The notes under the pieces were generated by a model. That model worked only from the letters and a program-made list of their open reading frames with translations, was not told the DNA's origin and made no database searches. 64,000 nt of DNA from Tenuifilum sp. 4138str. GTDB lineage: Bacteria; Bacteroidota; Bacteroidia; Bacteroidales; Tenuifilaceae. The position numbers and the translations under genes are program-made. The number at the start of each line of letters is the position of its first letter. Positions within the stretch are counted from its first letter, which is position 1. The stretch lies in assembly GCF_041102575.1 (NCBI RefSeq), contig NZ_JBGCUE010000007.1, positions 62,001-126,000 on the forward strand, written 5' to 3'. Shown in pieces: positions 1 to 64,000 of the stretch.

Positions 1-638
1 ACATTGATATAACCGTGAACGGTAATAATTTCGGCAATACCCTTGGCGGCGGTTGCCAGAACATCGTCGGCTTTGGCAAATGCCTCGGTTAGTTTCAGGT
101 TGCCGTACACCTCAAGCAATTTCTCGTTGTTTATAACCAGCAGCGAGTCCACATGCTGGCTAATATTCCTAATACCCTCAATGGCTTGCATCATCCTTTT
201 GCGCCCTTCCGTACGGAAAGGAATGGTAACAATGGCTACGGTTAGTATGCCAAGCTCCTTTGCCGCCTTTGCAATAATTGGTGCAGCACCTGTTCCGGTA
301 CCACCGCCCATCCCTGCTGTAATAAAAACCATCTTGGTATTTTTCTGCAGCAGGCTTACAATTTGCTGCAAGCTCTCAATGGCAGCCTGACGCCCAATCT
401 CCGGTTTATTACCGGCTCCACGGCCCTCGGTAAGGGTAGCGCCAAGCTGAACCTTAAACTCTACCGGGCTATTGACTAATGCCTGGGCATCGGTGTTACA
501 AAGGACAAAGTCAACGTCCTTTATCCCCATTCTATGCATGTAGTTTACGGCATTACCTCCGCCTCCACCAACTCCAATTACCTTTATAATTGATTGGTTT
601 ATAATTGGCAGGTCAAAATTTATTATATCGTCACCCAT
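1..638 (-). CDS. ftsZ: Cell division GTPase FtsZ (N-terminal part, runs off the window)
   Basis: Tubulin-like GTPase that polymerises into the division ring on the inner face of the membrane. Reverse translation from the ATG at 638 starts MGDDIINFDLP, then gives a glycine-rich nucleotide loop (GVGGGGNAVNYM) and the tubulin/FtsZ signature GGGTGTG at about residues 111-117. About 212 codons are present; the rest, including the C-terminal FtsA-binding tail, lies before base 1. It is the last visible gene of the minus-strand dcw cluster, 63 bp after ftsA. The frame stays open to the window edge, so there is no sign of damage. Confidence 0.97.
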   Translation of the reverse strand, partial: MGDDIINFDLPIINQSIIKVIGVGGGGGNAVNYMHRMGIKDVDFVLCNTDAQALVNSPVEFKVQLGATLTEGRGAGNKPEIGRQAAIESLQQIVSLLQKNTKMVFITAGMGGGTGTGAAPIIAKAAKELGILTVAIVTIPFRTEGRKRMMQAIEGIRNISQHVDSLLVINNEKLLEVYGNLKLTEAFAKADDVLATAAKGIAEIITVHGYIN

Positions 639-701
639 AACATTCGTTTTTAAGTTTTACACAAACACCAGTTTTAATAGAAGGCACAAGACAATAACGG
701 G

Positions 702-2036
702 TTAGTTTATATCATCCTCGGCAAAGAGCTTGGAGAGCACATCGGTTATTTTCATTCCCAGAGTACGTTTACTGGTTTGCTTTGACTCCTTTGCCTGAAA
801 CTCAACAAATTCTTCAGTTTTATTTTCTTCGATTTTGATTTCCGTGGTTGTACATGGTGAGGCTTCGCCTGCATCGATATACTCCAGCCCCATTAAACCC
901 AGGCCAATAACGGTTGAGTATTGTGGGTAGTTGTAATTTTCAAGCGATTCGGAGCATAACATCTCAGAGGGGTAACCAATACGAACATCGTAACCCCACT
1001 TGAATTTTATAAGCGAAACAATATGCTTTAGCAGCGCGCCTCCACCGGTTATTACTACACCGGCTGTAAGCTTATTGGCAAAGCCCGACATCTGTATTTC
1101 GTACATGGCATATTCAAGTATCTCCTCCATGCGAGCCTGAATAATTCCTGCAAGGCTTCGCATCGATATTTCCTTGGGTTCCCTTCCGCCTATTCCCGGA
1201 ACGGTGATAATTTTGTTATCGGGGGCCATGCTCATCAGTGCATATCCGTGATGGAGTTTTAGCATCTCGGCGTGCTTTTGAAGAATCTGACAACCCTCCT
1301 TAATATCCTGCGTAATGATTGAGCCGCCAATGGGTATAACTGCCGTGTGGCGTACAATGCCGTTGTAGTAAACGGCCAAATCGGTGGTGCCACCTCCTAT
1401 GTCGATTAGGGCTACGCCTGCTTCGCGCTCCTCGTCGGTGAGCACAGCCTTGGATGAGGCTAAGGGCTCAAGTATAAGTTCCGATACCTTTACCCCTGCA
1501 CGATCCACACACTTTTCAATGTGCTTTGCCGATGAGGTTTTCCCAATTACTATGTGGAAGTTGGCGCCAAGCCTTCGGCCTAGCATGCCTATGGGTTTAT
1601 CATCCTCTATCTTTACATTATCGATTGAGAAATCCAGCGGCAGTACATGAAGAATGCTATCGCCTGTATCAACAGGGATATTATACATATCCTCAATAAG
1701 ACGCTTGATGTGGCTCTTTTTGATCTCAGTTTCTTCGGAACCCAGCGTGATGTAGCCATAGTTTTTAATGCTGTAGATGTGTTGCCCTGCTATTCCAACA
1801 AAGGCCGATTTGATTTTAACGCCAGCCTGCGATTCGGCCTCGCGAACGGTTTTTTCAACGGCCTTTACTGTTTCCTCAATGTTTTGAATCATTCCCTTTT
1901 TTATACCGGTGGAATCGGTAGAGCTAAAGCCCACAATCTGCAAGCGTCCGTTTGTGGTGCGTTTCCCTATTAAGGTAACTACCTTGGTTGTACCAAGGTC
2001 AATTGCAGCTACGTAAGTGTTGTTGTCCTGTGCCAT
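702..2036 (-). CDS. ftsA: Cell division protein FtsA
   Basis: Actin-fold ATPase that anchors FtsZ filaments to the membrane and recruits later division proteins. The product has the ASKHA phosphate loops AIDLGTTK near the N-terminus and LIDIGGGTTD in the middle, with a charged tail consistent with a membrane-targeting end. The frame opens at a TTG (2057) inside ftsQ, but the ATG at 2036 (MAQDNNTY) lies 5 bp after the ftsQ stop, gives the usual N-terminus and is preferred (444 aa). It sits between ftsQ and ftsZ, the conserved order. Confidence 0.96.
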   Translation of the reverse strand: MAQDNNTYVAAIDLGTTKVVTLIGKRTTNGRLQIVGFSSTDSTGIKKGMIQNIEETVKAVEKTVREAESQAGVKIKSAFVGIAGQHIYSIKNYGYITLGSEETEIKKSHIKRLIEDMYNIPVDTGDSILHVLPLDFSIDNVKIEDDKPIGMLGRRLGANFHIVIGKTSSAKHIEKCVDRAGVKVSELILEPLASSKAVLTDEEREAGVALIDIGGGTTDLAVYYNGIVRHTAVIPIGGSIITQDIKEGCQILQKHAEMLKLHHGYALMSMAPDNKIITVPGIGGREPKEISMRSLAGIIQARMEEILEYAMYEIQMSGFANKLTAGVVITGGGALLKHIVSLIKFKWGYDVRIGYPSEMLCSESLENYNYPQYSTVIGLGLMGLEYIDAGEASPCTTTEIKIEENKTEEFVEFQAKESKQTSKRTLGMKITDVLSKLFAEDDIN

Positions 2037-2041
2037 AGTTG

Positions 2042-2848
2042 TTAGTATTTTGTGCAAACTATTTGATTTTTAAATTTTAGGTTAATTACGGTGTATTTGT
2101 TCCAGCCTTCGGCTGGTAACGCTTTCTCGTAAAAGAGTTTAAGTTTCTTGAGCTTAACCTCGTAGTTATCCAAATTACCCAGTACAATGATATGGGGCCC
2201 AACCAAGGGAATAAGCTCAATATTATTCCGGTTCCTGACGTAAACCTGTTCTATTTGGGCATTCCAGAACCTGTCGTTGTTTACATACATTGCAAACTCG
2301 TAAAGCTTGTGTATAAAGTTTTTTGGGCCTTCCTTTGTGCTATCGGTAAATGCTGTAACATCAAGGTTGGGCACAACCTTAAAGGGCTCCACGATATTAC
2401 CGTTTGCCACCAGCGTGTTAGCAGCAAACCCCGATGAGTAGGGTAGTATTTTACCAGAATCGTCGATATAGTAGGTTTGCCCTTTTGCATTGAAAACTCT
2501 TAAAACGGGTTGGCGTTGAGTAATTTCAACTATTACTTCGCCTTTAGCGGTTTTAAATGCCTGAACATCGCGTACAGCAGCCATTTGGTAAACTTCCCGC
2601 TCAATTCTATTAGTATTTATGCTGTTAAGGCTCTGCCCTATAGGTGAGTATTTTGATTTTACAATGGTTCTGTATACATCCTTAGCCCTCACAAAGTTGA
2701 GCTTTGCGCTATCGAGAACTCTTACCTCAAGTTTTGTGCAGCGTTTCCCTTTATACACTTTACTGGCATAGGAAAGCCCATAAATAAACCAGGCCAGAAC
2801 AAAAAGCCAAGCCAAAACTTTAAGCCCTATGCGCAACTTCCTATTCAT
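2042..2848 (-). CDS. ftsQ: Cell division protein FtsQ/DivIB-like
   Basis: Bitopic division protein that links the FtsZ ring to septal wall synthesis. One transmembrane helix (about residues 10-27) is followed by a periplasmic part with a POTRA-like region (LNFVRAKDVYRTIV...) and a beta domain ending in INLKFKNQIVC. The 268 aa length is typical. The ATG at 2848 overlaps the murC stop by 8 bp, which suggests translational coupling. Sequence conservation of FtsQ is weak, so the call rests on topology, length and the position between murC and ftsA. No ddl gene lies between murC and ftsQ, unlike in proteobacteria. Confidence 0.9.
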   Translation of the reverse strand: MNRKLRIGLKVLAWLFVLAWFIYGLSYASKVYKGKRCTKLEVRVLDSAKLNFVRAKDVYRTIVKSKYSPIGQSLNSINTNRIEREVYQMAAVRDVQAFKTAKGEVIVEITQRQPVLRVFNAKGQTYYIDDSGKILPYSSGFAANTLVANGNIVEPFKVVPNLDVTAFTDSTKEGPKNFIHKLYEFAMYVNNDRFWNAQIEQVYVRNRNNIELIPLVGPHIIVLGNLDNYEVKLKKLKLFYEKALPAEGWNKYTVINLKFKNQIVCTKY

Positions 2849-4238
2849 TTATTGCTTTATTCTCCTTTGCTTCAAGTGTATTAACTATCTCGCTTATCAT
2901 TCTGTCGATATCGCCTGCACCAATGGTGAGGAGAATATCCACATTATTGCATTTTAACCAGTTAATTAATTCGGCCTTTGGAACAACTTGTGCATTACTG
3001 TTACTCATCAGCTTCACTATGGTTTCCGATGTAACCCCTTCAATTGGAAGTTCCCTTGCCGGATATATTTCGGTGATAATTGGTTTGTCAAGCTTGTCGA
3101 GTGCCGCAGCAAACTCCCCTGCAAAGTCGCGGGTGCGGCTGTAGAGGTGAGGTTGAAATATCCCGGTTATTTTTCGGTTAGGGAAAACCTCACGAACCGA
3201 TCTTACCAACGCTTCAATTTCGCTGGGATGGTGTGCATAATCATCAATGTAGATGATTTTTGTTCCCCTATACCTTACATCAAAGCGGCGCTGAACACCC
3301 CTAAACGACTCTAAGCCGTGAGCTAACTTTTCAGTCGGAACGCCAAGGGTTAACGCTGCTGCCGATGCGGCAATCGCGTTCTCCAGGTTGTAATGGCCTG
3401 GTACTCCTAGCGTAAGATTGTTTATTGAACCCTGGGGAGTTACAAGGGTAAACCTGTAAAGCCCATCGTGGATGCTAATGTTTGTTGGGTAGTAATGGCA
3501 GTCGGGCGTAAATCCGTAAGTGATTACTCCAACTCCCTTGCCCACTGTAGGTTTGAATGCAATATTTTGCTTTACAACCAAATACCCGCCGGGTTTTATT
3601 TGCGACACAAATTCCTGAAAAGCATTAAGTACTGCATCGTAAGTGCCGTAAATGTCAAGGTGGTCAGCATCAACCGAGGTAACAATTGCAAGATATGGGT
3701 GAAGTGTAAGGAAGCTACGGTCGTACTCATCAGCCTCTACCACAAGTAGCTGCTTGCCTTGGTCGGCAAGTATTAGGTTGCTGGAGTAGTTGCGCGATAT
3801 GCCTCCCAAAAAGGCATCGCAGCCCATTGATGTAGCCAAAAGGTGGGCCAACAGGGTTGATGTAGTAGTTTTTCCGTGAGTGCCCGCAACGGCAAGGGTT
3901 TTATAGTTTGAACTTAGTAATCCAAGAACCTGTGCGCGTTTCATCAGTACAAACCCATTGCTGCGGAAATATTCAAGCTCGCTGTGGTTTGCAGGAATAG
4001 CTGGTGTATAGATAACAAGTGTTTCTTCCCTGTTCAGGAATGCGGTTGGAATAGCCCCTACGCTATCGGTGTAATGGATATTTGCCCCTGCAGCTTCAAG
4101 GGTTTGGGTAATATCGGACGAAACCCTGTCGTACCCTGCAACAGGAACACCGTAGTGCAAGTAGTAACGGGCAATGGCACTCATTCCAATCCCTCCAATC
4201 CCAAGTAGGTAAACCCTTTTTACTGCATTCAGCTCCAT
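2841..4238 (-). CDS. murC: UDP-N-acetylmuramate--L-alanine ligase MurC
   Basis: Cytoplasmic Mur ligase adding L-alanine to UDP-MurNAc, the first amino acid of the wall stem peptide. Three Mur domains are visible: an N-terminal Rossmann part (YLLGIGGIGMSAIA), the central ATP loop GTHGKTTT, and a C-terminal domain with DDYAHHPSEI. The frame opens at a TTG (4262) inside murG, but the ATG at 4238 lies just after the murG stop and gives the usual start MELNAVKRVYLLG, so 465 aa is preferred. It is followed by ftsQ with an 8-bp overlap. Confidence 0.96.
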   Translation of the reverse strand: MELNAVKRVYLLGIGGIGMSAIARYYLHYGVPVAGYDRVSSDITQTLEAAGANIHYTDSVGAIPTAFLNREETLVIYTPAIPANHSELEYFRSNGFVLMKRAQVLGLLSSNYKTLAVAGTHGKTTTSTLLAHLLATSMGCDAFLGGISRNYSSNLILADQGKQLLVVEADEYDRSFLTLHPYLAIVTSVDADHLDIYGTYDAVLNAFQEFVSQIKPGGYLVVKQNIAFKPTVGKGVGVITYGFTPDCHYYPTNISIHDGLYRFTLVTPQGSINNLTLGVPGHYNLENAIAASAAALTLGVPTEKLAHGLESFRGVQRRFDVRYRGTKIIYIDDYAHHPSEIEALVRSVREVFPNRKITGIFQPHLYSRTRDFAGEFAAALDKLDKPIITEIYPARELPIEGVTSETIVKLMSNSNAQVVPKAELINWLKCNNVDILLTIGAGDIDRMISEIVNTLEAKENKAINE

Positions 4239-4242
4239 CGGT

Positions 4243-5370
4243 TCAATTTTTATTTTTTTCAATACCTGCCAGTTTTAAAGCTTCAAGGGCTATAGTTTTA
4301 GCCGAGTTTCTTAGTGCCAAACGGGCAATGTTTTCCGATAATTTTTTCTGTTCCGCAGGGTTATCAAGCAGTTCAAAGGCTGCTTTAACCAGTTGCTCTT
4401 TTGCCTGACTATCGGGTATCATAATGGCTGCATTGCGTGAAACCAGTGCCTGGGCGTTACGGGTTTGGTGGTCTTCAGCAACATTTGGCGATGGTACAAG
4501 TATGCAAGGTTTTGCAACCAGGCAGAGTTCGGAAATTGTTCCAGCACCTGCTCGAGAAATAATGGTGTTAGCTGAAACATAGGCCAAGTCCATGCGGGCA
4601 ATGAAATCGTACAGCCTGATATTTTCAACCGGATTGCTGTCAAGTGCCTCTTTTACTGTTTGGTAGTAAAGTTTCCCGGTTTGCCATATCACCACAATAT
4701 CGGGTCGGGTTTTGATGAAGTGGAGCGAAGCCATGAGGCTCTGGTTAATTGTTCGGGCTCCAAGGCTTCCGCCTAAAACGAGTAAAACCTTTTTGTCGGC
4801 TCCAATGCCAAAATGTTCAAGTCCCTGATTGCGTGTAACGGAAAGGTTTTCAATATCCTGCCGAACAGGATTGCCGGTTAATATTATTTTTTGTGCAGGG
4901 AAGTATTTTTCCATGCCTTCGTAGGCTACACAGATAGTTTTAGCCTTTTTGGCTAAAAGCTTATTGGTAACCCCGGCATAAGAGTTCTGTTCCTGTAGTA
5001 GCGTAGGGATACCTTTACGCTGTGCTGCCTTTACAATAGGTCCGCTGGCATATCCTCCTACACCAACCACAACGTGAGGTTTAAAATGCTTAACTATGCG
5101 GTTTGCTTTTAATAAGCTCTTAATCAGCTTAATAATCACAATGAGATTTTTTGGGGTAAGGCTTCGAGAGAAGCCGGCAACAGGCAAGCCTACGATGTTG
5201 TATCCGGCTTGTGGCACCTTATCCATTTCCATTCGGCCCTCGGCTCCAACAAACAGAATCTCAGCATCGGGGTTTTGCTCCCGAATGGCATTGGCTATGG
5301 AAATGGCAGGGAATATATGCCCGCCAGTACCACCACCGCTAATTATTATCCTTAACCGGTTCTTCTCCAT
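4243..5370 (-). CDS. murG: UDP-GlcNAc:lipid I N-acetylglucosaminyltransferase MurG
   Basis: Peripheral inner-membrane glycosyltransferase (GT28) that converts lipid I to lipid II. The N-terminal glycine loop SGGGTGGHIFPA and the donor-site region ISRAGAGTISELCL, followed by PCILVPSPNVAEDHQ, are characteristic. The frame opens 60 bp upstream at a non-ATG codon. The ATG at 5370 (MEKNRLRIIISGGG) puts the glycine loop at the expected place and gives about 375 aa. The start overlaps the 3' end of ftsW by 32 bp; murC follows within 4 bp. Confidence 0.96.
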   Translation of the reverse strand: MEKNRLRIIISGGGTGGHIFPAISIANAIREQNPDAEILFVGAEGRMEMDKVPQAGYNIVGLPVAGFSRSLTPKNLIVIIKLIKSLLKANRIVKHFKPHVVVGVGGYASGPIVKAAQRKGIPTLLQEQNSYAGVTNKLLAKKAKTICVAYEGMEKYFPAQKIILTGNPVRQDIENLSVTRNQGLEHFGIGADKKVLLVLGGSLGARTINQSLMASLHFIKTRPDIVVIWQTGKLYYQTVKEALDSNPVENIRLYDFIARMDLAYVSANTIISRAGAGTISELCLVAKPCILVPSPNVAEDHQTRNAQALVSRNAAIMIPDSQAKEQLVKAAFELLDNPAEQKKLSENIARLALRNSAKTIALEALKLAGIEKNKN

Positions 5371-6508
5371 CGAATAGTTCTTTTTTATCTTGACTTCGAC
5401 TAATACCCAGAATAATACCCAGTGCACCACTGCTAACTATCAGCGATGAACCTCCCAAACTTACAAGTGGTAATGGCTGACCCGTAACGGGAATGGCTCC
5501 AACCGCAACGGCCATATTAATTAACGCTTGCAGCGTTAGCATTAAGGCCAATCCAAAGGCAAGGAATGCTGGAAATAGCCGGTTCGATTTTTTAACCAGC
5601 AGTGCCGCCCGGTAAAGTAGCATAAGGTAGAGTATTAGGGTAAATACTCCGCCTACCACACCATACTCCTCAATAATTATTGCGTAAATAAAGTCGGAAT
5701 AGGGGTGTGGCAAAAAGTTACGCTGGGTTGAGCGTCCAGGCCCTTTACCAATAATACCCCCGGTTGCAATGGCTATTTTCGATTGCTCCAGCTGATAGTT
5801 CCCCTCTGTTTTGTCGTCGCTAATAAAATTCTCAATGCGGTTTACCCAGGTTTGGGCTCTGCTCAGGGTTTTAAACTGAAGCGATATGGCAATAAAGGCT
5901 CCCACCAGTACAATGCCTATCCCAGTAATTCCGAAAAGGTATTTTAGGTTAACTCGCCCTACAAACATCATTAACCAACAGGTTAAGCCAAGCAAAGCTG
6001 CGGTTGAGAAGTTTGCCGGTAAAATTAGAGCGCACACAAATGCTACGGGTGCAATTAGCTGGATTAAGAATTGTTTAAAATCATCAGTGCTTTCCTGCAT
6101 TTGCGAGAGATACTTGGCCACATACATTATTAAAATCACCTTTGCCAGGTCCGATGACTGAAACGAAATGCCCAATCCGGGTATCTCCAGCCAACGCGAT
6201 GCAGCATTGAGGTTACGTCCAAAAAGAAGTGTAATACCGAGTAAGGGAACTGACAATGCCAGAAGTATATTGGCAAGCCTATACCAAACGCTGTACTTTA
6301 TGAGATGCGCTGTCCACATTACTATGAATGCAACCAGCAGGAAAACAAGCTGTTTAATCAGGAAATAGGTTGTATTTCCGCCATGATAGCGGAAAGCTAG
6401 TGAGCTCGATGAGCTGTAGATGAGCAGGAGCGATGAAAGGTAAAGGAAGATAACAATCATCCAAATCACCCTATCGCCCTTTAAGTATTTTTCGAACAGT
6501 GCTCCCAT
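5339..6508 (-). CDS. ftsW: SEDS lipid II polymerase FtsW
   Basis: Polytopic SEDS protein that polymerises lipid II at the septum together with the cognate class B penicillin-binding protein. About ten hydrophobic segments and the SEDS-type stretches IGKGPGRSTQRNFLPHPYSDF, IIEEYGVVGG and GQPLPLVSLGGSSL are present. The length of 389 aa is normal. Start ATG at 6508; the stop lies inside murG. FtsW rather than RodA is favoured by its place between murD and murG; the same cluster carries the septal PBP (10586-12709). Confidence 0.95.
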   Translation of the reverse strand: MGALFEKYLKGDRVIWMIVIFLYLSSLLLIYSSSSSLAFRYHGGNTTYFLIKQLVFLLVAFIVMWTAHLIKYSVWYRLANILLALSVPLLGITLLFGRNLNAASRWLEIPGLGISFQSSDLAKVILIMYVAKYLSQMQESTDDFKQFLIQLIAPVAFVCALILPANFSTAALLGLTCWLMMFVGRVNLKYLFGITGIGIVLVGAFIAISLQFKTLSRAQTWVNRIENFISDDKTEGNYQLEQSKIAIATGGIIGKGPGRSTQRNFLPHPYSDFIYAIIIEEYGVVGGVFTLILYLMLLYRAALLVKKSNRLFPAFLAFGLALMLTLQALINMAVAVGAIPVTGQPLPLVSLGGSSLIVSSGALGIILGISRSQDKKELFDGEEPVKDNN

Positions 6509-6524
6509 AGCTCACTGGGTTATA

Positions 6525-7859
6525 TTAAAGCGCGCGAACAGCCGCTTTGAATTTGCGTCCACGATCCTCATAGTTCTCAAACAGGTCAAAGCTTGCACAG
6601 GCCGGGGAAAGCAGTACCGTGTCGCCCGGAACCGATATTTTGTAGGCGTGCTGCACAGCCTCCTCGGCCGATTTGGCATCAACAATTACGGGAACAATGC
6701 CATCGAATGCTGCGTGAAGCTTTGAGTTATCCACTCCCAGGCAGATTAAGGCTTTCACCTTCTGCTTAACTAAATCCATAAGCTCGGAGTAATCGTTCCC
6801 TTTATCGGTACCGCCTGCAATCCAAACCACGGGGGTTGTCATGCTCTCCAGAGCATACCATGCGGAGTTCACATTGGTAGCCTTTGAGTCGTTAATGTAC
6901 TTAACACCTCGCACAGTTAGTACATATTCCAACCTATGCTCTACTCCCTGAAAATCGGAAAGCGATTCACGAATAACCTCCTTACGGATATTTAGCACAT
7001 GACCAGCAATACCGGCAGCCATGGAGTTGTAAATGTTATGCTTCCCTTTCAGGGAGAGGTCGTTTATTGACATGCTGAAATCGCTGTTATCGTAATTTAT
7101 GAACATATCGAGGTTTTCGAGCCATGCGGTTTGGTTCTCCTTTGTTTTCTGTGAGAAGGGCAATTGCTGGGCGCGTAGTACAATCTTTTTGAGTTGCTCC
7201 ACGGTTACTGCATCGTCGGAGCAGAAAATGAAGCAGTCGTCTTCCGAGAGGTTTCGGGTAATCCTGAACTTTGATTCCACATAGTTCTGCATCTTGTAGT
7301 CATACCTGTCCAGGTGGTCGGGGGTGATGTTAAGCAGTATGGCAATATCGGGTTTAAAGCTATAGATTCCATCGAGCTGAAAGCTGCTTAGCTCAATAAC
7401 GTAGTAGTCGTAGCTGCATTCGGCAACCTGGTAAGCAAAACTATTGCCAATATTACCAGCCAGCCCAACGTTTAGACCAGCTTTCTGCATCATGTGGTAA
7501 ATAAGCGAGGTGGTAGTGGTTTTGCCGTTGCTACCAGTAATACAAACGGTGTAGGCGTTGGTGTATCGGCCAGCAAACTCAATTTCGGAAATTATGGGGA
7601 TGCCCTTTTCCCTGATTTTAACAACCATTGGGGCTTTGTCAGGAATCCCCGGGCTTTTAATCACTTCGTCGGCATTGAGGATTAGTTCCTCGGTATGCTT
7701 ACCCTCCTCGAAGCGGATATCGTACTTGTTAAGCCACTCCTTGTAGCAGGGCTTTATTTCCGACATATCCGACAGGAACACGTCGAATCCCTTTTTCTGG
7801 GCTAACACTGCGGCTCCTGCACCGCTTTCTCCTCCTCCGAGTACAACTATTCGCTTCAT
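6525..7859 (-). CDS. murD: UDP-MurNAc-L-alanine--D-glutamate ligase MurD
   Basis: Cytoplasmic Mur ligase adding D-glutamate to UDP-MurNAc-L-Ala. The N-terminal dinucleotide-fold start is VVLGGGESGAGAAVLAQ; the ATP loop is GSNGKTTTTS; NITPDHLDRY and the C-terminal LSPACASFDLFENYEDRG motif are diagnostic for MurD. Length 444 aa, ATG at 7859. It lies 11 bp after mraY and 16 bp before ftsW, in the normal cluster order. Confidence 0.97.
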   Translation of the reverse strand: MKRIVVLGGGESGAGAAVLAQKKGFDVFLSDMSEIKPCYKEWLNKYDIRFEEGKHTEELILNADEVIKSPGIPDKAPMVVKIREKGIPIISEIEFAGRYTNAYTVCITGSNGKTTTTSLIYHMMQKAGLNVGLAGNIGNSFAYQVAECSYDYYVIELSSFQLDGIYSFKPDIAILLNITPDHLDRYDYKMQNYVESKFRITRNLSEDDCFIFCSDDAVTVEQLKKIVLRAQQLPFSQKTKENQTAWLENLDMFINYDNSDFSMSINDLSLKGKHNIYNSMAAGIAGHVLNIRKEVIRESLSDFQGVEHRLEYVLTVRGVKYINDSKATNVNSAWYALESMTTPVVWIAGGTDKGNDYSELMDLVKQKVKALICLGVDNSKLHAAFDGIVPVIVDAKSAEEAVQHAYKISVPGDTVLLSPACASFDLFENYEDRGRKFKAAVRAL

Positions 7860-7870
7860 ATTGTTCTTTT

Positions 7871-9124
7871 TTAGCGGATTTTCAATGTAACAACTGTAAT
7901 AACTGCAAGTAGAATGGCTACAATCCAGAACCGGGTTACAATTTTGGGTTCAGGGTAGCCTTTTTTCTGGTAGTGATGATGCAGGGGCGACATAAGGAAT
8001 ATCCTTCGACCCTCACCATACTTGCGTTTGGTGTACTTAAAGTAGCTAACCTGTATAACCACTGAGAGGTTTTCCACCAGGAATATCCCGCAAAGGATTG
8101 GTATGAGCAGTTCCTTACGGATAAGTATGGCAAAAACGGCAATAATACCGCCAATGGTAAGGCTACCGGTGTCGCCCATGAATACCTGTGCAGGGTAGCT
8201 GTTGTACCAAAGGAATCCCACCAGCGCGCCAATGAATGCGCTCATAAACACAACCAGTTCGCCCGAATGGGGAATGTACATGATGTTCAGGTATTCGGCA
8301 TAAATCACGTTACCCGATAGGTAAGCGAACACGCCCAGCGTGGTGGTGATTACCGCCGAAACCCCGGTTGCCAATCCGTCAAGTCCATCGGTTAGGTTTG
8401 CACCGTTTGATACGGCTGTGATTATAAGAATTACAACCAGAATAAAGATAATCCAGGTTACATACTCGTAACCTTCGCCTTTAAACGGGTTGAGTAGGTT
8501 GTAGTCAAACTCGTTGTTTTTTACAAAGGGGATGGTGGTTTGCGTTGTCTTTTTAGCCTTTGAAACGGTTACGGGTTGATTGTCGTTATACTCCGTTGTT
8601 ACCACAGTTTCAATCTGAACATCTTTTTTAACCCTTTCAACTTTTTCCCTAACCACAATTTCGGGGCTAAGCCACATCACCAAGCCAACAAATAACCCAA
8701 GCGATACCTGTCCGATGATTTTGGTACGACCCGAAAGGCCCTCCTTGTTTTTCAGAAAAACCTTGATGTAGTCGTCGGCAAAGCCCACTGCTCCCAACCA
8801 TACGGTTGTAACCAGCATTACAATGATGTAGATGTTCAGGATATCGGCAAAAAGCAGTACCGGCAAAAGCATTGAAAGAAGGATAATGATACCTCCCATG
8901 GTTGGGGTACCCTTTTTCTGCATTTGGCCCTCAAGGCCAAGGTTTCGGATTTCCTCACCAATTTGCTTACGCTGCAGGTATCGGATAATGCGCTTACCAA
9001 TTAGCAAGGCAAAGGCCATCGATACAATGAATGCCATTGCGGACCGGAACGAGATGTACCGGAATAACCCTGAACCGGGGAAATCCCAGAATTTGCTTAT
9101 GTATTGAGCCAGATAGTATATCAT
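7871..9124 (-). CDS. mraY: Phospho-MurNAc-pentapeptide transferase MraY
   Basis: Integral membrane enzyme transferring phospho-MurNAc-pentapeptide from UDP to undecaprenyl phosphate to form lipid I. Visible motifs are FADDYIKV with [28 protein letters not shown] and the histidine loop [10 protein letters not shown]. At 417 aa it is longer than the roughly 360 aa of E. coli. The excess is a charged, Thr/Lys-rich insert between the third and fourth catalytic regions (about residues 160-220), a pattern I associate with Bacteroidetes MraY. The ATG overlaps the murE stop in an ATGA junction. Confidence 0.96.
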
Positions 9125-10584
9125 ACCTGCAACGATTTAAAAATTTCGGTTAGCACTTCTTTATCGTCAAAGTGATGTTTTACACCCTTGATTTCCTGGT
9201 AGTTTTCATGACCCTTACCTGCAACCAGGATGATATCGCCTTTAAGGGCAAGCATACAGGCTGTTCTTATGGCTTCACGCCTATCCACAATGGTTATCAC
9301 CTTTTTTGCCTGCGAGGCATCAACGCCTACTCTCATATCGTTGATGATTTCTTCGGGTTCCTCGAACCGGGGATTATCGGAGGTGAGGATTACAATATCG
9401 CTTAGCTCCGTGGCCACCTTGGCCATAACGGGGCGCTTGGTTTTGTCGCGATTACCACCCGCACCCACCACTGTAATCAGGCGTTGGTTCTCGGTTTTAA
9501 TCTCGTTTATGGTTTTAATCACATTCTCCAGCGCATCGGGTGTATGGGCATAGTCAACAACAGCAGTTACGCCGTGCGAGGAGCGAACATACTCAAATCT
9601 CCCCGAAACCGGAGTTACATCGCTTATGCCGGTAAGGATATCGTTTTTATCAAAACCCAAAAGCATCAGGGTTGCGTAAATTGCTAACAGGTTGTATGCG
9701 TTAAACCGACCCAATAGCCTTGTCCAAACCTCAACCCCGTCCATGTTAAGCATCATCCCATCAAAATGGCTTTCAATAACCTTGCAGCGGAAATCGGCCA
9801 TGGAGCGTAGCGAGTAGGTATAAACCTTTGCCTTGGTGTTTTGTACCATTACCATACCATTCCTATCATCGGTATTGGTTAGGGCAAAGGCATCGGAGGG
9901 CAACTCGTCAAAGAAGCGTTTCTTGGCCTTAAGGTACTCTGCAAAGGTTTTGTGGTAGTCGAGGTGGTCGTGGGTTATATTGCTGAAAATGCCACCGGCA
10001 AATGTCAATCCAGCTATACGGTTCTGAACCACCGAGTGGGAACTAACCTCCATGAAACAGTACTCGCATCCTATATCAACCATCTGCCTTAGCAGAGCGT
10101 TAAGCTGTATCGGGTCGGGGGTAGTATGGGTCGATGGAACTTCTACGTTATCAACATAGTTTACCACTGTTGATAGTAAGCCAGCCTTATGCCCCATACG
10201 CCTGGCAAGGCGGTAGAGTAGGGTAACAGTGGTGGTTTTACCGTTGGTACCCGTTATACCAACCAGCTTTAACTTTTGCGATGGGTTTCCATAAAAGGCC
10301 GATGCCATGTAACCCAAGGCTAACGATGAGTTTTCAACCTGGATGAATGTAACATTTGCAGGACATTCGGCAGGTAGTTCCTCACAAACAATAGCCGTTG
10401 CTCCCGATGCTATGGCCTGTGGAATGTAGCTATGGCCATCGCTTTGGGTACCACGTATGGCAAAGAAACAGCAACCACCCTTAACCTTGCGGGAATCGAA
10501 TGTTAGCTCATCAATATCAACATTGATATTACCAACCGTTTTGGTAATCAGCTTTACGGGTATTATGTTTTGAAGTTTTGCCAT
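9121..10584 (-). CDS. murE: UDP-MurNAc-tripeptide synthetase MurE (meso-diaminopimelate type)
   Basis: Cytoplasmic Mur ligase adding the third residue of the stem peptide. The ATP loop [10 protein letters not shown], the stretch [13 protein letters not shown] and the C-terminal DNPR motif ([13 protein letters not shown]) are visible; DNPR is the signature of enzymes that select meso-diaminopimelate, so this organism should have DAP-type peptidoglycan. Length 487 aa, ATG at 10584, one base from the ftsI stop. No murF follows, as is usual in Bacteroidetes clusters; murF must lie elsewhere. Confidence 0.97.
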
Positions 10585-10585
10585 G

Positions 10586-12709
10586 TTAACTTTCTCCTCT
10601 ACTCATTTCTAAGTAAACTGTTGAACCTTTAATAACAGGTTCGCCGGGGTTTGCCGACTGTGAGCGCACGGTGCCTCGTCCCTTGGCCACAACCCTTAAC
10701 CCTAAGCTTTCCAGCTGGTAAATGGCATCGCGTAATCCCATTCCAACCACATTTGGTACTTTGCTTTTTGCTAAACGAATTGGATTTGTAACTATTTTAG
10801 TGCTATCGCGCTGAACGGTTACCCAATCGGTCCTTTTCCCATTGCCATCAAAGGGTATGTCGAGCTCATCCATTACATACTCAAGCTTTGACAATTGCCC
10901 AGTTTTGGCTTGTGGTAAATCCTTTAGTTTATCGCCCTTAATATCGCTAAACCACTCAGGACTAGTAGCAAAGACCTTATCGGAAATCTCCTTGAAAATG
11001 GGTCCAGCCACCACATTACCATAGTAAACGCTATTTGAAGGAGAGTTCACAACAACAATACATGAGTATTTTGGGTCTTCGGCTGGGAAGTAGCCTACAA
11101 ACGAGGCCTGGTAGCTAACTCGCCCTCCCGATTTGTAACCCTTACGTCCCTTGGCTATTTGGGCAGTACCCGTTTTACCTGCTATTTTGTACCTTGGATT
11201 TTTAAGGTTGATTGCTGTACCACTTTCAACAACTCCCTCCAGCACCTCATGTACCTTTTTAAGGGTGGAACGCGAGCAAATGGACGATTGGATTACCTGT
11301 GGCGGAAAACTCTCAACCACCTGTCCGTGCTTTAGGTATGCTTTTACCAGCCGGGGTTTAACCATGCGGCCATTATTGGCAATGGCGTTGTAGAAGGTAA
11401 GGATTTGCAGGGGGGTAAGACGAATCTCATACCCGATGCTCATCATGGGCATCGATAGGCCAGACCAACCCTTATCGCCCGGGAACCGGATTTGGGGCTT
11501 TATCTCGCCCGGTATGATAATACCCGTTGGCTCGTTCAGCTTTAGCTCATAGAGCTTTTTTACAAAATCTTTCTCCTTGCCCTTGAACACCTTTTGAACC
11601 AGCTTTATTACACCCACATTCGACGAAACCTCAAAAACCTCCTTAACGGTAATCTTCCCATGACCGTCCTCCTTTGAGTCGGAAATCACATGGTCGTATA
11701 GCTGTAGTTTTCCCTTGCCGGTATTTACCGTATCGTTGAGGTTAATATCGCCCTCCTCGAGCAGGGCAATTAGGGTGGCAGTTTTGATAGTTGATCCGGG
11801 CTCAGTGCTTTCGCCCACGGCGTAGTTGTAAACCTCCTCGTAGGTTCCATCCTCATTGCGCCGGAGGTTAGCAATGGCTTTAATATCGCCGGTGGCCACC
11901 TCCATCACTATGGCGCAACCATGACCTGCGCCATGCCCTTCAAGGTGTTTGCGCAATGCCGCCTCAGCCACATCCTGTAGCTGCACATCAAGGGTGGTAA
12001 GAATATCAACGCCGTCTTCGGGTTCAACCTTGTTCATGCTATTTACCTCAACCCATGTATTGCCGGGTATCCGGGCATGAACACGCAATCCATTTCTGCC
12101 TCTTAGCACTGGGTCAAGCGCTTTTTCAATCCCAACAACCCCTCCATTGAGGTTTACTATACCAAGGGTGCGGGCTGCCATGGAGTTGTGCGGAAGCATT
12201 CGCTTGTTTACCTGTTCGGCAATGAACCCACCCTTGTTCTCCCCCAAGCGCAGCAACGGGAATTTCGATATTTCCTGTAGCTCAAGGTAATTTACCTTAC
12301 GAGGTGCTATGGGGTAGTAGCGGCGATTCTTAGCATACTTGCGGGCATTGGTAAGCTCAGAGCGGTACGAGTACCACGACCGGTCGCCAAAGAATTGCGA
12401 TAGGCATATTGCCAGTGAGTCGATATTAGCTTTGAACACCGAGTCGGTTAGGCCGGCTGCCAGCAAATCCATGCGGAGGTCGAAGTATGGTACCGATGTG
12501 GCCAATACTCTGCCATCGGCAGCAAGGATATCGCCTCTGTTGGCCTCAACAAGTATATCGCGGTAGGTTATCTTTTTTGCTTTCTCCCTGAGTTCGTGCC
12601 CATCAACTACCTGTATGAAAACAATTTTGAAAACGATACCTATACCCACTAGTAGCAGTAGGATGTAAATTCCTGCAATCCGAATTAGTATGTTGTTCTT
12701 TACTGTCAT
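10586..12709 (-). CDS. ftsI: Septal penicillin-binding protein (FtsI/PBP3 type) with a PASTA domain
   Basis: Class B transpeptidase that cross-links septal peptidoglycan, partner of FtsW. An N-terminal membrane helix (about residues 8-28) is followed by a pedestal domain and the transpeptidase domain with the active-site SxxK motif STIK near residue 306, SSN ([10 protein letters not shown]) and KTG ([10 protein letters not shown]). The last 60 residues form one PASTA repeat ([20 protein letters not shown]...). The 707 aa length exceeds E. coli FtsI because of this PASTA end, common in Bacteroidetes. It lies 19 bp after the FtsL-like gene. Confidence 0.95.
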
Positions 12710-12728
12710 GGGACTGCTTTACTAACGG

Positions 12729-13106
12729 TTACTTCAGCTTTTTGGGCGGAACCCTCGATTCAATTAGGCCAAGCCCTTTCTCCTCAACCAGTTTAACCAC
12801 TTCCGACTGTCGGCTTATCGACATGTACTGAGCAGCGGTAGTTATTGATTCGGCACGGAGGTTTTTCACCTCTTTTCGCAACTTGAGTTCAGTTCTTAAA
12901 AGGTTGTTATAGTGGTAGTTGTTAGCAATGTAAATAATGGCCAGCACCACCAAAAAAATAATGTACGGCATTTGGCCCGATACCATCTCATGGGTAAGGA
13001 TTCGGCCACTAATAAAGTCCTTTGCGCCAACCTTTTTCCCTTTCTTGTCCTCGGGCTGCTGCGTTGGTTTTACATCGTCAAATTCCGGTGTGTTTTGCTC
13101 TGTCAT
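12729..13106 (-). CDS. ftsL: FtsL-like division protein
   Basis: Small bitopic protein of 125 aa: a charged cytoplasmic N-terminus, one transmembrane helix (about residues 45-65, MPYIIFLVVLAIIYIANNYH) and a short periplasmic coiled-coil-like part (TELKLRKEVKNLRAESI...). FtsL/DivIC proteins have this shape and bind FtsQ in the divisome. Sequence alone would not identify it; the position between rsmH and ftsI does. Its ATG overlaps the rsmH stop (ATGA junction). Confidence 0.85.
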   Translation of the reverse strand: MTEQNTPEFDDVKPTQQPEDKKGKKVGAKDFISGRILTHEMVSGQMPYIIFLVVLAIIYIANNYHYNNLLRTELKLRKEVKNLRAESITTAAQYMSISRQSEVVKLVEEKGLGLIESRVPPKKLK

Positions 13107-14002
13107 AACCTTTCCCCAATTCTAAGTTTGGCGCTTCTGGCGCGATTGTTTGCCAAACACTCCTCCTCGGTGGGAGTAATCACCTTTTTATTCACCTGCT
13201 CAAAGGGGGTGGGCCTGTTGCCCATGAGGTCCTTGCTATCAGTCCCCTCAATATTCCCGTAGCGCAGGTAGTTCTTTACCATCCTATCCTCAAGCGAGTG
13301 GTACGATATTACCACTAACCTACCTCCCGGTAAAAGGCACTTGGATGAGTTCTCAAGCATCGCCTTTAGGCTTTCCATCTCGCGGTTAACCTCAATGCGT
13401 ATAGCCTGAAACACCTGTGCCAATACCTTATTCTGTATCTTAAAGGGTACTAAGGGTTTTAGAATGGCGAGTAACTGGTCGGCAGTTTCAATCTTTTGGC
13501 TTTCGCGTGCCTTAGCAATTACCGATGCCATTTTCCCTGCACCCTGTACCTCGCCGTATAGCTTCAGTATTCTGGCCAGTTCCTCTACCGGGTAATCGTT
13601 TACCACTTTCTGTGCGGTAAGCCTGGCGTTCCGGTTCATTCGCATATCGAGCGCTCCTTCGAATCGGAACGAGAAGCCCCTCTCAGGGCTATCGAGGTGA
13701 TGCGACGATACTCCCAGGTCGGCAAGGATGCCATTTACCCGATCAATGCCGTGGTAGCGCAGGAAGTTTCGGAAATACCTGAAATTGCTTCGGATTAACA
13801 TGAAACGGCTATCGTCAATGGCATTCTTTAGTGCCTCCTCATCCTGGTCAAAGGCTATGAGACGGCCTTTCCTACCAAGTTTTTCCAGAATGGCGCGTGA
13901 ATGTCCACCTCCCCCAAAAGTTAGGTCAACATACACACCATTGGGGCTGATGTTCAGCCCCTCAATGCTCTCGGTAAGCAGTACTGGAACGTGGTAGGCC
14001 AT
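13103..14002 (-). CDS. rsmH: 16S rRNA (cytosine-1402 N4)-methyltransferase RsmH (MraW)
   Basis: SAM-dependent methyltransferase modifying C1402 of 16S rRNA in the decoding centre. The N-terminal HVPVLLTESIEGL, the SAM loop DLTFGGGGHSRAIL, the ADLGVSSHHLDSPERGFSF block and the C-terminal YHSLEDRMVKNYLR are all standard for the family. Length 299 aa, ATG at 14002, directly abutting the mraZ stop. As in most bacteria it is the second gene of the cluster. Confidence 0.97.
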   Translation of the reverse strand: MAYHVPVLLTESIEGLNISPNGVYVDLTFGGGGHSRAILEKLGRKGRLIAFDQDEEALKNAIDDSRFMLIRSNFRYFRNFLRYHGIDRVNGILADLGVSSHHLDSPERGFSFRFEGALDMRMNRNARLTAQKVVNDYPVEELARILKLYGEVQGAGKMASVIAKARESQKIETADQLLAILKPLVPFKIQNKVLAQVFQAIRIEVNREMESLKAMLENSSKCLLPGGRLVVISYHSLEDRMVKNYLRYGNIEGTDSKDLMGNRPTPFEQVNKKVITPTEEECLANNRARSAKLRIGERL

Positions 14003-14467
14003 TTACTCATCCTTTAAAGGTGTTGATCCCAGTATTCGTTCAGCCAGATTGGCAAAATCGGACGAGCCCAGCTGTGCCGATTCGTACTTTTCCTTTGCCC
14101 AAATCTCAATCTTACCGTTCATCCCGGCCATCACAATATCGCGACCAATTCCAACCATCTCCAGCAAACGTTTTGGCAATAGCAACCTACCATTTGAATC
14201 GAGGGTTACCTCGGCTGTACCCCTGAAAAACTCCCTGATGAACAGGTTATGCTCCTTGTTGTAGGGGTTTGTGTTCCGGCGTATTATCGCCGTTTGATGC
14301 TCCCACTCCTCTATGGGGTAAAGCACTAAGCACTCCTCGTAAATGTCCTTTTTCACAACAAACCTATCGGGCGATTCAGACTTCACCTGCTTACGAAGCG
14401 ATGAGGGGAAGAGGACGCGCCCCTTCTCATCAACCTTGCACTCGTAATCGCCGATAAATGTGGACAT
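14003..14467 (-). CDS. mraZ: Transcriptional regulator MraZ
   Basis: DNA-binding protein with two SpoVT-AbrB-like MraZ repeats; it binds repeats upstream of its own gene and controls the division cluster. Both halves are visible: FIGDYECKVDEKGRVLFPSSLR and, about 75 residues later, GTAEVTLDSNGRLLLPKRLLE. The frame opens at a TTG (14485), but the ATG at 14467 (MSTFIGDYECK) gives the standard N-terminus and 154 aa. First gene of the minus-strand cluster; the operator at 14510-14543 lies about 45 bp upstream. Confidence 0.96.
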   Translation of the reverse strand: MSTFIGDYECKVDEKGRVLFPSSLRKQVKSESPDRFVVKKDIYEECLVLYPIEEWEHQTAIIRRNTNPYNKEHNLFIREFFRGTAEVTLDSNGRLLLPKRLLEMVGIGRDIVMAGMNGKIEIWAKEKYESAQLGSSDFANLAERILGSTPLKDE

Positions 14468-14509
14468 TGTGTTTTCAGTTTTCAATTTGTAAAAATATAC
14501 AATAAAATT

Positions 14510-14543
14510 CCACTTTCAACCACTTTTTCCCACTTTTTTACAC
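14510..14543 (-). promoter_or_regulatory. Putative MraZ operator: four direct repeats at 10-bp spacing
   Basis: On the minus strand the sequence reads GTGT-N6-GTGG-N6-GTGG-N6-GTGG. On the plus strand the cores are at 14510-14513, 14520-14523, 14530-14533 and 14540-14543, exactly 10 bp apart. MraZ is known to bind TGGG-type direct repeats with 10-bp periodicity upstream of mraZ, so the site fits autoregulation. A TATATTTT stretch (minus strand, 14492-14499) is one mismatch from the Bacteroidetes -7 box TAnnTTTG and would place the promoter next to the operator; that part is tentative. Confidence 0.75.
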
Positions 14544-14747
14544 TTTGTTAATAACTTTTTTGGTTGACGGTCAGAAAATTATGTTGAAATCCCTGTAATT
14601 GTTGATGATTGGAATGTGGCAGATGATTTTTGATTTTGGTTGATAAGTTGTGTAACCACTAGTACCCTTCCACTAAGTAATGTTTTAGTGGAATAAAAAT
14701 TCTACACCCAATGTCGTTTAGATAAAAGGGAATAAAAGAAAAAAGGG

Positions 14748-14882
14748 GTGCTTCGGCAGCACTCAGCATGACAAAGGGAGTGAGGGAGTCAATGGTGTTG
14801 CCATTCCGAGTTTATCGAGGAATCTCATTATAAAAGTGAAGAAGGTACAAAGGGATGTTTCGGCAGTGCTCAGCATGACATC
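14748..14882. repeat. REP-like short palindromic repeats (three copies)
   Basis: Three copies of short repeats occur at about 14748-14773, 14801-14828 and 14852-14881. Two read as a CTTCGGCAG..CTCAGCATGACA type and one as CATTCCGAG..CGAGGAATCTC. The same families recur at 15541-15570, 16355-16384, 16411-16435, 39584-39612, 40785-40853, 40970-40993 and 63570-63950, in both orientations and only between genes. Each copy is an imperfect palindrome around an AGC/GCT core. Confidence 0.7.
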
Positions 14883-14902
14883 AGGGCTAAATTCTCTTCT
14901 GC

Positions 14903-15018
14903 TAACAACCAACAACCATCAACTATCAACTAAACTGGTATCACAGAGTTACACAATGTAACACGGTGTTACACAGATTTTATGATGCGGCTATCACGAA
15001 CAACGATTCACTAACAAC
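14903..15018. repeat. Low-complexity tracts with 7-bp period
   Basis: 14903-14934 is built from seven-base units (ACAACCA, TCAACTA) and 14997-15018 from ACGAACA-like units. Between them lies a short stretch with TTACACA/GTAACAC repeats. No reading frame with coding character is present. Together with 14544-14747, which holds only AT-rich sequence upstream of the mraZ operator, this makes the region gene-free. Confidence 0.6.
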
Positions 15019-15135
15019 CTAGACGACCCCTCTAAATCTCCCCTGAGAGGGGAGACTTTAGCCCTGCAATAAGGTCACCCAATTGTTTCACCCCTCTCCT
15101 GTCATGAGAGGGGCTAGGGGTGAGGTCAATTCCAC
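15019..15135 (+). repeat. Repeat family R2, copy 1
   Basis: A unit of about 115 bp holding two nested hairpins: TCTCCCCTGAGAGGGGAGA and a CCCTCTCCT..GAGAGGGG arm pair separated by GCCCTGCAATAAGG. Near-identical copies occur at 16050-16165 in the same orientation and at about 39918-40035 and 40347-40465 in the opposite orientation. It has no coding potential. Confidence 0.75.
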
Positions 15136-15147
15136 GAACAACGATCG

Positions 15148-15500
15148 CCGCTTCCCGCCCCGTAGGGGCGTAATATTTGTAACCCAATGATTACTCCCAT
15201 GTATTGCGATGCACGCAATGCTTTTTCCAAATTGCAACACTGGAACGTTGCATCGCAACGGGAAAGCATGGCAAAGAACCTTTACACGTTCTTTCTTGTT
15301 TTGATACAAGAAAGAACCAAAGAAAATCAAGGCTGAAAAGCCCGACCCGATGGGTGCCCCGTGGGTGGAACTGCCACGCGATACTATTCGCCACGCCTGT
15401 GGCGTGACTCATGTGGTATCGCTTCCAAAGCCCACCGCCACGTTCCACCCCCGACCCATTGCCGGGTTAGGCTTTTATGCCACTGCATATGTAACTCGGT
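15148..15500 (+). repeat. Repeat family R1, copy 1
   Basis: A roughly 340-bp structured unit starting with the hairpin GCCCCGTAGGGGC. It also contains TTCTTTCTTG..CAAGAAAGAA (11-bp arms), a GGCTGAAAAGCC hairpin and GCCACGCCTGTGGC. Short open frames on both strands reflect the repeat and not genes, because the same frames recur in every copy with indels. Other copies: 15641-15985 and 16180-16330 (same orientation), about 39670-39915, 40098-40345 and 40527-40775 (opposite), and the window end at 63975. Confidence 0.75.
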
Positions 15501-15572
15501 GTTGGTTGAGGAATTGCATTAAAGAAGAGTTGAAGGTACTAAGAGATGCTTCGACTAGCTCAGCATGACAAT

Positions 15573-15640
15573 AGTTTTACGAACAACGAACAACGAACAA
15601 CGAACAACGAACAACGAACAACGAGCAACGAACAACGATC
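15573..15640. repeat. Heptanucleotide tandem repeat (ACGAACA)n
   Basis: About eight near-perfect copies of the seven-base unit ACGAACA, with one interior variant (ACGAGCA), lie exactly between R1 copies 1 and 2. It is the longest of several 7-bp-period tracts in the window. Confidence 0.85.
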
Positions 15641-15985
15641 GCCGCTTCCCGCCCCGTAGGGGCGTAATATTTGTAACCCAATGATTACTCCCATGTATTG
15701 CGAAGCACGCTATGACATTCCAAAGAGCAACACTGAAGCGTTGCATCGCAACGGGAAAGCATGGCAAAGATCCTTTACACGTTCTTTCTTGTCTTGATAC
15801 AAGAAAGAACCAAAGAAAATCAAGGCTGAAAAGCCCAACCCGATGGGTTCCCCGTGGGTGGAACTGCCACGCGATACTATTCGCCACGCCTGTGGCGTGA
15901 CTCATGTGGTATCGCTTCCAAAGCCCACCACCACGTTCCACCCCCCCCACCCATTGTCGGGTCAGGCTTTTATGCCACCGCTTGC
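15641..15985 (+). repeat. Repeat family R1, copy 2
   Basis: Close to identical with copy 1 over most of its length, including the TTCTTTCTTG..CAAGAAAGAA hairpin and the GCCACGCCTGTGGC hairpin; it differs by scattered substitutions and a C-run at about 15942-15951. It is followed by a linker (about 15986-16049) that recurs inverted in the 39.6-40.8 kb block. Confidence 0.75.
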
Positions 15986-16049
15986 TTCTTCCGCACCATT
16001 CTCTCTCAGCGATAAGGTCTGGGATGAAGCCGTTTCTCACGAACAACCT

Positions 16050-16165
16050 AGATGACCCCTCAATATCTCCCCTGAGAGGGGAGACTTTAGCCCTGCAATA
16101 AGGTCTCCTAAATGCTTCTCCACTCTCCTATCAGGAGAGGGGCGGGGGTGAGGTCAATTCCACGA
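16050..16165 (+). repeat. Repeat family R2, copy 2
   Basis: Second direct copy of the nested-hairpin unit found at 15019-15135, with the same GAGAGGGGAGACTTTAGCCC core. It is followed by a short ACGAAAAACGAACAACG tract and by partial R1 copy 3. Confidence 0.75.
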
Positions 16166-16179
16166 AAAACGAACAACGT

Positions 16180-16330
16180 TTCCAGCCCCGTAGGGGCTAA
16201 ACATTTGTAACCCTATGGCTACTCCCACATGAATAGCGATGCACGCTATGGTATTCCAAAGAGCAACACTGAAGCGTTGCATCGCAATGGGAAAGCATGG
16301 CAAAGAGTGATTGCCAGAGAACTAACCAAA
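16180..16330 (+). repeat. Repeat family R1, copy 3 (truncated)
   Basis: Starts with the GCCCCGTAGGGGC hairpin and matches R1 for about 130 bp up to the GGGAAAGCATGGCAAAGAG stretch, then departs. REP-like elements follow at 16355-16384, 16411-16435 and 16460-16475. The rest of 16331-16549 shows no gene. Confidence 0.65.
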
Positions 16331-16549
16331 AGAGATGAAAGGATAAAAGGTACAAAGAGATGCTTCGGCTGCGCTCAGCATGACATAGAGCGTAAGGATG
16401 CAAGGGGTATTGTCATTCCGAGCTAGTCGAGGAATCTCATTATAAAAGTAATGGGATACAAAGAGATGCTTCGACGAAATCACCGTGGCTAATAACCTTA
16501 ATTAACCGTCATTGATTCAACACCACTATTAGTTAAGGTTAACGCAAAC

Positions 16550-16583
16550 AAAAAAGGGATATGGATTTAAGAGTCCATATCCC
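16550..16583 (-). terminator. Rho-independent terminator after the isochorismatase-type gene
   Basis: Perfect 10-bp stem GGGATATGGA / TCCATATCCC with an 8-nt loop, preceded on the plus strand by a run of A, which gives the T-tract on the minus strand. It lies 23 bp beyond the stop of the minus-strand gene at 16607. Confidence 0.85.
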
Positions 16584-16606
16584 TCAAATGCCTTACACTG
16601 TTTATT

Positions 16607-17191
16607 CTACTTAACCCCCAAAAATTCCTTGGTACTCATAATCTTGGCATAGCTACGGAGCGTGGCAAGGGTCGATAGGTGAACCATTTTAGCCGGAATG
16701 GTTTCGTTTTCCCACTTCAGATCCTTGGTGGCGCAGGCATCGTGGATAAGGGTTACCTTAAACCCCAAATCGGCGGCAGCGCGCACTGCAGCCTCAACGC
16801 ACATCTGCGTTTGCATGCCACAAATAACCAGCTTTGAAACTTGTTGCCCCTGCAGGTATTCCAGTAAACCCGTATCGACAAAGGCGTTAACAGTGCTCTT
16901 CATGAATACCATTTCACCCTCGGCGGGTTTAACCAGCGAGTAAAACCCTTGCCCCTCAGTGGCATTATGGCCAACATGCACCACCAACTGTTGGGTGTTT
17001 CGGAAATGCTCCAGTACCTTGGCGGCATTCTGTGCAGCCGGTATGGGATTAACCAGCTCCGACTTTCCGCCAGGAAAGTAAAAGTCCTGGATGTCAATTA
17101 TTACAAGGGCCACCCGCGATGTGTCGGGGATTGCCCAGCCTGCCATTGCTATAAGCAATAGGGTGGCAGTGTAAAGTACTCGACGTTTCAT
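16607..17191 (-). CDS. Exported isochorismatase-family cysteine hydrolase
   Basis: Member of the isochorismatase-like (cysteine hydrolase) superfamily, which includes nicotinamidases and other amide or vinyl-ether hydrolases. The triad is recognisable: Asp in VIIDIQDFYF, Lys in VFMKSTVNAF and Cys in GMQTQMCVEAAVRAA. The ATG at 17191 gives a signal peptide (MKRRVLYTATLLLIAMAGWA), so the enzyme should act in the periplasm; the longer frame to 17230 starts at TTG and would bury this signal. 194 aa. The substrate cannot be told from sequence. It has its own terminator and sits 43 bp after a small hypothetical gene on the same strand. Confidence 0.85.
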   Translation of the reverse strand: MKRRVLYTATLLLIAMAGWAIPDTSRVALVIIDIQDFYFPGGKSELVNPIPAAQNAAKVLEHFRNTQQLVVHVGHNATEGQGFYSLVKPAEGEMVFMKSTVNAFVDTGLLEYLQGQQVSKLVICGMQTQMCVEAAVRAAADLGFKVTLIHDACATKDLKWENETIPAKMVHLSTLATLRSYAKIMSTKEFLGVK

Positions 17192-17234
17192 GGATAAATG
17201 TTTTGGTAAATGTAGCAAGAATTTCACCAACCGG

Positions 17235-17474
17235 TTAGTTCATGTAGAAAAAACATGCTCGGCTACTACTGATACTTTGGGGTATTTGCTCCTCGTATAG
17301 TTTCATGTCCAGCTGATCCACAAACAGGTGGTAGAACGACAGCATGCCCTCCGGCAACCGGTTCTGGTTATCCTCATCGAAAAATACTACGAGGTTGTAA
17401 AACCAAAACGGATCGGTGTTCATGTGAATTCGGCCAACATAATCAACCACAATGCTGTTCTTTCCCCTGTACAT
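17235..17474 (-). CDS. Small hypothetical protein
   Basis: 79 aa from an ATG at 17474 preceded by an AAAAAGGG stretch that could serve as a ribosome binding site. The sequence is balanced and acidic (FFDEDNQNRLPEGMLSFYHLF), without signal peptide, membrane helix or a motif I recognise. It precedes the isochorismatase-type gene on the same strand and may share its transcript. Coding is likely but unproven; the alternative is a chance frame. Confidence 0.5.
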   Translation of the reverse strand: MYRGKNSIVVDYVGRIHMNTDPFWFYNLVVFFDEDNQNRLPEGMLSFYHLFVDQLDMKLYEEQIPQSISSSRACFFYMN

Positions 17475-17745
17475 ACCCTTTTTGAAATGGATTTACCTAC
17501 AATTGCAACCTCAAGTTATGGAATAAAAATAACATTGTCAACATTTTAACCAATAAAAAGGGTGATGTTTATCATTAAAAGGGGGAGGGTGAAAAATAAT
17601 ATGAAGGAGAGTTGAGAGAATATTTAAAGTTGGTTAAATAGCTGATTTGATTTACTATACACTTATAACAATTGTGAATAGAGGAGAAAAGTTTACGGTT
17701 AAAAATGATTCTGATAAATATTAGTTAAAATCTCATAAGGAATGG

Positions 17746-17783
17746 ATATAAAAACACCAAAGCCACGCTTTAGGCGTGGCTTT
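17746..17783 (-). terminator. Terminator after tRNA-Leu
   Basis: Perfect stem AAAGCCACGC / GCGTGGCTTT with a 5-nt loop (17759-17783), followed on the minus strand by GGTGTTTTTA. It starts 3 bp past the tRNA-Leu 3' end and so ends the Gly-Leu tRNA transcript. The 17475-17745 stretch before it is AT-rich and shows no gene. Confidence 0.8.
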
Positions 17784-17785
17784 GA

Positions 17786-17872
17786 GTACCCGGAGCGGGA
17801 CTTGAACCCGCACAGCCGCAATGGCCACAGGATTTTAAGTCCTGCGTGTCTACCAGTTCCACCATCCGGGCA
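17786..17872 (-). tRNA. tRNA-Leu (anticodon UAA)
   Basis: 87-nt class II tRNA. Acceptor strands TGCCCGG / CCGGGTA pair with one G-U; the anticodon stem CAGGA / TCCTG encloses the loop CTTAAAA, giving anticodon TAA. The long variable arm and the GGTTCAAGTCC T-arm are present. CCA is not encoded. It lies downstream of tRNA-Gly on the same strand. Confidence 0.95.
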
Positions 17873-17939
17873 GAATGGTTGGCTCTTTAAACTTAAAAAG
17901 TTCAAAGCCTACTTACTTTGAACTTTCCAAAAGAACTTG

Positions 17940-18012
17940 AGCGGAAGACGAGACTCGAACTCGCGACCCTAACCTTGGCAAGGTTATGCTCTACCAACTG
18001 AGCTACTTCCGC
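17940..18012 (-). tRNA. tRNA-Gly (anticodon GCC)
   Basis: 73-nt tRNA with acceptor strands GCGGAAG / CTTCCGC, D-arm AGCTCAGTTGGTAGAGC, anticodon loop TTGCCAA (GCC) and T-arm GAGTTCGAGTCTC. CCA is not encoded. It is 67 bp upstream of tRNA-Leu in the same direction; the two are probably co-transcribed. Confidence 0.96.
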
Positions 18013-18158
18013 AGTATTTCAAACTTAACTTGCACCGTTGTGCTTGTTGTTTGGTGCTGCAAAAATATATCATTTCATTTTTTCTGCAAAATTTTTCTGC
18101 AAAATTTTTTATCCATCCGCTTTTGTTACTTGCAAAGTATTAGGTTGCATTACGTTAA

Positions 18159-19634
18159 TCACCTTAGCAAAAGTTCAAAATCGGTAGTAATGGGTTGGTT
18201 CTTTTCAAGGTCGAACAGGGTTAGCCGGCGCATCTGGTAGTAGTACTGCCAAAAACCGCTGAGGGTGTTTATGTACTTTTGCTTGGCCTGGTCGCGCTCG
18301 GTTTGTGCCACGTTAAGGGTTAGCACATCAATTTTACCTATGAGGAATCGCTGTTTGGTAACCTCGTAGCGGTTCTGTGAAACCAGGTCGGCCTTTTTGG
18401 CAATTTGCACCTGGTCGTCTTGTCGGTTAAACTGCATTACCTTTAGGAACACATCCTGTTCAAAATCGGTAAGGGCCTGATCAACCGTGGTGCGAACAAC
18501 CTCACGGTTCGACTGTGCCATTTTCACCTTTCCGCGACCTAAACCCCAATCGAGAATGGGTACAGTAATTCCAACCCTCACGGTTTGCTGATCCTGTGGG
18601 TCGATGTAAGCATCCTTTAGTTCGGTTGCCCTTTGGGTTAGACCAAATGTGGCAAACAGGTTGGCATTAAGGCCGCGTTCGGCGCGGGCCTGGGCTACAT
18701 CCCTGTCGGCCTCCAGGAGTTGTCTTTGGTAGCTAAGGATTTGAGGGTTATTCTCCTTGGCCAGGGTGAGCACACGGTTAAAATCGAGGTCGAACGATGG
18801 AATGCTATCGGGGAGCACAATTTCCAAATCGTAGCTATCGTTGAGGCCCAGGTACGATTTAAGCCTAATCTTTTTTAGCTGTAAGTCAACCTCTGCCTCG
18901 CTTAGCGCTGTTCCGGCATTCAGGAAGCTCAGCTCCATCTGCAGCAACTCATTCTCGGCAATGGTTCCAATGTTGTATCGGCCTTGAGCAATTTTATACA
19001 GGGTATCGGTATTGGAGTAGTTTAGCTTGGCGGTTTCAAGGTTTTGTTGAGCCATGGCAAGGTCAAAGAATAGCCGCGTGGCTTCCATTGATATGGCCTC
19101 CATGCTTTGGATAAAGGCACGTTTGGCTTCCTCGTACTTAATTGGCTCAATGCGCTTGCTCCATTTAAGCTGATTCATGGCGAAAAGCGGCTGGGAGAAA
19201 CCAATGGAAACAGGTACGCTCATGTATGAGGTGGTTTTATCGGAGCCCAGTAAATCGGTACGTTCCAGGTTGCTTCGTACAAAAATTTGACCTCCGGTTA
19301 AGCCAATATTTTGTGAAAGCGATAAACCGAGCGAGGTGGTATTGGAGTTTTCCTCAATGTAGGTATATGACCCGTCCGGGTTCTGGTACCGTATTAGGGA
19401 GCGGCTGAACTGGGGTATTGTTCCCGTAAGGGTAAGGTTTGGTCTTAGTTCGGCAACGTAGGTTCGGTATTGCCAGTAGGCTGCCCTAAACCGATGCTTG
19501 GCCAGTATGGCTTGTGGCGATTGATCTTTGGCTAGCTGTAGTACCTCATCGTATGTAAGCCTATTAATTGGTTTTTGGGCAAAAAGGTTTACTGCAAAAA
19601 GCAATGGTATTAAAAACGTAATTATTCCTTTCAT
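18159..19634 (-). CDS. TolC-like outer-membrane efflux protein
   Basis: Outer-membrane channel of a tripartite efflux system (OEP family). A signal peptide (MKGIITFLIPLLFAVNLFAQ) is followed by two long helical OEP repeats, each with heptad-rich stretches such as LARAKENNPQ-like segments (LTLAKENNPQILSYQRQ) and DQALTDFEQDVFLKV. Length 491 aa is typical. Third gene of a minus-strand operon after the adaptor (21032-22492) and the permease (19656-21026), 21 bp behind the latter. The exported substrate is unknown. Confidence 0.92.
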   Translation of the reverse strand: MKGIITFLIPLLFAVNLFAQKPINRLTYDEVLQLAKDQSPQAILAKHRFRAAYWQYRTYVAELRPNLTLTGTIPQFSRSLIRYQNPDGSYTYIEENSNTTSLGLSLSQNIGLTGGQIFVRSNLERTDLLGSDKTTSYMSVPVSIGFSQPLFAMNQLKWSKRIEPIKYEEAKRAFIQSMEAISMEATRLFFDLAMAQQNLETAKLNYSNTDTLYKIAQGRYNIGTIAENELLQMELSFLNAGTALSEAEVDLQLKKIRLKSYLGLNDSYDLEIVLPDSIPSFDLDFNRVLTLAKENNPQILSYQRQLLEADRDVAQARAERGLNANLFATFGLTQRATELKDAYIDPQDQQTVRVGITVPILDWGLGRGKVKMAQSNREVVRTTVDQALTDFEQDVFLKVMQFNRQDDQVQIAKKADLVSQNRYEVTKQRFLIGKIDVLTLNVAQTERDQAKQKYINTLSGFWQYYYQMRRLTLFDLEKNQPITTDFELLLR

Positions 19635-19655
19635 ATCAACTTTTTTATGGTAACA

Positions 19656-21026
19656 CTATTCGTAACGTAACGATTCAATTGGATCTTTCTCGGCAGCCCT
19701 TTTGGCGGGCGACAGGCCAAATATTACACCAACCGCAGCCGATACTCCAAATGCAATGATTATTGATGAGAAGCTGACAATGGTAAGTATTCCTGCAAAA
19801 TGCGTAATCAGCTTGGATAGGATAACTCCAACAATAACACCAATCAAACCTCCGGTAACGCTTATAAGTACTGCCTCGGAAAGGAATTGGGCAACAATAT
19901 CGGCTTTTTTAGCGCCAATAGCTAAACGGGTACCAATTTCCTTGATACGTTCCATAACCGATGCAAACATGATATTCATAATGCCAATGCCACCTACTAT
20001 AAGTGAGATGCTTGCAATAGCTCCCAGAACAATATTGAAGATATCCTTGGTACGCTGTTGCTGCTTCAGCAGCAGTTCGGGCACGGTAATCTCGTAATCC
20101 TTTACACCGGAATGCCTGCGTAGTAACATTCTGCTGAGTATCTCCGAAGTTGATGCAATATCCTCAGTGCCCTTTACCTGTAGTATAATCCTATCGAGCT
20201 GGTGGTAGTTTTTGGGGGCTTGTGTTTCAGTACTTCCACCGAAAATTATAAATCCAAACCCACGTATGGTGTTACTTTGATTTAACTTCTTAGAGTTTAC
20301 CAAAGCCCGGTTTTGGTATCGCAGCAAAATGTTTTTGGCTGGAACGTAGATATTATCGTTATAAACGTTTATGCCGCTATTTTCGAACCCTGTAACCTTA
20401 ATATCCGATTTGGCGAGGACCCCAATGACCTTTAGCCATACATTACCAAACTTGATGTATTTTCCAATAGGATTCTCGGTACTGAAAAATTTTGTTTTGA
20501 TGTTTGCCCCTATAACGCAAACCGGGATTCCATGTTCTTCCTGATTGGCATTAAAGTAGGTTCCCTCATCGAGCGGTAGGTTAAAAAGAGCAAAGTAGTC
20601 GTTGGTAACGCCAAGTATTTTTGCCTGCATCCGTAATCCATTGTATTGGATATATGAATTTAAGTTGATTTCAGGGCTGATGTGAACCACCGAGGGAACT
20701 ACCTGCTGGATTGCCTCTAAATCGGAGAGTGTGAGGCCAGGGGAGAACTTTTGTTTCTGCTTGTTTCCGTTCTCCGATTCCGATTGGGAATCAGGAGCCT
20801 CAAAAATGGAGTTTACTATGATATTGTTAACCCCAACCATTTTCATTTGCTCCAGTATCTCCTGTTGTGCACCATTACCTATGGCCAGCATGCTGATAAC
20901 CGCAGCAACCCCAAAAATAATTCCGAGTGCGGTAAGTACCGATTTTAGCTTGTTGGCCATAATAGCCTCAAGGGCAATGGTTATATCGTGTGAGTATCGC
21001 CGGTATAGCCTGTCGATTTGAAACAT
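19656..21026 (-). CDS. MacB-type ABC transporter permease
   Basis: Inner-membrane permease of the MacB/FtsX class. Residues about 30-50 form the first membrane helix (LKSVLTALGIIFGVAAVISML), followed by a periplasmic MacB core domain of about 240 residues and a C-terminal FtsX-like domain with three helices (ISLIVGGIGIMNIMFASVMERIKEIGTRLAIGA). 456 aa. Unlike E. coli MacB the ATPase domain is not fused, and no ATPase gene lies next to it, so one must be supplied from elsewhere. It lies 5 bp after the adaptor gene. Confidence 0.92.
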   Translation of the reverse strand: MFQIDRLYRRYSHDITIALEAIMANKLKSVLTALGIIFGVAAVISMLAIGNGAQQEILEQMKMVGVNNIIVNSIFEAPDSQSESENGNKQKQKFSPGLTLSDLEAIQQVVPSVVHISPEINLNSYIQYNGLRMQAKILGVTNDYFALFNLPLDEGTYFNANQEEHGIPVCVIGANIKTKFFSTENPIGKYIKFGNVWLKVIGVLAKSDIKVTGFENSGINVYNDNIYVPAKNILLRYQNRALVNSKKLNQSNTIRGFGFIIFGGSTETQAPKNYHQLDRIILQVKGTEDIASTSEILSRMLLRRHSGVKDYEITVPELLLKQQQRTKDIFNIVLGAIASISLIVGGIGIMNIMFASVMERIKEIGTRLAIGAKKADIVAQFLSEAVLISVTGGLIGVIVGVILSKLITHFAGILTIVSFSSIIIAFGVSAAVGVIFGLSPAKRAAEKDPIESLRYE

Positions 21027-21031
21027 AACTG

Positions 21032-22492
21032 TTAGGGTTTTGTTTTCTTTTGATCTTTTGCAGTGTTTTTAGGTGCACTGCTGCTATTTTTATTATCGGC
21101 AGGTTTATCAGTGGAAATAATCATAACATTCCCTTGTCCGGGCATACCGAAACCGTTTTTACGCTTATTCATAAGCTCTTGCTGCTGCTGGCGTAACTCA
21201 GCCTCCTGTCGCAGCTTATCCTCTTTCCTTTTTTTGATTTCAGGGATTAGCTCAAAACCGGTGAACTCAAATTTTTCGGGTTTTTCTGGTGTTGAAAGGT
21301 AAAGCTCTTCGCCAGGTTTTAGCCCCTTTTCAACAATGATGAAATTCTCGTTCATATCGCCCACCACAACAACTTGACGTTTACCCTTACGAGTGTAAAC
21401 AAAGCTAATGCTATCGTTAGCATGAAGAGCCTCAAGGGGAATGTAAAGAACTGAATCGTAAGTGTTGGTAACAATCTGGTTGCCCGTAGTCATTGATGGG
21501 CGGAGAATGGGATCGTATTCATTTACCCTAATTGTCACCTCAAACACTTTTGCATCGGTATTGGGTAGCTGTTCGCCAATGTTGGCAACCTCAATCACCT
21601 CGCCTGTGAATTTTTTATCGGGGAAGGCATCTACGGTAATTCTAACCGGCTGCCCTTTCTTTACCTTGCTTATGTCAATTTCATTGACATAGGTTTTGGA
21701 GTTCATCACTGAGAGGTCGGGTAGAGTGGCTACGGTGAGGTCCCAAGGGCTTACGGTTGAACCAACCTTACGCTTTTGTCCGCTCCATTCGCGGTAGTAT
21801 ATCACCATGCCCTGTTTGGGTGCTTTAATAACAAATTTACTGATAACATCCAGCATATCCTGCCGTTCGCGGCGCTGGCGTTCAAGGTTTATGGAAACCT
21901 CCTTCATGGAGGCTTCGGCTTGATCTTTCTTCAGGTTGTAGTTATATAGGGCTTGCTGGTATGCCCTTTCAGCCTTCTCTAGGTTGATTTGTGCTTGACG
22001 CTGTGTGGCTGGAGGCTCATACTTTGACTGCTCCAGAATAAGTTTTTTCTCCTCCATATCGAACTTCAGGTTAATAAGATTATTCCTTAGTTCCCGGAGC
22101 TGGAGCGTGGTGTCGAGCTGGGTTTTTAGGTAGGCCTGCTGGCTCTTTTCCAGCTCATCTTCGGTATTCTTGAGCTGGTTGCTCAAAGCTGATCGGTCAA
22201 GGGTGGCCACGTAATCGCCAGAGTCCACAACAGTCCCTTCAGGGACTAGGTCCTGGATTTTTACATCGGTAACTCGGAACGAACGGCCACGCAACTCGGT
22301 TGGTGCTGTAATGTCCTCAGAGTTCTGCGCCGTAAGTTCACCTGTAACGTTAACCACTATTTCAAACTCTCCAACCTCGGCACGGGTGAACTGTGGAGCT
22401 GCTTTGTCCTTTGAACCCGAGTTGAAAACTGCTGTAAGCAAAATAACAACAACTGCAATTGCAATTAAAATAAACCAGTATTTACGTTTCAT
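21032..22492 (-). CDS. Efflux adaptor (HlyD/MacA-type membrane fusion protein)
   Basis: Periplasmic adaptor linking permease and outer-membrane channel. It starts at the ATG at 22492 (MKRKYWFILIAIAVVVILL), which gives an N-terminal membrane anchor; the open frame upstream adds 54 low-complexity residues and is not preferred. A biotinyl-lipoyl-like domain is split by a coiled-coil hairpin (about residues 95-215), followed by a beta-barrel region. The C-terminus carries a long charged, Gln/Lys-rich tail (RKEDKLRQEAELRQQQQEL...), longer than in classic MacA. First gene of the efflux operon. Confidence 0.9.
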   Translation of the reverse strand: MKRKYWFILIAIAVVVILLTAVFNSGSKDKAAPQFTRAEVGEFEIVVNVTGELTAQNSEDITAPTELRGRSFRVTDVKIQDLVPEGTVVDSGDYVATLDRSALSNQLKNTEDELEKSQQAYLKTQLDTTLQLRELRNNLINLKFDMEEKKLILEQSKYEPPATQRQAQINLEKAERAYQQALYNYNLKKDQAEASMKEVSINLERQRRERQDMLDVISKFVIKAPKQGMVIYYREWSGQKRKVGSTVSPWDLTVATLPDLSVMNSKTYVNEIDISKVKKGQPVRITVDAFPDKKFTGEVIEVANIGEQLPNTDAKVFEVTIRVNEYDPILRPSMTTGNQIVTNTYDSVLYIPLEALHANDSISFVYTRKGKRQVVVVGDMNENFIIVEKGLKPGEELYLSTPEKPEKFEFTGFELIPEIKKRKEDKLRQEAELRQQQQELMNKRKNGFGMPGQGNVMIISTDKPADNKNSSSAPKNTAKDQKKTKP

Positions 22493-22624
22493 TGTTTGGT
22501 TAGGTTTGTTTATACAAAAGAATGAAAAACTTAACATTGGTTTAAAACGTGAATTGTTAAAGAATATTATTGATTTAAATCTAAACTTTGAATAGCGCAT
22601 CGTCAAATACTTTGCGCTATTTAT

Positions 22625-22632
22625 TATTTTTG
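22625..22632 (+). promoter_or_regulatory. Bacteroidetes-type -7 box before gldE
   Basis: TATTTTTG matches TAnnTTTG exactly and lies about 37 bp upstream of the gldE start. No TTTG box at the usual -33 distance is evident, so support is partial. Confidence 0.45.
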
Positions 22633-22668
22633 CTAACTTTACAGGGCTAACCAATACCCACTTTAATT

Positions 22669-23988
22669 TTGGAAAGTTTTAGTAGTTTCCTTAATGAGAT
22701 TGCCCAGGGAGTTATTGTAAAAACCCCATCACTTGAATTCTATCTTGGCCTATTGGTGTTAATTATACTACTATTTCTCTCGGCGCTTTTCAGCGGTTCC
22801 GAGGTAGCCTACTTTTCGTTAACACCAAAGGATTTTAAGGAACTTGAGAGCAGGAAAAAGCAATCAAAAACCTTAAAAAACATCTCGCACCCCGAGTTAC
22901 TCCTGGCAACCTTACTGGTTGCAAATAACCTTGTTAATGTAGCCATTGTAATACTTTCAACCTTTATAACCCTATCGGTTCTTGACTTTAGCCAAGCACC
23001 CTTGCTCGGGTTTCTGTTTCAAACGGTTATAATTACTTTCATACTGCTTCTATTTGGTGAGATTCTTCCCAAAATATTGGCATCAAATAGGTCATTACAA
23101 TTTGCCGAGCGATTTGCGCCCTTCATTGGGCTGCTCATTTCAATGTTTAAGCCAATTACAAAATTACTCATTAAGTCGTCGGTGGTCATAAGCAGGCGGA
23201 TGGCCACTCCCCAAAAAATCTCAATGGATGAGCTTGGCGATGCCATAGAGCTTACTTCCGATGGTCTAGCCGAGGAACGACAAATTCTTGAGGGAATAGT
23301 GTCGTTCACAAGCACCATGGTTAGTGAGATTATGAAACCCCGACTCGACGTGGTTGCACTTGACTACAACACCTCCTATAGTAGGTTTAAAGAGGTGGTT
23401 ATTGAGTCGGGCTATAGCCGAATACCCATTTTTAATGAGTCGTTCGATGATATAAAGGGAATACTTTACGTTAAGGATTTAATCCCCCACGTTGACAAGA
23501 GCGACGATTTTTCCTGGCAAACACTCATCAGGCCACCCTATTTTGTACCGGAAAGCAAACGAATTAACGACTTGCTCACTGAGTTCCAGCAGAAACATAT
23601 ACACCTTGCTATAGTGGTAGACGAGTATGGCGGCACAAGCGGAATTGTTACCCTTGAGGATATACTTGAGGAGATTGTTGGCGAAATTGCCGATGAATCC
23701 GACGAAGAGGAACGGCTTTACACAAAGGTTGACGATAACAATTACATTTTTGAGGCCAAGGTGATGCTAAACGACTTTTGTAAGATTGTTGGGTGCGATG
23801 ATGATATCTTTGACGATATTCGTGGCGAAGCCGAAACAATTGCAGGCTTAATTCTGGAAAACACTGGGCAAATCCCTAAGGTGAACTCAGTGGTAAAATG
23901 CAAACAGTTCACTTTCACTATTGATGCAGTGGACAACCGCAGAATTAAACGGGTTAAGGTTAATATTAGTCCCAATGAGAATAACTAA
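22669..23988 (+). CDS. gldE: Gliding motility-associated protein GldE (CBS/CorC domain membrane protein)
   Basis: Membrane protein of the CNNM/CorC-type family. The order is an N-terminal DUF21-like region with three to four hydrophobic segments (about residues 20-190, including LFSGSEVAYFSLTP), a pair of CBS domains (KPRLDVVALDYNTSY... and ...VVDEYGGTSGIVTLEDILEEIVGEI) and a C-terminal CorC-HlyC domain. 439 aa. The start is a TTG at 22669; no ATG is available before the first helix and a stop lies just upstream in frame. Adjacency with gldD supports the GldE name, known from Flavobacterium gliding and type IX secretion; the biochemical role is not settled. Confidence 0.88.
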   Translation: MESFSSFLNEIAQGVIVKTPSLEFYLGLLVLIILLFLSALFSGSEVAYFSLTPKDFKELESRKKQSKTLKNISHPELLLATLLVANNLVNVAIVILSTFITLSVLDFSQAPLLGFLFQTVIITFILLLFGEILPKILASNRSLQFAERFAPFIGLLISMFKPITKLLIKSSVVISRRMATPQKISMDELGDAIELTSDGLAEERQILEGIVSFTSTMVSEIMKPRLDVVALDYNTSYSRFKEVVIESGYSRIPIFNESFDDIKGILYVKDLIPHVDKSDDFSWQTLIRPPYFVPESKRINDLLTEFQQKHIHLAIVVDEYGGTSGIVTLEDILEEIVGEIADESDEEERLYTKVDDNNYIFEAKVMLNDFCKIVGCDDDIFDDIRGEAETIAGLILENTGQIPKVNSVVKCKQFTFTIDAVDNRRIKRVKVNISPNENN

Positions 23989-24550
23989 GGTAAGATTGAT
24001 ATTTTTGCTTCTTTTTGTCGTGCTTGTGGCTTGTACTGAAAGTCCAGTTCCTAAACCGCGTGGGTATTTCCGTATATCGTTCCCCGAAAAGCAATACCGA
24101 TTATTCGATACCATTTACCCCTTTAATTTTGAGTATCCGGTTTATGGTTCCATTGTAAAGGAAGAAAACCAACAGGGTGAGGGCGAATGGATAAGCGTGA
24201 GCTTTCCGGCCTATAAGGCCAAGATACACCTGAGCTATAAGGATATTTCGGGCAATTTGAGCCAGTTAACCGAGGATGCCCGTAACTTAGCCTATAAGCA
24301 TACCTACAAGGCCGACGCCATAGATGAGCAGCTTTTCTCAAATCCCGATAAGAGGGTTTATGGCATATTGTACGACATCAAAGGGAACTCTGCCAGTTCA
24401 GTGCAGTTTTACGTTACTGACTCAAGCAGGCATTACCTACGTGGAGCACTTTACTTCCGCTGCCAGCCCAATAAGGACTCCCTTGCTCCAGCCATCGACT
24501 TTTTTAAAGCAGATGTGATTCATCTGATTGAAACTATTAGGTGGAAGTAG
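23975..24550 (+). CDS. gldD: Gliding motility lipoprotein GldD
   Basis: Envelope lipoprotein needed for gliding and type IX secretion in Flavobacterium. The ATG at 23975 gives MRITKVRLIFLLLFVVLVAC, a lipoprotein signal with Cys at the cleavage site, then the family start PKPRGYFRISFPEKQYRLFD. 191 aa. It overlaps the end of gldE by 14 bp. The open frame extends further upstream, but that start would destroy the lipoprotein signal. Confidence 0.9.
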   Translation: MRITKVRLIFLLLFVVLVACTESPVPKPRGYFRISFPEKQYRLFDTIYPFNFEYPVYGSIVKEENQQGEGEWISVSFPAYKAKIHLSYKDISGNLSQLTEDARNLAYKHTYKADAIDEQLFSNPDKRVYGILYDIKGNSASSVQFYVTDSSRHYLRGALYFRCQPNKDSLAPAIDFFKADVIHLIETIRWK

Positions 24551-24557
24551 AGTTCTT

Positions 24558-25196
24558 ATGCCCAAGGCTAACTCCATATCACATGACGATATACGGATAG
24601 CTACATGGCTAATCACTGAAAGCGTTGAGGAACTGATAACCCTTACGGGTTTTTCGGCTCCTTTACAAAAGAGTGAATCGCGCCAAAGGGAGCGGCTTGC
24701 AACAGCAGCCCTGCTGCAGTCCGAGGGTTTCCCTGCAAGTTACAGCTACGACCAGGAAGGACGGCCCATTATTCCTGAGTCAAATGTTTTTATCTCCATT
24801 ACCCACACCGATGGTCTCGTAGCCATTGCTTACTCTACCAATCAACCAGTTGGTGTTGATGTAGAGCATTTAGGTCGTGATTTCAAAAGGGTTTCAGGGA
24901 AATACCTTACTGAACATGAATCTTTACAATCAATTCAATACTCCGATGAGCACTTTGCCCTAACCTGGTGTGCAAAGGAATCCATCTACAAGCTTCCATG
25001 GCCAAAAAGTTTAGTGTTTAGTCGTGATATTGATGTGATATTTGAATATGAAACGCTAAAACGTGGCTGTCTCTTTGCTAAAGTACAAAATGGTACAGGG
25101 TGGAAAACAATAAAAGTTTTTTTTACCTTTATCAATCAGTATTGCCTTACATGGGTGGGTATGAATAGTATTTTGAATGGGAACGCTATACGATAA
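24558..25196 (+). CDS. 4'-phosphopantetheinyl transferase superfamily protein
   Basis: Transfers the phosphopantetheine arm of CoA to a carrier protein. The Sfp/AcpS hallmarks are present: VGVDVEHLGRDF (Mg-binding Asp and Glu) and WCAKESIYK (W-x-x-KE-x-x-x-K). 212 aa from the ATG at 24558; an upstream TTG (24528) would overlap gldD. It follows gldD by 7 bp and overlaps the next gene by 20 bp, so it belongs to the gldE-gldD transcript. The target carrier protein is not visible in this window. Confidence 0.87.
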   Translation: MPKANSISHDDIRIATWLITESVEELITLTGFSAPLQKSESRQRERLATAALLQSEGFPASYSYDQEGRPIIPESNVFISITHTDGLVAIAYSTNQPVGVDVEHLGRDFKRVSGKYLTEHESLQSIQYSDEHFALTWCAKESIYKLPWPKSLVFSRDIDVIFEYETLKRGCLFAKVQNGTGWKTIKVFFTFINQYCLTWVGMNSILNGNAIR

Positions 25197-25869
25197 AATA
25201 GTAAAGGGTGGCCTTGCCATACTGCTCGACCCCGACAAGGAGTCGCAGGTGGACTTTGATGCCATTGTTGCCAATGGGCAAAAGGCTGAGGCGTCGATGT
25301 TTCTTGTAGGCGGGAGTTTGGTTTCCAAACCGCTCGATAGCTTTGTAAACAATCTAAAGGGAAAAACATCGTTGCCTGTGGTGCTATTTCCCGGTAGCGC
25401 CATGCAGTTTACACCTGTTGCCGATGGAATCCTTTTTTTATCGTTAATATCGGGTCGTAATCCCGATTTTTTGATAGGCCACCATGTAACTGTAGCCCCA
25501 ATGGTAAAGCAGAGTGGCGTTGAGGTAATCCCAACAGGGTACATTCTAATTGATGGGGGAGCCCCCACATCGGTTCAATACATGAGCCAAACCATGCCCA
25601 TTCCCGCAAGTAAGCCCGATATAGCAGTGGCTACCGCCATTGCAGGCGAACTTCTGGGACTAAAAGCCATTTACCTTGAGGCGGGTAGTGGGGCAAAAAA
25701 CGAAGTACCTGCTAAGGTGATTGAGGCTGTAAGGAAAGCCATTTCGGTTCCACTCATTGTTGGTGGGGGCATACGCAGTAAGCAGCAGTTCACCGATGCT
25801 CTTAGTGCCGGAGCTAACCTTGTAGTGGTTGGTAATGGGCTTGAGACAAACCCGCGAATGTTTGGTTAA
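25177..25869 (+). CDS. Geranylgeranylglyceryl/heptaprenylglyceryl phosphate synthase (PcrB/GGGPS family)
   Basis: TIM-barrel prenyltransferase that joins a polyprenyl diphosphate to sn-glycerol-1-phosphate by an ether bond, the first step of archaeal-type lipids. Family features seen are LAILLDPDK near the N-terminus, FLVGGSL, LFPGSAMQF, YLEAGSGA and the phosphate-binding IVGGGIRS and VVVGNGLE loops. 230 aa. It is known from many Bacteroidetes (group II enzymes), where the product's role is unclear. Last gene of the gldE operon; its stop directly abuts the stop of the convergent phosphatase-like gene. Confidence 0.93.
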   Translation: MGTLYDKIVKGGLAILLDPDKESQVDFDAIVANGQKAEASMFLVGGSLVSKPLDSFVNNLKGKTSLPVVLFPGSAMQFTPVADGILFLSLISGRNPDFLIGHHVTVAPMVKQSGVEVIPTGYILIDGGAPTSVQYMSQTMPIPASKPDIAVATAIAGELLGLKAIYLEAGSGAKNEVPAKVIEAVRKAISVPLIVGGGIRSKQQFTDALSAGANLVVVGNGLETNPRMFG

Positions 25870-27519
25870 CTACTCAATCATCTCCTTAATGGGCGTTCCG
25901 GTTGCGCCATTTGGCCAGGTAATCCCAAGAAGTATGGAGAGAGTTGGTGCCAAATCATTGATGTAAACCGGATTAAGTACCGATTTGCGTTTTGCCTTCC
26001 ATCCATAGAATATTAATGGGACATGTGAGTCGTAGTCGTAGGGTGAGTTTGCCGAGGTTACTTTCCCGTTACGCTCAACCCATCCGGGTTCAAGGTTGAT
26101 GATTACATCGCCGGAGCGGCGTTGGTTGTAGCTATTCTGGAACTTAACCATGATTCCGTTTGCGAAATTGCCGTTTTGTAGGTTATGCGCAGTGGTGCTA
26201 TTGGAAACGCCGCTAAATTCTAGCATAAAATCAGCAACCTTTTGCTGGAAATCGGCAAGGTTAAGGTTGGAATCCTCAATAAGTTTACGGTTCAGGTAGA
26301 TTTGTTTATCGTGATAGCCGGTAATCCAGTTACCCTGTCCGTAGAGTGCATTGAGGTAACTTCCTAGGAGTATCATAGCCTTTTTGGGGTCGAAATAACC
26401 ACCAGGAATCTTCGATTTTTCAAGGTAATCGGGGGTTGATGCTACACCTTGGTCGGAGGTTAGTATAAAAAGACAGTTCTCCTTGCCAACAGTTGAGTTG
26501 ATAAACTCAAGGAAATGGGCAAGTTCCCTATCGAGGCGGAGGTAGGTATCCTCCATCTCAATGGAGTGTGGGCCAAATTTGCTACCAATAAATCGGTTAG
26601 CGCTAAAGGTAATGCAAAGCAAGTCGGGATGCTCATCGGCCCCAAGATTTTCACCCACAACCGCTGCTATGGCGAGGTCCTTGGTGAGTAGGTTGCCGTA
26701 GGGGTTTTCAAGTAAAACCTTAAAGTCGGTTTTGGGTTGGGGCTTTCCAATAATGCCATCCATCATGCCTTTTAGCTTTTCAGCTAAACTTTTCTTCTTC
26801 TCATCTGACTTCACAGCAGCGGTGTCGGCTTCTTCGTATTCCTGAATTGGCTGTAAAGCCTTCCATTCCCTGTCGGTATAGAGTTTAGCAAAACCTTTGC
26901 TATTAAACGTATCTACCCACGCCGGAAGTGCGTCGGTGTAGTAGCTGCTGCTAACCCATAAACCTTTTTCGGTGTCGAACCAGTACATACCATTTGCGCT
27001 ATGCCCACCTAAGAGGATTGCCGACCCGGCATCAAGGGCAATGCTAACTACCTTGGAGTTTGCATTATTCAGCTTTAGCTCATCGCCAAAAGTGCTGGTG
27101 ACCAAATTCTTTGCAGAGTATTTACCGCTAAAAAAGCTGCCACCAACGGTATTCACCTTATCATCGGCAGTTGCCTCAACCTCATTTCCTGTATTGCGGT
27201 TAAACCATTTATTGGCAATAATTCCATGCACTGATGGGTTAGTTCCTGTGGCAATGGTTGCCAAACCTGGGTAAGCTTGAGTAAGTAAGTAGTTATAACG
27301 GGCATTGCGGCAGTAGGTTCCCTCGTTAACAAGGAGTTTAAACCCGTTATCGCCAAACTTATCCCAGTAGCGCGAGATGTAATCGAATCGCATTTGGCTG
27401 ACTACTAGTTCTACTATGAGTTTTGGCTTTTCCGAGGGTATGGAACGGTTTAGCTGTGCGGTTGAGGTTTCAATAAGTCCTAATACCAAGATTGTTGAAA
27501 TAAATACTGAAAGGCGCAT
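25870..27519 (-). CDS. Exported alkaline-phosphatase-fold protein, probably catalytically inactive
   Basis: 549 aa with a signal peptide (cleavage near residue 21) and clear similarity in layout to Bacteroidetes PafA-type phosphatases (GPHSIEMEDTYLRLDREL, YDYDSHVPLIFYG). The residues expected to hold zinc and carry out catalysis are changed. The usual VVDQMR is VVSQMR (Ser41), the nucleophile Thr position is Ala82 (TQAYPGL), the following His is Leu86, the Asp..His pair in the D-Y-x-G-H motif is Asn308..Ser313, and the DH pair is Asp356-Gln357. So it is probably a pseudoenzyme. It follows the M14 peptidase gene by 13 bp in the same operon. Confidence 0.85.
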   Translation of the reverse strand: MRLSVFISTILVLGLIETSTAQLNRSIPSEKPKLIVELVVSQMRFDYISRYWDKFGDNGFKLLVNEGTYCRNARYNYLLTQAYPGLATIATGTNPSVHGIIANKWFNRNTGNEVEATADDKVNTVGGSFFSGKYSAKNLVTSTFGDELKLNNANSKVVSIALDAGSAILLGGHSANGMYWFDTEKGLWVSSSYYTDALPAWVDTFNSKGFAKLYTDREWKALQPIQEYEEADTAAVKSDEKKKSLAEKLKGMMDGIIGKPQPKTDFKVLLENPYGNLLTKDLAIAAVVGENLGADEHPDLLCITFSANRFIGSKFGPHSIEMEDTYLRLDRELAHFLEFINSTVGKENCLFILTSDQGVASTPDYLEKSKIPGGYFDPKKAMILLGSYLNALYGQGNWITGYHDKQIYLNRKLIEDSNLNLADFQQKVADFMLEFSGVSNSTTAHNLQNGNFANGIMVKFQNSYNQRRSGDVIINLEPGWVERNGKVTSANSPYDYDSHVPLIFYGWKAKRKSVLNPVYINDLAPTLSILLGITWPNGATGTPIKEMIE

Positions 27520-27532
27520 GGTTAAATCGGGT

Positions 27533-30097
27533 TTAATTAATAAAAACTACTTTTTTGCGTAAAGAAAACTTTTTGCAATCAACCGCAAAAATATAAATGC
27601 CGGGTTGAATATTCATTGCCTTGCTATCGCCAAAAAATCGAGTTACCCCAGGATTAGCATTGCCGGAATGGATATAGGCAATGGTTTTACCCGTTAAATC
27701 GGTAAGTTTTACCTGAATGAATGTTCTTTCAGTAAGTGCTATATCAACCCAAAAATTTCCTTCTATTGGGTTTGGGTAAACCGAAAAGCACTCTTCAAAT
27801 GGTTTTGTATCAACATTTGTGGGGTAAGTGGAGATTGTATAAAGGGTATCGCTGGCTACCCTTACCGTGCCAGAGGCGGGGTTATACCCATCTTTGATTG
27901 CTGAGTATGGGTGTTGTAAACCAAATGGAACATTGCTGAATAGTGCTCTACCGTTAAGGTCGGTTTGTTTCTGTTCGCCATTAAAGTTGATGATTGCGTT
28001 TTGCAATGGGCTTCCCTTAGAGTTAAACTCAAATGTAACCTGGAAGTGAGAGCTAAGGTTAGCCCAGTAGTTAACCCTTTGCCACGACAATTCAACCTGA
28101 TTGCTACCTAAAAGGTTGCTCTCGGAGTAGGCTTCAAGGTTTACAGTTGTATCGAGCGGATAGTTCAAGAATGCAACCATTCCGCTAGTGTTAGTTGTTC
28201 TGATGCTGTCGCCAAGGATGATTTTTAGATTCTCGTAGGCATTTGAGTTGATAGTGGTAGTTAGGTTTATTTGGCCATTGCACTTGGGTAACGATAAATC
28301 ATCGATAAAAACGCAGTCGGAACCTGCCGTTCCATCCCCATCCTTTATGTATACCCACTTAAGCAAATGCGCTCCAACATCAAGCGCTGTAGTAAACCTT
28401 TCCCAGTTGCCAATACCACTCCAAAGGCCTTGAAGCTTACCATCAATATAAAACTTTAAAAAGTCGTAACCTGTTTCGGAAGAAACCTTATGATAGAAGT
28501 TAACTAGTCCCGGTTTTCTGACATCGATGTTTAGGATACATTCGGTTGATTGCGAGTTAGCAATTGAGGGCGATTTTAGGCTATAGGTTCCAGTGTTTGC
28601 TGCAGTATTACTTGCAATCCAGGTTCCATTGGTAAATGTCATACGTTCTGGTACACCCTGTTCAAAACTTTCGGTTGCTTGAACTTCGTTGTCAGGCTCT
28701 AGCGTGAAATTTACCGTTTGGTATTCATTTGCCGATACCGTTAGTTGTTCAATTATGCTTGGTTTGTAGCCGTTTGCAATAGCTACAATTTGGTAGGTAC
28801 CTGGCTCTATCAATCTAAAGTACTGTCCGTTTGAAGGGTTAGTTTTAACGGATGAGTTTAGCCTGTCGCGATTTAATATTATAACTTCAGCATCGATGGG
28901 CTCGTTCGAGGTATTCTTAACAGTTCCTCCAAACCCATAAAGGGCACTTTTTAGATAGTTGATAAGCGAAGCGCTGTTGTAGTTCCAAAGGGTTGGTAGC
29001 AGTTCAGAGCCAAGTAGCTTTGTATTGGATAATTCAATGGTAATCTCGCGGCAGCGGCGGTAGTAATTCATGTAATCCTGCCTTCCCCCAGTAACCACAT
29101 ACCAATCGCCCCCATTGGTTATTCCATTTTCAAATCCATCCATGTATGTTGATGGGCTGTATTTGTGAACAGTATCAACGTATGCCCTTGAAAGGGTTAC
29201 AAACCAATCGTTATCGGGGTGTTTTTCCTGTGCCAATGTCCAGGTATCCCAAGGGTAGTTTACCACTTCAGCACCGCCATGGAAGTTAGCCGAAAGCACT
29301 AATTGATGCTGCGTCGCAAAGTTCATCATGGCCTGTGTTTCCGGTTGCCACTGGTTGTTGTCGGGGTGCTGGCCGGCTCGCGGGTCAGGGAAGTTGCGGT
29401 TAATATCAATCCCGTTAGCATTTGAACGTCTTGCATTCACAACGGTTGAATTACCGCCGTAGTAAGTCCCATCGGGGTTGGCATTAGGGTTAATATAGAT
29501 TTGCAGGTTATCAACCAGTTCCCTAACCTGGGGCAGAGCGTTGTAGTTCGATAGTAGGTAGTCAATAAGCCTAAGCAGTAGGATGTATCCAGTGGTTTCA
29601 TCGCCATGCATGGTGCTGGTATAAAAGACCTCGGGTTCAGGCTCATTGCTTTCCACATTGTCTGAAATTTTTAAAATATATAGTTTGCGTCCCTGAACGG
29701 TAGTTCCAATGGAATCGAGCTTACAAAGGGTAGGGTAGTCTGTTTCAAATTTTTTCATCATGGCTCTGTATACCTCATAGGTGGGATACCTATCCCATCC
29801 TGCCATCTCCTCAATGGTTGTTGCCATTACAACAGCCTTGGCACTTAGGCTCGATGGATGTGGAAGCATTTCAACCTTATACCCTAGCTTAAGAAAAGCG
29901 TCATATTCCTGCTGGTTGGCATAGGCATAAATAGTATCTCCCTTGATATTATCAATTGATACGGTTTGAGTGATTATGGTGTTTACCTTGTTGCGGTTAG
30001 ACTCAAGAAACCTAAAGTAATACTCGTTGTTTTGTGGGAAAACAAAACAGGGTAAACCAGTAATAAAAAAAAGAAGGAGGGTTTTGTTAAATGCCAT
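27533..30097 (-). CDS. Secreted M14 zinc carboxypeptidase with type IX sorting domain
   Basis: 854 aa. A signal peptide is followed by a peptidase M14 domain (about residues 100-380) with the zinc ligands H164-x-x-E167 (MHGDE) and H273 (NFHGG), and catalytic Glu355 (EITIELS). The NPDGTYYGG and DINRNFPD blocks are typical. Then come a carboxypeptidase regulatory-like domain (GGTVKNTSNEPIDAEV), a jelly-roll-like region with FIDDLSLP, further beta repeats and a C-terminal sorting domain (YPNPIEGNFWVD...GIYIFAV...RKKVVFIN) that directs export through the type IX system. Upstream of the phosphatase-like gene in one operon. Confidence 0.93.
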   Translation of the reverse strand: MAFNKTLLLFFITGLPCFVFPQNNEYYFRFLESNRNKVNTIITQTVSIDNIKGDTIYAYANQQEYDAFLKLGYKVEMLPHPSSLSAKAVVMATTIEEMAGWDRYPTYEVYRAMMKKFETDYPTLCKLDSIGTTVQGRKLYILKISDNVESNEPEPEVFYTSTMHGDETTGYILLLRLIDYLLSNYNALPQVRELVDNLQIYINPNANPDGTYYGGNSTVVNARRSNANGIDINRNFPDPRAGQHPDNNQWQPETQAMMNFATQHQLVLSANFHGGAEVVNYPWDTWTLAQEKHPDNDWFVTLSRAYVDTVHKYSPSTYMDGFENGITNGGDWYVVTGGRQDYMNYYRRCREITIELSNTKLLGSELLPTLWNYNSASLINYLKSALYGFGGTVKNTSNEPIDAEVIILNRDRLNSSVKTNPSNGQYFRLIEPGTYQIVAIANGYKPSIIEQLTVSANEYQTVNFTLEPDNEVQATESFEQGVPERMTFTNGTWIASNTAANTGTYSLKSPSIANSQSTECILNIDVRKPGLVNFYHKVSSETGYDFLKFYIDGKLQGLWSGIGNWERFTTALDVGAHLLKWVYIKDGDGTAGSDCVFIDDLSLPKCNGQINLTTTINSNAYENLKIILGDSIRTTNTSGMVAFLNYPLDTTVNLEAYSESNLLGSNQVELSWQRVNYWANLSSHFQVTFEFNSKGSPLQNAIINFNGEQKQTDLNGRALFSNVPFGLQHPYSAIKDGYNPASGTVRVASDTLYTISTYPTNVDTKPFEECFSVYPNPIEGNFWVDIALTERTFIQVKLTDLTGKTIAYIHSGNANPGVTRFFGDSKAMNIQPGIYIFAVDCKKFSLRKKVVFIN

Positions 30098-30206
30098 ATT
30101 AGGTGATTTTTGATGTTGTAAACTTAAGTAAAATTTGATAGATTTGAGTGAAATCCTTAAGCCAAAATGAAGTGTAATATCAACAAAATCAACCTGAAAC
30201 TTTTGA

Positions 30207-30446
30207 GCAATTATATTCTATAACTGCTGCCAACGTTATGGGCTATTTGTTAACTACGATCCGGTTCTTTTGGTAAATGTTAATGTAAAAGCGAATAATA
30301 TCTGGAAAGGACTATCGGGTTTCCTGCACATCGAAAACTTACTCAACACCGAATACTATGGGCAAACCATAAATGCAAACTGGGGAAGCCCTAAAATACT
30401 TCAGGACCTCCGTAGAATTGATTTTGGGATTGAAGTTAGGTTCTAG
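30207..30446 (+). pseudogene. Remnant of a TonB-dependent outer-membrane receptor (C-terminal end)
   Basis: Plus-strand translation of 30237-30446 reads YGLFVNYDPVLLVNVNVKAN, continues with LHIENLLNTEYYGQTI and ends in DFGIEVRF before a TAG at 30444. This is the typical last-strands signature of a TonB-dependent receptor barrel (aromatic C-terminus, ENLLNTEY motif). There is no start and a TGA interrupts the frame at 30204-30206, so only about 75 codons of a gene of 2 kb or more remain. It lies between two minus-strand genes. Confidence 0.75.
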
Positions 30447-30453
30447 CCGACTT

Positions 30454-30810
30454 TTACTTTATGAGATTTATGGAAAGTGGATACTCAAAGCGCTCGCCAT
30501 TCGACGATTTTACCGATGCTATAATGGTTAAAATAAGCCCTAAAAGGAAGATGGCACCCAGTAGCACGAAGCCAACCAAAAAGATTACAAGAATACCTGC
30601 TACAATTGAGTATATGGTAAGCGATAGCTGAAAGTTTAATGCTGCTTTACCCTGCCGGTCAACCTCAGGGAATTCTTCTTTTTTAAGTAACCAAACAACA
30701 AGTGGCCCAATAATATGCCCAAAGGGAATTATTAATCCCGACAGTGCTGAAAGATGACAGAGCATGCTGAAGGTGCGTTCATCGTTGCTTGTGTAAGTAA
30801 TGTTTTCCAT
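30454..30810 (-). CDS. DUF4870 small membrane protein
   Basis: 118 aa with three hydrophobic segments and the DUF4870 pattern: DERTFSMLCHLSALSGLIIPFGHIIGP, then KKEEFPEVDRQGKAALNFQLSL, then a hydrophobic pair ending in FEYPLSINLI. Function of the family is unknown. ATG at 30810. It stands alone on the minus strand, 8 bp from the receptor remnant. 30811-31024 shows no gene. Confidence 0.88.
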   Translation of the reverse strand: MENITYTSNDERTFSMLCHLSALSGLIIPFGHIIGPLVVWLLKKEEFPEVDRQGKAALNFQLSLTIYSIVAGILVIFLVGFVLLGAIFLLGLILTIIASVKSSNGERFEYPLSINLIK

Positions 30811-31024
30811 AATGAATGTATTTATACTAAATTACGAAAAGTTAGAGCGATTTGCTGCATTTGTAATAAAAATTGCACAAAATTCATGTTAATTTTGTCC
30901 ATGTTGAACTTTACAAAAATTTGACAATCAATCTCGCCAAAAATTTGATTGGAGTGCTCTTGATTAAACTTCATTAACCATAATTGAAGTATATAGTTAT
31001 TAGTATTATGCCTCCAGCATTTTT

Positions 31025-31663
31025 TTATAATATTTTTTTTAATTCATCGGCTTCAAAAAGAAGGAACATTTCACAAATTGTCTTTGATTGATTATTCAAA
31101 TCGAATTCACCCAATTTTGATGAGTTTGATATAGCATTTTTTAAATGAGATTTAAGTTTAAGGTAAATATCGTTATCCTGTTTAGTGTAGTATTTTTGAG
31201 TTTTTTCGTAGTCTTGTAAATATTTTTTCAATTCTTTTGCAGCCTCATTGCAAGTATTAAAAAGTTTTGATGTTTCTTTATAATGTAGCAAAAACCAAAA
31301 CTCTAAGCAGGGATTATTAATGATTACAGTAACATTTTTGTAATTCTTTTTAAGTTCTTCTTTACACTTAATTAATCTTTGCAAAGGTGTTAAATTATCT
31401 TTTTGATTCACTCTAGATTCTTTAATTATTACGTCTAAGTCAATTATCCAAAATATTTTTGAATACTCTCTTTTTGCAAGGCTTGTTACAAGATGATATT
31501 GTTCTTCAATACTTTTTCTTTGAGGTAGTTTTGGCTCAATATTTATTCTCAGTTTTTGTTCATTACGCTTCAACATTTGCAAATACCAAATCTCGGTCTC
31601 CCCTTCTACAACAAATGAAAATGTTGGAACAACAAGATTTCTATTCTTCCTAGACTGTCTCAT
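31025..31663 (-). CDS. RloB-like TOPRIM-domain protein (defence module)
   Basis: 212 aa. TOPRIM-type residues are visible: E20-G-E22 in FVVEGETEIWYL and the acidic pair D75/D77 in WIIDLDV, followed by the conserved NNPCLEFWFLLHY. This is the RloB/AbiLii layout, found with an AAA ATPase in abortive-infection (AbiL) and restriction-associated loci; the TOPRIM domain suggests a nuclease. It overlaps the preceding ATPase gene by 4 bp. Base composition is clearly more AT-rich than the flanking genes, which points to acquisition by transfer. Confidence 0.85.
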   Translation of the reverse strand: MRQSRKNRNLVVPTFSFVVEGETEIWYLQMLKRNEQKLRINIEPKLPQRKSIEEQYHLVTSLAKREYSKIFWIIDLDVIIKESRVNQKDNLTPLQRLIKCKEELKKNYKNVTVIINNPCLEFWFLLHYKETSKLFNTCNEAAKELKKYLQDYEKTQKYYTKQDNDIYLKLKSHLKNAISNSSKLGEFDLNNQSKTICEMFLLFEADELKKIL

Positions 31664-32958
31664 ATATTCAAATCAATGAAAGTATCACCTAGATTTGGTG
31701 ACGCCTTTAATTTCCCACTTTTATAGGCATTGTAGATATTTGTTGTATTTCTTATTATTGAACTATCAAAATCAGCTAAAGAAAACAATTCTGTGGAACA
31801 ATCTTCTTTTTTATCTGTAAACCAAATAGCATCTTTTCTAAAAATATCTCTGTTGTCAAGTATTTCCCTATTGTGCGTAGTTGCTATTATTTGTGACTTA
31901 TTGGAATTAAGCAAAAAAGAAATAATGAAATGTGTATATAAGTCAGGGTGGAGCGAGGACTCTAATTCATCAATAGGAAATGCAGTTGATTTTTTAATTA
32001 ACAATGCAAGTAAACCTGCGAAACAATAGAATCTTCTTGTGCCTTGTGATTCCATTTCGATTGGGAGTGTATATTTCATTTGATTTACCGTATACTCAAA
32101 CTCAATATTAATAGAAGTTACTTTACCTTTTTCTTCCAACTTCTTAATTTCATCGTTTGGTGCTTTTAGTTGCTTTTTCACAAAATCAATAAAATTATCT
32201 GGAATTTCTATTTCTTCTTTTTTTATTACAATGTCCGAAATATGAAAATCAGCCTTTTTAAGGATATTTATTATATCAAGTTTAGATAATTCTCCTTTAT
32301 CAATTTTTGAGGTAACAAATCCCTCTAATAATGTTTTTGAGTATATCAGTGGGTGTAAATAGTTCTTAAACCATTCAACAACCTCTTTCAACTCTTTCAC
32401 ATCCACATTCGTTTTCATAAATCCACCCAAGACTGTGTTGTTCCAAAGTGTGTTTGCTTCAAGATTTTTTTCAAAAGTTTCGTCAATTTTAATTTTGTTA
32501 CCAAATTTTATTTTTGTTAATTGATTCTTAATATCTGTTGTTCGCTTATATACATTAGCCTTATTTGGCTTGTGGAAGTTAAGGAATTCATAAACTACAG
32601 TTTTTTTAGAAAACTCGACTTCATAAAAGTATCTTGTATTGTTTGCGATAAATTCAATACTAATTATTGAGTTTTGATTAGGCGTTTCTGGATCAAACAT
32701 AAATGGTTGAAAATCTAATTCTTCGTTTTTTTGAGTTTTGGGATTTAAAACTAAACTTCTAAGAAATTCAAGCGCTTTTAGTATGGTTGTCTTACCAGAA
32801 GCATTGGCCCCATAAATTAGAGCAATTTTTAATAGTCTAAGTCCATTTGCATGGATAATATAACTATTTTCTAAGTGATCAGATTTTTCAGCTTTAAAGG
32901 ATAGTGTTTGCCTATCTTTAACAGAGCCGAAGTTCTTTATGCTAAAGTTGATTATCAT
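31660..32958 (-). CDS. RloA-like AAA ATPase (defence module)
   Basis: 432 aa ABC/SMC-like AAA-family ATPase. N-terminal FSIKNFGSVKDRQTLSF is typical of these ATPases; Walker A is GANASGKTT (residues 50-58), a signature-like region lies at EMESQGTRRFYCFAGLL, Walker B is AFPIDELESSLHP and a switch histidine occurs in IATTHNREI. Partner of the RloB-like TOPRIM protein, with which it would form a two-component anti-phage system of the AbiL type. A TATTTTTG box at 32984-32991 could be the promoter. AT-rich like its partner. Confidence 0.87.
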   Translation of the reverse strand: MIINFSIKNFGSVKDRQTLSFKAEKSDHLENSYIIHANGLRLLKIALIYGANASGKTTILKALEFLRSLVLNPKTQKNEELDFQPFMFDPETPNQNSIISIEFIANNTRYFYEVEFSKKTVVYEFLNFHKPNKANVYKRTTDIKNQLTKIKFGNKIKIDETFEKNLEANTLWNNTVLGGFMKTNVDVKELKEVVEWFKNYLHPLIYSKTLLEGFVTSKIDKGELSKLDIINILKKADFHISDIVIKKEEIEIPDNFIDFVKKQLKAPNDEIKKLEEKGKVTSINIEFEYTVNQMKYTLPIEMESQGTRRFYCFAGLLALLIKKSTAFPIDELESSLHPDLYTHFIISFLLNSNKSQIIATTHNREILDNRDIFRKDAIWFTDKKEDCSTELFSLADFDSSIIRNTTNIYNAYKSGKLKASPNLGDTFIDLNI

Positions 32959-32983
32959 TTTTTGATGTTGTGTAATTGATATG

Positions 32984-32991
32984 CAAAAATA
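32984..32991 (-). promoter_or_regulatory. Bacteroidetes-type -7 box before the RloA/RloB module
   Basis: On the minus strand TATTTTTG matches TAnnTTTG exactly, 26 bp upstream of the ATPase ATG. No clear -33 TTTG is seen. Confidence 0.4.
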
Positions 32992-33443
32992 AACTAAAAA
33001 ATGATTAAACAGATAAAATTAACATAAAAAATGCAAATGGTTTTCAAAATATATCTAAAATCATTCTAAGAACTTCTTTGTTTTACATTTAAATTATGAT
33101 TCTCAGTTGCGAGAGTTGAATAAAGGTTGTGATTTAGAATTATATGTGTGAATTTAAAATTATTAATCTAAAATCATTGTTGTTTAGTTAAGGTTATTGG
33201 TAATGTCGAGCGAAACGAAACATCTCAATGCGATATATTGAGATTTTTAAACTCTCTCAGGATGAATTAAGAAATGTCTGTTTTTGTTATTTAAATTGAG
33301 CCAAAAAATAGCGATAATTAGCATGAAGATGTGCAATTTGATCTATTGCTATAAAATATAACGATAATGGGACGCTAACTCTTGCTAATACTAGTAATCA
33401 GTAGTCCTATGGTTAACTAAACAATGCAGAATGCCTAATTACG
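32992..33443. other. AT-rich gene-free stretch
   Basis: No credible reading frame on either strand. It contains a degraded REP-like sequence at about 33203-33226 (GAGCGAAACGAAACATCTC) and a small hairpin ATCTCAAT-N7-ATTGAGAT just after it. It separates the defence module from the ABC-F gene and may mark the boundary of the inserted segment. Confidence 0.5.
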
Positions 33444-33472
33444 AAAAAATACCGGCCTTAAAGCCGGTATTT
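33444..33472 (-). terminator. Terminator after the ABC-F gene
   Basis: Perfect 10-bp stem AAATACCGGC / GCCGGTATTT with a 6-nt loop, followed on the minus strand by a run of T; located 4 bp past the stop codon of the ABC-F gene. Confidence 0.85.
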
Positions 33473-33475
33473 AGT

Positions 33476-35149
33476 TTATTCCATTAGCTTGCGGTACTTT
33501 ATCCTATGGGGTGTATCGTCGCCAAGCCGTTTCTTTTTGTTTTCCTCATACTCCGAGTAGGTTCCTTCAAAGAAGTAAACCTGGGAGTTACCCTCAAAGG
33601 CAAGTATGTGAGTAGCAATACGGTCGAGGAACCAACGGTCGTGCGAGATTACCACGGCGCAGCCGGCAAAGTCCTCCAATCCTTCCTCAAGGGCTCGCAG
33701 TGTGTTCACATCGATATCGTTGGTAGGCTCATCGAGCAGAATTACGTTTCCCTCCTCTTTAAGAGCAAGAGCAAGGTGAAGCCTGTTCCGCTCCCCACCC
33801 GATAGCATGCCACATTTCTTTTCCTGATCGGCACCGGAAAAGTTGAAACGTGCCACGTATGCGCGGGCGTTTATTTGACGGCCGCCCAGCAAGATATTAT
33901 CGGCGCCGCCCGATATCACCTCAAATACCGTTTTATCGGGGTCAATTGCTTTGTGTTGCTGGTCAACATAGGCCAGCTTAACGGTTTCGCCTACACGGAA
34001 TTCGCCGCTATCGGGCTTCTCAAGCCCCATAATCAGGCGGAAGAGTGTGGTTTTACCTGCACCGTTGGGGCCAATAACACCTACTATTCCGTTTGGTGGA
34101 AGCTTAAACGAAAGGTTTTCGAAAAGCAGCTTATCGCCGAAGGCCTTGGAAACATTGCTAGCTTCAATTACCAAATCGCCAAGTCGAGGCCCGTTGGGAA
34201 TGAAAATTTCAAGCTTTTCTTCCTTCTGTTTTACGTCCTCGTTCAGGAGCTTATCGTATGCCGAGAGGCGGGCTTTTGACTTGGCATGACGGGCTTTAGG
34301 CGACATACGCACCCATTCCAGCTCGCGCTCAAGGGTTTTACGGCGTTTGCTCTCCTGCTTCTCCTCCTGTGCAAGGCGTAACGATTTTTGCTCCAGCCAT
34401 GAGGAGTAGTTCCCTTTCCAGGGAATTCCTTCGCCACGGTCGAGTTCCAGGATCCAACCTGCAACGTTATCGAGGAAGTAACGGTCGTGGGTAATGGCTA
34501 TAACAGTTCCTTTGTACTGCTGTAGGTGCATCTCGAGCCACTGAACCGACTCTGCGTCCAGATGGTTGGTTGGCTCATCCAGCAACAGTACATCGGGCTG
34601 CTGAAGCAGAAGCCTACAAAGGGCAACCCGGCGGCGCTCTCCACCTGATAGCACCTTAACGGGTGTATCGCCCTCCGGGCACCGGAGAGCATCCATAGCT
34701 CTTTCAAGTTTCGAGTCCAGGTTCCATGCATCCAAATGCTCTAACTTTTCAGTTAGTTCTCCCTGTTTTTCAATGAGTTTGTTCATCTCATCGTCGCTCA
34801 TAGGCTCTGCAAAGCGAGCGTTTACCGCTTCGTATTCCTTGAGCAGGTCAACTACCTCCTGAACGCCCTCCTCAACAACCTCACGGACAGTTTTATTGTC
34901 ATCCAGTTGAGGTTCCTGTTCCAGGTAGCCCACTGTGTAGCCCGGTGAAAACACCACTTCCCCTTCGTACGATTTCTCAACCCCTGCAATAATCTTCATC
35001 AGGGTCGATTTACCCGAACCGTTTAAACCAATAATACCAATCTTAGCACCGTAAAAAAACGACAGGTAGATGTTGTTCAGCACTTTCTTGTGGGGAGGGA
35101 AAGTTTTGCTCACCCCCACCATGGAAAAGATAATTTTTTCGTCGGCCAT
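33476..35149 (-). CDS. ettA: ABC-F ATPase, EttA type (energy-dependent translational throttle)
   Basis: Cytoplasmic tandem ATPase without membrane segments that binds the ribosomal E site and gates elongation according to ATP level. Two ABC domains: Walker A GLNGSGKST (residues 41-49) and GPNGAGKTT; signatures LSGGERRRVALCRLL and LSGGERNRLHLALAL; Walker B LLLDEPTNHLD and ILLDEPTNDID. An arm insertion and an interdomain linker (SKARLSAYDKLL) fit EttA. 557 aa. A TATTTTTG box (minus strand, 35170-35177) sits 21 bp upstream. Confidence 0.93.
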   Translation of the reverse strand: MADEKIIFSMVGVSKTFPPHKKVLNNIYLSFFYGAKIGIIGLNGSGKSTLMKIIAGVEKSYEGEVVFSPGYTVGYLEQEPQLDDNKTVREVVEEGVQEVVDLLKEYEAVNARFAEPMSDDEMNKLIEKQGELTEKLEHLDAWNLDSKLERAMDALRCPEGDTPVKVLSGGERRRVALCRLLLQQPDVLLLDEPTNHLDAESVQWLEMHLQQYKGTVIAITHDRYFLDNVAGWILELDRGEGIPWKGNYSSWLEQKSLRLAQEEKQESKRRKTLERELEWVRMSPKARHAKSKARLSAYDKLLNEDVKQKEEKLEIFIPNGPRLGDLVIEASNVSKAFGDKLLFENLSFKLPPNGIVGVIGPNGAGKTTLFRLIMGLEKPDSGEFRVGETVKLAYVDQQHKAIDPDKTVFEVISGGADNILLGGRQINARAYVARFNFSGADQEKKCGMLSGGERNRLHLALALKEEGNVILLDEPTNDIDVNTLRALEEGLEDFAGCAVVISHDRWFLDRIATHILAFEGNSQVYFFEGTYSEYEENKKKRLGDDTPHRIKYRKLME

Positions 35150-35169
35150 TGTGTTTACGTTTTCAGCTG

Positions 35170-35177
35170 CAAAAATA
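35170..35177 (-). promoter_or_regulatory. Bacteroidetes-type -7 box before ettA
   Basis: Minus-strand TATTTTTG, an exact TAnnTTTG match, 21 bp before the ettA ATG. It abuts the terminator stem of the preceding gene. Confidence 0.4.
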
Positions 35178-35207
35178 ACCGCCGGCAGGCAAATACCCGT
35201 CGGCGGT
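35171..35207 (-). terminator. Terminator between the hypothetical gene and ettA
   Basis: Stem ACCGCCG / CGGCGGT around a 16-nt loop, followed on the minus strand by TTATTTTTG. It lies about 22 bp past the stop of the gene ending at 35229, and the T-rich tail doubles as the ettA -7 box. Confidence 0.65.
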
Positions 35208-35228
35208 AAAAAATATTTTCAGATTCTA

Positions 35229-36074
35229 CTACTTGTTGATTTTTGCAAAGTCCTTGGATAGGAAACCATCGCCTTTTGATTTGGATATGGTATGCATATC
35301 GTAGTAGTAGAGTTGGTCGTCGCCGGCGCCCAGAATCATTTTCCAAACACGCCACTGTAAGCGACTGCCTTCCGGGCCAACCTTATGCAGGTAAAGAATA
35401 TTTGGGTTCTTTTCCTGGATAGCCTTTTGTATGTCCTCGGGGTTTACAACCTTGATGTTAAACTTGTAAACCTTACGGATTTCAGCAAGTGGGCGAACAC
35501 TCTTTTCAAGTCCACTTTCTATTACCCACAGTTCCTTACTTTTTACCTGTTTCATGTTCTTGTTGTAGAACTTAAAGGCATCCTTCTTGATAAGCTTTGG
35601 ATTCTCATTAATGGCGGTGATATAGTTTTGCATGAAACGTATAATACCCTCAAGCTTGTAGGTGTATGTGTCTTCTGGTAAATCCTTGTAGCTAAGTGGA
35701 ACGGAGCAGATATCGGGCATATCGGTAATTTTTGAAACGGCAGCCCCCATCGATACGCTCAGGAAATTGTAGGTGGGAGCAATCTTGTCCTTGTCGAACC
35801 GCATTTGGATTAGCACCAAGAACGACTTGTCGATATCCTTGCGCATATCGTTAAACTCCTTAGCGGTAATGAACTTGTAAGGGGTGATTTTCCATGAACG
35901 TTCAACGGCTTCACGGATTTCGATATTAAATTGCGATGTAGGATTGTTTTCAAGTACCACATAGGTTGTTGAAGCCATAAATGCCTTTACATCCTCGGGC
36001 CTAACCAGGTTACGTTGCGCCATGCCCCATAGGGTTATGGCTACCAGTCCGATAATAAGTGATAGCTTCTTCAT
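35229..36074 (-). CDS. Conserved exported protein of unknown function
   Basis: 281 aa with a signal peptide (MKKLSLIIGLVAITLWGMAQ), so periplasmic or surface-exposed. No catalytic motif, lipobox or membrane segment is seen after the signal. The body is mixed alpha/beta with regions such as ENNPTSQFNIEIREAVERSW and ILYLHKVGPEGSRLQWRVWKMI. I recognise the type as a hypothetical protein of Bacteroidales but know no function. Monocistronic: exact -7 box upstream (36119-36126) and terminator downstream. Confidence 0.8.
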   Translation of the reverse strand: MKKLSLIIGLVAITLWGMAQRNLVRPEDVKAFMASTTYVVLENNPTSQFNIEIREAVERSWKITPYKFITAKEFNDMRKDIDKSFLVLIQMRFDKDKIAPTYNFLSVSMGAAVSKITDMPDICSVPLSYKDLPEDTYTYKLEGIIRFMQNYITAINENPKLIKKDAFKFYNKNMKQVKSKELWVIESGLEKSVRPLAEIRKVYKFNIKVVNPEDIQKAIQEKNPNILYLHKVGPEGSRLQWRVWKMILGAGDDQLYYYDMHTISKSKGDGFLSKDFAKINK

Positions 36075-36118
36075 GATAATCTATTTTTATGGTTTTTGAG
36101 TTTTTCGATTGCCATACA

Positions 36119-36126
36119 CAAAGTTA
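36119..36126 (-). promoter_or_regulatory. Bacteroidetes-type -7 box before the exported protein gene
   Basis: Minus-strand TAACTTTG matches TAnnTTTG exactly, 44 bp upstream of the ATG at 36074. Confidence 0.4.
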
Positions 36127-36265
36127 ATACACTTTTCAATACTGATAGGTTCAAATCTGAAAATTCCTTCAATAACGATTTAATTTAATCAATAAATTAA
36201 TGACTGTCGTTAAAAGGTTTTATTGGTAATAGAGTATCTAAAAAATGTTTTTTAGCATTTTTTCT

Positions 36266-36273
36266 TACCTTTG
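36266..36273 (+). promoter_or_regulatory. Bacteroidetes-type -7 box before the acyltransferase gene
   Basis: TACCTTTG matches TAnnTTTG exactly, 46 bp upstream of the ATG at 36320. A TGTTTTTT stretch at about -30 could stand in for the -33 element. Confidence 0.5.
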
Positions 36274-36319
36274 CGCATGGTGGAAACGATATAGCATGGT
36301 TTAACCTAACACAATTCCA

Positions 36320-38158
36320 ATGACAGAAAGTAGAAATAAGATTGTCAATGCGGATGAGATCAAGAAGGCTGTAAACCTTGGCCCAATCATTGGAGATGGG
36401 TTTGCCCGTTTACTAATGTACATACTCCGATTCAATGAGCTTAACAAGAAGTACGCTAACGTGGCAAACCTTCAGGGGCTTGAATTTCTCAATGCAGCGC
36501 TCGATATCCTTGAGGTTAAGTTCGAGGTTAACCCCGAGGAGCTAAAACGGATTCCAAAGAATGGAGCGTTTATTTCGGTTTCGAACCATCCGTTTGGTGG
36601 AATGGATGGTATTTTGCTTCTAAAAATTATGCTTGAGCAGCAGCGCGATGACATTAGGCTGCTCTCAAATTTCTTGATCAAGCGTATTCCCCAGGTTGAA
36701 AAATTTGTATTTGCTGTTGACCCCTTTGAAAATGGTGGTTATCAAAAAAGTTCAAATATAAGCGGGTTAAAAGCGGCTTACACACACCTATCGGAGGGTG
36801 GTGCACTTGGTCTTTTCCCTGCCGGTGAGGTGTCAACCTACTACGACAACGTTGATGAAACCGGTGTAACAGACAGGCATTGGCAAAGATCAATGATTAA
36901 GTTCATCAAGAATGCACGCGTTCCGGTTGTTCCCATTTACTTTCAGGGCGAGAATAGCCGCCTGTTCCACTTGCTTGGACTAATTCACCCGCTCCTCCGT
37001 ACTGCCAAGTTACCTTCGGAGTTACTTAACAAAAAGAACCAAACTATCAGGGTGCGTATTGGTTACCCAATTAGCGTTGAGGAACAGGATAACTACTGCG
37101 ATATTGAGAAATTTGGTCGGTTCCTTAGAGTTAAAACATACTCGTTGGGATCGACCATCGATGTGGATAAGTTCTTTAAGTATAAGCTAAAATCGGAACC
37201 TGAACCCGAACCAATCATTCCTCCTGTTCCACAGGAAGTGATAGAGGATGAGGTTTCAAAGCTGATTGAAAATTACCTGTTGTTCCGTAGCAAAAACTAT
37301 GCGGTTATTTGCGCCCCTTCAGTTGAGATGCCTAACCTGATGACTGAAATAGGTCGCCTACGCGAAATTACCTTCCGCGATGTGGGCGAGGGTACAAACC
37401 GTAAAATTGACGTGGACGAGTTTGACCTCTACTACTGGCAGCTATTTATTTGGGATGAGGACGAGCGACGTATTGTTGGTGCATACCGTGCCGGGAAAGG
37501 GAAAGAGATAATTGAAAAGTACGGTATTGAAGGATTTTACATCCAAACACTTTTTAAAATTGATAAAGCCTTTGCTCCAATTCTTGAGCAGTGCATTGAG
37601 CTTGGCCGTTCGTTCATTGTGCCCGATTACCAACGCAAGCCATTACCGTTGTTCCTACTCTGGAAAGGGATTCTCTACTTCCTTATTAAAAACCCGGAGT
37701 ACCGCTACCTTATTGGCCCTGTAAGTATATCGAACCGATTCTCCGATTACTCCAAGGGTGTAATTATTAGCTTCATGAAATCGAACTACTACGACCATGA
37801 CTTTGCCCGATTTATAAAATCGCGTAATAAATTCAAGGTGCCAATTAAGGATGAGGAGTTCGATATCATTTTTAACAATAGCGACGATCTTGGGAAACTC
37901 GATAAGTTTATCCAGGAGGTTGAACCATACGATTACCGCATGCCCGTGCTGCTGAAAAAGTATGTTAAGTTAAATGGCAAAATAATTGGTTTCAATGTCG
38001 ATCCTAAGTTTAACAATGCGCTCGATGGCCTGCTAATACTCGATCTTTTCCAGGTACCTGCTGAAACCATCACTTCGCTTTCCAAGGAGATCAACGATAA
38101 ATCGATACTGGAAAGGTTTAACATTACCGACTACACCTTTGAGGATCAGGCAGAGTAA
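36320..38158 (+). CDS. Bifunctional amino-acid lipid acyltransferase (OlsF / fused GlsA-GlsB type)
   Basis: 612 aa with two acyltransferase parts. Residues about 30-290 are PlsC-like, with H90-x4-D95-type motif SNHPFGGMDG and the FPAGE box (166-170). Residues about 310-600 resemble the GNAT-like N-acyltransferase of ornithine/glycine lipid synthesis (EIGRLREITFRDVGEG, IVGAYRAGKGKEI, FRPSFIVPDYQ-like FIVPDYQRKPLPLFLLWKGI). Fusions of this kind (OlsF) are known from Flavobacterium and make acyloxyacyl amino-acid lipids; Bacteroides has the same pair as separate GlsA and GlsB. Which amino acid is used cannot be read from sequence. Own promoter and terminator. Confidence 0.82.
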   Translation: MTESRNKIVNADEIKKAVNLGPIIGDGFARLLMYILRFNELNKKYANVANLQGLEFLNAALDILEVKFEVNPEELKRIPKNGAFISVSNHPFGGMDGILLLKIMLEQQRDDIRLLSNFLIKRIPQVEKFVFAVDPFENGGYQKSSNISGLKAAYTHLSEGGALGLFPAGEVSTYYDNVDETGVTDRHWQRSMIKFIKNARVPVVPIYFQGENSRLFHLLGLIHPLLRTAKLPSELLNKKNQTIRVRIGYPISVEEQDNYCDIEKFGRFLRVKTYSLGSTIDVDKFFKYKLKSEPEPEPIIPPVPQEVIEDEVSKLIENYLLFRSKNYAVICAPSVEMPNLMTEIGRLREITFRDVGEGTNRKIDVDEFDLYYWQLFIWDEDERRIVGAYRAGKGKEIIEKYGIEGFYIQTLFKIDKAFAPILEQCIELGRSFIVPDYQRKPLPLFLLWKGILYFLIKNPEYRYLIGPVSISNRFSDYSKGVIISFMKSNYYDHDFARFIKSRNKFKVPIKDEEFDIIFNNSDDLGKLDKFIQEVEPYDYRMPVLLKKYVKLNGKIIGFNVDPKFNNALDGLLILDLFQVPAETITSLSKEINDKSILERFNITDYTFEDQAE

Positions 38159-38169
38159 AAAAGAACAGA

Positions 38170-38197
38170 AAAGGCAGCAAAAACGCTGCCTTTTTTT
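38170..38197 (+). terminator. Terminator after the acyltransferase gene
   Basis: Stem AGGCAGC / GCTGCCT with loop AAAAAC and a run of seven T, 12 bp after the stop codon. Confidence 0.9.
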
Positions 38198-38252
38198 ATG
38201 AGTAAACTTTTAAACTAATGGTTAATGGTTTAGTCTATTAAAAAAAATCCAT

Positions 38253-39479
38253 ATGAACAGATATTTCTTAATCTTCTTAGCTTTTGCTTTTTGGGGGTGT
38301 TCCAATCGTACCGTAACCGATGATGCAAAGCTCGAACAGCGTGCCAAAGCACTCCATTCCAAGATGGTTACCATTGATACCCATACCGATACCCCTTTAA
38401 ATTTTCTCCGCACTGGCTTTGACTTTACCGGCCAAAACAACACCGCAATTGGCAGCAAGGTGGATTTGGCAAAAATGGAGCAGGGTGGGTTAGATGCTGC
38501 CTTTTTTGCAGTATTCATTGGTCAACGCGAGTGCACACCTGAAATGTATGCTCAGGTTAATGCAAAAGCCAAAGAGATATTTGAAGCTATTTACACTACC
38601 GTTAACAAGCACAGTAACCGTGCATCAATTGCAACTAAACCCGACGATGTGTATAGGTTAAAAAAGGAGGGTAAACGCGCCATTTACATAGGGGTTGAGA
38701 ATGGTTACCCCATAGGTGATGATCTTAGCCAGGTAAAGCTATTCTACGATATGGGAGCTCGTTATATCACCCTTTGCCATACACGGAATAACCAGATATG
38801 CGACTCATCAACGGATCCTGAAGGCCCACGCCACAATGGACTAAGCAAATTTGGCCGCGAGGTAGTTGCGGAAATGAACCGCCTGGGAATGATAGTGGAT
38901 GTGTCGCACATATCCGATAAGGCATTCTACGATGTACTGGAGGTTTCAAAGGCTCCTGTTATTGCCTCACACAGCTGCGCCCGCGCCATTTGCGATAATC
39001 CCCGCAATTTAACCGACGATATGCTCCGTGCCATTGCAAGGAATGGGGGAGTGGTACAGATGTGTATCCTGAGCGAGTATGTAAAAAAGGGTGAACCCAA
39101 CCCCGCTCGCGATAGCGCTTACCGTGCTCTCCGTAGGAAGTGGAATAACTTCCGGGGCTTAACCCCCGAGCAGGAAAAACAGGCTACAACGGAGTGGTAT
39201 GAGCTTGAGGAGAAATACCCCGCATCGTTGGCTACCGTGGCCGATGTGGCTGACCACATCGATCATATGGTTAAAGTAATGGGAATTGACCATGTGGGAA
39301 TAGGCACCGATTTTGATGGCGGTGGCGGTGTTGATGGTTGTGCCGATGCCTCGCAGATGTACCGCATAACCATGGAGCTGCTCCGTAGGGGTTACTCCGA
39401 AAGCGATATACGCAAGATTTGGGGCGAAAACTTCTTACGAGTTTTCCGCGAGGTGGAAAAGAGGAAGGAGCGGGGATAG
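38253..39479 (+). CDS. Membrane dipeptidase (renal dipeptidase family, M19), lipoprotein
   Basis: 408 aa. The signal ends in the lipobox FWGC, so the enzyme is membrane-anchored in the envelope. Family M19 zinc ligands are in place: HTD (IDTHTDTP), Glu in GVENGYPIG, His in DVSHISD and His in ASHSCA, followed by HVGIGTDFDGGG. The enzyme cleaves dipeptides, including D-amino-acid-containing ones. ATG at 38253. No partner gene; downstream DNA is repeat. Confidence 0.93.
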   Translation: MNRYFLIFLAFAFWGCSNRTVTDDAKLEQRAKALHSKMVTIDTHTDTPLNFLRTGFDFTGQNNTAIGSKVDLAKMEQGGLDAAFFAVFIGQRECTPEMYAQVNAKAKEIFEAIYTTVNKHSNRASIATKPDDVYRLKKEGKRAIYIGVENGYPIGDDLSQVKLFYDMGARYITLCHTRNNQICDSSTDPEGPRHNGLSKFGREVVAEMNRLGMIVDVSHISDKAFYDVLEVSKAPVIASHSCARAICDNPRNLTDDMLRAIARNGGVVQMCILSEYVKKGEPNPARDSAYRALRRKWNNFRGLTPEQEKQATTEWYELEEKYPASLATVADVADHIDHMVKVMGIDHVGIGTDFDGGGGVDGCADASQMYRITMELLRRGYSESDIRKIWGENFLRVFREVEKRKERG

Positions 39480-39583
39480 GAAAAGCACATATTGTTCGAA
39501 GAATCAGATGACATCTCACAAATTTGGAGTCAATATTGTCTAGTTAAGGATACTTGACAATACCTTTGTCTTCTTCACTCCCT

Positions 39584-39665
39584 TTGTCATGCTGAGCCCA
39601 GCCGAAGCATCTCATTTTACTTTCATTCCTTTTATTGATATTCCTCAACCAACAAGGAATAACTT
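39584..39665. repeat. REP-like element and start of the second repeat block
   Basis: A REP-like copy (GTCATGCTGAGCCCAGCCG..CATCTC) at about 39584-39612 follows the dipeptidase gene. The rest is AT-rich leader into the compound repeats. No gene. Confidence 0.6.
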
Positions 39666-39667
39666 AA

Positions 39668-40775
39668 GCATTGGCATAAAAGCCAGACCCCCTACAACGA
39701 GTCGGGCTTTTCAGTCTTTATTTTATTTGGTTCTTTCTTGTATCAAGACAAGAAAGAACGGATATATCGCTCTTTGGCATGCGTTCCCGTTGCGATGCAA
39801 AGATTTAGTGTTGCTCTTTGGAAAAAGTATTGCGTGCATCGCAATAAACGTAGGGTTAGCCATGGTGTTACAAATGTTTAGCCCCTACGGGGCTGGAAGC
39901 GGTGTTCGTTGTTCGTGAAAAACGACCTCACCCCCTCCCCTCTCCTGACAGGAGAGGGGTATGCAATTAGGAGACCTTATTGCAGGGCTAAAGTCTCCCC
40001 TCTCAGGGGAGATTTAGAGGGGTCATCTAGGTTGTTCGTGAGAAACTGCTTCATCCCAGACCTTATCCCTGAGAGACAATAGAGCGGAAGAAACTTGTAT
40101 TGGCATAAAAGCCAGACCCCCTACAATGAGTCGAGCTTTTCAGCCTTTATTTTATTTGGTTCTTTCTAGTATCAAGACAAGAAAGAACGGATATGTCGCT
40201 CTTTGCCATGCTTTCCCATTGCGATGCAACGTTTCAGTATTGCTCTTTGGAAAAAGTATTGCGTGCATCGCAATAAACGTAGGGTTAGCCATGGTGTTAC
40301 AAATGTTTAGCCCCTACGGGGCTGGAAGCGGTGTTCGTTGTTCGTGAAAAACGACCTCACCCCCTCCCCTCTCCTGACAGGAGAGGGGTATGCAATTAGG
40401 AGACCTTATTGCAGGGCTAAAGTCTCCCCTCTCAGGGGAGATTTAGAGGGGTCATCTAGGTTGTTCGTGAGAAACTGCTTCATCCCAGACCTTATCCCTG
40501 AGAGGCAATAGAGCGGAAGAAACTTGTATTGGCATAAAAGCCAGACCCCCTACAATGAGTCGAGCTTTTCAGCCTTTATTTTATTTGGTTCTTTCTAGTA
40601 TCAAGACAAGAAAGAACGGATATGTCGCTCTTTGCCATGCTTTCCCATTGCGATGCAACGTTTCAGTATTGCTCTTTGGAAAAAGTATTGCGTGCATCGC
40701 AATAAACGTAGGGTTAGCCATGGTGTTACAAATGTTTAGCCCCTACGGGGCTGGGGGCGTTGTTCGTTGTTCGTG
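39668..40775 (-). repeat. Compound repeat block: three tandem R1 units and two R2 units, 429-bp period
   Basis: R1 copies (inverted relative to those at 15-16 kb) start at about 39670, 40098 and 40527; R2 copies follow at 39918-40035 and 40347-40465. The linker of about 60 bp between them is the same linker found at 15986-16049 in the other orientation. The second and third units are almost identical to each other; the first is more diverged. Short frames of 73-109 codons recur with each unit and reflect the duplication and not genes. Confidence 0.85.
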
Positions 40776-40784
40776 GAGCTATTG

Positions 40785-41000
40785 TCATGTTTAGCACTAG
40801 CGAAACATCTCATTAGGGTCGATTAGAGATCCTTCGCTGCGTTCAGGATGACAAGAAGAGTTGATAGTTGATAGTGAAAAAAAGCATTTCATGAAACACT
40901 AAAAACCAAACACTACTCTCCATCTTCCCTGTACACTGCACACTATACACTGCACACTATTCAATATATCCTTCGCTTCGCTCAGGATGACAAAAAGAAA
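40785..41000. repeat. REP-like elements and a long mirrored repeat shared with the window end
   Basis: REP-like copies at 40785-40812, 40825-40853 and 40970-40993 flank a segment (about 40860-40965) made of TTGATAG heptads, a 60-bp unique core and TGCACAC/TACACT heptads. The reverse complement of this segment occurs twice at 63600-63870. 41001-41123 is AT-rich and without a gene. Confidence 0.75.
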
Positions 41001-41123
41001 GCCTGTTTTATTATCTAGTCGACATAGATTGATGATATATTGAACTATCAATTAAAAGTAGCCAATAATGAGTAATATTCAGCCTAAACCTGCTTAATAA
41101 GCGTCATCAGTGTTCCAATACTC

Positions 41124-41157
41124 CCGAACAACGAGCAACGAATCACGAATAACGAAA
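41124..41157. repeat. Heptanucleotide tract (ACGAACA-like)
   Basis: Five seven-base units (ACGAACA, ACGAGCA, ACGAATC, ACGAATA, ACGAAAT-like) immediately before the tRNA-Pro-derived array. Confidence 0.7.
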
Positions 41158-42092
41158 TTGGTCGACCCTCCCGCCCACAGGCGGGATGCGCTAACCAACA
41201 TGGGGAAAATGAAAAAAGGAAGCGGTTTGCTTCCTTGTCACCAGTCGGGGTGGTGCGAGTTGAACGGTCGACCCTCCCGCCCACAGGCGGGATGCGCTAA
41301 CCAACATGGGAAAAATGAAAAAAGGAAGCGGTTTGCTTCCTTGTCGCCAGTCGGGGTGGTGGATTGTTCGCTTCGCTCACGAGCTCGCGTCACATGTGTG
41401 ACGCTCGGTTCGAACGCACAGTGCGCAAACCAGCATGGGAAAAATGAAAAAAGGAAGCGGTTTGCTTCCTTGTCACCAGTCGGGGTGGTGCGAGTTGAAC
41501 GGTCGACCCTCCCGCCCACAGGCGGGATGCGCAAACCAGCATGGGAAAAATGAAAAAAGGAAGCGGTTTGCTTCCTTGTCGCCAGTCGGGGTGGTGCGAG
41601 TTGAACGGTCGACCCTCCCGCCTACAGGCGGGATGCGCTAACCAACTGATTGATTAGTTGTTGGTTGATGGTTGATAGTTGTTGGTTGAAGAGAGAGGCA
41701 AAAGATAAAACTTAAGGGAACTGAAATACTTGAATTTGGCTAAAATGAATGAGGGAGAAGAACTCACAAAAGAAAAAGGAGGCATGACTGCCTCCTTCTT
41801 TATCTTGGTCGGGGTGGTGCGAGTTGAACGGTCGACCCTCCCGCCCACAGGCGGGATGCGCTAACCAACTGATTGATTAGTTGTTGGTTGATGGTTGATA
41901 GTTGTTGGTAGAAGAGAGAGGCAAAAGATAAAACTTAAGGGAACTGAAATACTTGAATTTGGCTAAAATGAATGAGGGAGAAGAACTCACAAAAGAAAAA
42001 GGAGGCTAGACTGCCTCCTTCTTTATCTTGGTCGGGGTGGTGCGACTCGAACGCACGACCCTCCCGCCCACAGGCGGGATGCGCTAACCAGC
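41158..42092 (-). repeat. Array of degenerate tRNA-Pro copies with terminator hairpins
   Basis: Seven units resemble the 3' half of the intact tRNA-Pro at 42138. Six carry the palindrome TCCCGCCCACAGGCGGGA (or one variant) in place of the anticodon arm, at 41169-41186, 41275-41292, 41510-41527, 41616-41633, 41839-41856 and 42062-42079; a seventh, diverged unit lies at about 41360-41425. Each unit is followed by a terminator-type hairpin: GGAAGC/GCTTCC at 41218, 41324, 41453 and 41559, or GGAGGC/GCCTCC at 41778 and 42000. Unit spacing is about 106 bp, then about 222 bp where a heptad-bearing spacer (41646-41830, repeated at 41868-42050) is added. The acceptor 5' strand and half of the D-arm are missing, so none is a functional tRNA. 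Confidence 0.8.
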
Positions 42093-42104
42093 ATGGGAAA
42101 AATG

Positions 42105-42127
42105 AAAAAAGGAAGCGGTTTGCTTCC
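42105..42127 (-). terminator. Terminator of the Ser-Pro tRNA transcript
   Basis: Stem GGAAGC / GCTTCC with loop GGTTT (42111-42127) followed on the minus strand by TTTTTT, 10 bp past the 3' end of tRNA-Pro. Copies of this hairpin recur in the neighbouring array. Confidence 0.85.
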
Positions 42128-42137
42128 TTGTCACCAG

Positions 42138-42211
42138 TCGGGGTGGTGCGACTCGAACGCACGACCCCCTGCTCCCAAAGCAGGTGCGCTAACCAACTGC
42201 GCCACACCCCG
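42138..42211 (-). tRNA. tRNA-Pro (anticodon UGG)
   Basis: 74-nt tRNA with acceptor strands CGGGGTG / CACCCCG, D-arm GCGCAGTTGGTTAGCGC, anticodon stem CCTGC / GCAGG with loop TTTGGGA (TGG), and T-arm GTGCGTTCGAGTCGCAC. CCA is not encoded. It is the apparent source of the degenerate array at 41158-42092. Confidence 0.95.
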
Positions 42212-42226
42212 AACGTTAAACTTTCA

Positions 42227-42316
<90 letters not shown>

Positions 42317-42393
42317 GGGCTTGCTTAATCAGTCTTACTTCCGCTAAAAGCAACGCAAAAGTATAAAATCTTATTTTATGTGCAAAATAATTA

Positions 42394-42420
42394 CAAAAAA
42401 AAGAGGGATTGCTCCCTCTC
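42394..42420 (-). terminator. Terminator after floA
   Basis: Stem AGAGGGA / TCCCTCT with loop TTGC, and an A-run on the plus side giving the T-tract on the minus strand; 28 bp past the floA stop. Confidence 0.85.
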
Positions 42421-42447
42421 TTCTATTGATTATCAGTTTACTTATAG

Positions 42448-43428
42448 TTATTTCTTTTTAGGCTCGTTGCCCGATTTGGCAATGTTATCGCGCATGTTGG
42501 TGTCGGCCTCAATATTCTTAATTCGATAGTAGTCCATCACACCAAGGTTACCGCTACGGAATGCCTCGGCAATAGCTTTAGGAATCTCAGCTTCAGCTTC
42601 AATTACCTTTGCACGGGCTTCCTGGGCTTTGGCTTTCATTTCTTGCTCAAGGGCCACTGCCATTGCCCTACGCTCCTCGGCCTTAGCCTGTGCAATATTT
42701 TTATCGGCGTTAGCTTGATCCATTTGCAGTACGGCTCCAATGTTACGGCCTATATCAATATCGGCAATATCAATCGAAAGGATTTCGAAAGCGGTTCCTG
42801 CATCTAACCCCTTATCGAGAACGGTTTTGGATATTTTATCGGGGTTTTCAAGCACTTCCTTGTGGCTAAGCGATGAACCTATGGCGGTAACAATACCCTC
42901 GCCAACACGGGCCAAAACGGTTTCCTCACCAGCTCCACCAACCAGCTGCTTGATGTTTGCCCTCACGGTAACACGGGCTTTGGTAATGAGCTGAATACCA
43001 TCCTTTGCAACGGCGGTTACTGGGGGTGTGTTAATCACTTTTGGGTTTACCGACATCTGAACAGCTTCAAATACATCGCGGCCGGCAAGGTCAATGGCAG
43101 TGGCCATTTTAAAATCGAGTGGGATATTGGCCTTTTGTGCCGATACTAAGGCATGAACAACTTTGGAAACCCGACCACCAGCCAGGAAGTGAGCCTCCAA
43201 CTCGTTACGGTTAAGGGTAAGTCCTGCCTTTGTCCCTTCAATCATGGCCTGAACTATTACTCGTGGCGGAACCTTACGCCAACGCATAAAAATAAGTTGC
43301 AGGAGCGATATCCTAACTCCTGATACCAGCGCTTGGAACCAAAGTCCAAGAGGTACAAAGTAAAAGATTATCCATAAGCCTACAACGCTCAGGGCAATAA
43401 TCAGAAGTAGTGCACCAACTTCATTCAT
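42448..43428 (-). CDS. floA: Flotillin-like protein FloA
   Basis: Scaffold protein of functional membrane microdomains. An N-terminal membrane hairpin or helix (about residues 7-30) is followed by the PHB-like region ([54 protein letters not shown]) and a coiled coil rich in Ala, Glu and Lys with repeated EA motifs ([27 protein letters not shown]). 326 aa, usual for FloA. It follows the NfeD gene by 9 bp, the partner normally encoded beside it. Confidence 0.94.
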
Positions 43429-43437
43429 AGTTTAGAG

Positions 43438-43896
43438 TTATTTAGGTTTGACAATAATTTTATTGGTTTCAACATGTACTACAACAATGGGTGTGTTTGG
43501 GTTAATAAGTTCACCTATGGTTGAGGCCTCGACGGTTTTACCCTTAATGGAGGCTTTGCCCATTGGCGCAAGACGGCTGATTGTAACCCCTTCATCGCCC
43601 ACCTGTATTTCGTTCTCTAGATCATCAACAGCTTTTGAGCTGATGCTAGTTTCGAGCGAAACACGTTTCCAGGTTCTAGCCCTTAGCGAAAAAACAAGAG
43701 TTGCAATTGATGCAATTGCTGTAAAAAGGAGCGTTAAATGTCCTGCTGTGGTTCCATGGTCGGCGTAGGCAGAGTAAACAGCGTATATAATGATTAAAAA
43801 ACCACCAATGCCCGCAACTGTAACACCGGGAATCATAAAGAATTCCACCACCAGCAAAAACAGACCTAAAACGATAAGTGCAATAATCCAGAACAT
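43438..43896 (-). CDS. NfeD-like membrane protein
   Basis: 152 aa: three to four N-terminal membrane segments (FWIIALIVLGLFLLVVEFFMIPGVTVAGIGGFLIII) and a C-terminal OB-fold NfeD domain (VGDEGVTISRLAPMGKASIKGKTVEAST). This is the short NfeD form without a protease domain. NfeD proteins associate with flotillin-type partners; floA is directly downstream. 10 bp behind clpS. Confidence 0.9.
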   Translation of the reverse strand: MFWIIALIVLGLFLLVVEFFMIPGVTVAGIGGFLIIIYAVYSAYADHGTTAGHLTLLFTAIASIATLVFSLRARTWKRVSLETSISSKAVDDLENEIQVGDEGVTISRLAPMGKASIKGKTVEASTIGELINPNTPIVVVHVETNKIIVKPK

Positions 43897-43906
43897 AGTT
43901 TAGCTA

Positions 43907-44188
43907 TTAGTTTGATGCAATGGTAGCGCTAAGCCCTCGGCGATGCAACTCGTTCATCATACCCTCAAGCATTTCAAATTCACCATGCTTAATATCGCAC
44001 TTACCTTTGAAATGGGTAATAAGGGCGCATTGCTCTGCCTGATGAGGATCGTGGTTACAAACCTCAACCAACGTATCAATTACAAAATCAAAGGTGTTAA
44101 CATCGTCGTTGTGAAGGATTAAAATGTACTCAAGTTCTGCCGAAGGCAGAAGTTTTCCTTTACCTTGAACCTTTTCCTTAACTGCCAT
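43907..44188 (-). CDS. clpS: ATP-dependent Clp protease adaptor ClpS
   Basis: 93 aa adaptor that delivers N-degron substrates to ClpA/ClpC. The substrate-pocket block YILILHNDDVNTFDFVIDTL is followed by HPHQAEQ-like DPHQAEQCALITHFKGKCDI and a C-terminal helix pair. ATG at 44188. First gene of the clpS-nfeD-floA group on the minus strand. Confidence 0.93.
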   Translation of the reverse strand: MAVKEKVQGKGKLLPSAELEYILILHNDDVNTFDFVIDTLVEVCNHDPHQAEQCALITHFKGKCDIKHGEFEMLEGMMNELHRRGLSATIASN

Positions 44189-44223
44189 ATCACGTAAACA
44201 TTTAATAGGCTAATATAGCTATT

Positions 44224-47013
44224 TTATGGTGTAATATCAATAACAACCGCCTTGAGCATTCCGCTTGCAATCAGATTTTCCTTTACGCGGTTGGCCTCAT
44301 CGATACTGTTAAAATTTCCAATGATGTAAATGTGATCGCCATTGGAATCAACCTTACGGGATAGCTCCTTTCCCTGCGAGAGGTTTCGAACAGTATTGAT
44401 TTCCGAGTCGGTTAAAGGGGTTTTGTATCGTCCTACTTCTACTATGTACAAGCGGTTGTCAGTCTTTGACGGTTGAATCTGCTGTACTGCGTCCTCAAGT
44501 TGCTGAGCGCGTTGGGTTGTAATACGTGTCCCGTTGAGCCAGGCCACGATAAAAGCATCTTTGAAGCCCTTTTGCTTAACTGTAGCAAGCACCTTTTCCG
44601 CATCGGAGTAGCGGGTAAGGTTACCAATGTAGTAGCGAATGATGTTTCCGGTTTTATATCCGTAAACAGGAACCATACCCTTAAAGAATGAAGGTTTTTG
44701 TGGGGTGCTGAAAGCGCCAATCTGAATACGATAGATTACCCCACTGGGAAGTGGTTCATCAATGGGTATTGGCTTTTCGTCGGAATAGTAGGGTTTATCG
44801 GTAACGCCAAAGTCAGCGGGTATTTCGTCAATTATGGCAATGATTGGTGTGGCCTGTTTAATGGCCGGTTCACTTTTTAGCTTAGGGATGTCTACTGCAA
44901 CCTCTTCCACGGTTTTGGTAGGTTTGGGTTCCTCCTGAGCTAGGTTTAGGCTTGATTGGCCAAAAATATTTCTTTCAAGCTTAATGACATTGCTTAGCAG
45001 CTGTTGTTCCATGAGGCGTAATCGCCAAATTTTTGCAAAGGCAAGGTCAAGCTGCATTAACCCTAAGTTCCTTAAGAGTGAGGCTTCAAAAACGCTTTCA
45101 ACCTGGCCGGTTGAATCGAGGTTGTTAAGAATGGCCACTGCGGCCCTAAAGTTGTTTTGGGCATCGGTGGTTAGCTTTCGAACTTCGGTATCGCGGTTAC
45201 CGCTTTTTACACGGGCCACTTCAATGCAATCGGAGTAAATTTGATATTTTTTATCCCAATACTTTTTAAAATGGTCGGAGTATTGTTTCATGGCTGCAAC
45301 CAGCTGATTATATTCAGCTGCGCAAGCATTGTTATTGTTGTCATTAGCTGAGAGGCATCTATTGTAGGCCTCCCTCCTCTCAAGGGCTGAATTTCTGAAA
45401 CGGGTAAGCTGTGGTGTTAACTTTTCGGCTTCGGCAAGTTTATTGATTTCGTCGGTGCGGAAAACGGTTGAGGCAAACTGTGCCTGATAGATAAAATCGG
45501 GGTTATCGGCAACAAACGAGGTGTTGCTTTCGTCCTTTGGTTTGCGCTTCCCGGTAAGGTATTCCTGTTCAATTTGGCTGGCACGGGCAAAAAGCAAATC
45601 GGCTTCCTTTTGGGCGGCAAGCATATCATCCTCAACCTTGGTTACCTGCTTTTCAAGCCTAACTCGCTGCTCGGCTGTAGTTACATAATCGAAACGGCCT
45701 CGCAAGTCCTCTAACTTAATTTTAAGCGAATCGGCAAGTTTTTGTGCAGCAAAGCCTTTGGCTAAAACACGACTATACTCGGGGTCGTTTTCTACGGAGT
45801 TGAACTTTGCCGGCTTTTTATTCTCAGCGGCTTCAGCCTTAGGTTTATCGGCTTCAACTTTTGAACTGGGTGCTTTAGGTGAGACACTAGGTTTTGACTC
45901 AAGAGGATTAAGCCTTGCTATTGAGAGCAATTCCTTGTAGCTGTTTGGAGTGCGTCGGGTAGGGTTGATGTCGTTTCGGATAAGGAAAACATTTAATGTA
46001 TCGGGCATGCTTAGTCGGTTCGAGGTAAAGCATGCAAGTGTGTCGTTGTTACCAGTTAGGAATAAAAAATCATCGTACGTTGAGTTTACCGGAAAGCCTA
46101 AATTCTCAGGGGTACTCCACTGCTTTTTATCGGGGTTATAAACCGATTTGTAAATATCGTAGCCACCCATTCCGTAATGTCCCTTCGATGCAAAGTAAAG
46201 GGTAACGCCATCGGGCATAATAAATGGGTACTCCTCGTTCAACGAGGAATTGATAATATCGCCTAAATTCTCGGGCTTGCTCCACTTCCCGTTATCAAGT
46301 AGTTGAATGCGGAAAATATCGGTACCCCACGATGTAGACTTGCCATAGCTGGAGTAGTAAAGGTAATCGCCGGGTTTAATATTCTTGGGGTAAAACATTA
46401 CAGTGGTGTAACCCATTTGCTTGTCGGTGGCAGTGCGAAGGTTTTCGGGGACTGGAGTAAAAGAACCTTCGGGCAATAGCGATGAGTAGTAGTTCAGAAA
46501 GTTACTGGGGCTAGCCTGTTTTCGGTCGAAAACAGTTGGGCTATAAACGTAACGGGTAAGGAAAGAGCCGTTCTCACATACAGTTACAAGTTTTTCAACT
46601 TCATCGAGTTTAATGTCGGGCGATCCTCCACTTACAACAAATCGGCGGTAGTAGTCAATGGCTTCGTTAAACTGGTACGACTGTCGCAAGGCTTCGGCAA
46701 GATAAAAGTAAACCATTGTATTGAGATCGGAAGTTGATGCATCCTTCAGGTATTTCAGCGCCATCTCTACATCTCTTGTCCCTTTAAGGTAACATACACC
46801 CAATGCATACTTTATTTCAGGATCGCGGGGAAATTGGTCAAGTAGTTCCTTGTATTTAGGGATTGCCTTAGCGTAACTTTTTGCATTTAGTAATGAGTCA
46901 GCCATAGCTCTCTGCATACCTCCGCTTTTTACTCCGATGCTATCTACCTGACACCACGATGAAACTGATGAAAAGAAAAATGGGAGTAAGGCTATAATTT
47001 TCAACAACTTCAT
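44224..47013 (-). CDS. Large exported TPR/PD40 protein with C-terminal SPOR-like domains
   Basis: 929 aa. A signal peptide is followed by TPR repeats (about residues 30-145; AKAIPKYKELLDQFPRDPEIKYALG), PD40/WD40-type beta repeats (about 200-345; YPFIMPDGVTLYFASKGHYGMGGYDIY), a long charged helical region (about 400-690) and two SPOR-like modules in the last 190 residues (YRIQIGAFS... and LYIVEVGRY...). SPOR domains bind denuded septal or sacculus glycan. The N-terminal layout is like that of PorE-type type IX/envelope proteins, which end in OmpA-like domains; here SPOR replaces it. Divergent from the PqqD operon. Confidence 0.8.
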   Translation of the reverse strand: MKLLKIIALLPFFFSSVSSWCQVDSIGVKSGGMQRAMADSLLNAKSYAKAIPKYKELLDQFPRDPEIKYALGVCYLKGTRDVEMALKYLKDASTSDLNTMVYFYLAEALRQSYQFNEAIDYYRRFVVSGGSPDIKLDEVEKLVTVCENGSFLTRYVYSPTVFDRKQASPSNFLNYYSSLLPEGSFTPVPENLRTATDKQMGYTTVMFYPKNIKPGDYLYYSSYGKSTSWGTDIFRIQLLDNGKWSKPENLGDIINSSLNEEYPFIMPDGVTLYFASKGHYGMGGYDIYKSVYNPDKKQWSTPENLGFPVNSTYDDFLFLTGNNDTLACFTSNRLSMPDTLNVFLIRNDINPTRRTPNSYKELLSIARLNPLESKPSVSPKAPSSKVEADKPKAEAAENKKPAKFNSVENDPEYSRVLAKGFAAQKLADSLKIKLEDLRGRFDYVTTAEQRVRLEKQVTKVEDDMLAAQKEADLLFARASQIEQEYLTGKRKPKDESNTSFVADNPDFIYQAQFASTVFRTDEINKLAEAEKLTPQLTRFRNSALERREAYNRCLSANDNNNNACAAEYNQLVAAMKQYSDHFKKYWDKKYQIYSDCIEVARVKSGNRDTEVRKLTTDAQNNFRAAVAILNNLDSTGQVESVFEASLLRNLGLMQLDLAFAKIWRLRLMEQQLLSNVIKLERNIFGQSSLNLAQEEPKPTKTVEEVAVDIPKLKSEPAIKQATPIIAIIDEIPADFGVTDKPYYSDEKPIPIDEPLPSGVIYRIQIGAFSTPQKPSFFKGMVPVYGYKTGNIIRYYIGNLTRYSDAEKVLATVKQKGFKDAFIVAWLNGTRITTQRAQQLEDAVQQIQPSKTDNRLYIVEVGRYKTPLTDSEINTVRNLSQGKELSRKVDSNGDHIYIIGNFNSIDEANRVKENLIASGMLKAVVIDITP

Positions 47014-47045
47014 AACTTCAATGCGTTGGAATATTTTAAGACATT

Positions 47046-47053
47046 CAAAAATA
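47046..47053 (-). promoter_or_regulatory. Bacteroidetes-type -7 box before the TPR/PD40/SPOR gene
   Basis: Minus-strand TATTTTTG, an exact TAnnTTTG match, 33 bp before the ATG at 47013. Confidence 0.45.
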
Positions 47054-47094
47054 GTGTATTAAAGCCAAATTGAAAAATATTAATTAAAGTAGGG

Positions 47095-47102
47095 TATTTT
47101 TA
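47095..47102 (+). promoter_or_regulatory. Possible -7 box before the PqqD operon
   Basis: TATTTTTA is one mismatch from TAnnTTTG and lies 54 bp before the PqqD ATG; a TTG occurs 22 bp further upstream. It is back-to-back with the divergent promoter at 47046-47053. Confidence 0.35.
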
Positions 47103-47155
47103 AAAAGGGTTGTAACAAATGAAAAAGATAGTAACTTAACATAAAACTCCTAGCC

Positions 47156-47401
47156 ATGAAAGTAAATCAAAGCATAGCTATAAGCGAGAACGGGTTTATA
47201 TTCAACCCAATTACAGGAGACACATTCACACTTAACGATTCTGGCTTTCAAATTTTAACAATGCTAAAATCCGGAAAATCGCAAGATGAAATTAAGGATA
47301 AGTTGCTTTCAGAGTATGAAGTTGACGAGTTAGTCCTGGAAAGGTATTTACAGGATTTTATTAGCGATTTAAAGCGGAATAATTTACTACTTGAGGAGTA
47401 G
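47156..47401 (+). CDS. PqqD-like protein
   Basis: 81 aa. The pattern matches the PqqD/HPr-kinase-associated fold: a beta-rich start (ISENGFIFNPITGDTFTLNDSGFQIL) followed by helices (GKSQDEIKDKLLSEYEVDE...DFISDLKRNNLL). PqqD proteins bind leader peptides or partner enzymes in peptide-modifying pathways; no radical SAM enzyme or obvious precursor peptide is near. The C-terminus is Glu-Glu. It is the first gene of a six-gene plus-strand operon, followed by the ATP-grasp gene after 4 bp. A peptide-chaperone role is family knowledge; a role as an amino-acid carrier would be speculation. Confidence 0.85.
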   Translation: MKVNQSIAISENGFIFNPITGDTFTLNDSGFQILTMLKSGKSQDEIKDKLLSEYEVDELVLERYLQDFISDLKRNNLLLEE

Positions 47402-47405
47402 GGCT

Positions 47406-48452
47406 ATGGAACGTAAAAGAATAACAATAGCCATTACCGGCCTAAATAATATTGATAGTCCGGGGCCTGGTATGCCTGTAATTAGAGGCATAAAAGAGTC
47501 AACTGACTTTGATGCCAGAATAGTTGGGTTGGCATACGATCATCTAGAACCCGGAATCTACATGAAGGAATGGGTAGATAAAACCTACATGATTCCATAC
47601 CCCTCGAAAGGAAAAGAGGCTTTATTTGAAAGAATCAAGGAAATCAATGCTAAAGAAAACATCGATCTGATAATTCCCAACTTTGATGCCGAACTTTTCT
47701 CGTTTATTAAGCTTGAAAATCAAATTAATCAGCTTGGTATTAAAACATTTCTTCCTACCCTGGAGCAGTTTGAGGAGCGGCATAAATCAAGCTTGCCAGA
47801 GTACGGTAAAAAGTATGGCGTAAATGTTCCAAAAAGCGAAGAGGCTTACAGTATGAATGACCTTGCAAATGTTTTACGTTCATACACTTACCCGGTAATG
47901 GTAAAGGGAAAATATTATGATGCCTACAAGGCATACTCTCAGGAACAGGCTCAAGCCTATTTTTCAAAGGTGTCAGCTAAGTGGGGGTATCCTGTAATTG
48001 TGCAGGAATTTGTTGAAGGAACCGAAGTGAACGTAATTACCCTTGGCGATGGGAATGGGCAGGTGATTTCAGCAGTTGCCATGCGTAAGCAGTATATTAC
48101 AGACAAAGGCAAAGCCTGGGGAGGGGTAACCATCTCGGACGATTCAATGCTTGAGCTAACTCATAAAATCATTTCACAAACAAAGTGGAGGGGTGGCATG
48201 GAGCTGGAGCTTATTCGTACAGCCGATAACAAGCTATATATCCTTGAAATAAATCCTCGAATTCCGGCTTGGGTTTACCTTGCTGTTGGAGCCGGACAAA
48301 ATTTACCCGAAGCATTAGTAAAACTTGCCATGGGAATGGATGTTAAGCCCTACACATCTTACGAAATTGGGAAAATGTTTATCCGTTACTCATGGGATAT
48401 GATAGTAGATATTGACATGTTTTCAAAGCTGGTAACCAGTGGAGAATTGTAA
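47406..48452 (+). CDS. ATP-grasp ligase
   Basis: 348 aa ATP-grasp enzyme of the carboxylate-amine ligase type, related in layout to carbamoyl-phosphate synthase large-subunit domains. There is an N-terminal Rossmann-like part (ITIAITGLNNIDSPGPGMPVI), central ATP-binding strands (YPVMVKGKYYDAYKAYS, VIVQEFVEGTEVNVI) and the Mg-binding ELELIRTADNKLYILEINPRIPAW. The ATG at 47406 follows a good Shine-Dalgarno sequence (AGGAG). Such enzymes form amide bonds by acyl phosphates; the substrates are unknown. 20 bp before the PLP enzyme gene. Confidence 0.88.
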   Translation: MERKRITIAITGLNNIDSPGPGMPVIRGIKESTDFDARIVGLAYDHLEPGIYMKEWVDKTYMIPYPSKGKEALFERIKEINAKENIDLIIPNFDAELFSFIKLENQINQLGIKTFLPTLEQFEERHKSSLPEYGKKYGVNVPKSEEAYSMNDLANVLRSYTYPVMVKGKYYDAYKAYSQEQAQAYFSKVSAKWGYPVIVQEFVEGTEVNVITLGDGNGQVISAVAMRKQYITDKGKAWGGVTISDDSMLELTHKIISQTKWRGGMELELIRTADNKLYILEINPRIPAWVYLAVGAGQNLPEALVKLAMGMDVKPYTSYEIGKMFIRYSWDMIVDIDMFSKLVTSGEL

Positions 48453-48472
48453 AATACTAAAAGGTTAAACCA

Positions 48473-49819
48473 ATGGAAAAGAAAAATTTTGAACGTCCAA
48501 CCATCACAAAGCTAACGCCCGGAATTCCCTCAAAGCATGGCGTAGGCATTGCAGTAGCACCTGTGCAATTTATTGATGGTTTAAAAGTTGACGAACTAAT
48601 TGAAAAGTATGGCTCCCCACTTTATATCTTTTCGGAATCAGTAATTCGCAAAAATGTTAATGATTTAAAACGCGCATTTAGCGTGCGTTACCCCAAAGTG
48701 CAAGTTGCTTGGAGCTATAAAACTAACTACCTGGATGCCATTTGCAGGATTTTTCATCAGGAAGGATCATGGGCCGAAGTGGTTTCGGGATTTGAATACG
48801 AAAAGGCTCGACTTAATGGCATTCCCGGTGAACATATTATTTTTAACGGCCCCGGAAAAACAGAGGCCGAACTTTTAAGGGCAGCCAAGGAGGGTGCTTA
48901 CATTCACATTGATCATTTCGATGAGCTTTTCCTTCTTGCAAAGGTATGTCAAGCCAATAGTGTTAATGCCCGGGTTGCTATTAGGGTCAACATGGATGTA
49001 GGTATTTACCCCAAATGGGATAGGTTTGGGTTTAACTTTGAAAATGGCGAGGCTTGGGACGCAATTAACAGAATAATGGCAAATCCACAGCTTAAGTTAA
49101 TGGGTTTGCACACCCATATCGGAACATATATAATGACAACCGATGCATACCGCATTGCTGCTGCAAAGCTGTCGGAACTAGCGGCCAGTATTGCGCAAAA
49201 GTTTAACCATTACATAGCATATATCGATATGGGTGGTGGTTTTGCATCGCGTAACACCCTGCGAGGTGCATACCTTTCCGGTGAAGATACAACCCCCTCG
49301 TTCGATGAGTATGCTGATGCCATAACCTCAGCAATTATCAACTCACAAATTAAACCCGATAAATTACCCACTGTAATTCTTGAAACAGGGAGAGCATTAA
49401 TTGACGATGCCGGAAGTATAGCAGGTACAGTTATAGCAAATAAACGGCTTACCGATGGACGCAGGGCCTTAATTGTAGATGTTGGTGTTAACTTACTTTT
49501 TACATCGTTTTGGTACGACCACAAGATAAATCCTACACAGTCTCATTCGGGCTTAGTTGAGGAAACCGTAATATATGGCCCTCTCTGTATGAATATTGAC
49601 GTATTACGTCCATCAATTATGTTTCCTCCCTTGAAAACAGGTGAGCACTTTTTGATATCCCGAACGGGTGCTTACAATAACACGCAGTGGTTACAGTTTA
49701 TTACCACCAGACCTAACGTTATACTAATTGATACTAACCGAAAAACACATATTATTCGTAAAGCTGAGAGCATTGATAGCATTGTTTCAAATGAGAATAT
49801 TCCAGATCACCTAAAGTAA
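48473..49819 (+). CDS. LysA-like PLP-dependent (fold III) decarboxylase
   Basis: 448 aa, alanine-racemase-fold decarboxylase of the diaminopimelate/ornithine decarboxylase family. The key residues are present: PLP lysine K83 (WSYKTNY), HTHIG (213-217), phosphate loop GGG (254-256), ETGR (304-307) and the active-site Cys372 in GPLCMNID. The C372 motif and TGR suggest action on a D-centre or amino acid such as diaminopimelate or a related ligated substrate. It sits between the ATP-grasp gene and the transporter fusion, so a biosynthetic role in a small product is more likely than housekeeping lysine synthesis. Confidence 0.87.
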   Translation: MEKKNFERPTITKLTPGIPSKHGVGIAVAPVQFIDGLKVDELIEKYGSPLYIFSESVIRKNVNDLKRAFSVRYPKVQVAWSYKTNYLDAICRIFHQEGSWAEVVSGFEYEKARLNGIPGEHIIFNGPGKTEAELLRAAKEGAYIHIDHFDELFLLAKVCQANSVNARVAIRVNMDVGIYPKWDRFGFNFENGEAWDAINRIMANPQLKLMGLHTHIGTYIMTTDAYRIAAAKLSELAASIAQKFNHYIAYIDMGGGFASRNTLRGAYLSGEDTTPSFDEYADAITSAIINSQIKPDKLPTVILETGRALIDDAGSIAGTVIANKRLTDGRRALIVDVGVNLLFTSFWYDHKINPTQSHSGLVEETVIYGPLCMNIDVLRPSIMFPPLKTGEHFLISRTGAYNNTQWLQFITTRPNVILIDTNRKTHIIRKAESIDSIVSNENIPDHLK

Positions 49820-49838
49820 ACCATCAGCATACTTGTTT

Positions 49839-52013
49839 ATGAGAGCGATAAATGGATTAAATACAATCATTAAGGGACTAATCAGGAGTTACTCGCAAAT
49901 CTTTTTTTCAAGCGAATACTCTTTAGCCATTTTTTTGTTACTCATAACGTTTATCGATTTTTCGATTGGGATTGCTGGGTTGGTTTCAGCATTAGTAGCC
50001 ACACTTACATCTTATCTGATAAAACTTGATAGGGAAACAACCGCTAAGGGTTTATATGGTTTTAATGCTTTACTGGTTGGATTTGGGTTAGGATTTTACT
50101 ATGATATTAGCATTACACTTCTGCTTTTGGCTGCCATTGCCGGATTTTTTACATTACTTGTTAATATTACACTACAGGGAGTTTTAGGAAAGTACTACTT
50201 ACCTTACCTATCGCTTCCATTTGTGTTAAGCATGTGGCTAGTGCTAAGTGCTACCTGGCAGCTGACGTCAACCGAAATAAATCAGAGTAGTGTCTACCTA
50301 CTCAATAGAATTTTTGATGTTGGAGGTTTTAATTTTATTGACATTCACGACTGGTGGCTTAACCATGTAAAATCCAATTTTATTAATGGTTATTTTATAT
50401 CGTTGGGCTCAATATTCTTTCAGTTTAATGTGCTAGCCGGGGTTTTGGTAGCATTGATATTGATGGCATACTCACGAATTGCATTTTCGTTATCGGTTAT
50501 TGGGTATAGCGTGGCTTATATTGCCTATTTAACTTTTGGTCTAGATTTGACTACGTTGGGGTATAGCTATATTGGGTTTAATTTTATTCTTAGCGCAATT
50601 GCCATTGGTGGGTATTACTATATACCCTCAACGGCTTCCTACTGGTGGGCTGTGGCCATTACACCTGTAATTGCAATGGTAACTATTGGGCTAGCAATTA
50701 TTTTTAAAACGCTTGGCTTGCCAATCCTTTCGCTACCCTTTAATATTGTTGTACTTATGTTTATTTACTCCATGCGTTTTAGGATGTCGGTTTCTGGGTT
50801 AAGGGAGGTGATGGTGCAGGAAGGGAAACCCGAACTAAATCTTTACTCCTATCAATCGTTTGCTAAACGTTTTCCTAACTATGGGTGGATTAGGATTAGG
50901 TTACCCTTTTACGGAGTTTGGACCGTAAATCAAGGTCATCATGGCAATTATACTCACAAAGGGGAGTGGGCGCATGCATGGGATTTCATTGTTTTAGACT
51001 CCGATGGTAAACAGTTTAAAAGTGATGGTCATTTACAAACCGATTATTACTGTTACGGGAAAAATGTAATTGCTCCTGCCGATGGCGAAGTGGTTGAGGT
51101 TGACGACGGTGTTGATGATAATCCTGTAGGTGAAATAAATATTAATAAGAATTGGGGGAATACCGTAATAATTAAGCATGCAGCTGGTTTGTATTCCAAA
51201 CTTTCGCACCTCAGAAAGGGATCAATTACCGTTAAGGTTGGCGATAAAGTAAAGTTTGGAACAAAAGTAGGCGAGGTTGGCAATTCAGGGCGTTCAGCTT
51301 ACCCCCACCTCCATTTTCAGATTCAGGCAACCGAGTACATTGGCTCAAAAACCATTAAATACCCATTATCATCATACATTGTTAATGATACTGAACTCAA
51401 AACATTCGATTATCCCGCTACTGACCAAAATGTTTGCAATATTGAATCTGATCCATTGCTTAATTCCATGCTAAACTTTAAACCTGGCAAGTTGATTAGT
51501 TGGGAAGTTCAACATGAAAATATTACTGAAAATTTTACTTGGGAAGTGGGTATTACCTATTTAAATAAGCTATTTATAAAGTGCAACAAAACAAATTCTA
51601 AAGCATTCTTTGAGCTTGATGATGTGTATTTCTACTTTACCCATTTTGAGGGAAGTAAAAAATCACTGTTATACAAATTTTACCTTGCTGCATATAGGAT
51701 ACCCTTAACCTATTTTGAAGGGATAAAGGTAGCTGATTCAATACCCGCAAATAAATGGTTTGGTGGAATAGCTCTTTACCTCCATGATTTTATTGCGCCA
51801 TTCATTCAATTATTGCAAGCTGAATACAGGGTAAAGGTTACAAGAATTGGAAGCGAATTTGACATCGAAGGTTTTAGGTTCGAAACCACCGTTGAGGGCA
51901 GATTTCTAAATAGAACTGTTCTAACAGAACGATTTGATTTAGAAATTCGTGCAAACGGTAAAGTAGAAATTATTCAGGAACAAAATAACACCCTTGCGAA
52001 ATGCGAACTATAA
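49839..52013 (+). CDS. Urea-transporter-like channel fused to an M23 metallopeptidase domain
   Basis: 724 aa. Residues about 20-315 form a polytopic membrane domain with both halves of the urea transporter family: GLYGFNALLVG and the mirrored GFNFILSAIAIGG. A soluble part follows with an M23/LytM-like metal site: HAWDF (His379/Asp382), then about 110 residues later PHLHF (His490/His492), with the usual GDKVKFGTKVGEVGNSG block. A C-terminal region of about 200 residues (from 515) is unassigned. The ATG at 49839 is preferred over an in-frame TTG 6 bp upstream. The channel would pass a small polar solute; the peptidase part probably faces the periplasm. Confidence 0.85.
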   Translation: MRAINGLNTIIKGLIRSYSQIFFSSEYSLAIFLLLITFIDFSIGIAGLVSALVATLTSYLIKLDRETTAKGLYGFNALLVGFGLGFYYDISITLLLLAAIAGFFTLLVNITLQGVLGKYYLPYLSLPFVLSMWLVLSATWQLTSTEINQSSVYLLNRIFDVGGFNFIDIHDWWLNHVKSNFINGYFISLGSIFFQFNVLAGVLVALILMAYSRIAFSLSVIGYSVAYIAYLTFGLDLTTLGYSYIGFNFILSAIAIGGYYYIPSTASYWWAVAITPVIAMVTIGLAIIFKTLGLPILSLPFNIVVLMFIYSMRFRMSVSGLREVMVQEGKPELNLYSYQSFAKRFPNYGWIRIRLPFYGVWTVNQGHHGNYTHKGEWAHAWDFIVLDSDGKQFKSDGHLQTDYYCYGKNVIAPADGEVVEVDDGVDDNPVGEININKNWGNTVIIKHAAGLYSKLSHLRKGSITVKVGDKVKFGTKVGEVGNSGRSAYPHLHFQIQATEYIGSKTIKYPLSSYIVNDTELKTFDYPATDQNVCNIESDPLLNSMLNFKPGKLISWEVQHENITENFTWEVGITYLNKLFIKCNKTNSKAFFELDDVYFYFTHFEGSKKSLLYKFYLAAYRIPLTYFEGIKVADSIPANKWFGGIALYLHDFIAPFIQLLQAEYRVKVTRIGSEFDIEGFRFETTVEGRFLNRTVLTERFDLEIRANGKVEIIQEQNNTLAKCEL

Positions 52014-53269
52014 TTGTTATTGCCTCAGTTTTGGTGTTAACCTACAGGCTAGGTGCACAAACCGATTTTGCATCGCTTGATAGGTTAAACTATCAATATT
52101 TCCTTGGCAAGGATTATAAGAATTTAAAAAGGACTGCCAAAGAAATTTTAAATCAGGGGAATGATTACTATTACCTAAGGATGAGGTTAGGTATTTTGGC
52201 CTATGAAAATCAAAGGTATGCCTATGCGTATAGAAATTTTACTCGCGCTAAACAGCAAAACCCTTTCGATACTTTAACAAACGAATATTTGTACTATTGC
52301 TACCTTTTGGCAGGCAGGCAGGCTAATGCACTCCAATTTCTCCGCACCCTTTCCGAGAATGATAAAAATAGTCATTTAAAGTCCGTACCCATGGCTAAGG
52401 CTCCTGAACTAATATTAAGCTATTCATATACAGGATACGATGTCAAAAAATATCAAACCAACCCCTTAAACTTTGAGGCCATTGAAAATCTGGCCGTATT
52501 AAATGCAGGGTTAACTTTCAATTTTTCAGAAAGGGCTAACGGTTTTTTCCAGTACTCAAATACCAGAAAAGTAGCTACTTTTTACTCACCCTCCGATCCC
52601 TCAGGCAATTACGATACATACAAACAAAATCAATTTTATTTTAGTTACAAAAGCCTAATTACTCAAGGTTTTGAGTTTTCAGGGTATACCCACTGGGTAT
52701 TTTTTACCGATGTGTCGAACGTTTCTACTTATGGGCGCAGGAGTTCTTCCATAAATTTATCAACCGAATCGTTATTTGGATTAAACTTTACATTAATAGG
52801 TTGGTATCTGAGAGGGGGTATAAATTTCAACTACAGCAACTTTGCAAATTCAAACCAGTTTGCTACGGAGGCTTACATCACCTATTTGCCTTTTTCAAAT
52901 TTAAACCTGTATTCAACGGTTAGTGGTTTTTACCAATTTGATAAAAACTGGGGAAGTACTTATCAGTCGAATTTTGATGTTGGTTTCAAAGTATTTAAAT
53001 ATTTATGGGTTGAATCCGGGATGATGATTGGCAATTCTTTCTTGTATTCACGTAATTTAGGCACGGAGCTGTACAACTCATTTATCATTCCTTCTAAAAG
53101 TTTTTATGGTAGTATAGTTATCCCTGCTAAAAAGTTTTCTTTAAGGGTTGGTGGTCATTACTCTGAGATAAACAACTATTCCTGGGATTTGGTGAATTAT
53201 ACTAAAACATCAAAGCTAGTACTTAATGCATTTGGAGTAAATGCTACATTAACCATTAAATTTCAATAG
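52001..53269 (+). CDS. Outer-membrane beta-barrel protein with N-terminal TPR (YaiO-like)
   Basis: 422 aa. A signal peptide (cleaved near residue 19, LGAQ) is followed by TPR-like repeats to about residue 125 (YLRMRLGILAYENQRYAYAYRNF) and then many amphipathic strands rich in aromatic residues (FFQYSNTRKVATFY, LYSTVSGFYQFDKNWG), ending in LTIKFQ with the C-terminal aromatic pattern of outer-membrane proteins. The layout is that of YaiO-type barrels. It overlaps the transporter fusion by 13 bp and is 2 bp from the next gene. Confidence 0.8.
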   Translation: MRTIIVIASVLVLTYRLGAQTDFASLDRLNYQYFLGKDYKNLKRTAKEILNQGNDYYYLRMRLGILAYENQRYAYAYRNFTRAKQQNPFDTLTNEYLYYCYLLAGRQANALQFLRTLSENDKNSHLKSVPMAKAPELILSYSYTGYDVKKYQTNPLNFEAIENLAVLNAGLTFNFSERANGFFQYSNTRKVATFYSPSDPSGNYDTYKQNQFYFSYKSLITQGFEFSGYTHWVFFTDVSNVSTYGRRSSSINLSTESLFGLNFTLIGWYLRGGINFNYSNFANSNQFATEAYITYLPFSNLNLYSTVSGFYQFDKNWGSTYQSNFDVGFKVFKYLWVESGMMIGNSFLYSRNLGTELYNSFIIPSKSFYGSIVIPAKKFSLRVGGHYSEINNYSWDLVNYTKTSKLVLNAFGVNATLTIKFQ

Positions 53270-53271
53270 CT

Positions 53272-53886
53272 ATGAAGGTCAAAAATCTAATCTTAATGGT
53301 GCTGACAACAATGTCGGTAAACTTAGCGGCTCAGGATTTTGCTAAACTATCAGTAGCATTCACTGAAAGCTATGCTAAGGAAAAGGAAGGCAAGTATGCC
53401 GATGCTGCAAAACCCCTAAAGGCCATGTACGATGAAAAATCGTATGAGGTTAATTTAAGGTTGGGATGGTTAACATACCTGCAAGGTCAATTTAGCGAAT
53501 CGGTAGGCTACTACTCAAAAGCTATAGAGCTTATGCCCTATGCCATTGAACCCCGATTGGGAATTGTACTCCCCGCATCAGCAATGGGTAATTGGGGTTC
53601 AGTAGTTGAGCAGTATAACAAGATACTTTCCATTGACCCTAATAATACCCTTGTGTTGTATCGAATGGGTATGATAAGCTATGAGAATAAGGATTTTAAA
53701 AAGGCTTACACTTACTTTGAAAAGGTAGTAAATCTATACCCCTTTGACTATTACAGCGTGCTAATGCTGGGTTGGACTAATTACCAGTTAGGGAAAACAA
53801 AGGAAGCCAAGATACTTTTCCAAAAGGCATTACTTTACGACCCTACAAGCGCAAGCGCTAAGGAGGGATTAAGCTTACTGAAATAG
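53272..53886 (+). CDS. Exported TPR protein
   Basis: 204 aa: a signal peptide (MKVKNLILMVLTTMSVNLAAQ) and about five tetratricopeptide repeats (GKYADAAKPLKAMYDEKSY, GQFSESVGYYSKAIELMPYA, NNTLVLYRMGMISYENKDFKKAYTYFEKVVNLYPFD). TPRs usually mediate protein contacts, here probably with the barrel protein encoded 2 bp upstream, which has TPRs of its own. Last gene of the PqqD operon; smpB lies convergent 18 bp on. Confidence 0.87.
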   Translation: MKVKNLILMVLTTMSVNLAAQDFAKLSVAFTESYAKEKEGKYADAAKPLKAMYDEKSYEVNLRLGWLTYLQGQFSESVGYYSKAIELMPYAIEPRLGIVLPASAMGNWGSVVEQYNKILSIDPNNTLVLYRMGMISYENKDFKKAYTYFEKVVNLYPFDYYSVLMLGWTNYQLGKTKEAKILFQKALLYDPTSASAKEGLSLLK

Positions 53887-53904
53887 TATCATTTGTTTGG
53901 CGAT

Positions 53905-54360
53905 TTAACGTTTCATAGCCCGGTCCATTTCGCGCCGGGCATCTTTATGTTTAAGGTCTTCGCGCTTGTCATGTAACTGTTTACCGCGTGCAAGGGCAAT
54001 GTCAACCTTTGCAAGCCCACGCTGGTTAATGAATAGCTTTAGGGCAATGATGGTTAACCCTTTCTCCTCCGAACGTCGTTTCAGCTTAATGAGTTCCTTT
54101 CGGGTGAGCAGTAGTTTACGCTCCTGCTTGGGGTCGTGGTTATTGTATGTACCCCAGGCATACTCGGCTATGTGGAGTCCTTTAATCCAAAGCTCTTCGC
54201 CTATAAAGTGGCAGTAAGAGTCCACAAAGCTGGCTTTACCCATTCTTATCGATTTTATTTCGGTCCCTTTCAGTACTATTCCTGCGGTGAAGGTTTCAAT
54301 AATCTCATACTGAAACGTGGCCTTTTTGTTTTTTATAACTATGTTATTCTTGTTTTCCAT
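53905..54360 (-). CDS. smpB: SsrA-binding protein SmpB
   Basis: 151 aa RNA-binding protein that carries tmRNA to stalled ribosomes. The OB-fold blocks [32 protein letters not shown] and [11 protein letters not shown] are typical, as is the basic tail [16 protein letters not shown] at 54360, overlapping the upstream small membrane protein gene by 17 bp. Confidence 0.96.
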
Positions 54361-54604
54361 GTGTTTCAGGGGTTTTACGTGGTTTACGGGTAATTCCTAC
54401 TAGCCGGTAAACGTAAAGTATTAGCAGAATAGCAATAATTGCAAGTAGCATATAGTTTTTTGCGGTTAGTAGTGGCTGGCTAAAGAAGTTGGTTGCAATT
54501 AGTATGGCTGCTGTACCCGAAACTAGAAGTAATAAACCAAACCATACCAAACGGTTTAGCTCATTCAGCTTGCTTGTCGGATTAGGGTGGCGTAACTTTA
54601 CCAT
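54344..54604 (-). CDS. Small membrane protein of unknown function
   Basis: 86 aa with two hydrophobic helices ([21 protein letters not shown] and [21 protein letters not shown]) and a basic, Pro-rich tail. No family recognised. It overlaps smpB and is probably co-transcribed with it; the divergent miaA starts 63 bp away. Confidence 0.75.
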
Positions 54605-54666
54605 TGCTCACAACCTTTAGGTTTGCAAATTTAGCTATTTTTACCTGCTTAACTACTGTTGTGTAG

Positions 54667-55590
54667 ATGTTGGATAGTAAATATGATTTAGTTGCCATAG
54701 TTGGCCCAACGGCAAGTGGTAAAACCCAACTCGCTGCTCACCTGGCCGCCCGGGTAAATGGCGAAATAATTAGCGCCGATTCCCGACAGGTATATAGGGG
54801 TATGACCATAGGAACCGGAAAGGATTTGGACGATTATATTGTTGAAGGGAGGTTAATCCCTTACCATCTTATTGATATTGTTGATGCGGGCTATAAGTTT
54901 AACGTCTTTGAGTATCAACAGCATTTTATTGATGCATACAACGATATAAAAAAACGCAACCGCCTACCAATACTTTGTGGTGGAAGTGGTCTTTATATCG
55001 ATGCGGTGCTGCGAGGGTATAAACTATTGCCAGTTCCTGAAAATCCCGAACTCCGACAAGAGCTGGAAGCTAAGACAGATGAAGAGCTGGCTACCATTCT
55101 TGCATCGTACAAAAAATTGCATAATACCACCGATTTGGATACCCGTAAAAGGACAATCAGGGCGATTGAGATAGAGGAGTACTACCAACGTCAACCTGTT
55201 GATCCTAAGCCATTCCCGCAAATTAGGAGCATAATTTTTGGTGTGAAACACCAGCGTGCTGCAGAGATGAAACGTATCAGGGAGCGTCTTGCTCAGCGCT
55301 TAAATGCTGGCATGATTGATGAGGTGAAGGCGCTCTTGAATGCAGGTCTCACTCCCGACGATCTTATTTACTATGGGCTTGAATACAAGTATATTACCGA
55401 ATATCTGATTGGAAAACATTCCTACGACGAAATGTTTGAAAAGCTTTACATTGCCATACGGCAATTTGCTAAAAGGCAAATGACCTGGTTCCGGGGGATG
55501 GAACGTAAGGGGTTTACCATTAACTGGATACCTGGTGAGTTGACCCTTGAGGAAAAAATTTCGTTAGTTCTTAATAAAATTAACGAATAG
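54667..55590 (+). CDS. miaA: tRNA dimethylallyltransferase MiaA
   Basis: 307 aa. Prenylates A37 of tRNAs reading codons that begin with U. P-loop GPTASGKTQ (residues 13-21), SADSRQVYRGMTIGTGKD, the LCGGSGLYIDAVLRG block and RQFAKRQMTWFRG near the C-terminus are all characteristic. ATG at 54667. The 3' end overlaps the convergent DUF2079 gene by 11 bp. Confidence 0.96.
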   Translation: MLDSKYDLVAIVGPTASGKTQLAAHLAARVNGEIISADSRQVYRGMTIGTGKDLDDYIVEGRLIPYHLIDIVDAGYKFNVFEYQQHFIDAYNDIKKRNRLPILCGGSGLYIDAVLRGYKLLPVPENPELRQELEAKTDEELATILASYKKLHNTTDLDTRKRTIRAIEIEEYYQRQPVDPKPFPQIRSIIFGVKHQRAAEMKRIRERLAQRLNAGMIDEVKALLNAGLTPDDLIYYGLEYKYITEYLIGKHSYDEMFEKLYIAIRQFAKRQMTWFRGMERKGFTINWIPGELTLEEKISLVLNKINE

Positions 55591-57055
55591 CCTTACGCTC
55601 GTTTCTTTTGAATATCAGTAAATCGTTGTCGGAATAAACCTTAGTAAAATGCTGGCTTTGGCTTAAAGTATCGATCGATTTTTTAAAGTCATCGGCGCTT
55701 AATGGCCATGTGTTGCTTTTCGGTAGAAGCAAAATATATTCAGCATCCTTTACAAAAGGATAGGAGTATATTTTGCGTGCATTAAGATGTGGTGCAAGCC
55801 TTGAACTCGCCGATACGGCTTTACAACCATCGGTAATCCTGATAACTTCATTAATTCTTTTTATGTTGAACTCGGTTTGGTAGTGTTGTTTACTATAGAA
55901 ACGTGTGTTAATCCCATCGTACCACTTTGAAACTCTATTTTCCATTGTAAAAGCTGTGGCCGCTGCTGTAACAATTGCAAGGGCAATTGCAAAGGGTAAC
56001 CGATAATTTATCTTAATCTCCGATATTGTAGAAATAGCGGCTATACTTAGTATTGGAACAAACTCAATGGAATACTGGTTGTTGATTCCCCAAAAGTTGT
56101 AGTCATTAGGGATCATCTTTAGCATGTAAATGGGGATGAGCATGAAAAGGAAGCGTGGTCTTAAAAGGAAAAGTATTCCACCTGACACCAAAACCATAAT
56201 ATGAAATTCCAACTTGATGTAATCGTAAGCCACGTCGCTAGTTGTGTTAGTGAAAAGAACTTTAAAGAGATTGATAGGTGAAAGAATCAGGTTTAAAACT
56301 ACTTGCATTGGCGTTTCTCCAAGCCATCGGTATCTTTCGAATTGCAGGTTGGTGCTAGTGCTTTGCAGCAATGGCATGGCTACCCAAATAATAATTATTG
56401 CCGATAGAACACAAAATGCAAAAAGTGGTATATCAACCTGAACTAACTTTTTTCGGTTGTAGCTGCTTATGGCAAGAGTGGCAATAATAAAAGCAAACCA
56501 TATGGTCATGGTCTCAAAGGTTAAAATAGCCAGAATTACAACTATAAATGCATGCTTGTACTGTTTTCGTTCATAAAATAGGAATAGCCATGGAACCAGC
56601 ATTGCGCCTAAAACATTGCTATGAAAATCATACGTAAGTGCGGAATAAATACCCCACATGCTTAAAAAGTGAATAAGCGATACTATTGGTGTAACGTTAT
56701 CGCTGTTCATTCGGTGTTTGGAGTATAGGAATATACCAGCTCCCCCAAAAAGAATTGCAACAATTTGCACTATCAGTAAGGTATAATTTCCGAAGATAAA
56801 GTATAGGGGAGTAAACAGAAAAATAATTGGAGAGAAGTGCGTTGCAAGGAAAGGGATTTCCTCTCCTGCTATACCAAGAGTAAATGTAGGTTTTTGAAGT
56901 TGTGCAACATTCCTTAAGGCCTGATTAAACATGCCCAAATCCAGAGCGTAGGTTCGGAATAGGTAATGGTTAACTAACGATATTGAGCAAAATACGATAA
57001 AGAATACCGTGAGAACTACTACAAACCAATAAATTTGTTTCCTGTTCCGGTGCAT
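55580..57055 (-). CDS. DUF2079-like polytopic membrane protein
   Basis: 491 aa with about ten hydrophobic segments. The pattern RTYALDLGMFNQALRNVAQLQ and the THFSPIIFLFTPLYF block match DUF2079 proteins, which resemble membrane glycosyltransferases of the GT-C class. Conserved Asp and His residues in the first extracytoplasmic loop fit that fold, but the activity is unproven. The C-terminal soluble part is about 120 residues. Convergent with miaA. Confidence 0.75.
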   Translation of the reverse strand: MHRNRKQIYWFVVVLTVFFIVFCSISLVNHYLFRTYALDLGMFNQALRNVAQLQKPTFTLGIAGEEIPFLATHFSPIIFLFTPLYFIFGNYTLLIVQIVAILFGGAGIFLYSKHRMNSDNVTPIVSLIHFLSMWGIYSALTYDFHSNVLGAMLVPWLFLFYERKQYKHAFIVVILAILTFETMTIWFAFIIATLAISSYNRKKLVQVDIPLFAFCVLSAIIIIWVAMPLLQSTSTNLQFERYRWLGETPMQVVLNLILSPINLFKVLFTNTTSDVAYDYIKLEFHIMVLVSGGILFLLRPRFLFMLIPIYMLKMIPNDYNFWGINNQYSIEFVPILSIAAISTISEIKINYRLPFAIALAIVTAAATAFTMENRVSKWYDGINTRFYSKQHYQTEFNIKRINEVIRITDGCKAVSASSRLAPHLNARKIYSYPFVKDAEYILLLPKSNTWPLSADDFKKSIDTLSQSQHFTKVYSDNDLLIFKRNERKAIR

Positions 57056-57081
57056 TTCAAATATTTACATGATGTAAATAT

Positions 57082-57120
57082 AAAAAAAACGGGAGTAACC
57101 CTTAAGGAACTCCCGTTTTA
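57082..57120 (-). terminator. Terminator after the S9 peptidase gene
   Basis: 11-bp stem AAAACGGGAGT / ACTCCCGTTTT with a 12-nt loop, flanked by A-runs and T-runs on the two sides; 21 bp past the stop of the peptidase gene on the minus strand. The symmetrical tails may let it work in both directions. Confidence 0.85.
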
Positions 57121-57140
57121 TTATGGATTTGATTCAGTAT

Positions 57141-59249
57141 TTACTTTAACCACTTATCGAGCCAGCCAAAAAACTCGCGTTGCCAAACAACGGCTTCCTG
57201 TGGTTTTGTAACAAAATGGGTGCCGTTGGGGAAGAATAGCAGTTTACTTGGTACGCCGAGTAGTTGCGCAGCCCCAAATGCTTCGAGGCTTTGGGTGTAA
57301 GGAATACGGTAATCATGCTCACCCACTATAATCATAATAGGAGTATCCCAGTTTTTAACGAACTTATGGGGCGAGTTGGCGTAGCTTCGCTGTGCTACTT
57401 TGTTATCGGTTTCCCATGGCGCGCCGCCAAGGTCGAAGGTGGGGAAGAATAGTTCCTCGGTTTGGGGGTAGAACGATTCCAGGTTAAACATGCCGCAGTG
57501 GGCAATAAACGCTTTAAAGCGTTTCTGGTGGTGTCCGGCAAGGTAAAACACTGAGTAACCACCGTAGCTTGCGCCTACACAACCCAGCTTATCCTCATTA
57601 ACCCAAGGTTCTTTCTTAACATCATCAATGGCGCTTAGGTAATCCTTAATGTTTTGTCCGCTGTAATCGCCAGAGATTTGGCGGTTCCATTCCTGCCCAA
57701 ACGATGGAACACCACGGCGGTTAGGAGCCACCACAACGTAACCATTGGCTGCCATAATCTGGAAGTTCCAGCGATAGCTCCAGAACTGGCTTACGGTGCT
57801 CTGCGGGCCACCCTGGCAGTAAAGTAGGGCGGGATACTTCTTTGTGGAGTCGAAATCGGGAGGAAGGATTACCCAAACAAGCATCTTTTTCCCATCGGTT
57901 GTGGTAACCCAGCGTTCACGAACTTCGCCCATCTTAATATGGTCGTAAATATGCTTATTGGTAAAGGTTAGCTGAGTGGCCTCGCCGGTTTGCTCATCAA
58001 TCCGGTAAAGCTCGGTGGCCATGCTCATGCTCATGCGGCTTGCAGTAAGTACGCCGTTGGAGAACTGGCAACTGGTATAGTCGTGCTTGCCGGTAGTGAG
58101 CTGGGTGATTTTTGATGTGGCAACATCAATCTTGTAGAGCTGTTCAGTACCCTTAATCCCACTAGTAAAGTAAATATTTCGGCTATCGTTGTCCCAAACG
58201 TAGTACTCAACATTCTGGTCAAAACCCTCGGTAAGATAGGTTTTCTTGTTGTTATTGGTGTTGAGAATATAAAGCCTTTTCTGATCCGATTCGTAAAGAG
58301 GGGTGGCCATACTCCACCAGCTGATGAAAACTCCGTTAGGAGAGAATCGTGGGTAGCGGTCGTAACCGGGATTGCCATCAGTTAGGTTTGTGGTGATTCG
58401 GGTTTTAAGATCGTACAGGTAGATATCGGAGTTGGTGCTCATGGCGTAGTCCTTCCCATAAAGTTTCTTTGAGGCGTAAACAATCTTATCGCCGCTTGGG
58501 CTCCACTGCACTTCATCCATGTCGAAATCGGTAGCCATGGGGGTATCCCACTTTTCACCTTCGTTGATATCAATGGCATTTTCTACCCCATTTTCAGTAT
58601 AATCGGCAACAAACAGGTGGCTAAACTTGCCATCTTCCCAGTAATCCCAGTGGCGATACATCAAATCATCAATTATCCGTACCTTGGCCTTTGGCATGTC
58701 CGGATGTATATCCTCGGTCTGGTCAACCATCTTCACATCCTTGGTATACACTATTTTTTTGCCATCGGGCGAAAAGGCGAAGCCGTTAATATCAAAATCG
58801 AAGTTGGTAAGCTGTTTGAGGCCGGTTCCATCGATTTTAACTTCCCAAATTTGCGAGGAGCCACTGCGGGTGGACAGGAAGCGTATGGCTTGGCCATCGG
58901 CACTCCACTGAATATTCGATTCCGAGCCTTGCTCATCGGTCAGCTTTACTGGCTCGCCACCCTCGGTAGGAATTAGGTAGATATTTGTTACTCCCTTATT
59001 CTCCTGTAGGTTGTAGTAGGTTGTGGTGTAGGCAAGTAGTTTGCCATCGGGCGAGATGACCGAACTCCCAATACGTCCGAATTTCCACATGATCTCAGGT
59101 GTGAGAAGGCCCTTGTCCTTTTCCTCCTGGGTTAACGATACGTCAATCTTTAGAGGTTCCTTAACTTGTTTTTCGGTATCGGTGCAGCCCGAACCGCCAA
59201 TAATTATTGCCATTGCAGCAAGACAGATTGGTTTTACAATTCGTTTCAT
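57141..59249 (-). CDS. S9 family prolyl oligopeptidase-type serine peptidase, lipoprotein
   Basis: 702 aa. The ATG at 59249 gives a lipoprotein signal (IIIGGSGC); the open frame upstream starts at 59309 but would hide it. An N-terminal beta-propeller of PD40-like repeats (SPDGKLLAYTTTYY, WSADGQAIRFLSTR, FSPDGKKIVYTKD) is followed by the S9 alpha/beta-hydrolase domain with Ser in GASYGGYSV, Asp in GEHDYRIPY and His in NGTHFVT. Dipeptidyl-peptidase IV/acylaminoacyl-peptidase type, membrane-anchored in the periplasm. Own promoter-like box (59283-59290) and terminator. Confidence 0.92.
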   Translation of the reverse strand: MKRIVKPICLAAMAIIIGGSGCTDTEKQVKEPLKIDVSLTQEEKDKGLLTPEIMWKFGRIGSSVISPDGKLLAYTTTYYNLQENKGVTNIYLIPTEGGEPVKLTDEQGSESNIQWSADGQAIRFLSTRSGSSQIWEVKIDGTGLKQLTNFDFDINGFAFSPDGKKIVYTKDVKMVDQTEDIHPDMPKAKVRIIDDLMYRHWDYWEDGKFSHLFVADYTENGVENAIDINEGEKWDTPMATDFDMDEVQWSPSGDKIVYASKKLYGKDYAMSTNSDIYLYDLKTRITTNLTDGNPGYDRYPRFSPNGVFISWWSMATPLYESDQKRLYILNTNNNKKTYLTEGFDQNVEYYVWDNDSRNIYFTSGIKGTEQLYKIDVATSKITQLTTGKHDYTSCQFSNGVLTASRMSMSMATELYRIDEQTGEATQLTFTNKHIYDHIKMGEVRERWVTTTDGKKMLVWVILPPDFDSTKKYPALLYCQGGPQSTVSQFWSYRWNFQIMAANGYVVVAPNRRGVPSFGQEWNRQISGDYSGQNIKDYLSAIDDVKKEPWVNEDKLGCVGASYGGYSVFYLAGHHQKRFKAFIAHCGMFNLESFYPQTEELFFPTFDLGGAPWETDNKVAQRSYANSPHKFVKNWDTPIMIIVGEHDYRIPYTQSLEAFGAAQLLGVPSKLLFFPNGTHFVTKPQEAVVWQREFFGWLDKWLK

Positions 59250-59282
59250 GGTGCTTTGGGTTAGGTTACACAATTTTGACTC

Positions 59283-59290
59283 TAAAGTTA
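59283..59290 (-). promoter_or_regulatory. -7-like box before the S9 peptidase gene
   Basis: Minus-strand TAACTTTA differs from TAnnTTTG at the last base; a TTG lies about 20 bp upstream of it. 34 bp to the ATG at 59249. Confidence 0.35.
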
Positions 59291-59372
59291 GCATTTGGTT
59301 AAATATCAACCTATGATTTTTACTTTACTTCTTTTTTTAGTCAAATTAAAAGACTAGGGATAAATTAATTTT

Positions 59373-59380
59373 TACTTTTG
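59373..59380 (+). promoter_or_regulatory. Bacteroidetes-type -7 box before the M28 peptidase gene
   Basis: TACTTTTG matches TAnnTTTG exactly. It overlaps an in-frame TTG at 59378, so if it is the promoter then translation must start at the ATG at 59399 and not earlier. Confidence 0.45.
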
Positions 59381-59398
59381 TTCAAAACTACTAATGCC

Positions 59399-61012
59399 AT
59401 GCGAAAACTATTTCCTTTGGTACTGCTTCTATCTGTCCTATCAGGTTGCAATAGCAGCAATACACTGGACACAAATGCCATATCCTACGGCGATGTGGAG
59501 CACGATATAATGGTGCTTTCGGCCGATAGCATGATGGGACGTGCGCCATTTACCGTGGGCGAAGTAAGAGCGACCGCGTACATTCAAAACAGGATGAAGG
59601 ACTTAGGGCTTGTGCCCGCTATTGGTGATACATATTTTCAGGATGTTCCCATGGTTTCCATTACAACTCATTTGCCCGCACAGGTTGATGTAAGCCTGGC
59701 AAGCGGTAAGCTTAGCCTTAAGGTTGATGACGATATCTGCCTGTGGAGTCCAACCACTCGGGCAAAGGTTGAAATATCCAAAGCACCCTTGCTATTTTTG
59801 GGTTTTGGAATAAACGCACCAGAGTATGGCTGGAACGATTTCAGGGATATTGATGTAAAGGGCAAGATTATTGTGGTTTTGGTGAACGACCCCGGTTACT
59901 ACCTGCTTGACTCATCGCTTTTTACTGGCTATGCCATGACCTATTACGGACGCTGGCGCTATAAGTTTGAGGAAGCCGAACGCCAAGGAGCGCTTGGCTG
60001 CATAATTGTTCATGAGGATGGCCCTGCTGGTTACCCATGGGCGGTTGCAGGTAGCAAGAGCAACAGCCCAATACTTTACGTTGATAGTAAAGAACTCGAT
60101 ACTCCGGCGTGCACTCTTAATGGCTGGATAACCCGTGAGGCCGCCGAGCAACTATTCAGTCGCTGTGGCTATAGCTACGAGGCGATAAAGAAACAGGCTA
60201 CCAGTAAGGATTTTAAACCTATAAACCTAAACGCAACATTGTCTCTAAGCTTAAGTAATAGTGTAGAGCGTTCAGTATCAAAGAATGTCGCAGGTTACAT
60301 TAAGGGGGCTGAGAAACCCGATGAGTTTATTGTATATACCGCTCACTGGGATCACCTTGGGGTTGGGCGCCCACTAAATGGCGATTCCATCTACAATGGA
60401 GCATCGGATAATGCTGCCGCAATAGCATGGATGCTATCCATTGCTAAGGCATTTAAGCAGGCCGATGCGCCCAGACGCTCAATTATCTTCCTTGCGCCTA
60501 CCGCTGAGGAGTCGGGACTGTTTGGCTCGGAGTACTTTGTTAAGCATTGCCCGTTCGATATAACAAAGGCTATAGCCTGCATAAACTACGATGTGGTTCT
60601 TTTCCTCGGAAAGTTCAAGGATGTAACCGTAACCGGTTACGGACACTCGAATCTCGATAGCCTTTTACAGGTGGTTGCAGAGGAACACGACCGCTACATT
60701 GCCCTTGACCCAAATCCCGAAAATGGAATGTTTTACCGGTCCGACCAGTTACCATTTCTTAAAGCCGGTGTTCCTGCAATTTTTGCTAAAGGGTATACGC
60801 ATCAAGCTGAGTTGGGGAAAGAAAAAACTCTTGAGCTAATTAAGGATTACTGGCAAAACGTTTACCATAAACCCTCCGACGAGTATAACCCGCAGCACGA
60901 TAGGTTAGATGGTTTGGTTGACGATGCGGTGCTATTCTACGAGGTGGGTAACCGTTTAGTAAATGGAAACATTTATCCCCAATGGCGCAAAACATCGGAG
61001 TTTTACAGGTAA
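59399..61012 (+). CDS. M28 family aminopeptidase, lipoprotein
   Basis: 537 aa. The signal ends in the lipobox SGC. The metallopeptidase domain carries zinc ligands His/Asp in AHWDHLG, Asp in GASDNAAA, the Glu pair in APTAEESGLFGSE, Asp in INYDVV and a final His in VYHKPSDEY. A protease-associated (PA) domain of about 130 residues is inserted before it (FGINAPEYGWND...GALGCIIVHEDGPAGYPW). Acts on N-terminal residues of peptides in the periplasm. ATG at 59399 is chosen because it gives a clean signal peptide and fits the -7 box. Confidence 0.93.
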   Translation: MRKLFPLVLLLSVLSGCNSSNTLDTNAISYGDVEHDIMVLSADSMMGRAPFTVGEVRATAYIQNRMKDLGLVPAIGDTYFQDVPMVSITTHLPAQVDVSLASGKLSLKVDDDICLWSPTTRAKVEISKAPLLFLGFGINAPEYGWNDFRDIDVKGKIIVVLVNDPGYYLLDSSLFTGYAMTYYGRWRYKFEEAERQGALGCIIVHEDGPAGYPWAVAGSKSNSPILYVDSKELDTPACTLNGWITREAAEQLFSRCGYSYEAIKKQATSKDFKPINLNATLSLSLSNSVERSVSKNVAGYIKGAEKPDEFIVYTAHWDHLGVGRPLNGDSIYNGASDNAAAIAWMLSIAKAFKQADAPRRSIIFLAPTAEESGLFGSEYFVKHCPFDITKAIACINYDVVLFLGKFKDVTVTGYGHSNLDSLLQVVAEEHDRYIALDPNPENGMFYRSDQLPFLKAGVPAIFAKGYTHQAELGKEKTLELIKDYWQNVYHKPSDEYNPQHDRLDGLVDDAVLFYEVGNRLVNGNIYPQWRKTSEFYR

Positions 61013-61029
61013 CTTGCCGACGTTTAATC

Positions 61030-61066
61030 GAGATTCGTCAATTGAATTTTTCAATTGACGAATCTC
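61030..61066 (+). terminator. Perfect 16-bp inverted repeat after the M28 gene
   Basis: GAGATTCGTCAATTGA and its exact complement are separated by ATTTT, starting 18 bp past the stop codon. It probably acts as a terminator or mRNA-stabilising hairpin; the following T-tract is weak (TCTAAAATA), so termination is not certain. Confidence 0.6.
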
Positions 61067-61587
61067 TCTAAAATATTGCTGCGTTCCGATTTTTTAGCCC
61101 GGTTAAGTTAGTTAATCTATGATATTTAGAATTAACTGTTCACATTACCTCTAACTTCTTCTAACATCATCTTATTCCGTCTATTTCGACTCATTCCGGC
61201 ACAAAACAGACTTTTAACTTTTAACGGTTCACGGTTCACGGTTCACGGTTCACGAACATAAAGCTCTCCAACCCCCTCATATCCTCAATTTTTCTTTTAA
61301 CTTTTAACTTTTCACTAGTCCTAACTCCCTCTAACTTCCTCTAACTTCCTCTAACTCCGCCATATTCTTAATTCTTCCGGTTCACGGTTCACGTTTAACT
61401 TCCTCATATTCCAACTCATTCCGGCTCATTCCAGCTCATTCCTCAAGAAATTAACCCGGTTGAATTTGCTAATTCATGGCATTTGGGTTTAAATATTAAT
61501 GTTATTTTTATGCCGGTATTCGATGTTTCAATTCGTGTTTTCTATTTTTACTATTTGCTTAAACAACAGTAACTAAACCTTACTAGC
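61067..61587. repeat. Gene-free low-complexity region
   Basis: Contains a (GGTTCAC)n heptad tract at 61224-61256 and again at 61378-61393, CCTCTAACTT decamer repeats at about 61316-61358 and CTCATTCCGG-type decamers at 61407-61442. No coding frame is visible. The last 80 bp before the next ATG are AT-rich and probably hold its promoter, although no exact TAnnTTTG box is seen. Confidence 0.7.
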
Positions 61588-63522
61588 ATGAACTTTAACC
61601 GTTTCATTCAATCCTTGAGCGAGGTTAGCGAAAGGCGACTGATGTATGCGCTTATAGCGGTTATACTTGTTATCAACATGGCAGTTCTGGTTCTCAGCAA
61701 TGGCTATTCTGGCGGATCGTACTCTGTTATGCACTACCAGTTTGCCCGCTGGGCATTTGCTAACCCCGAAAACCTATTAAATTCTTGGGCAAACCCTCTT
61801 TTTACATTACTTGCTGCACCCTTTGCCTTGCTTGGCTTTAAATCGCTCCAGCTAATGAATATCATTCTGGGTATACTATCGGGGTACTTTGCGTACAGGG
61901 TAGCCAAGGAACTGAAAATGAAAACCCCGCTGCTGGCATTGGTTATATGTAGCTTTACTCCCGTTTTTATGATGACATTCTATGGGGGCACAACCGAAAT
62001 CATGTTTGCCTTTTTCGCGATACTTGGGACATTCCTTCTGATTAAGGATAAATTCTTAGCAGGAGCAATAGTTATATCGCTATTGCCACTTATCCGTCTC
62101 GATGGTTTTATCCTATTGCCAGTTTACGCAATCTATTTTTTACGCTGGCGCAGGGCTAAGTATTTGCCGCTTCTTTTTAGTGCAACCGTGCTATATAGCT
62201 TAATAGGATTGATGCTTGGTAAGAACCTTTTCTGGCTATTTGATGGGGTAACGCTTTGGAGCGATAGTATATTTGGACATGGCTCTTTTACCCAGTTTAT
62301 TGTTCGCAGCCCCGGATTTTTTGGAATACCCAACGAGATATTCTTTGTAACCGGTTTGGTGGCCGGATTATGGTTATACCTACGTGAGCGGAGGGAGTAC
62401 TCGCAAGAGTTTGTGCTTGTGGTTTTACCATTTGTAATCTATTTTTTGGCCCACTCATTTGCATGGTGGCAGGGTATGGGCAATTCGCAGGGTTTATCGC
62501 GCTACATGGCTGCAATTGTTCCATTTATGGCTGTAATGGCTACCCGTGGTTTATACCTTTTTGCCAAAATGTTTTTCATTATCTTCAAGAGCGAGGCAGT
62601 GCGTATAGGTGCACTTATACTGGGTTTTGCATCAATCATTCATATACCTTTTGCCATTCAGAACTATCCCGTTTCAATCTCGTCAACCGATTGGGCTTTA
62701 TCCGATGCTGCCAGCTACATTAAGGAAAATGGTTTAAGCGATAAAAGGATTTACTTTACTAACCCAACTTTATTCTACTACCTCAATAAGAACCCAAAGT
62801 GTAGTAGCTGCATTGAGGTAAAGAACACTGCTGAGCTTAATTCGATGCAGAATGGCGATTTGTTTATTTACGATGTTGCACTGGGTGCAGTGAACAAAAT
62901 CGACCTCGATTCGTTGCTTACCTCTGCCCAATTCAGATTGATACAGGTATTTAACCCCGAAACACCGGTATATGCCTTTGGCAAACCTTACCAGGTTGCT
63001 TTGCTGGAGCGTACCAACCCCGACACCCTAACCGTAAGTGAAAATCATAAGATTGTTTCGGGCGCAAATAAAACTTTTATTACCCTTGTTAGGTACGATT
63101 TTGATACAGCAACGCCTACCGATACCGCCACTGTGTCAACCTCAAAGATTAATCGTACAGCGTATTTCCGTATACCCAAAAGGAAAGAGAATTACCTGGT
63201 TAGCGCCCTTAAACTCGACTCCATCCAGCCCGTCCAGCCCATTGAGTTAAAGGTATCGTACCGTCAGTTCCGAAAAACCTCCGATGAGAACCTAAGGTAT
63301 TTTGTCGAGGCCATTTCCAATGGGGATTCTATGTATGAAAGGGTTTTTGAGGTAAATACCCCCGATACGGCCAACCCCGATGAGTGGCACGACGTTAGCT
63401 TCAACATAATCCTGCACAACATTGAGGTAACCCCTGAACTTACTATCAGAACGGGATTCTGGAACAAGCGTAAGGGTGAGTTCCTTATTGACGACTATAG
63501 GGTTGAGGTAAGGGTAAAATGA
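61588..63522 (+). CDS. GT-C-like polytopic membrane protein (mannosyltransferase-like)
   Basis: 644 aa. About ten to twelve hydrophobic segments lie between residues 20 and 380, with the layout of membrane glycosyltransferases: an acidic/aromatic first loop (SYSVMHYQFARWAF), IIRLDG-like LPLIRLDGFILLPVY and an AHSFAWWQGMGNSQGLSRYM loop. A soluble C-terminal part of about 250 residues follows, ending in a beta-rich module (FDTATPTDTATV...FLIDDYRVEVRVK). The family is known for sugar transfer from polyprenyl carriers; donor and acceptor are unknown. ATG at 61588. Confidence 0.75.
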   Translation: MNFNRFIQSLSEVSERRLMYALIAVILVINMAVLVLSNGYSGGSYSVMHYQFARWAFANPENLLNSWANPLFTLLAAPFALLGFKSLQLMNIILGILSGYFAYRVAKELKMKTPLLALVICSFTPVFMMTFYGGTTEIMFAFFAILGTFLLIKDKFLAGAIVISLLPLIRLDGFILLPVYAIYFLRWRRAKYLPLLFSATVLYSLIGLMLGKNLFWLFDGVTLWSDSIFGHGSFTQFIVRSPGFFGIPNEIFFVTGLVAGLWLYLRERREYSQEFVLVVLPFVIYFLAHSFAWWQGMGNSQGLSRYMAAIVPFMAVMATRGLYLFAKMFFIIFKSEAVRIGALILGFASIIHIPFAIQNYPVSISSTDWALSDAASYIKENGLSDKRIYFTNPTLFYYLNKNPKCSSCIEVKNTAELNSMQNGDLFIYDVALGAVNKIDLDSLLTSAQFRLIQVFNPETPVYAFGKPYQVALLERTNPDTLTVSENHKIVSGANKTFITLVRYDFDTATPTDTATVSTSKINRTAYFRIPKRKENYLVSALKLDSIQPVQPIELKVSYRQFRKTSDENLRYFVEAISNGDSMYERVFEVNTPDTANPDEWHDVSFNIILHNIEVTPELTIRTGFWNKRKGEFLIDDYRVEVRVK

Positions 63523-63559
63523 AATCTGCTAAACCAAGGTCGTTTAGTTGATAAAAACA

Positions 63560-64000
63560 AACACTCCTTTTGTTGTCATCCTGAGCACAGCGAAGCTTCT
63601 ATTGAATAGTGTGCAGTGTATAGTATGCAGTGTACAGGGAAGATGGAGAGTAGTGTTTGGTTTTTAGTGTTTCGTGAAATGCTTTTTTCACTATCAACCA
63701 TCAACTATCAACTGTCAACTCTGCTTGTCATCCTGAGCAAAGCGAAGGATCTATTGAATAGTGTACAGTGTGCAGTGTACAGTGTGCAGTGTACAGGGAA
63801 GATGGAGAGTAGTGTTTGGTTTTTAGTGTTTCGTGAAATGCTTTTTTTTCACTATCAACCATCAACTATCAACTCTTCTTGTCATCCTGAGCGCAGCGAA
63901 GGATCTCTGACCGACCTAATGAGATGTTTCGCTAGTGCTCAACATGACAATAGGTTCATAAACAACGAACAACCTTTCCAGCCCCGTAGGGGCTAAACAT
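63560..64000. repeat. Terminal repeat cluster
   Basis: REP-like copies at 63572-63599, 63724-63752, 63880-63906 and 63918-63950. Two direct copies (about 63600-63720 and 63750-63875) of the segment found inverted at 40860-40965, each with GTGTACA/GTGTGCA heptads, a 60-bp core and TCAACCA/TCAACTA heptads. An ACGAACA-type heptad pair lies at 63958, and the start of an R1 copy (GCCCCGTAGGGGC) at 63981 continues beyond the window. The open frame at 63616-63996 is in repeat and is not a gene. Confidence 0.8.

Follow-up and report, generated by a model that had tools for sequence, protein, structure and literature searches.

The window analysed here, a stretch of 64,000 nucleotides of Tenuifilum sp. 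4138str DNA, carries at positions 47156–53886 of the + strand six co-directional, tightly packed genes, all present as open reading frames, with intergenic spacings in order of +4, +20, +19, −13 and +2 bp and without any local anomaly. The original prediction had placed a tight six-gene cluster here, with gaps ranging from a 13-bp overlap to 20 bp, and the reading frames and spacings bore it out; its family assignments for the PqqD, ATP-grasp, urea-channel/M23 fusion and TPR proteins agreed with the profile matches.

The first gene (47156..47401, + strand) encodes a PqqD-like stand-alone RRE of 81 aa (PF05402, 2.4e-11), which scored 36.7 bits against TIGR04353 (PqqD_rel_X), above the cut-off of 35. 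The HPr-rel-A system to which this model belongs presumably includes an HprK-related kinase partner, judging by the system name; profile searches revealed no match to such a kinase among the six operon proteins. Comparison of the RRE profile with the PDB retrieved 5v1u (1.2e-12) and 6jx3 (3.7e-9), and among solved structures it stands closest to those of the lasso-peptide RREs TbiB1 and TfuB1; the lasso RREs (B1) TbiB1, TfuB1 and LppB/PbaB1 share with the operon protein the RRE fold and the best sequence match. A role of the PqqD-like protein as a carrier acting through a conserved C-terminus was rejected, since its C-terminus is variable.

The second gene (47406..48452, +) encodes an ATP-grasp ligase of 348 aa (PF15632, 1.1e-11), in which E266, E268, E281 and N283, which we take to be the metal/ATP residues, were invariant in 22 sequences. 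It is followed by a gene (48473..49819, +) for a PLP-dependent decarboxylase of the alanine-racemase fold, 448 aa in length, with an FslC/FigC-type pocket (PF02784, LysA/FslC-type, 5.8e-29). This protein scored under the cut-offs of both the LysA model TIGR01048 (219 against 297.9) and the FslC family (227 bits against 500). Residue comparison showed Thr344 (49502..49504, +) in place of the LysA Arg holding the distal carboxylate and Met373 (49589..49591, +) in place of the LysA Glu adjoining the catalytic Cys372; both were invariant (22/22), whereas the LysA of the same genome keeps Arg and Glu. The FslC/FigC feature, a Met after the catalytic Cys together with a Thr on the specificity helix, is present, and the decarboxylases of the GTDB contigs carried GPLCMNID in 74/74 cases and the T..WY/F motif in 72/74. 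The active site, predicted originally to be intact, was confirmed as such from its residues; at the same time, the description “LysA-like” holds for family kinship and fails for specificity, because Thr and Met replace the LysA Arg and Glu in a pocket of the FslC/FigC type.

The fourth gene (49839..52013, +; profile matches and model) encodes a UT-M23 fusion of 724 aa, consisting of a channel domain of the urea-transporter fold (UT; 49875..50768; PF03253, 5.4e-58; TM 0.83–0.89 on target for the model against D. vulgaris UT), an M23/LytM metallopeptidase domain (50901..51383; M23, 1.7e-18) and a C-terminal beta-rich domain seen in the model (51396..52010), for which the whole-model search gave no fold match. 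The 50 matches listed in that structure search consisted of UT and M23-type proteins and one phage internal protein. The UT domain scored 119 against Yut (cut-off 274.6), and its outer-site Glu, Glu187, has given way to Ala, Ser, Leu, Ile or Phe in those aligned rows that were read by eye. The M23 residues His373, Asp382, His457, His490 and His492, to which we assign zinc/catalytic roles, were invariant in 21 and in 59 aligned sequences. From K/R counts, and assuming the usual topology of urea transporters, the M23 domain is predicted to face the cytosol; action of this domain on peptidoglycan is therefore unlikely. The fold is common to the operon channel and D. vulgaris UT/Yut, but the M23 fusion occurs only in the operon protein. 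We know of no precedent for a cytosolic metallopeptidase domain on a urea-channel fold, and a literature search for this combination returned no paper.

The product of the fifth gene (52001..53269, +) had no match in Pfam. As originally predicted, it appears to be an outer-membrane barrel: its predicted model (pLDDT 93.7) combines an N-terminal TPR domain with a barrel nearest to FadL/CymA/OmpG (Z 18–20), which are small-molecule channels, other barrel families being possible. The last gene (53272..53886, +) encodes a TPR protein (PF07719, 1.5e-22) with a signal-peptide-like N-terminus, as judged by eye.

Distribution and gene order

The ATP-grasp gene (E ≤ 1e-30) was present in 23 of the 247 genomes of the phylum, and the UT-M23 fusion was found in the identical 23 genomes, being broken into two ORFs in one of them (G005); at E ≤ 1e-60, the ATP-grasp gene was detected in 76/395 class genomes and 154/393 order genomes. 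Genes 1–4 lay in order on one strand at all 22 sampled loci and at 71/80 GTDB contig loci, and all six genes were together at 8/22 and 58/80, respectively, with contig ends scored as misses. The cluster thus exists in two or more forms, the six-gene one and another in which the fifth gene is replaced. The GTDB contig set comprised the best 80 of at least 565 relatives and therefore leans to close relatives. Three loci seemingly devoid of UT-M23 (L064, L082 and L084) were rejected as exceptions, because the gene was located elsewhere in each genome, in L084 on the same contig. Co-occurrence in Bacteroidetes genomes, proposed originally as a check, extended far beyond close relatives (ATP-grasp and UT-M23 in 23/247 genomes; order of genes 1–4 in 22/22 loci). 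Many of the Bacteroidota carriers are known only from metagenome assemblies, according to the record titles; cultured ones include Algoriphagus sp. AK58 (L090) and Cognataquiflexum aquatile Z0201 (L074).

For the wider survey, 120 chosen regions from the class (76) and order (154) genomes with a match were fetched, plus 59 automatic loci. The family scan of neighbouring genes covered 64 of 71 upstream ORFs and 46 of 50 downstream ORFs. AraC regulators made up 23/64 of the upstream neighbours, and on visual inspection many of them begin with an HMA-like domain; DUF2202 made up 5/64. No conserved downstream partner was seen among the 46 neighbours, which were mixed, five of them bearing a Por secretion tail.

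The decarboxylase tail and its pairing with the RRE

A motif scan revealed a leader-like N-terminal tail on the decarboxylase (residues 1–33; 48473..48571, +) that carries an RRE-recognition-like motif, FERPTI (48488..48505, +), of the form [Y/F]xxPx[I/V/L]. This is nearly the same as the lasso leader motif recognised by RREs, [Y/W]xxPx[L/V/I/F/A] in the accessible text of PMC12710340 and PMC13381572; a Phe as first motif residue lies outside the class given there. The tail motif was present in all 96 decarboxylases of a set combining the 22 of the phylum sample with 74 of 79 from the contig loci (440–480 aa, no X), in 87 of them exactly 41 residues ahead of the core. In a second set (178 loci, yielding 175 PqqD and 170 decarboxylases) it was found in 170/170, 166 by scan and four on inspection, the scan having missed one tail over a run of N (L251), two in a broken frame (L161 and L191) and one too distant from the frame start (L247).

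In LppB, Asp70 hydrogen-bonds the leader Tyr in a crystal, and Asp occupies this Tyr-contact position in TbiB1, TfuB1 and LppB. The equivalent residue of the operon RRE is Tyr64 (47345..47347, +; model column 67), which here accompanies a Phe tail. The first pairing set held 102/103 loci with PqqD (L107 being without a decarboxylase on its contig), and 163 loci of the second set were added, giving 265 pairs, or 252 after removal of identical ATP-grasps. Among these 252 unique loci, column 67 was Asp or Asn in 183 of the 185 Tyr-tail loci and in none of the 67 Phe-tail loci; all 185 Tyr tails were accompanied by Asp, Asn or His, and the 67 Phe tails by Tyr, Ser, Ala, His or Phe. The pair formed by column 67 and the tail residue ranked first of 38,052 PqqD × decarboxylase column pairs, and column 67 predicted the tail residue wrongly just once in 252 loci, whereas each of 719 other columns made 29 errors or more. 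Additionally, at two loci whose PqqD lay outside the originally fetched stretch (L287 and L315), column 67 matched the prior prediction; the idea that these PqqD genes are elsewhere in the genome was rejected, as they turned up directly upstream, at the limit of the 900 bp fetched or past it.

In phylogenetic depth this co-variation is shallow: on the ATP-grasp tree, the tail residue changed seven times, and 5–6 of these changes were common with column 67; independent pairs on supported branches number 2–3, none contrary, which is too few for a sign test. Decarboxylase column 201, with 11 changes, likewise shares five of the tail-residue changes. Column 67 also covaried with ATP-grasp columns (z up to 12.8), which is at least partly clade background.

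Judging from the sequences, the sole detected ligand of the PqqD-like RRE appears to be the N-terminal tail of the decarboxylase itself. The original prediction of a docking protein stands as to the role, with the partner now changed to the decarboxylase tail on the strength of the motif (96/96 and 170/170) and of the column 67 pairing. No description of an RRE docking onto an enzyme tail was found in the searchable literature.

Search for a precursor peptide

A leader profile searched against 22 genomes at E < 0.01 retrieved only the decarboxylase in 22/22, and the next best match was a 32-codon frame with E 0.014; such a search would miss a precursor with an unlike leader. In 103 upstream stretches and 80 downstream ones, a survey of 893 small ORFs (15–110 codons) gave no widely shared ORF among the 12 largest groups listed, each confined to at most four loci, except for PqqD starts and AraC 3′ ends. 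Profile searches of the six proteins matched no radical SAM, YcaO, lanthipeptide or lasso enzymes, and no exporter. The original view that radical SAM, exporter and precursor are lacking agrees with these results for the six proteins, the surroundings of the loci and the 22 genomes. ATP-grasp ligases are an enzyme type capable of being a RiPP core enzyme.

Discussion

The PqqD-like RRE very probably grips the leader-like tail, and the decarboxylase would therefore be docked. Its other partner would be, with somewhat better than even likelihood, the ATP-grasp ligase, the two enzymes forming a non-covalent fusion. There is about an even chance that the ligase couples a carboxylate with a diamino acid, or a comparable compound, at its side-chain amine and that the decarboxylase then strips the alpha-carboxyl of the conjugate, as FslC/FigC and SbnH do on citryl-amino acids, to give a product of the N-acyl-amine type. 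More tentatively, the molecule, perhaps trimmed by the M23 domain predicted in the cytosol, may cross the inner membrane through the UT-fold channel and the outer one through the FadL-like barrel with TPR assistance; passage outward would be the more likely direction. Taken as a whole, a precursor-free, RRE-docked ligase–decarboxylase pair making an N-acyl amine that leaves via UT-M23 and the barrel seems moderately probable; counted in favour of this reading were the ligase/channel-peptidase co-occurrence, the FslC-type pocket, the Streptomyces fusion with no PqqD in the 16.9 kb read, the K/R topology and the barrel type. Weighing against it were the shallow depth of the co-variation, the Phe as first motif residue, the single occurrence of that fusion and the FslC score below its cut-off.

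The order of reactions proposed is alike to that of FslA-FslC and SbnH in NIS rhizoferrin/staphyloferrin B pathways, where an amino acid is conjugated and then decarboxylated, and FigC has the same Thr/Met pocket; however, NIS pathways use an NIS synthetase, of which no match was found among the six proteins, whereas the operon has an ATP-grasp ligase and RRE docking. In the butirosin system, BtrJ is an ATP-grasp ligase. Butirosin BtrK and BtrI likewise put an alanine-racemase-fold decarboxylase in series with a small protein, as far as the accessible text of PMC7857480 goes, but that small protein is an acyl carrier and the one here an RRE. A covalent counterpart, a single case, was found on a plasmid of Streptomyces zaomyceticus (NZ_CP108525), where ATP-grasp and decarboxylase are fused in 758 aa, with 29% and 22% identity to the respective operon proteins and the CM motif; no PqqD-like frame was found in the 16.9 kb read around it, no YxxP tail was seen on it by eye and, unlike in the operon, UT-M23 and the barrel are absent from the annotation of that locus. 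An apparent Bacteroidota fusion in L251 was rejected because the frame is joined across a run of N.

The likeness of the RRE fold and of the motif to lasso systems might point to a RiPP-like pathway, in which a ribosomal precursor from another locus is handled by the RRE, the tail acts as a leader built into the decarboxylase that occupies or activates this RRE, ligase and decarboxylase modify the peptide and M23, whose peptidase residues are intact in the 59 aligned proteins, trims it; the related decarboxylases BtrK and MccE use carrier- or peptide-borne substrates, according to the accessible text of PMC7857480. In lasso systems the motif is on the precursor, whereas here it is on an enzyme and may begin with Phe, and no lasso cyclase or B2 was matched among the six proteins. 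Since the leader had no second copy detected in 22 genomes (next best E 0.014), no widely conserved small ORF appeared nearby among the groups listed and PqqD was not found within the 16.9 kb around the Streptomyces fusion, we consider a RiPP-like pathway quite unlikely.

The FslC-type pocket and the upstream AraC regulators (23/64, many HMA-like) and DUF2202 (5/64) could also fit a siderophore or metallophore pathway, with the ATP-grasp in the place of the NIS synthetase, a metal-binding product and export or import by barrel and channel. This is unlikely as well: the citryl-facing residue, His357 in a docked model of FigC and Lys347 in SbnH, is Ile375 in the operon decarboxylase, a TonB-dependent receptor had no match among the six proteins, and the neighbours are variable, the link to metal coming from the regulators alone. 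Recycling of muropeptides or envelope material, with wall peptides religated, diaminopimelate decarboxylated and M23 cutting, would use the M23/LytM family and the decarboxylase's kinship to LysA, but the charge pattern puts M23 in the cytosol, the DAP-specificity residues of the decarboxylase are lost and the distribution is patchy (23/247 genomes), which makes it very improbable.

As for the precursor-free, RRE-docked pair, literature searches found no description of this gene set, in keeping with the original statement that no such system was known. We give slightly better than even credence to an RRE turned enzyme adaptor, which would clip the decarboxylase to the ligase via a leader-like tail, precursor-free, in a phylum-wide, envelope-spanning small-amine pathway with a cytosolic M23 on a UT-fold pore. 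In genome mining, an RRE/PqqD domain is taken as a sign of a peptide natural product (accessible text of PMC12710340); because the ligand of this RRE appears to be an enzyme, that sign would mislead here. The large group marked by the ATP-grasp in 154/393 order genomes would expose this new docking logic, with a residue-level switch pairing Tyr with Asp/Asn and Phe with Tyr/Ser/Ala, and a candidate pathway with a predicted metabolite class can be named in Bacteroidota.

Organization and distribution of the operon

The six genes at window positions 47156-53886 (+) form one unit and, as originally predicted, they are tightly spaced, with intervals of, in order, +4, +20, +19, −13 and +2 bp. Proteins 1-4 and 6 were named by Pfam/NCBIfam as PqqD, ATP-grasp, a LysA/FslC-type PLP decarboxylase, a urea-transporter (UT) domain fused to an M23 metallopeptidase domain and a TPR protein. 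No Pfam match was obtained for the fifth protein, which AlphaFold models (pLDDT 93.7) as a TPR domain joined to an outer-membrane barrel. In the first 30 rows of the structure search, its closest matches are the channels FadL, CymD/TodX, CymA and OmpG, with Z 18-20 and rmsd 3.0-5.1. On the divergent side of the operon (43907-47013 (-)), a ClpS-like adaptor gene adjoins a gene for a 929-aa PD40/SPOR-like protein (both by eye).

The ATP-grasp (E ≤ 1e-30) and the UT-M23 fusion were each found in 23 of 247 phylum genomes, and the carriers were the identical 23 genomes, belonging to 13 families and patchy inside genera; in one of them (G005), the fusion appears as two separate ORFs. At E ≤ 1e-60, the ATP-grasp was present in 76/395 class genomes and 154/393 order genomes. 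The co-occurrence of all six families in this order, proposed as a check of the original prediction, held for the first four genes, which stood in order on one strand in 22/22 loci of the phylum sample without the window, but only in part for the whole set. The TPR protein was present in 21 of these loci, and a fifth-protein homologue in 8 at the threshold used (9 by clustering). In nine of the other 13 loci, the TPR gene has as its neighbour a gene for a protein of 272-309 aa, which by clustering belongs to another family and is barrel-like by eye; the single one scanned had no Pfam match over the cut-off. Seven of the same 13 have a 279-292 aa protein immediately upstream of PqqD; here, the single one scanned was identified as FG-GAP with a type IX sorting tail. 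Among GTDB contig loci (the best 80 of at least 565 relatives, contig ends being scored as misses), the first four genes were in order in 71/80 and all six in 58/80. Three loci have just a PqqD-ATP-grasp-decarboxylase row, with UT-M23 elsewhere in the genome, once on the same contig. No description of the six-gene set was found in the literature covered, in which subscription journals are thinly represented, and to this extent the view that no described system has this gene set agrees with our search.

Several loci show local variation. Among the upstream neighbours scanned (n = 64) were 23 AraC regulators and 5 DUF2202 proteins; the AraC regulators at L086:9041-9616 and 19 more loci have an HMA-like N-terminus with a variably lost Cys pair (by eye). 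An IF-2B/MtnA-type isomerase-like gene separates the decarboxylase from UT-M23 at L121:12438-13391 (by Pfam), L104:12511-13455 and L132:5039-5785 (both by eye). At locus L066, a DUF4405 membrane protein lies between PqqD and the ATP-grasp (7090-7920), and a DUF2202-like lipoprotein, grouped with the DUF2202 proteins by clustering, lies upstream. A PKD-domain protein is found between UT-M23 and the barrel gene at L142:4343-5845, in a genome where the gene set is split in two. The occurrence of the gene set at both ends of one G124 contig (L051 and L054), one UT-M23 copy being broken by a stop, is probably an assembly overlap.

Probable docking of the decarboxylase by the PqqD-like domain

The proposed docking of the decarboxylase by the PqqD-like peptide-docking domain (RRE) is well supported at the sequence level. 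The enzyme is extended at its N-terminus by a tail of 33 residues, which carried [Y/F]xxPx[I/V/L] in 96/96 sequences, exactly 41 residues ahead of the core in 87 and 43 in 2 (in the remaining 7, the core pattern used had no match, hence no distance); in a second set, the motif was found in 166/170 by scan and in the remaining 4 by inspection. This motif is close to those given for discrete lasso RREs, [Y/W]xxPx[L/V/I/F/A] (PMC13381572), and for an RRE group, W/Y/LxxP/L/I (PMC12710340); neither, as given, lists Phe as the first residue. With E-values of 1.2e-12 for TbiB1 and 3.7e-9 for TfuB1, the PqqD profile matched lasso RREs more strongly than it matched PqqD itself (1.3e-3). The crystal structure of LppB with its leader shows the leader Tyr hydrogen-bonded by Asp70 (PMC13381572). 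The position of Asp70, four residues ahead of the conserved Phe, is model column 67, which is Asp in TbiB1, TfuB1, LppB and PqqD and Gln in PbaB1.

Across 102 loci, Asp/Asn at column 67 accompanied a Tyr tail in 52/52 and neither residue a Phe tail in 50/50, and this pair ranked first of 38,052 PqqD × decarboxylase column pairs (z 15.6), ranks 2 and 3 lying likewise in the tail. The rank-3 pair, PqqD column 56 (47156-47401) with tail column 5 (48473-48571), is a possible second RRE-tail contact. In the second set, column 67 was Asp 127, Asn 9 and His 2 with a Tyr tail, and Tyr 14, Ser 7 and Ala 4 with a Phe tail; among the 252 loci with distinct ATP-grasps, the counts were Asp 163, Asn 20 and His 2, and Tyr 48, Ser 12, Ala 5, His 1 and Phe 1, respectively.

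As a control for shared ancestry, 720 columns drawn from PqqD, the ATP-grasp and the decarboxylase were compared as predictors of the tail residue: column 67 erred in 1/252, the next-best column in 29/252. Mapped on the ATP-grasp tree, the tail residue undergoes 7 changes, of which 5 or 6 are shared by column 67, depending on the class given to His; among 505 columns, one other, decarboxylase 201 (11 changes), also shares 5. Two analyses gave 3 and 2 independent pairs on supported branches, none contrary, which are too few for a sign test. In two loci, the fetched stretch did not contain the whole PqqD; their column 67 was predicted before the search answer, and both predictions came true, with Asp where the tail has Tyr and Tyr where it has Phe. 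A guess that their PqqD sat elsewhere was ruled out, as it lies just upstream.

The absence of a precursor peptide, part of the original prediction, is borne out as far as searched: in each of 22 genomes carrying the gene set, the tail profile gave a single match at E < 0.01, the decarboxylase itself (next best E 0.014), and no widely shared small ORF was detected near the operon. A plasmid of Streptomyces zaomyceticus encodes the two enzymes as a single chain of 758 aa (29% identity for the ATP-grasp, 22% for the decarboxylase; CM motif retained), and no PqqD-like frame was found in the 16.9 kb read; this single case of covalent fusion without an adaptor fits an adaptor role for the PqqD-like RRE. 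The gene after this fusion (L148:10271-10855) encodes a Cys-His-Asp pattern like that of transglutaminase-type proteases (by eye), and its product had no match in Pfam or NCBIfam.

Membrane proteins

A structure search of the model assigned the channel domain to the UT fold. In means over 59 UT-M23 sequences, Lys+Arg was 2.7 at the N-terminus, 2.3 after helix 2, 3.8 after the last helix and about 1.0 in three further loops on the side of the N-terminus; on the opposite side, it was 0.0-0.07 in four short loops and 2.6 in the long inter-repeat loop, where Asp+Glu reached 4.3. Loops 22-28 and 291-299 had 0.9 and 0.2. From this pattern, together with the UT topology, the M23 domain, in which all five His/Asp residues are invariant, is predicted to be cytosolic, making peptidoglycan an unlikely substrate. 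Of the steps proposed here, passage of a product across the two membranes is the most uncertain.

Putative chemistry

The LysA-like decarboxylase had been described as having an intact active site, and the enzyme indeed keeps Lys83, His213, the Gly-rich loop, Glu304, Arg307, Cys372 and Tyr401, but the pocket differs: Thr344, Trp347, Met373 and Ile375 stand for Arg, Leu, Glu and Thr of the same genome's LysA. FigC has Thr327/Thr330/Tyr331 and Met355 here, in a pocket that accepts a side-chain-acylated diamino acid, with His357 placed near the citryl group by docking (PMC7857480). Because this FigC-like pocket has Ile in place of the citryl-facing His357, the substrate is likely a neutral conjugate, not citrate. 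The ATP-grasp keeps the presumed metal and ATP residues, and it matches PylC and MfnD, though weakly and with scores well below either cut-off, which points to side-chain amides. We infer, as a reasoned step, that ligation would be followed by decarboxylation. Decarboxylases of the FigC/SbnH/BtrK clade, of which this enzyme is a putative member, are held to serve specialised metabolites (PMC7857480).
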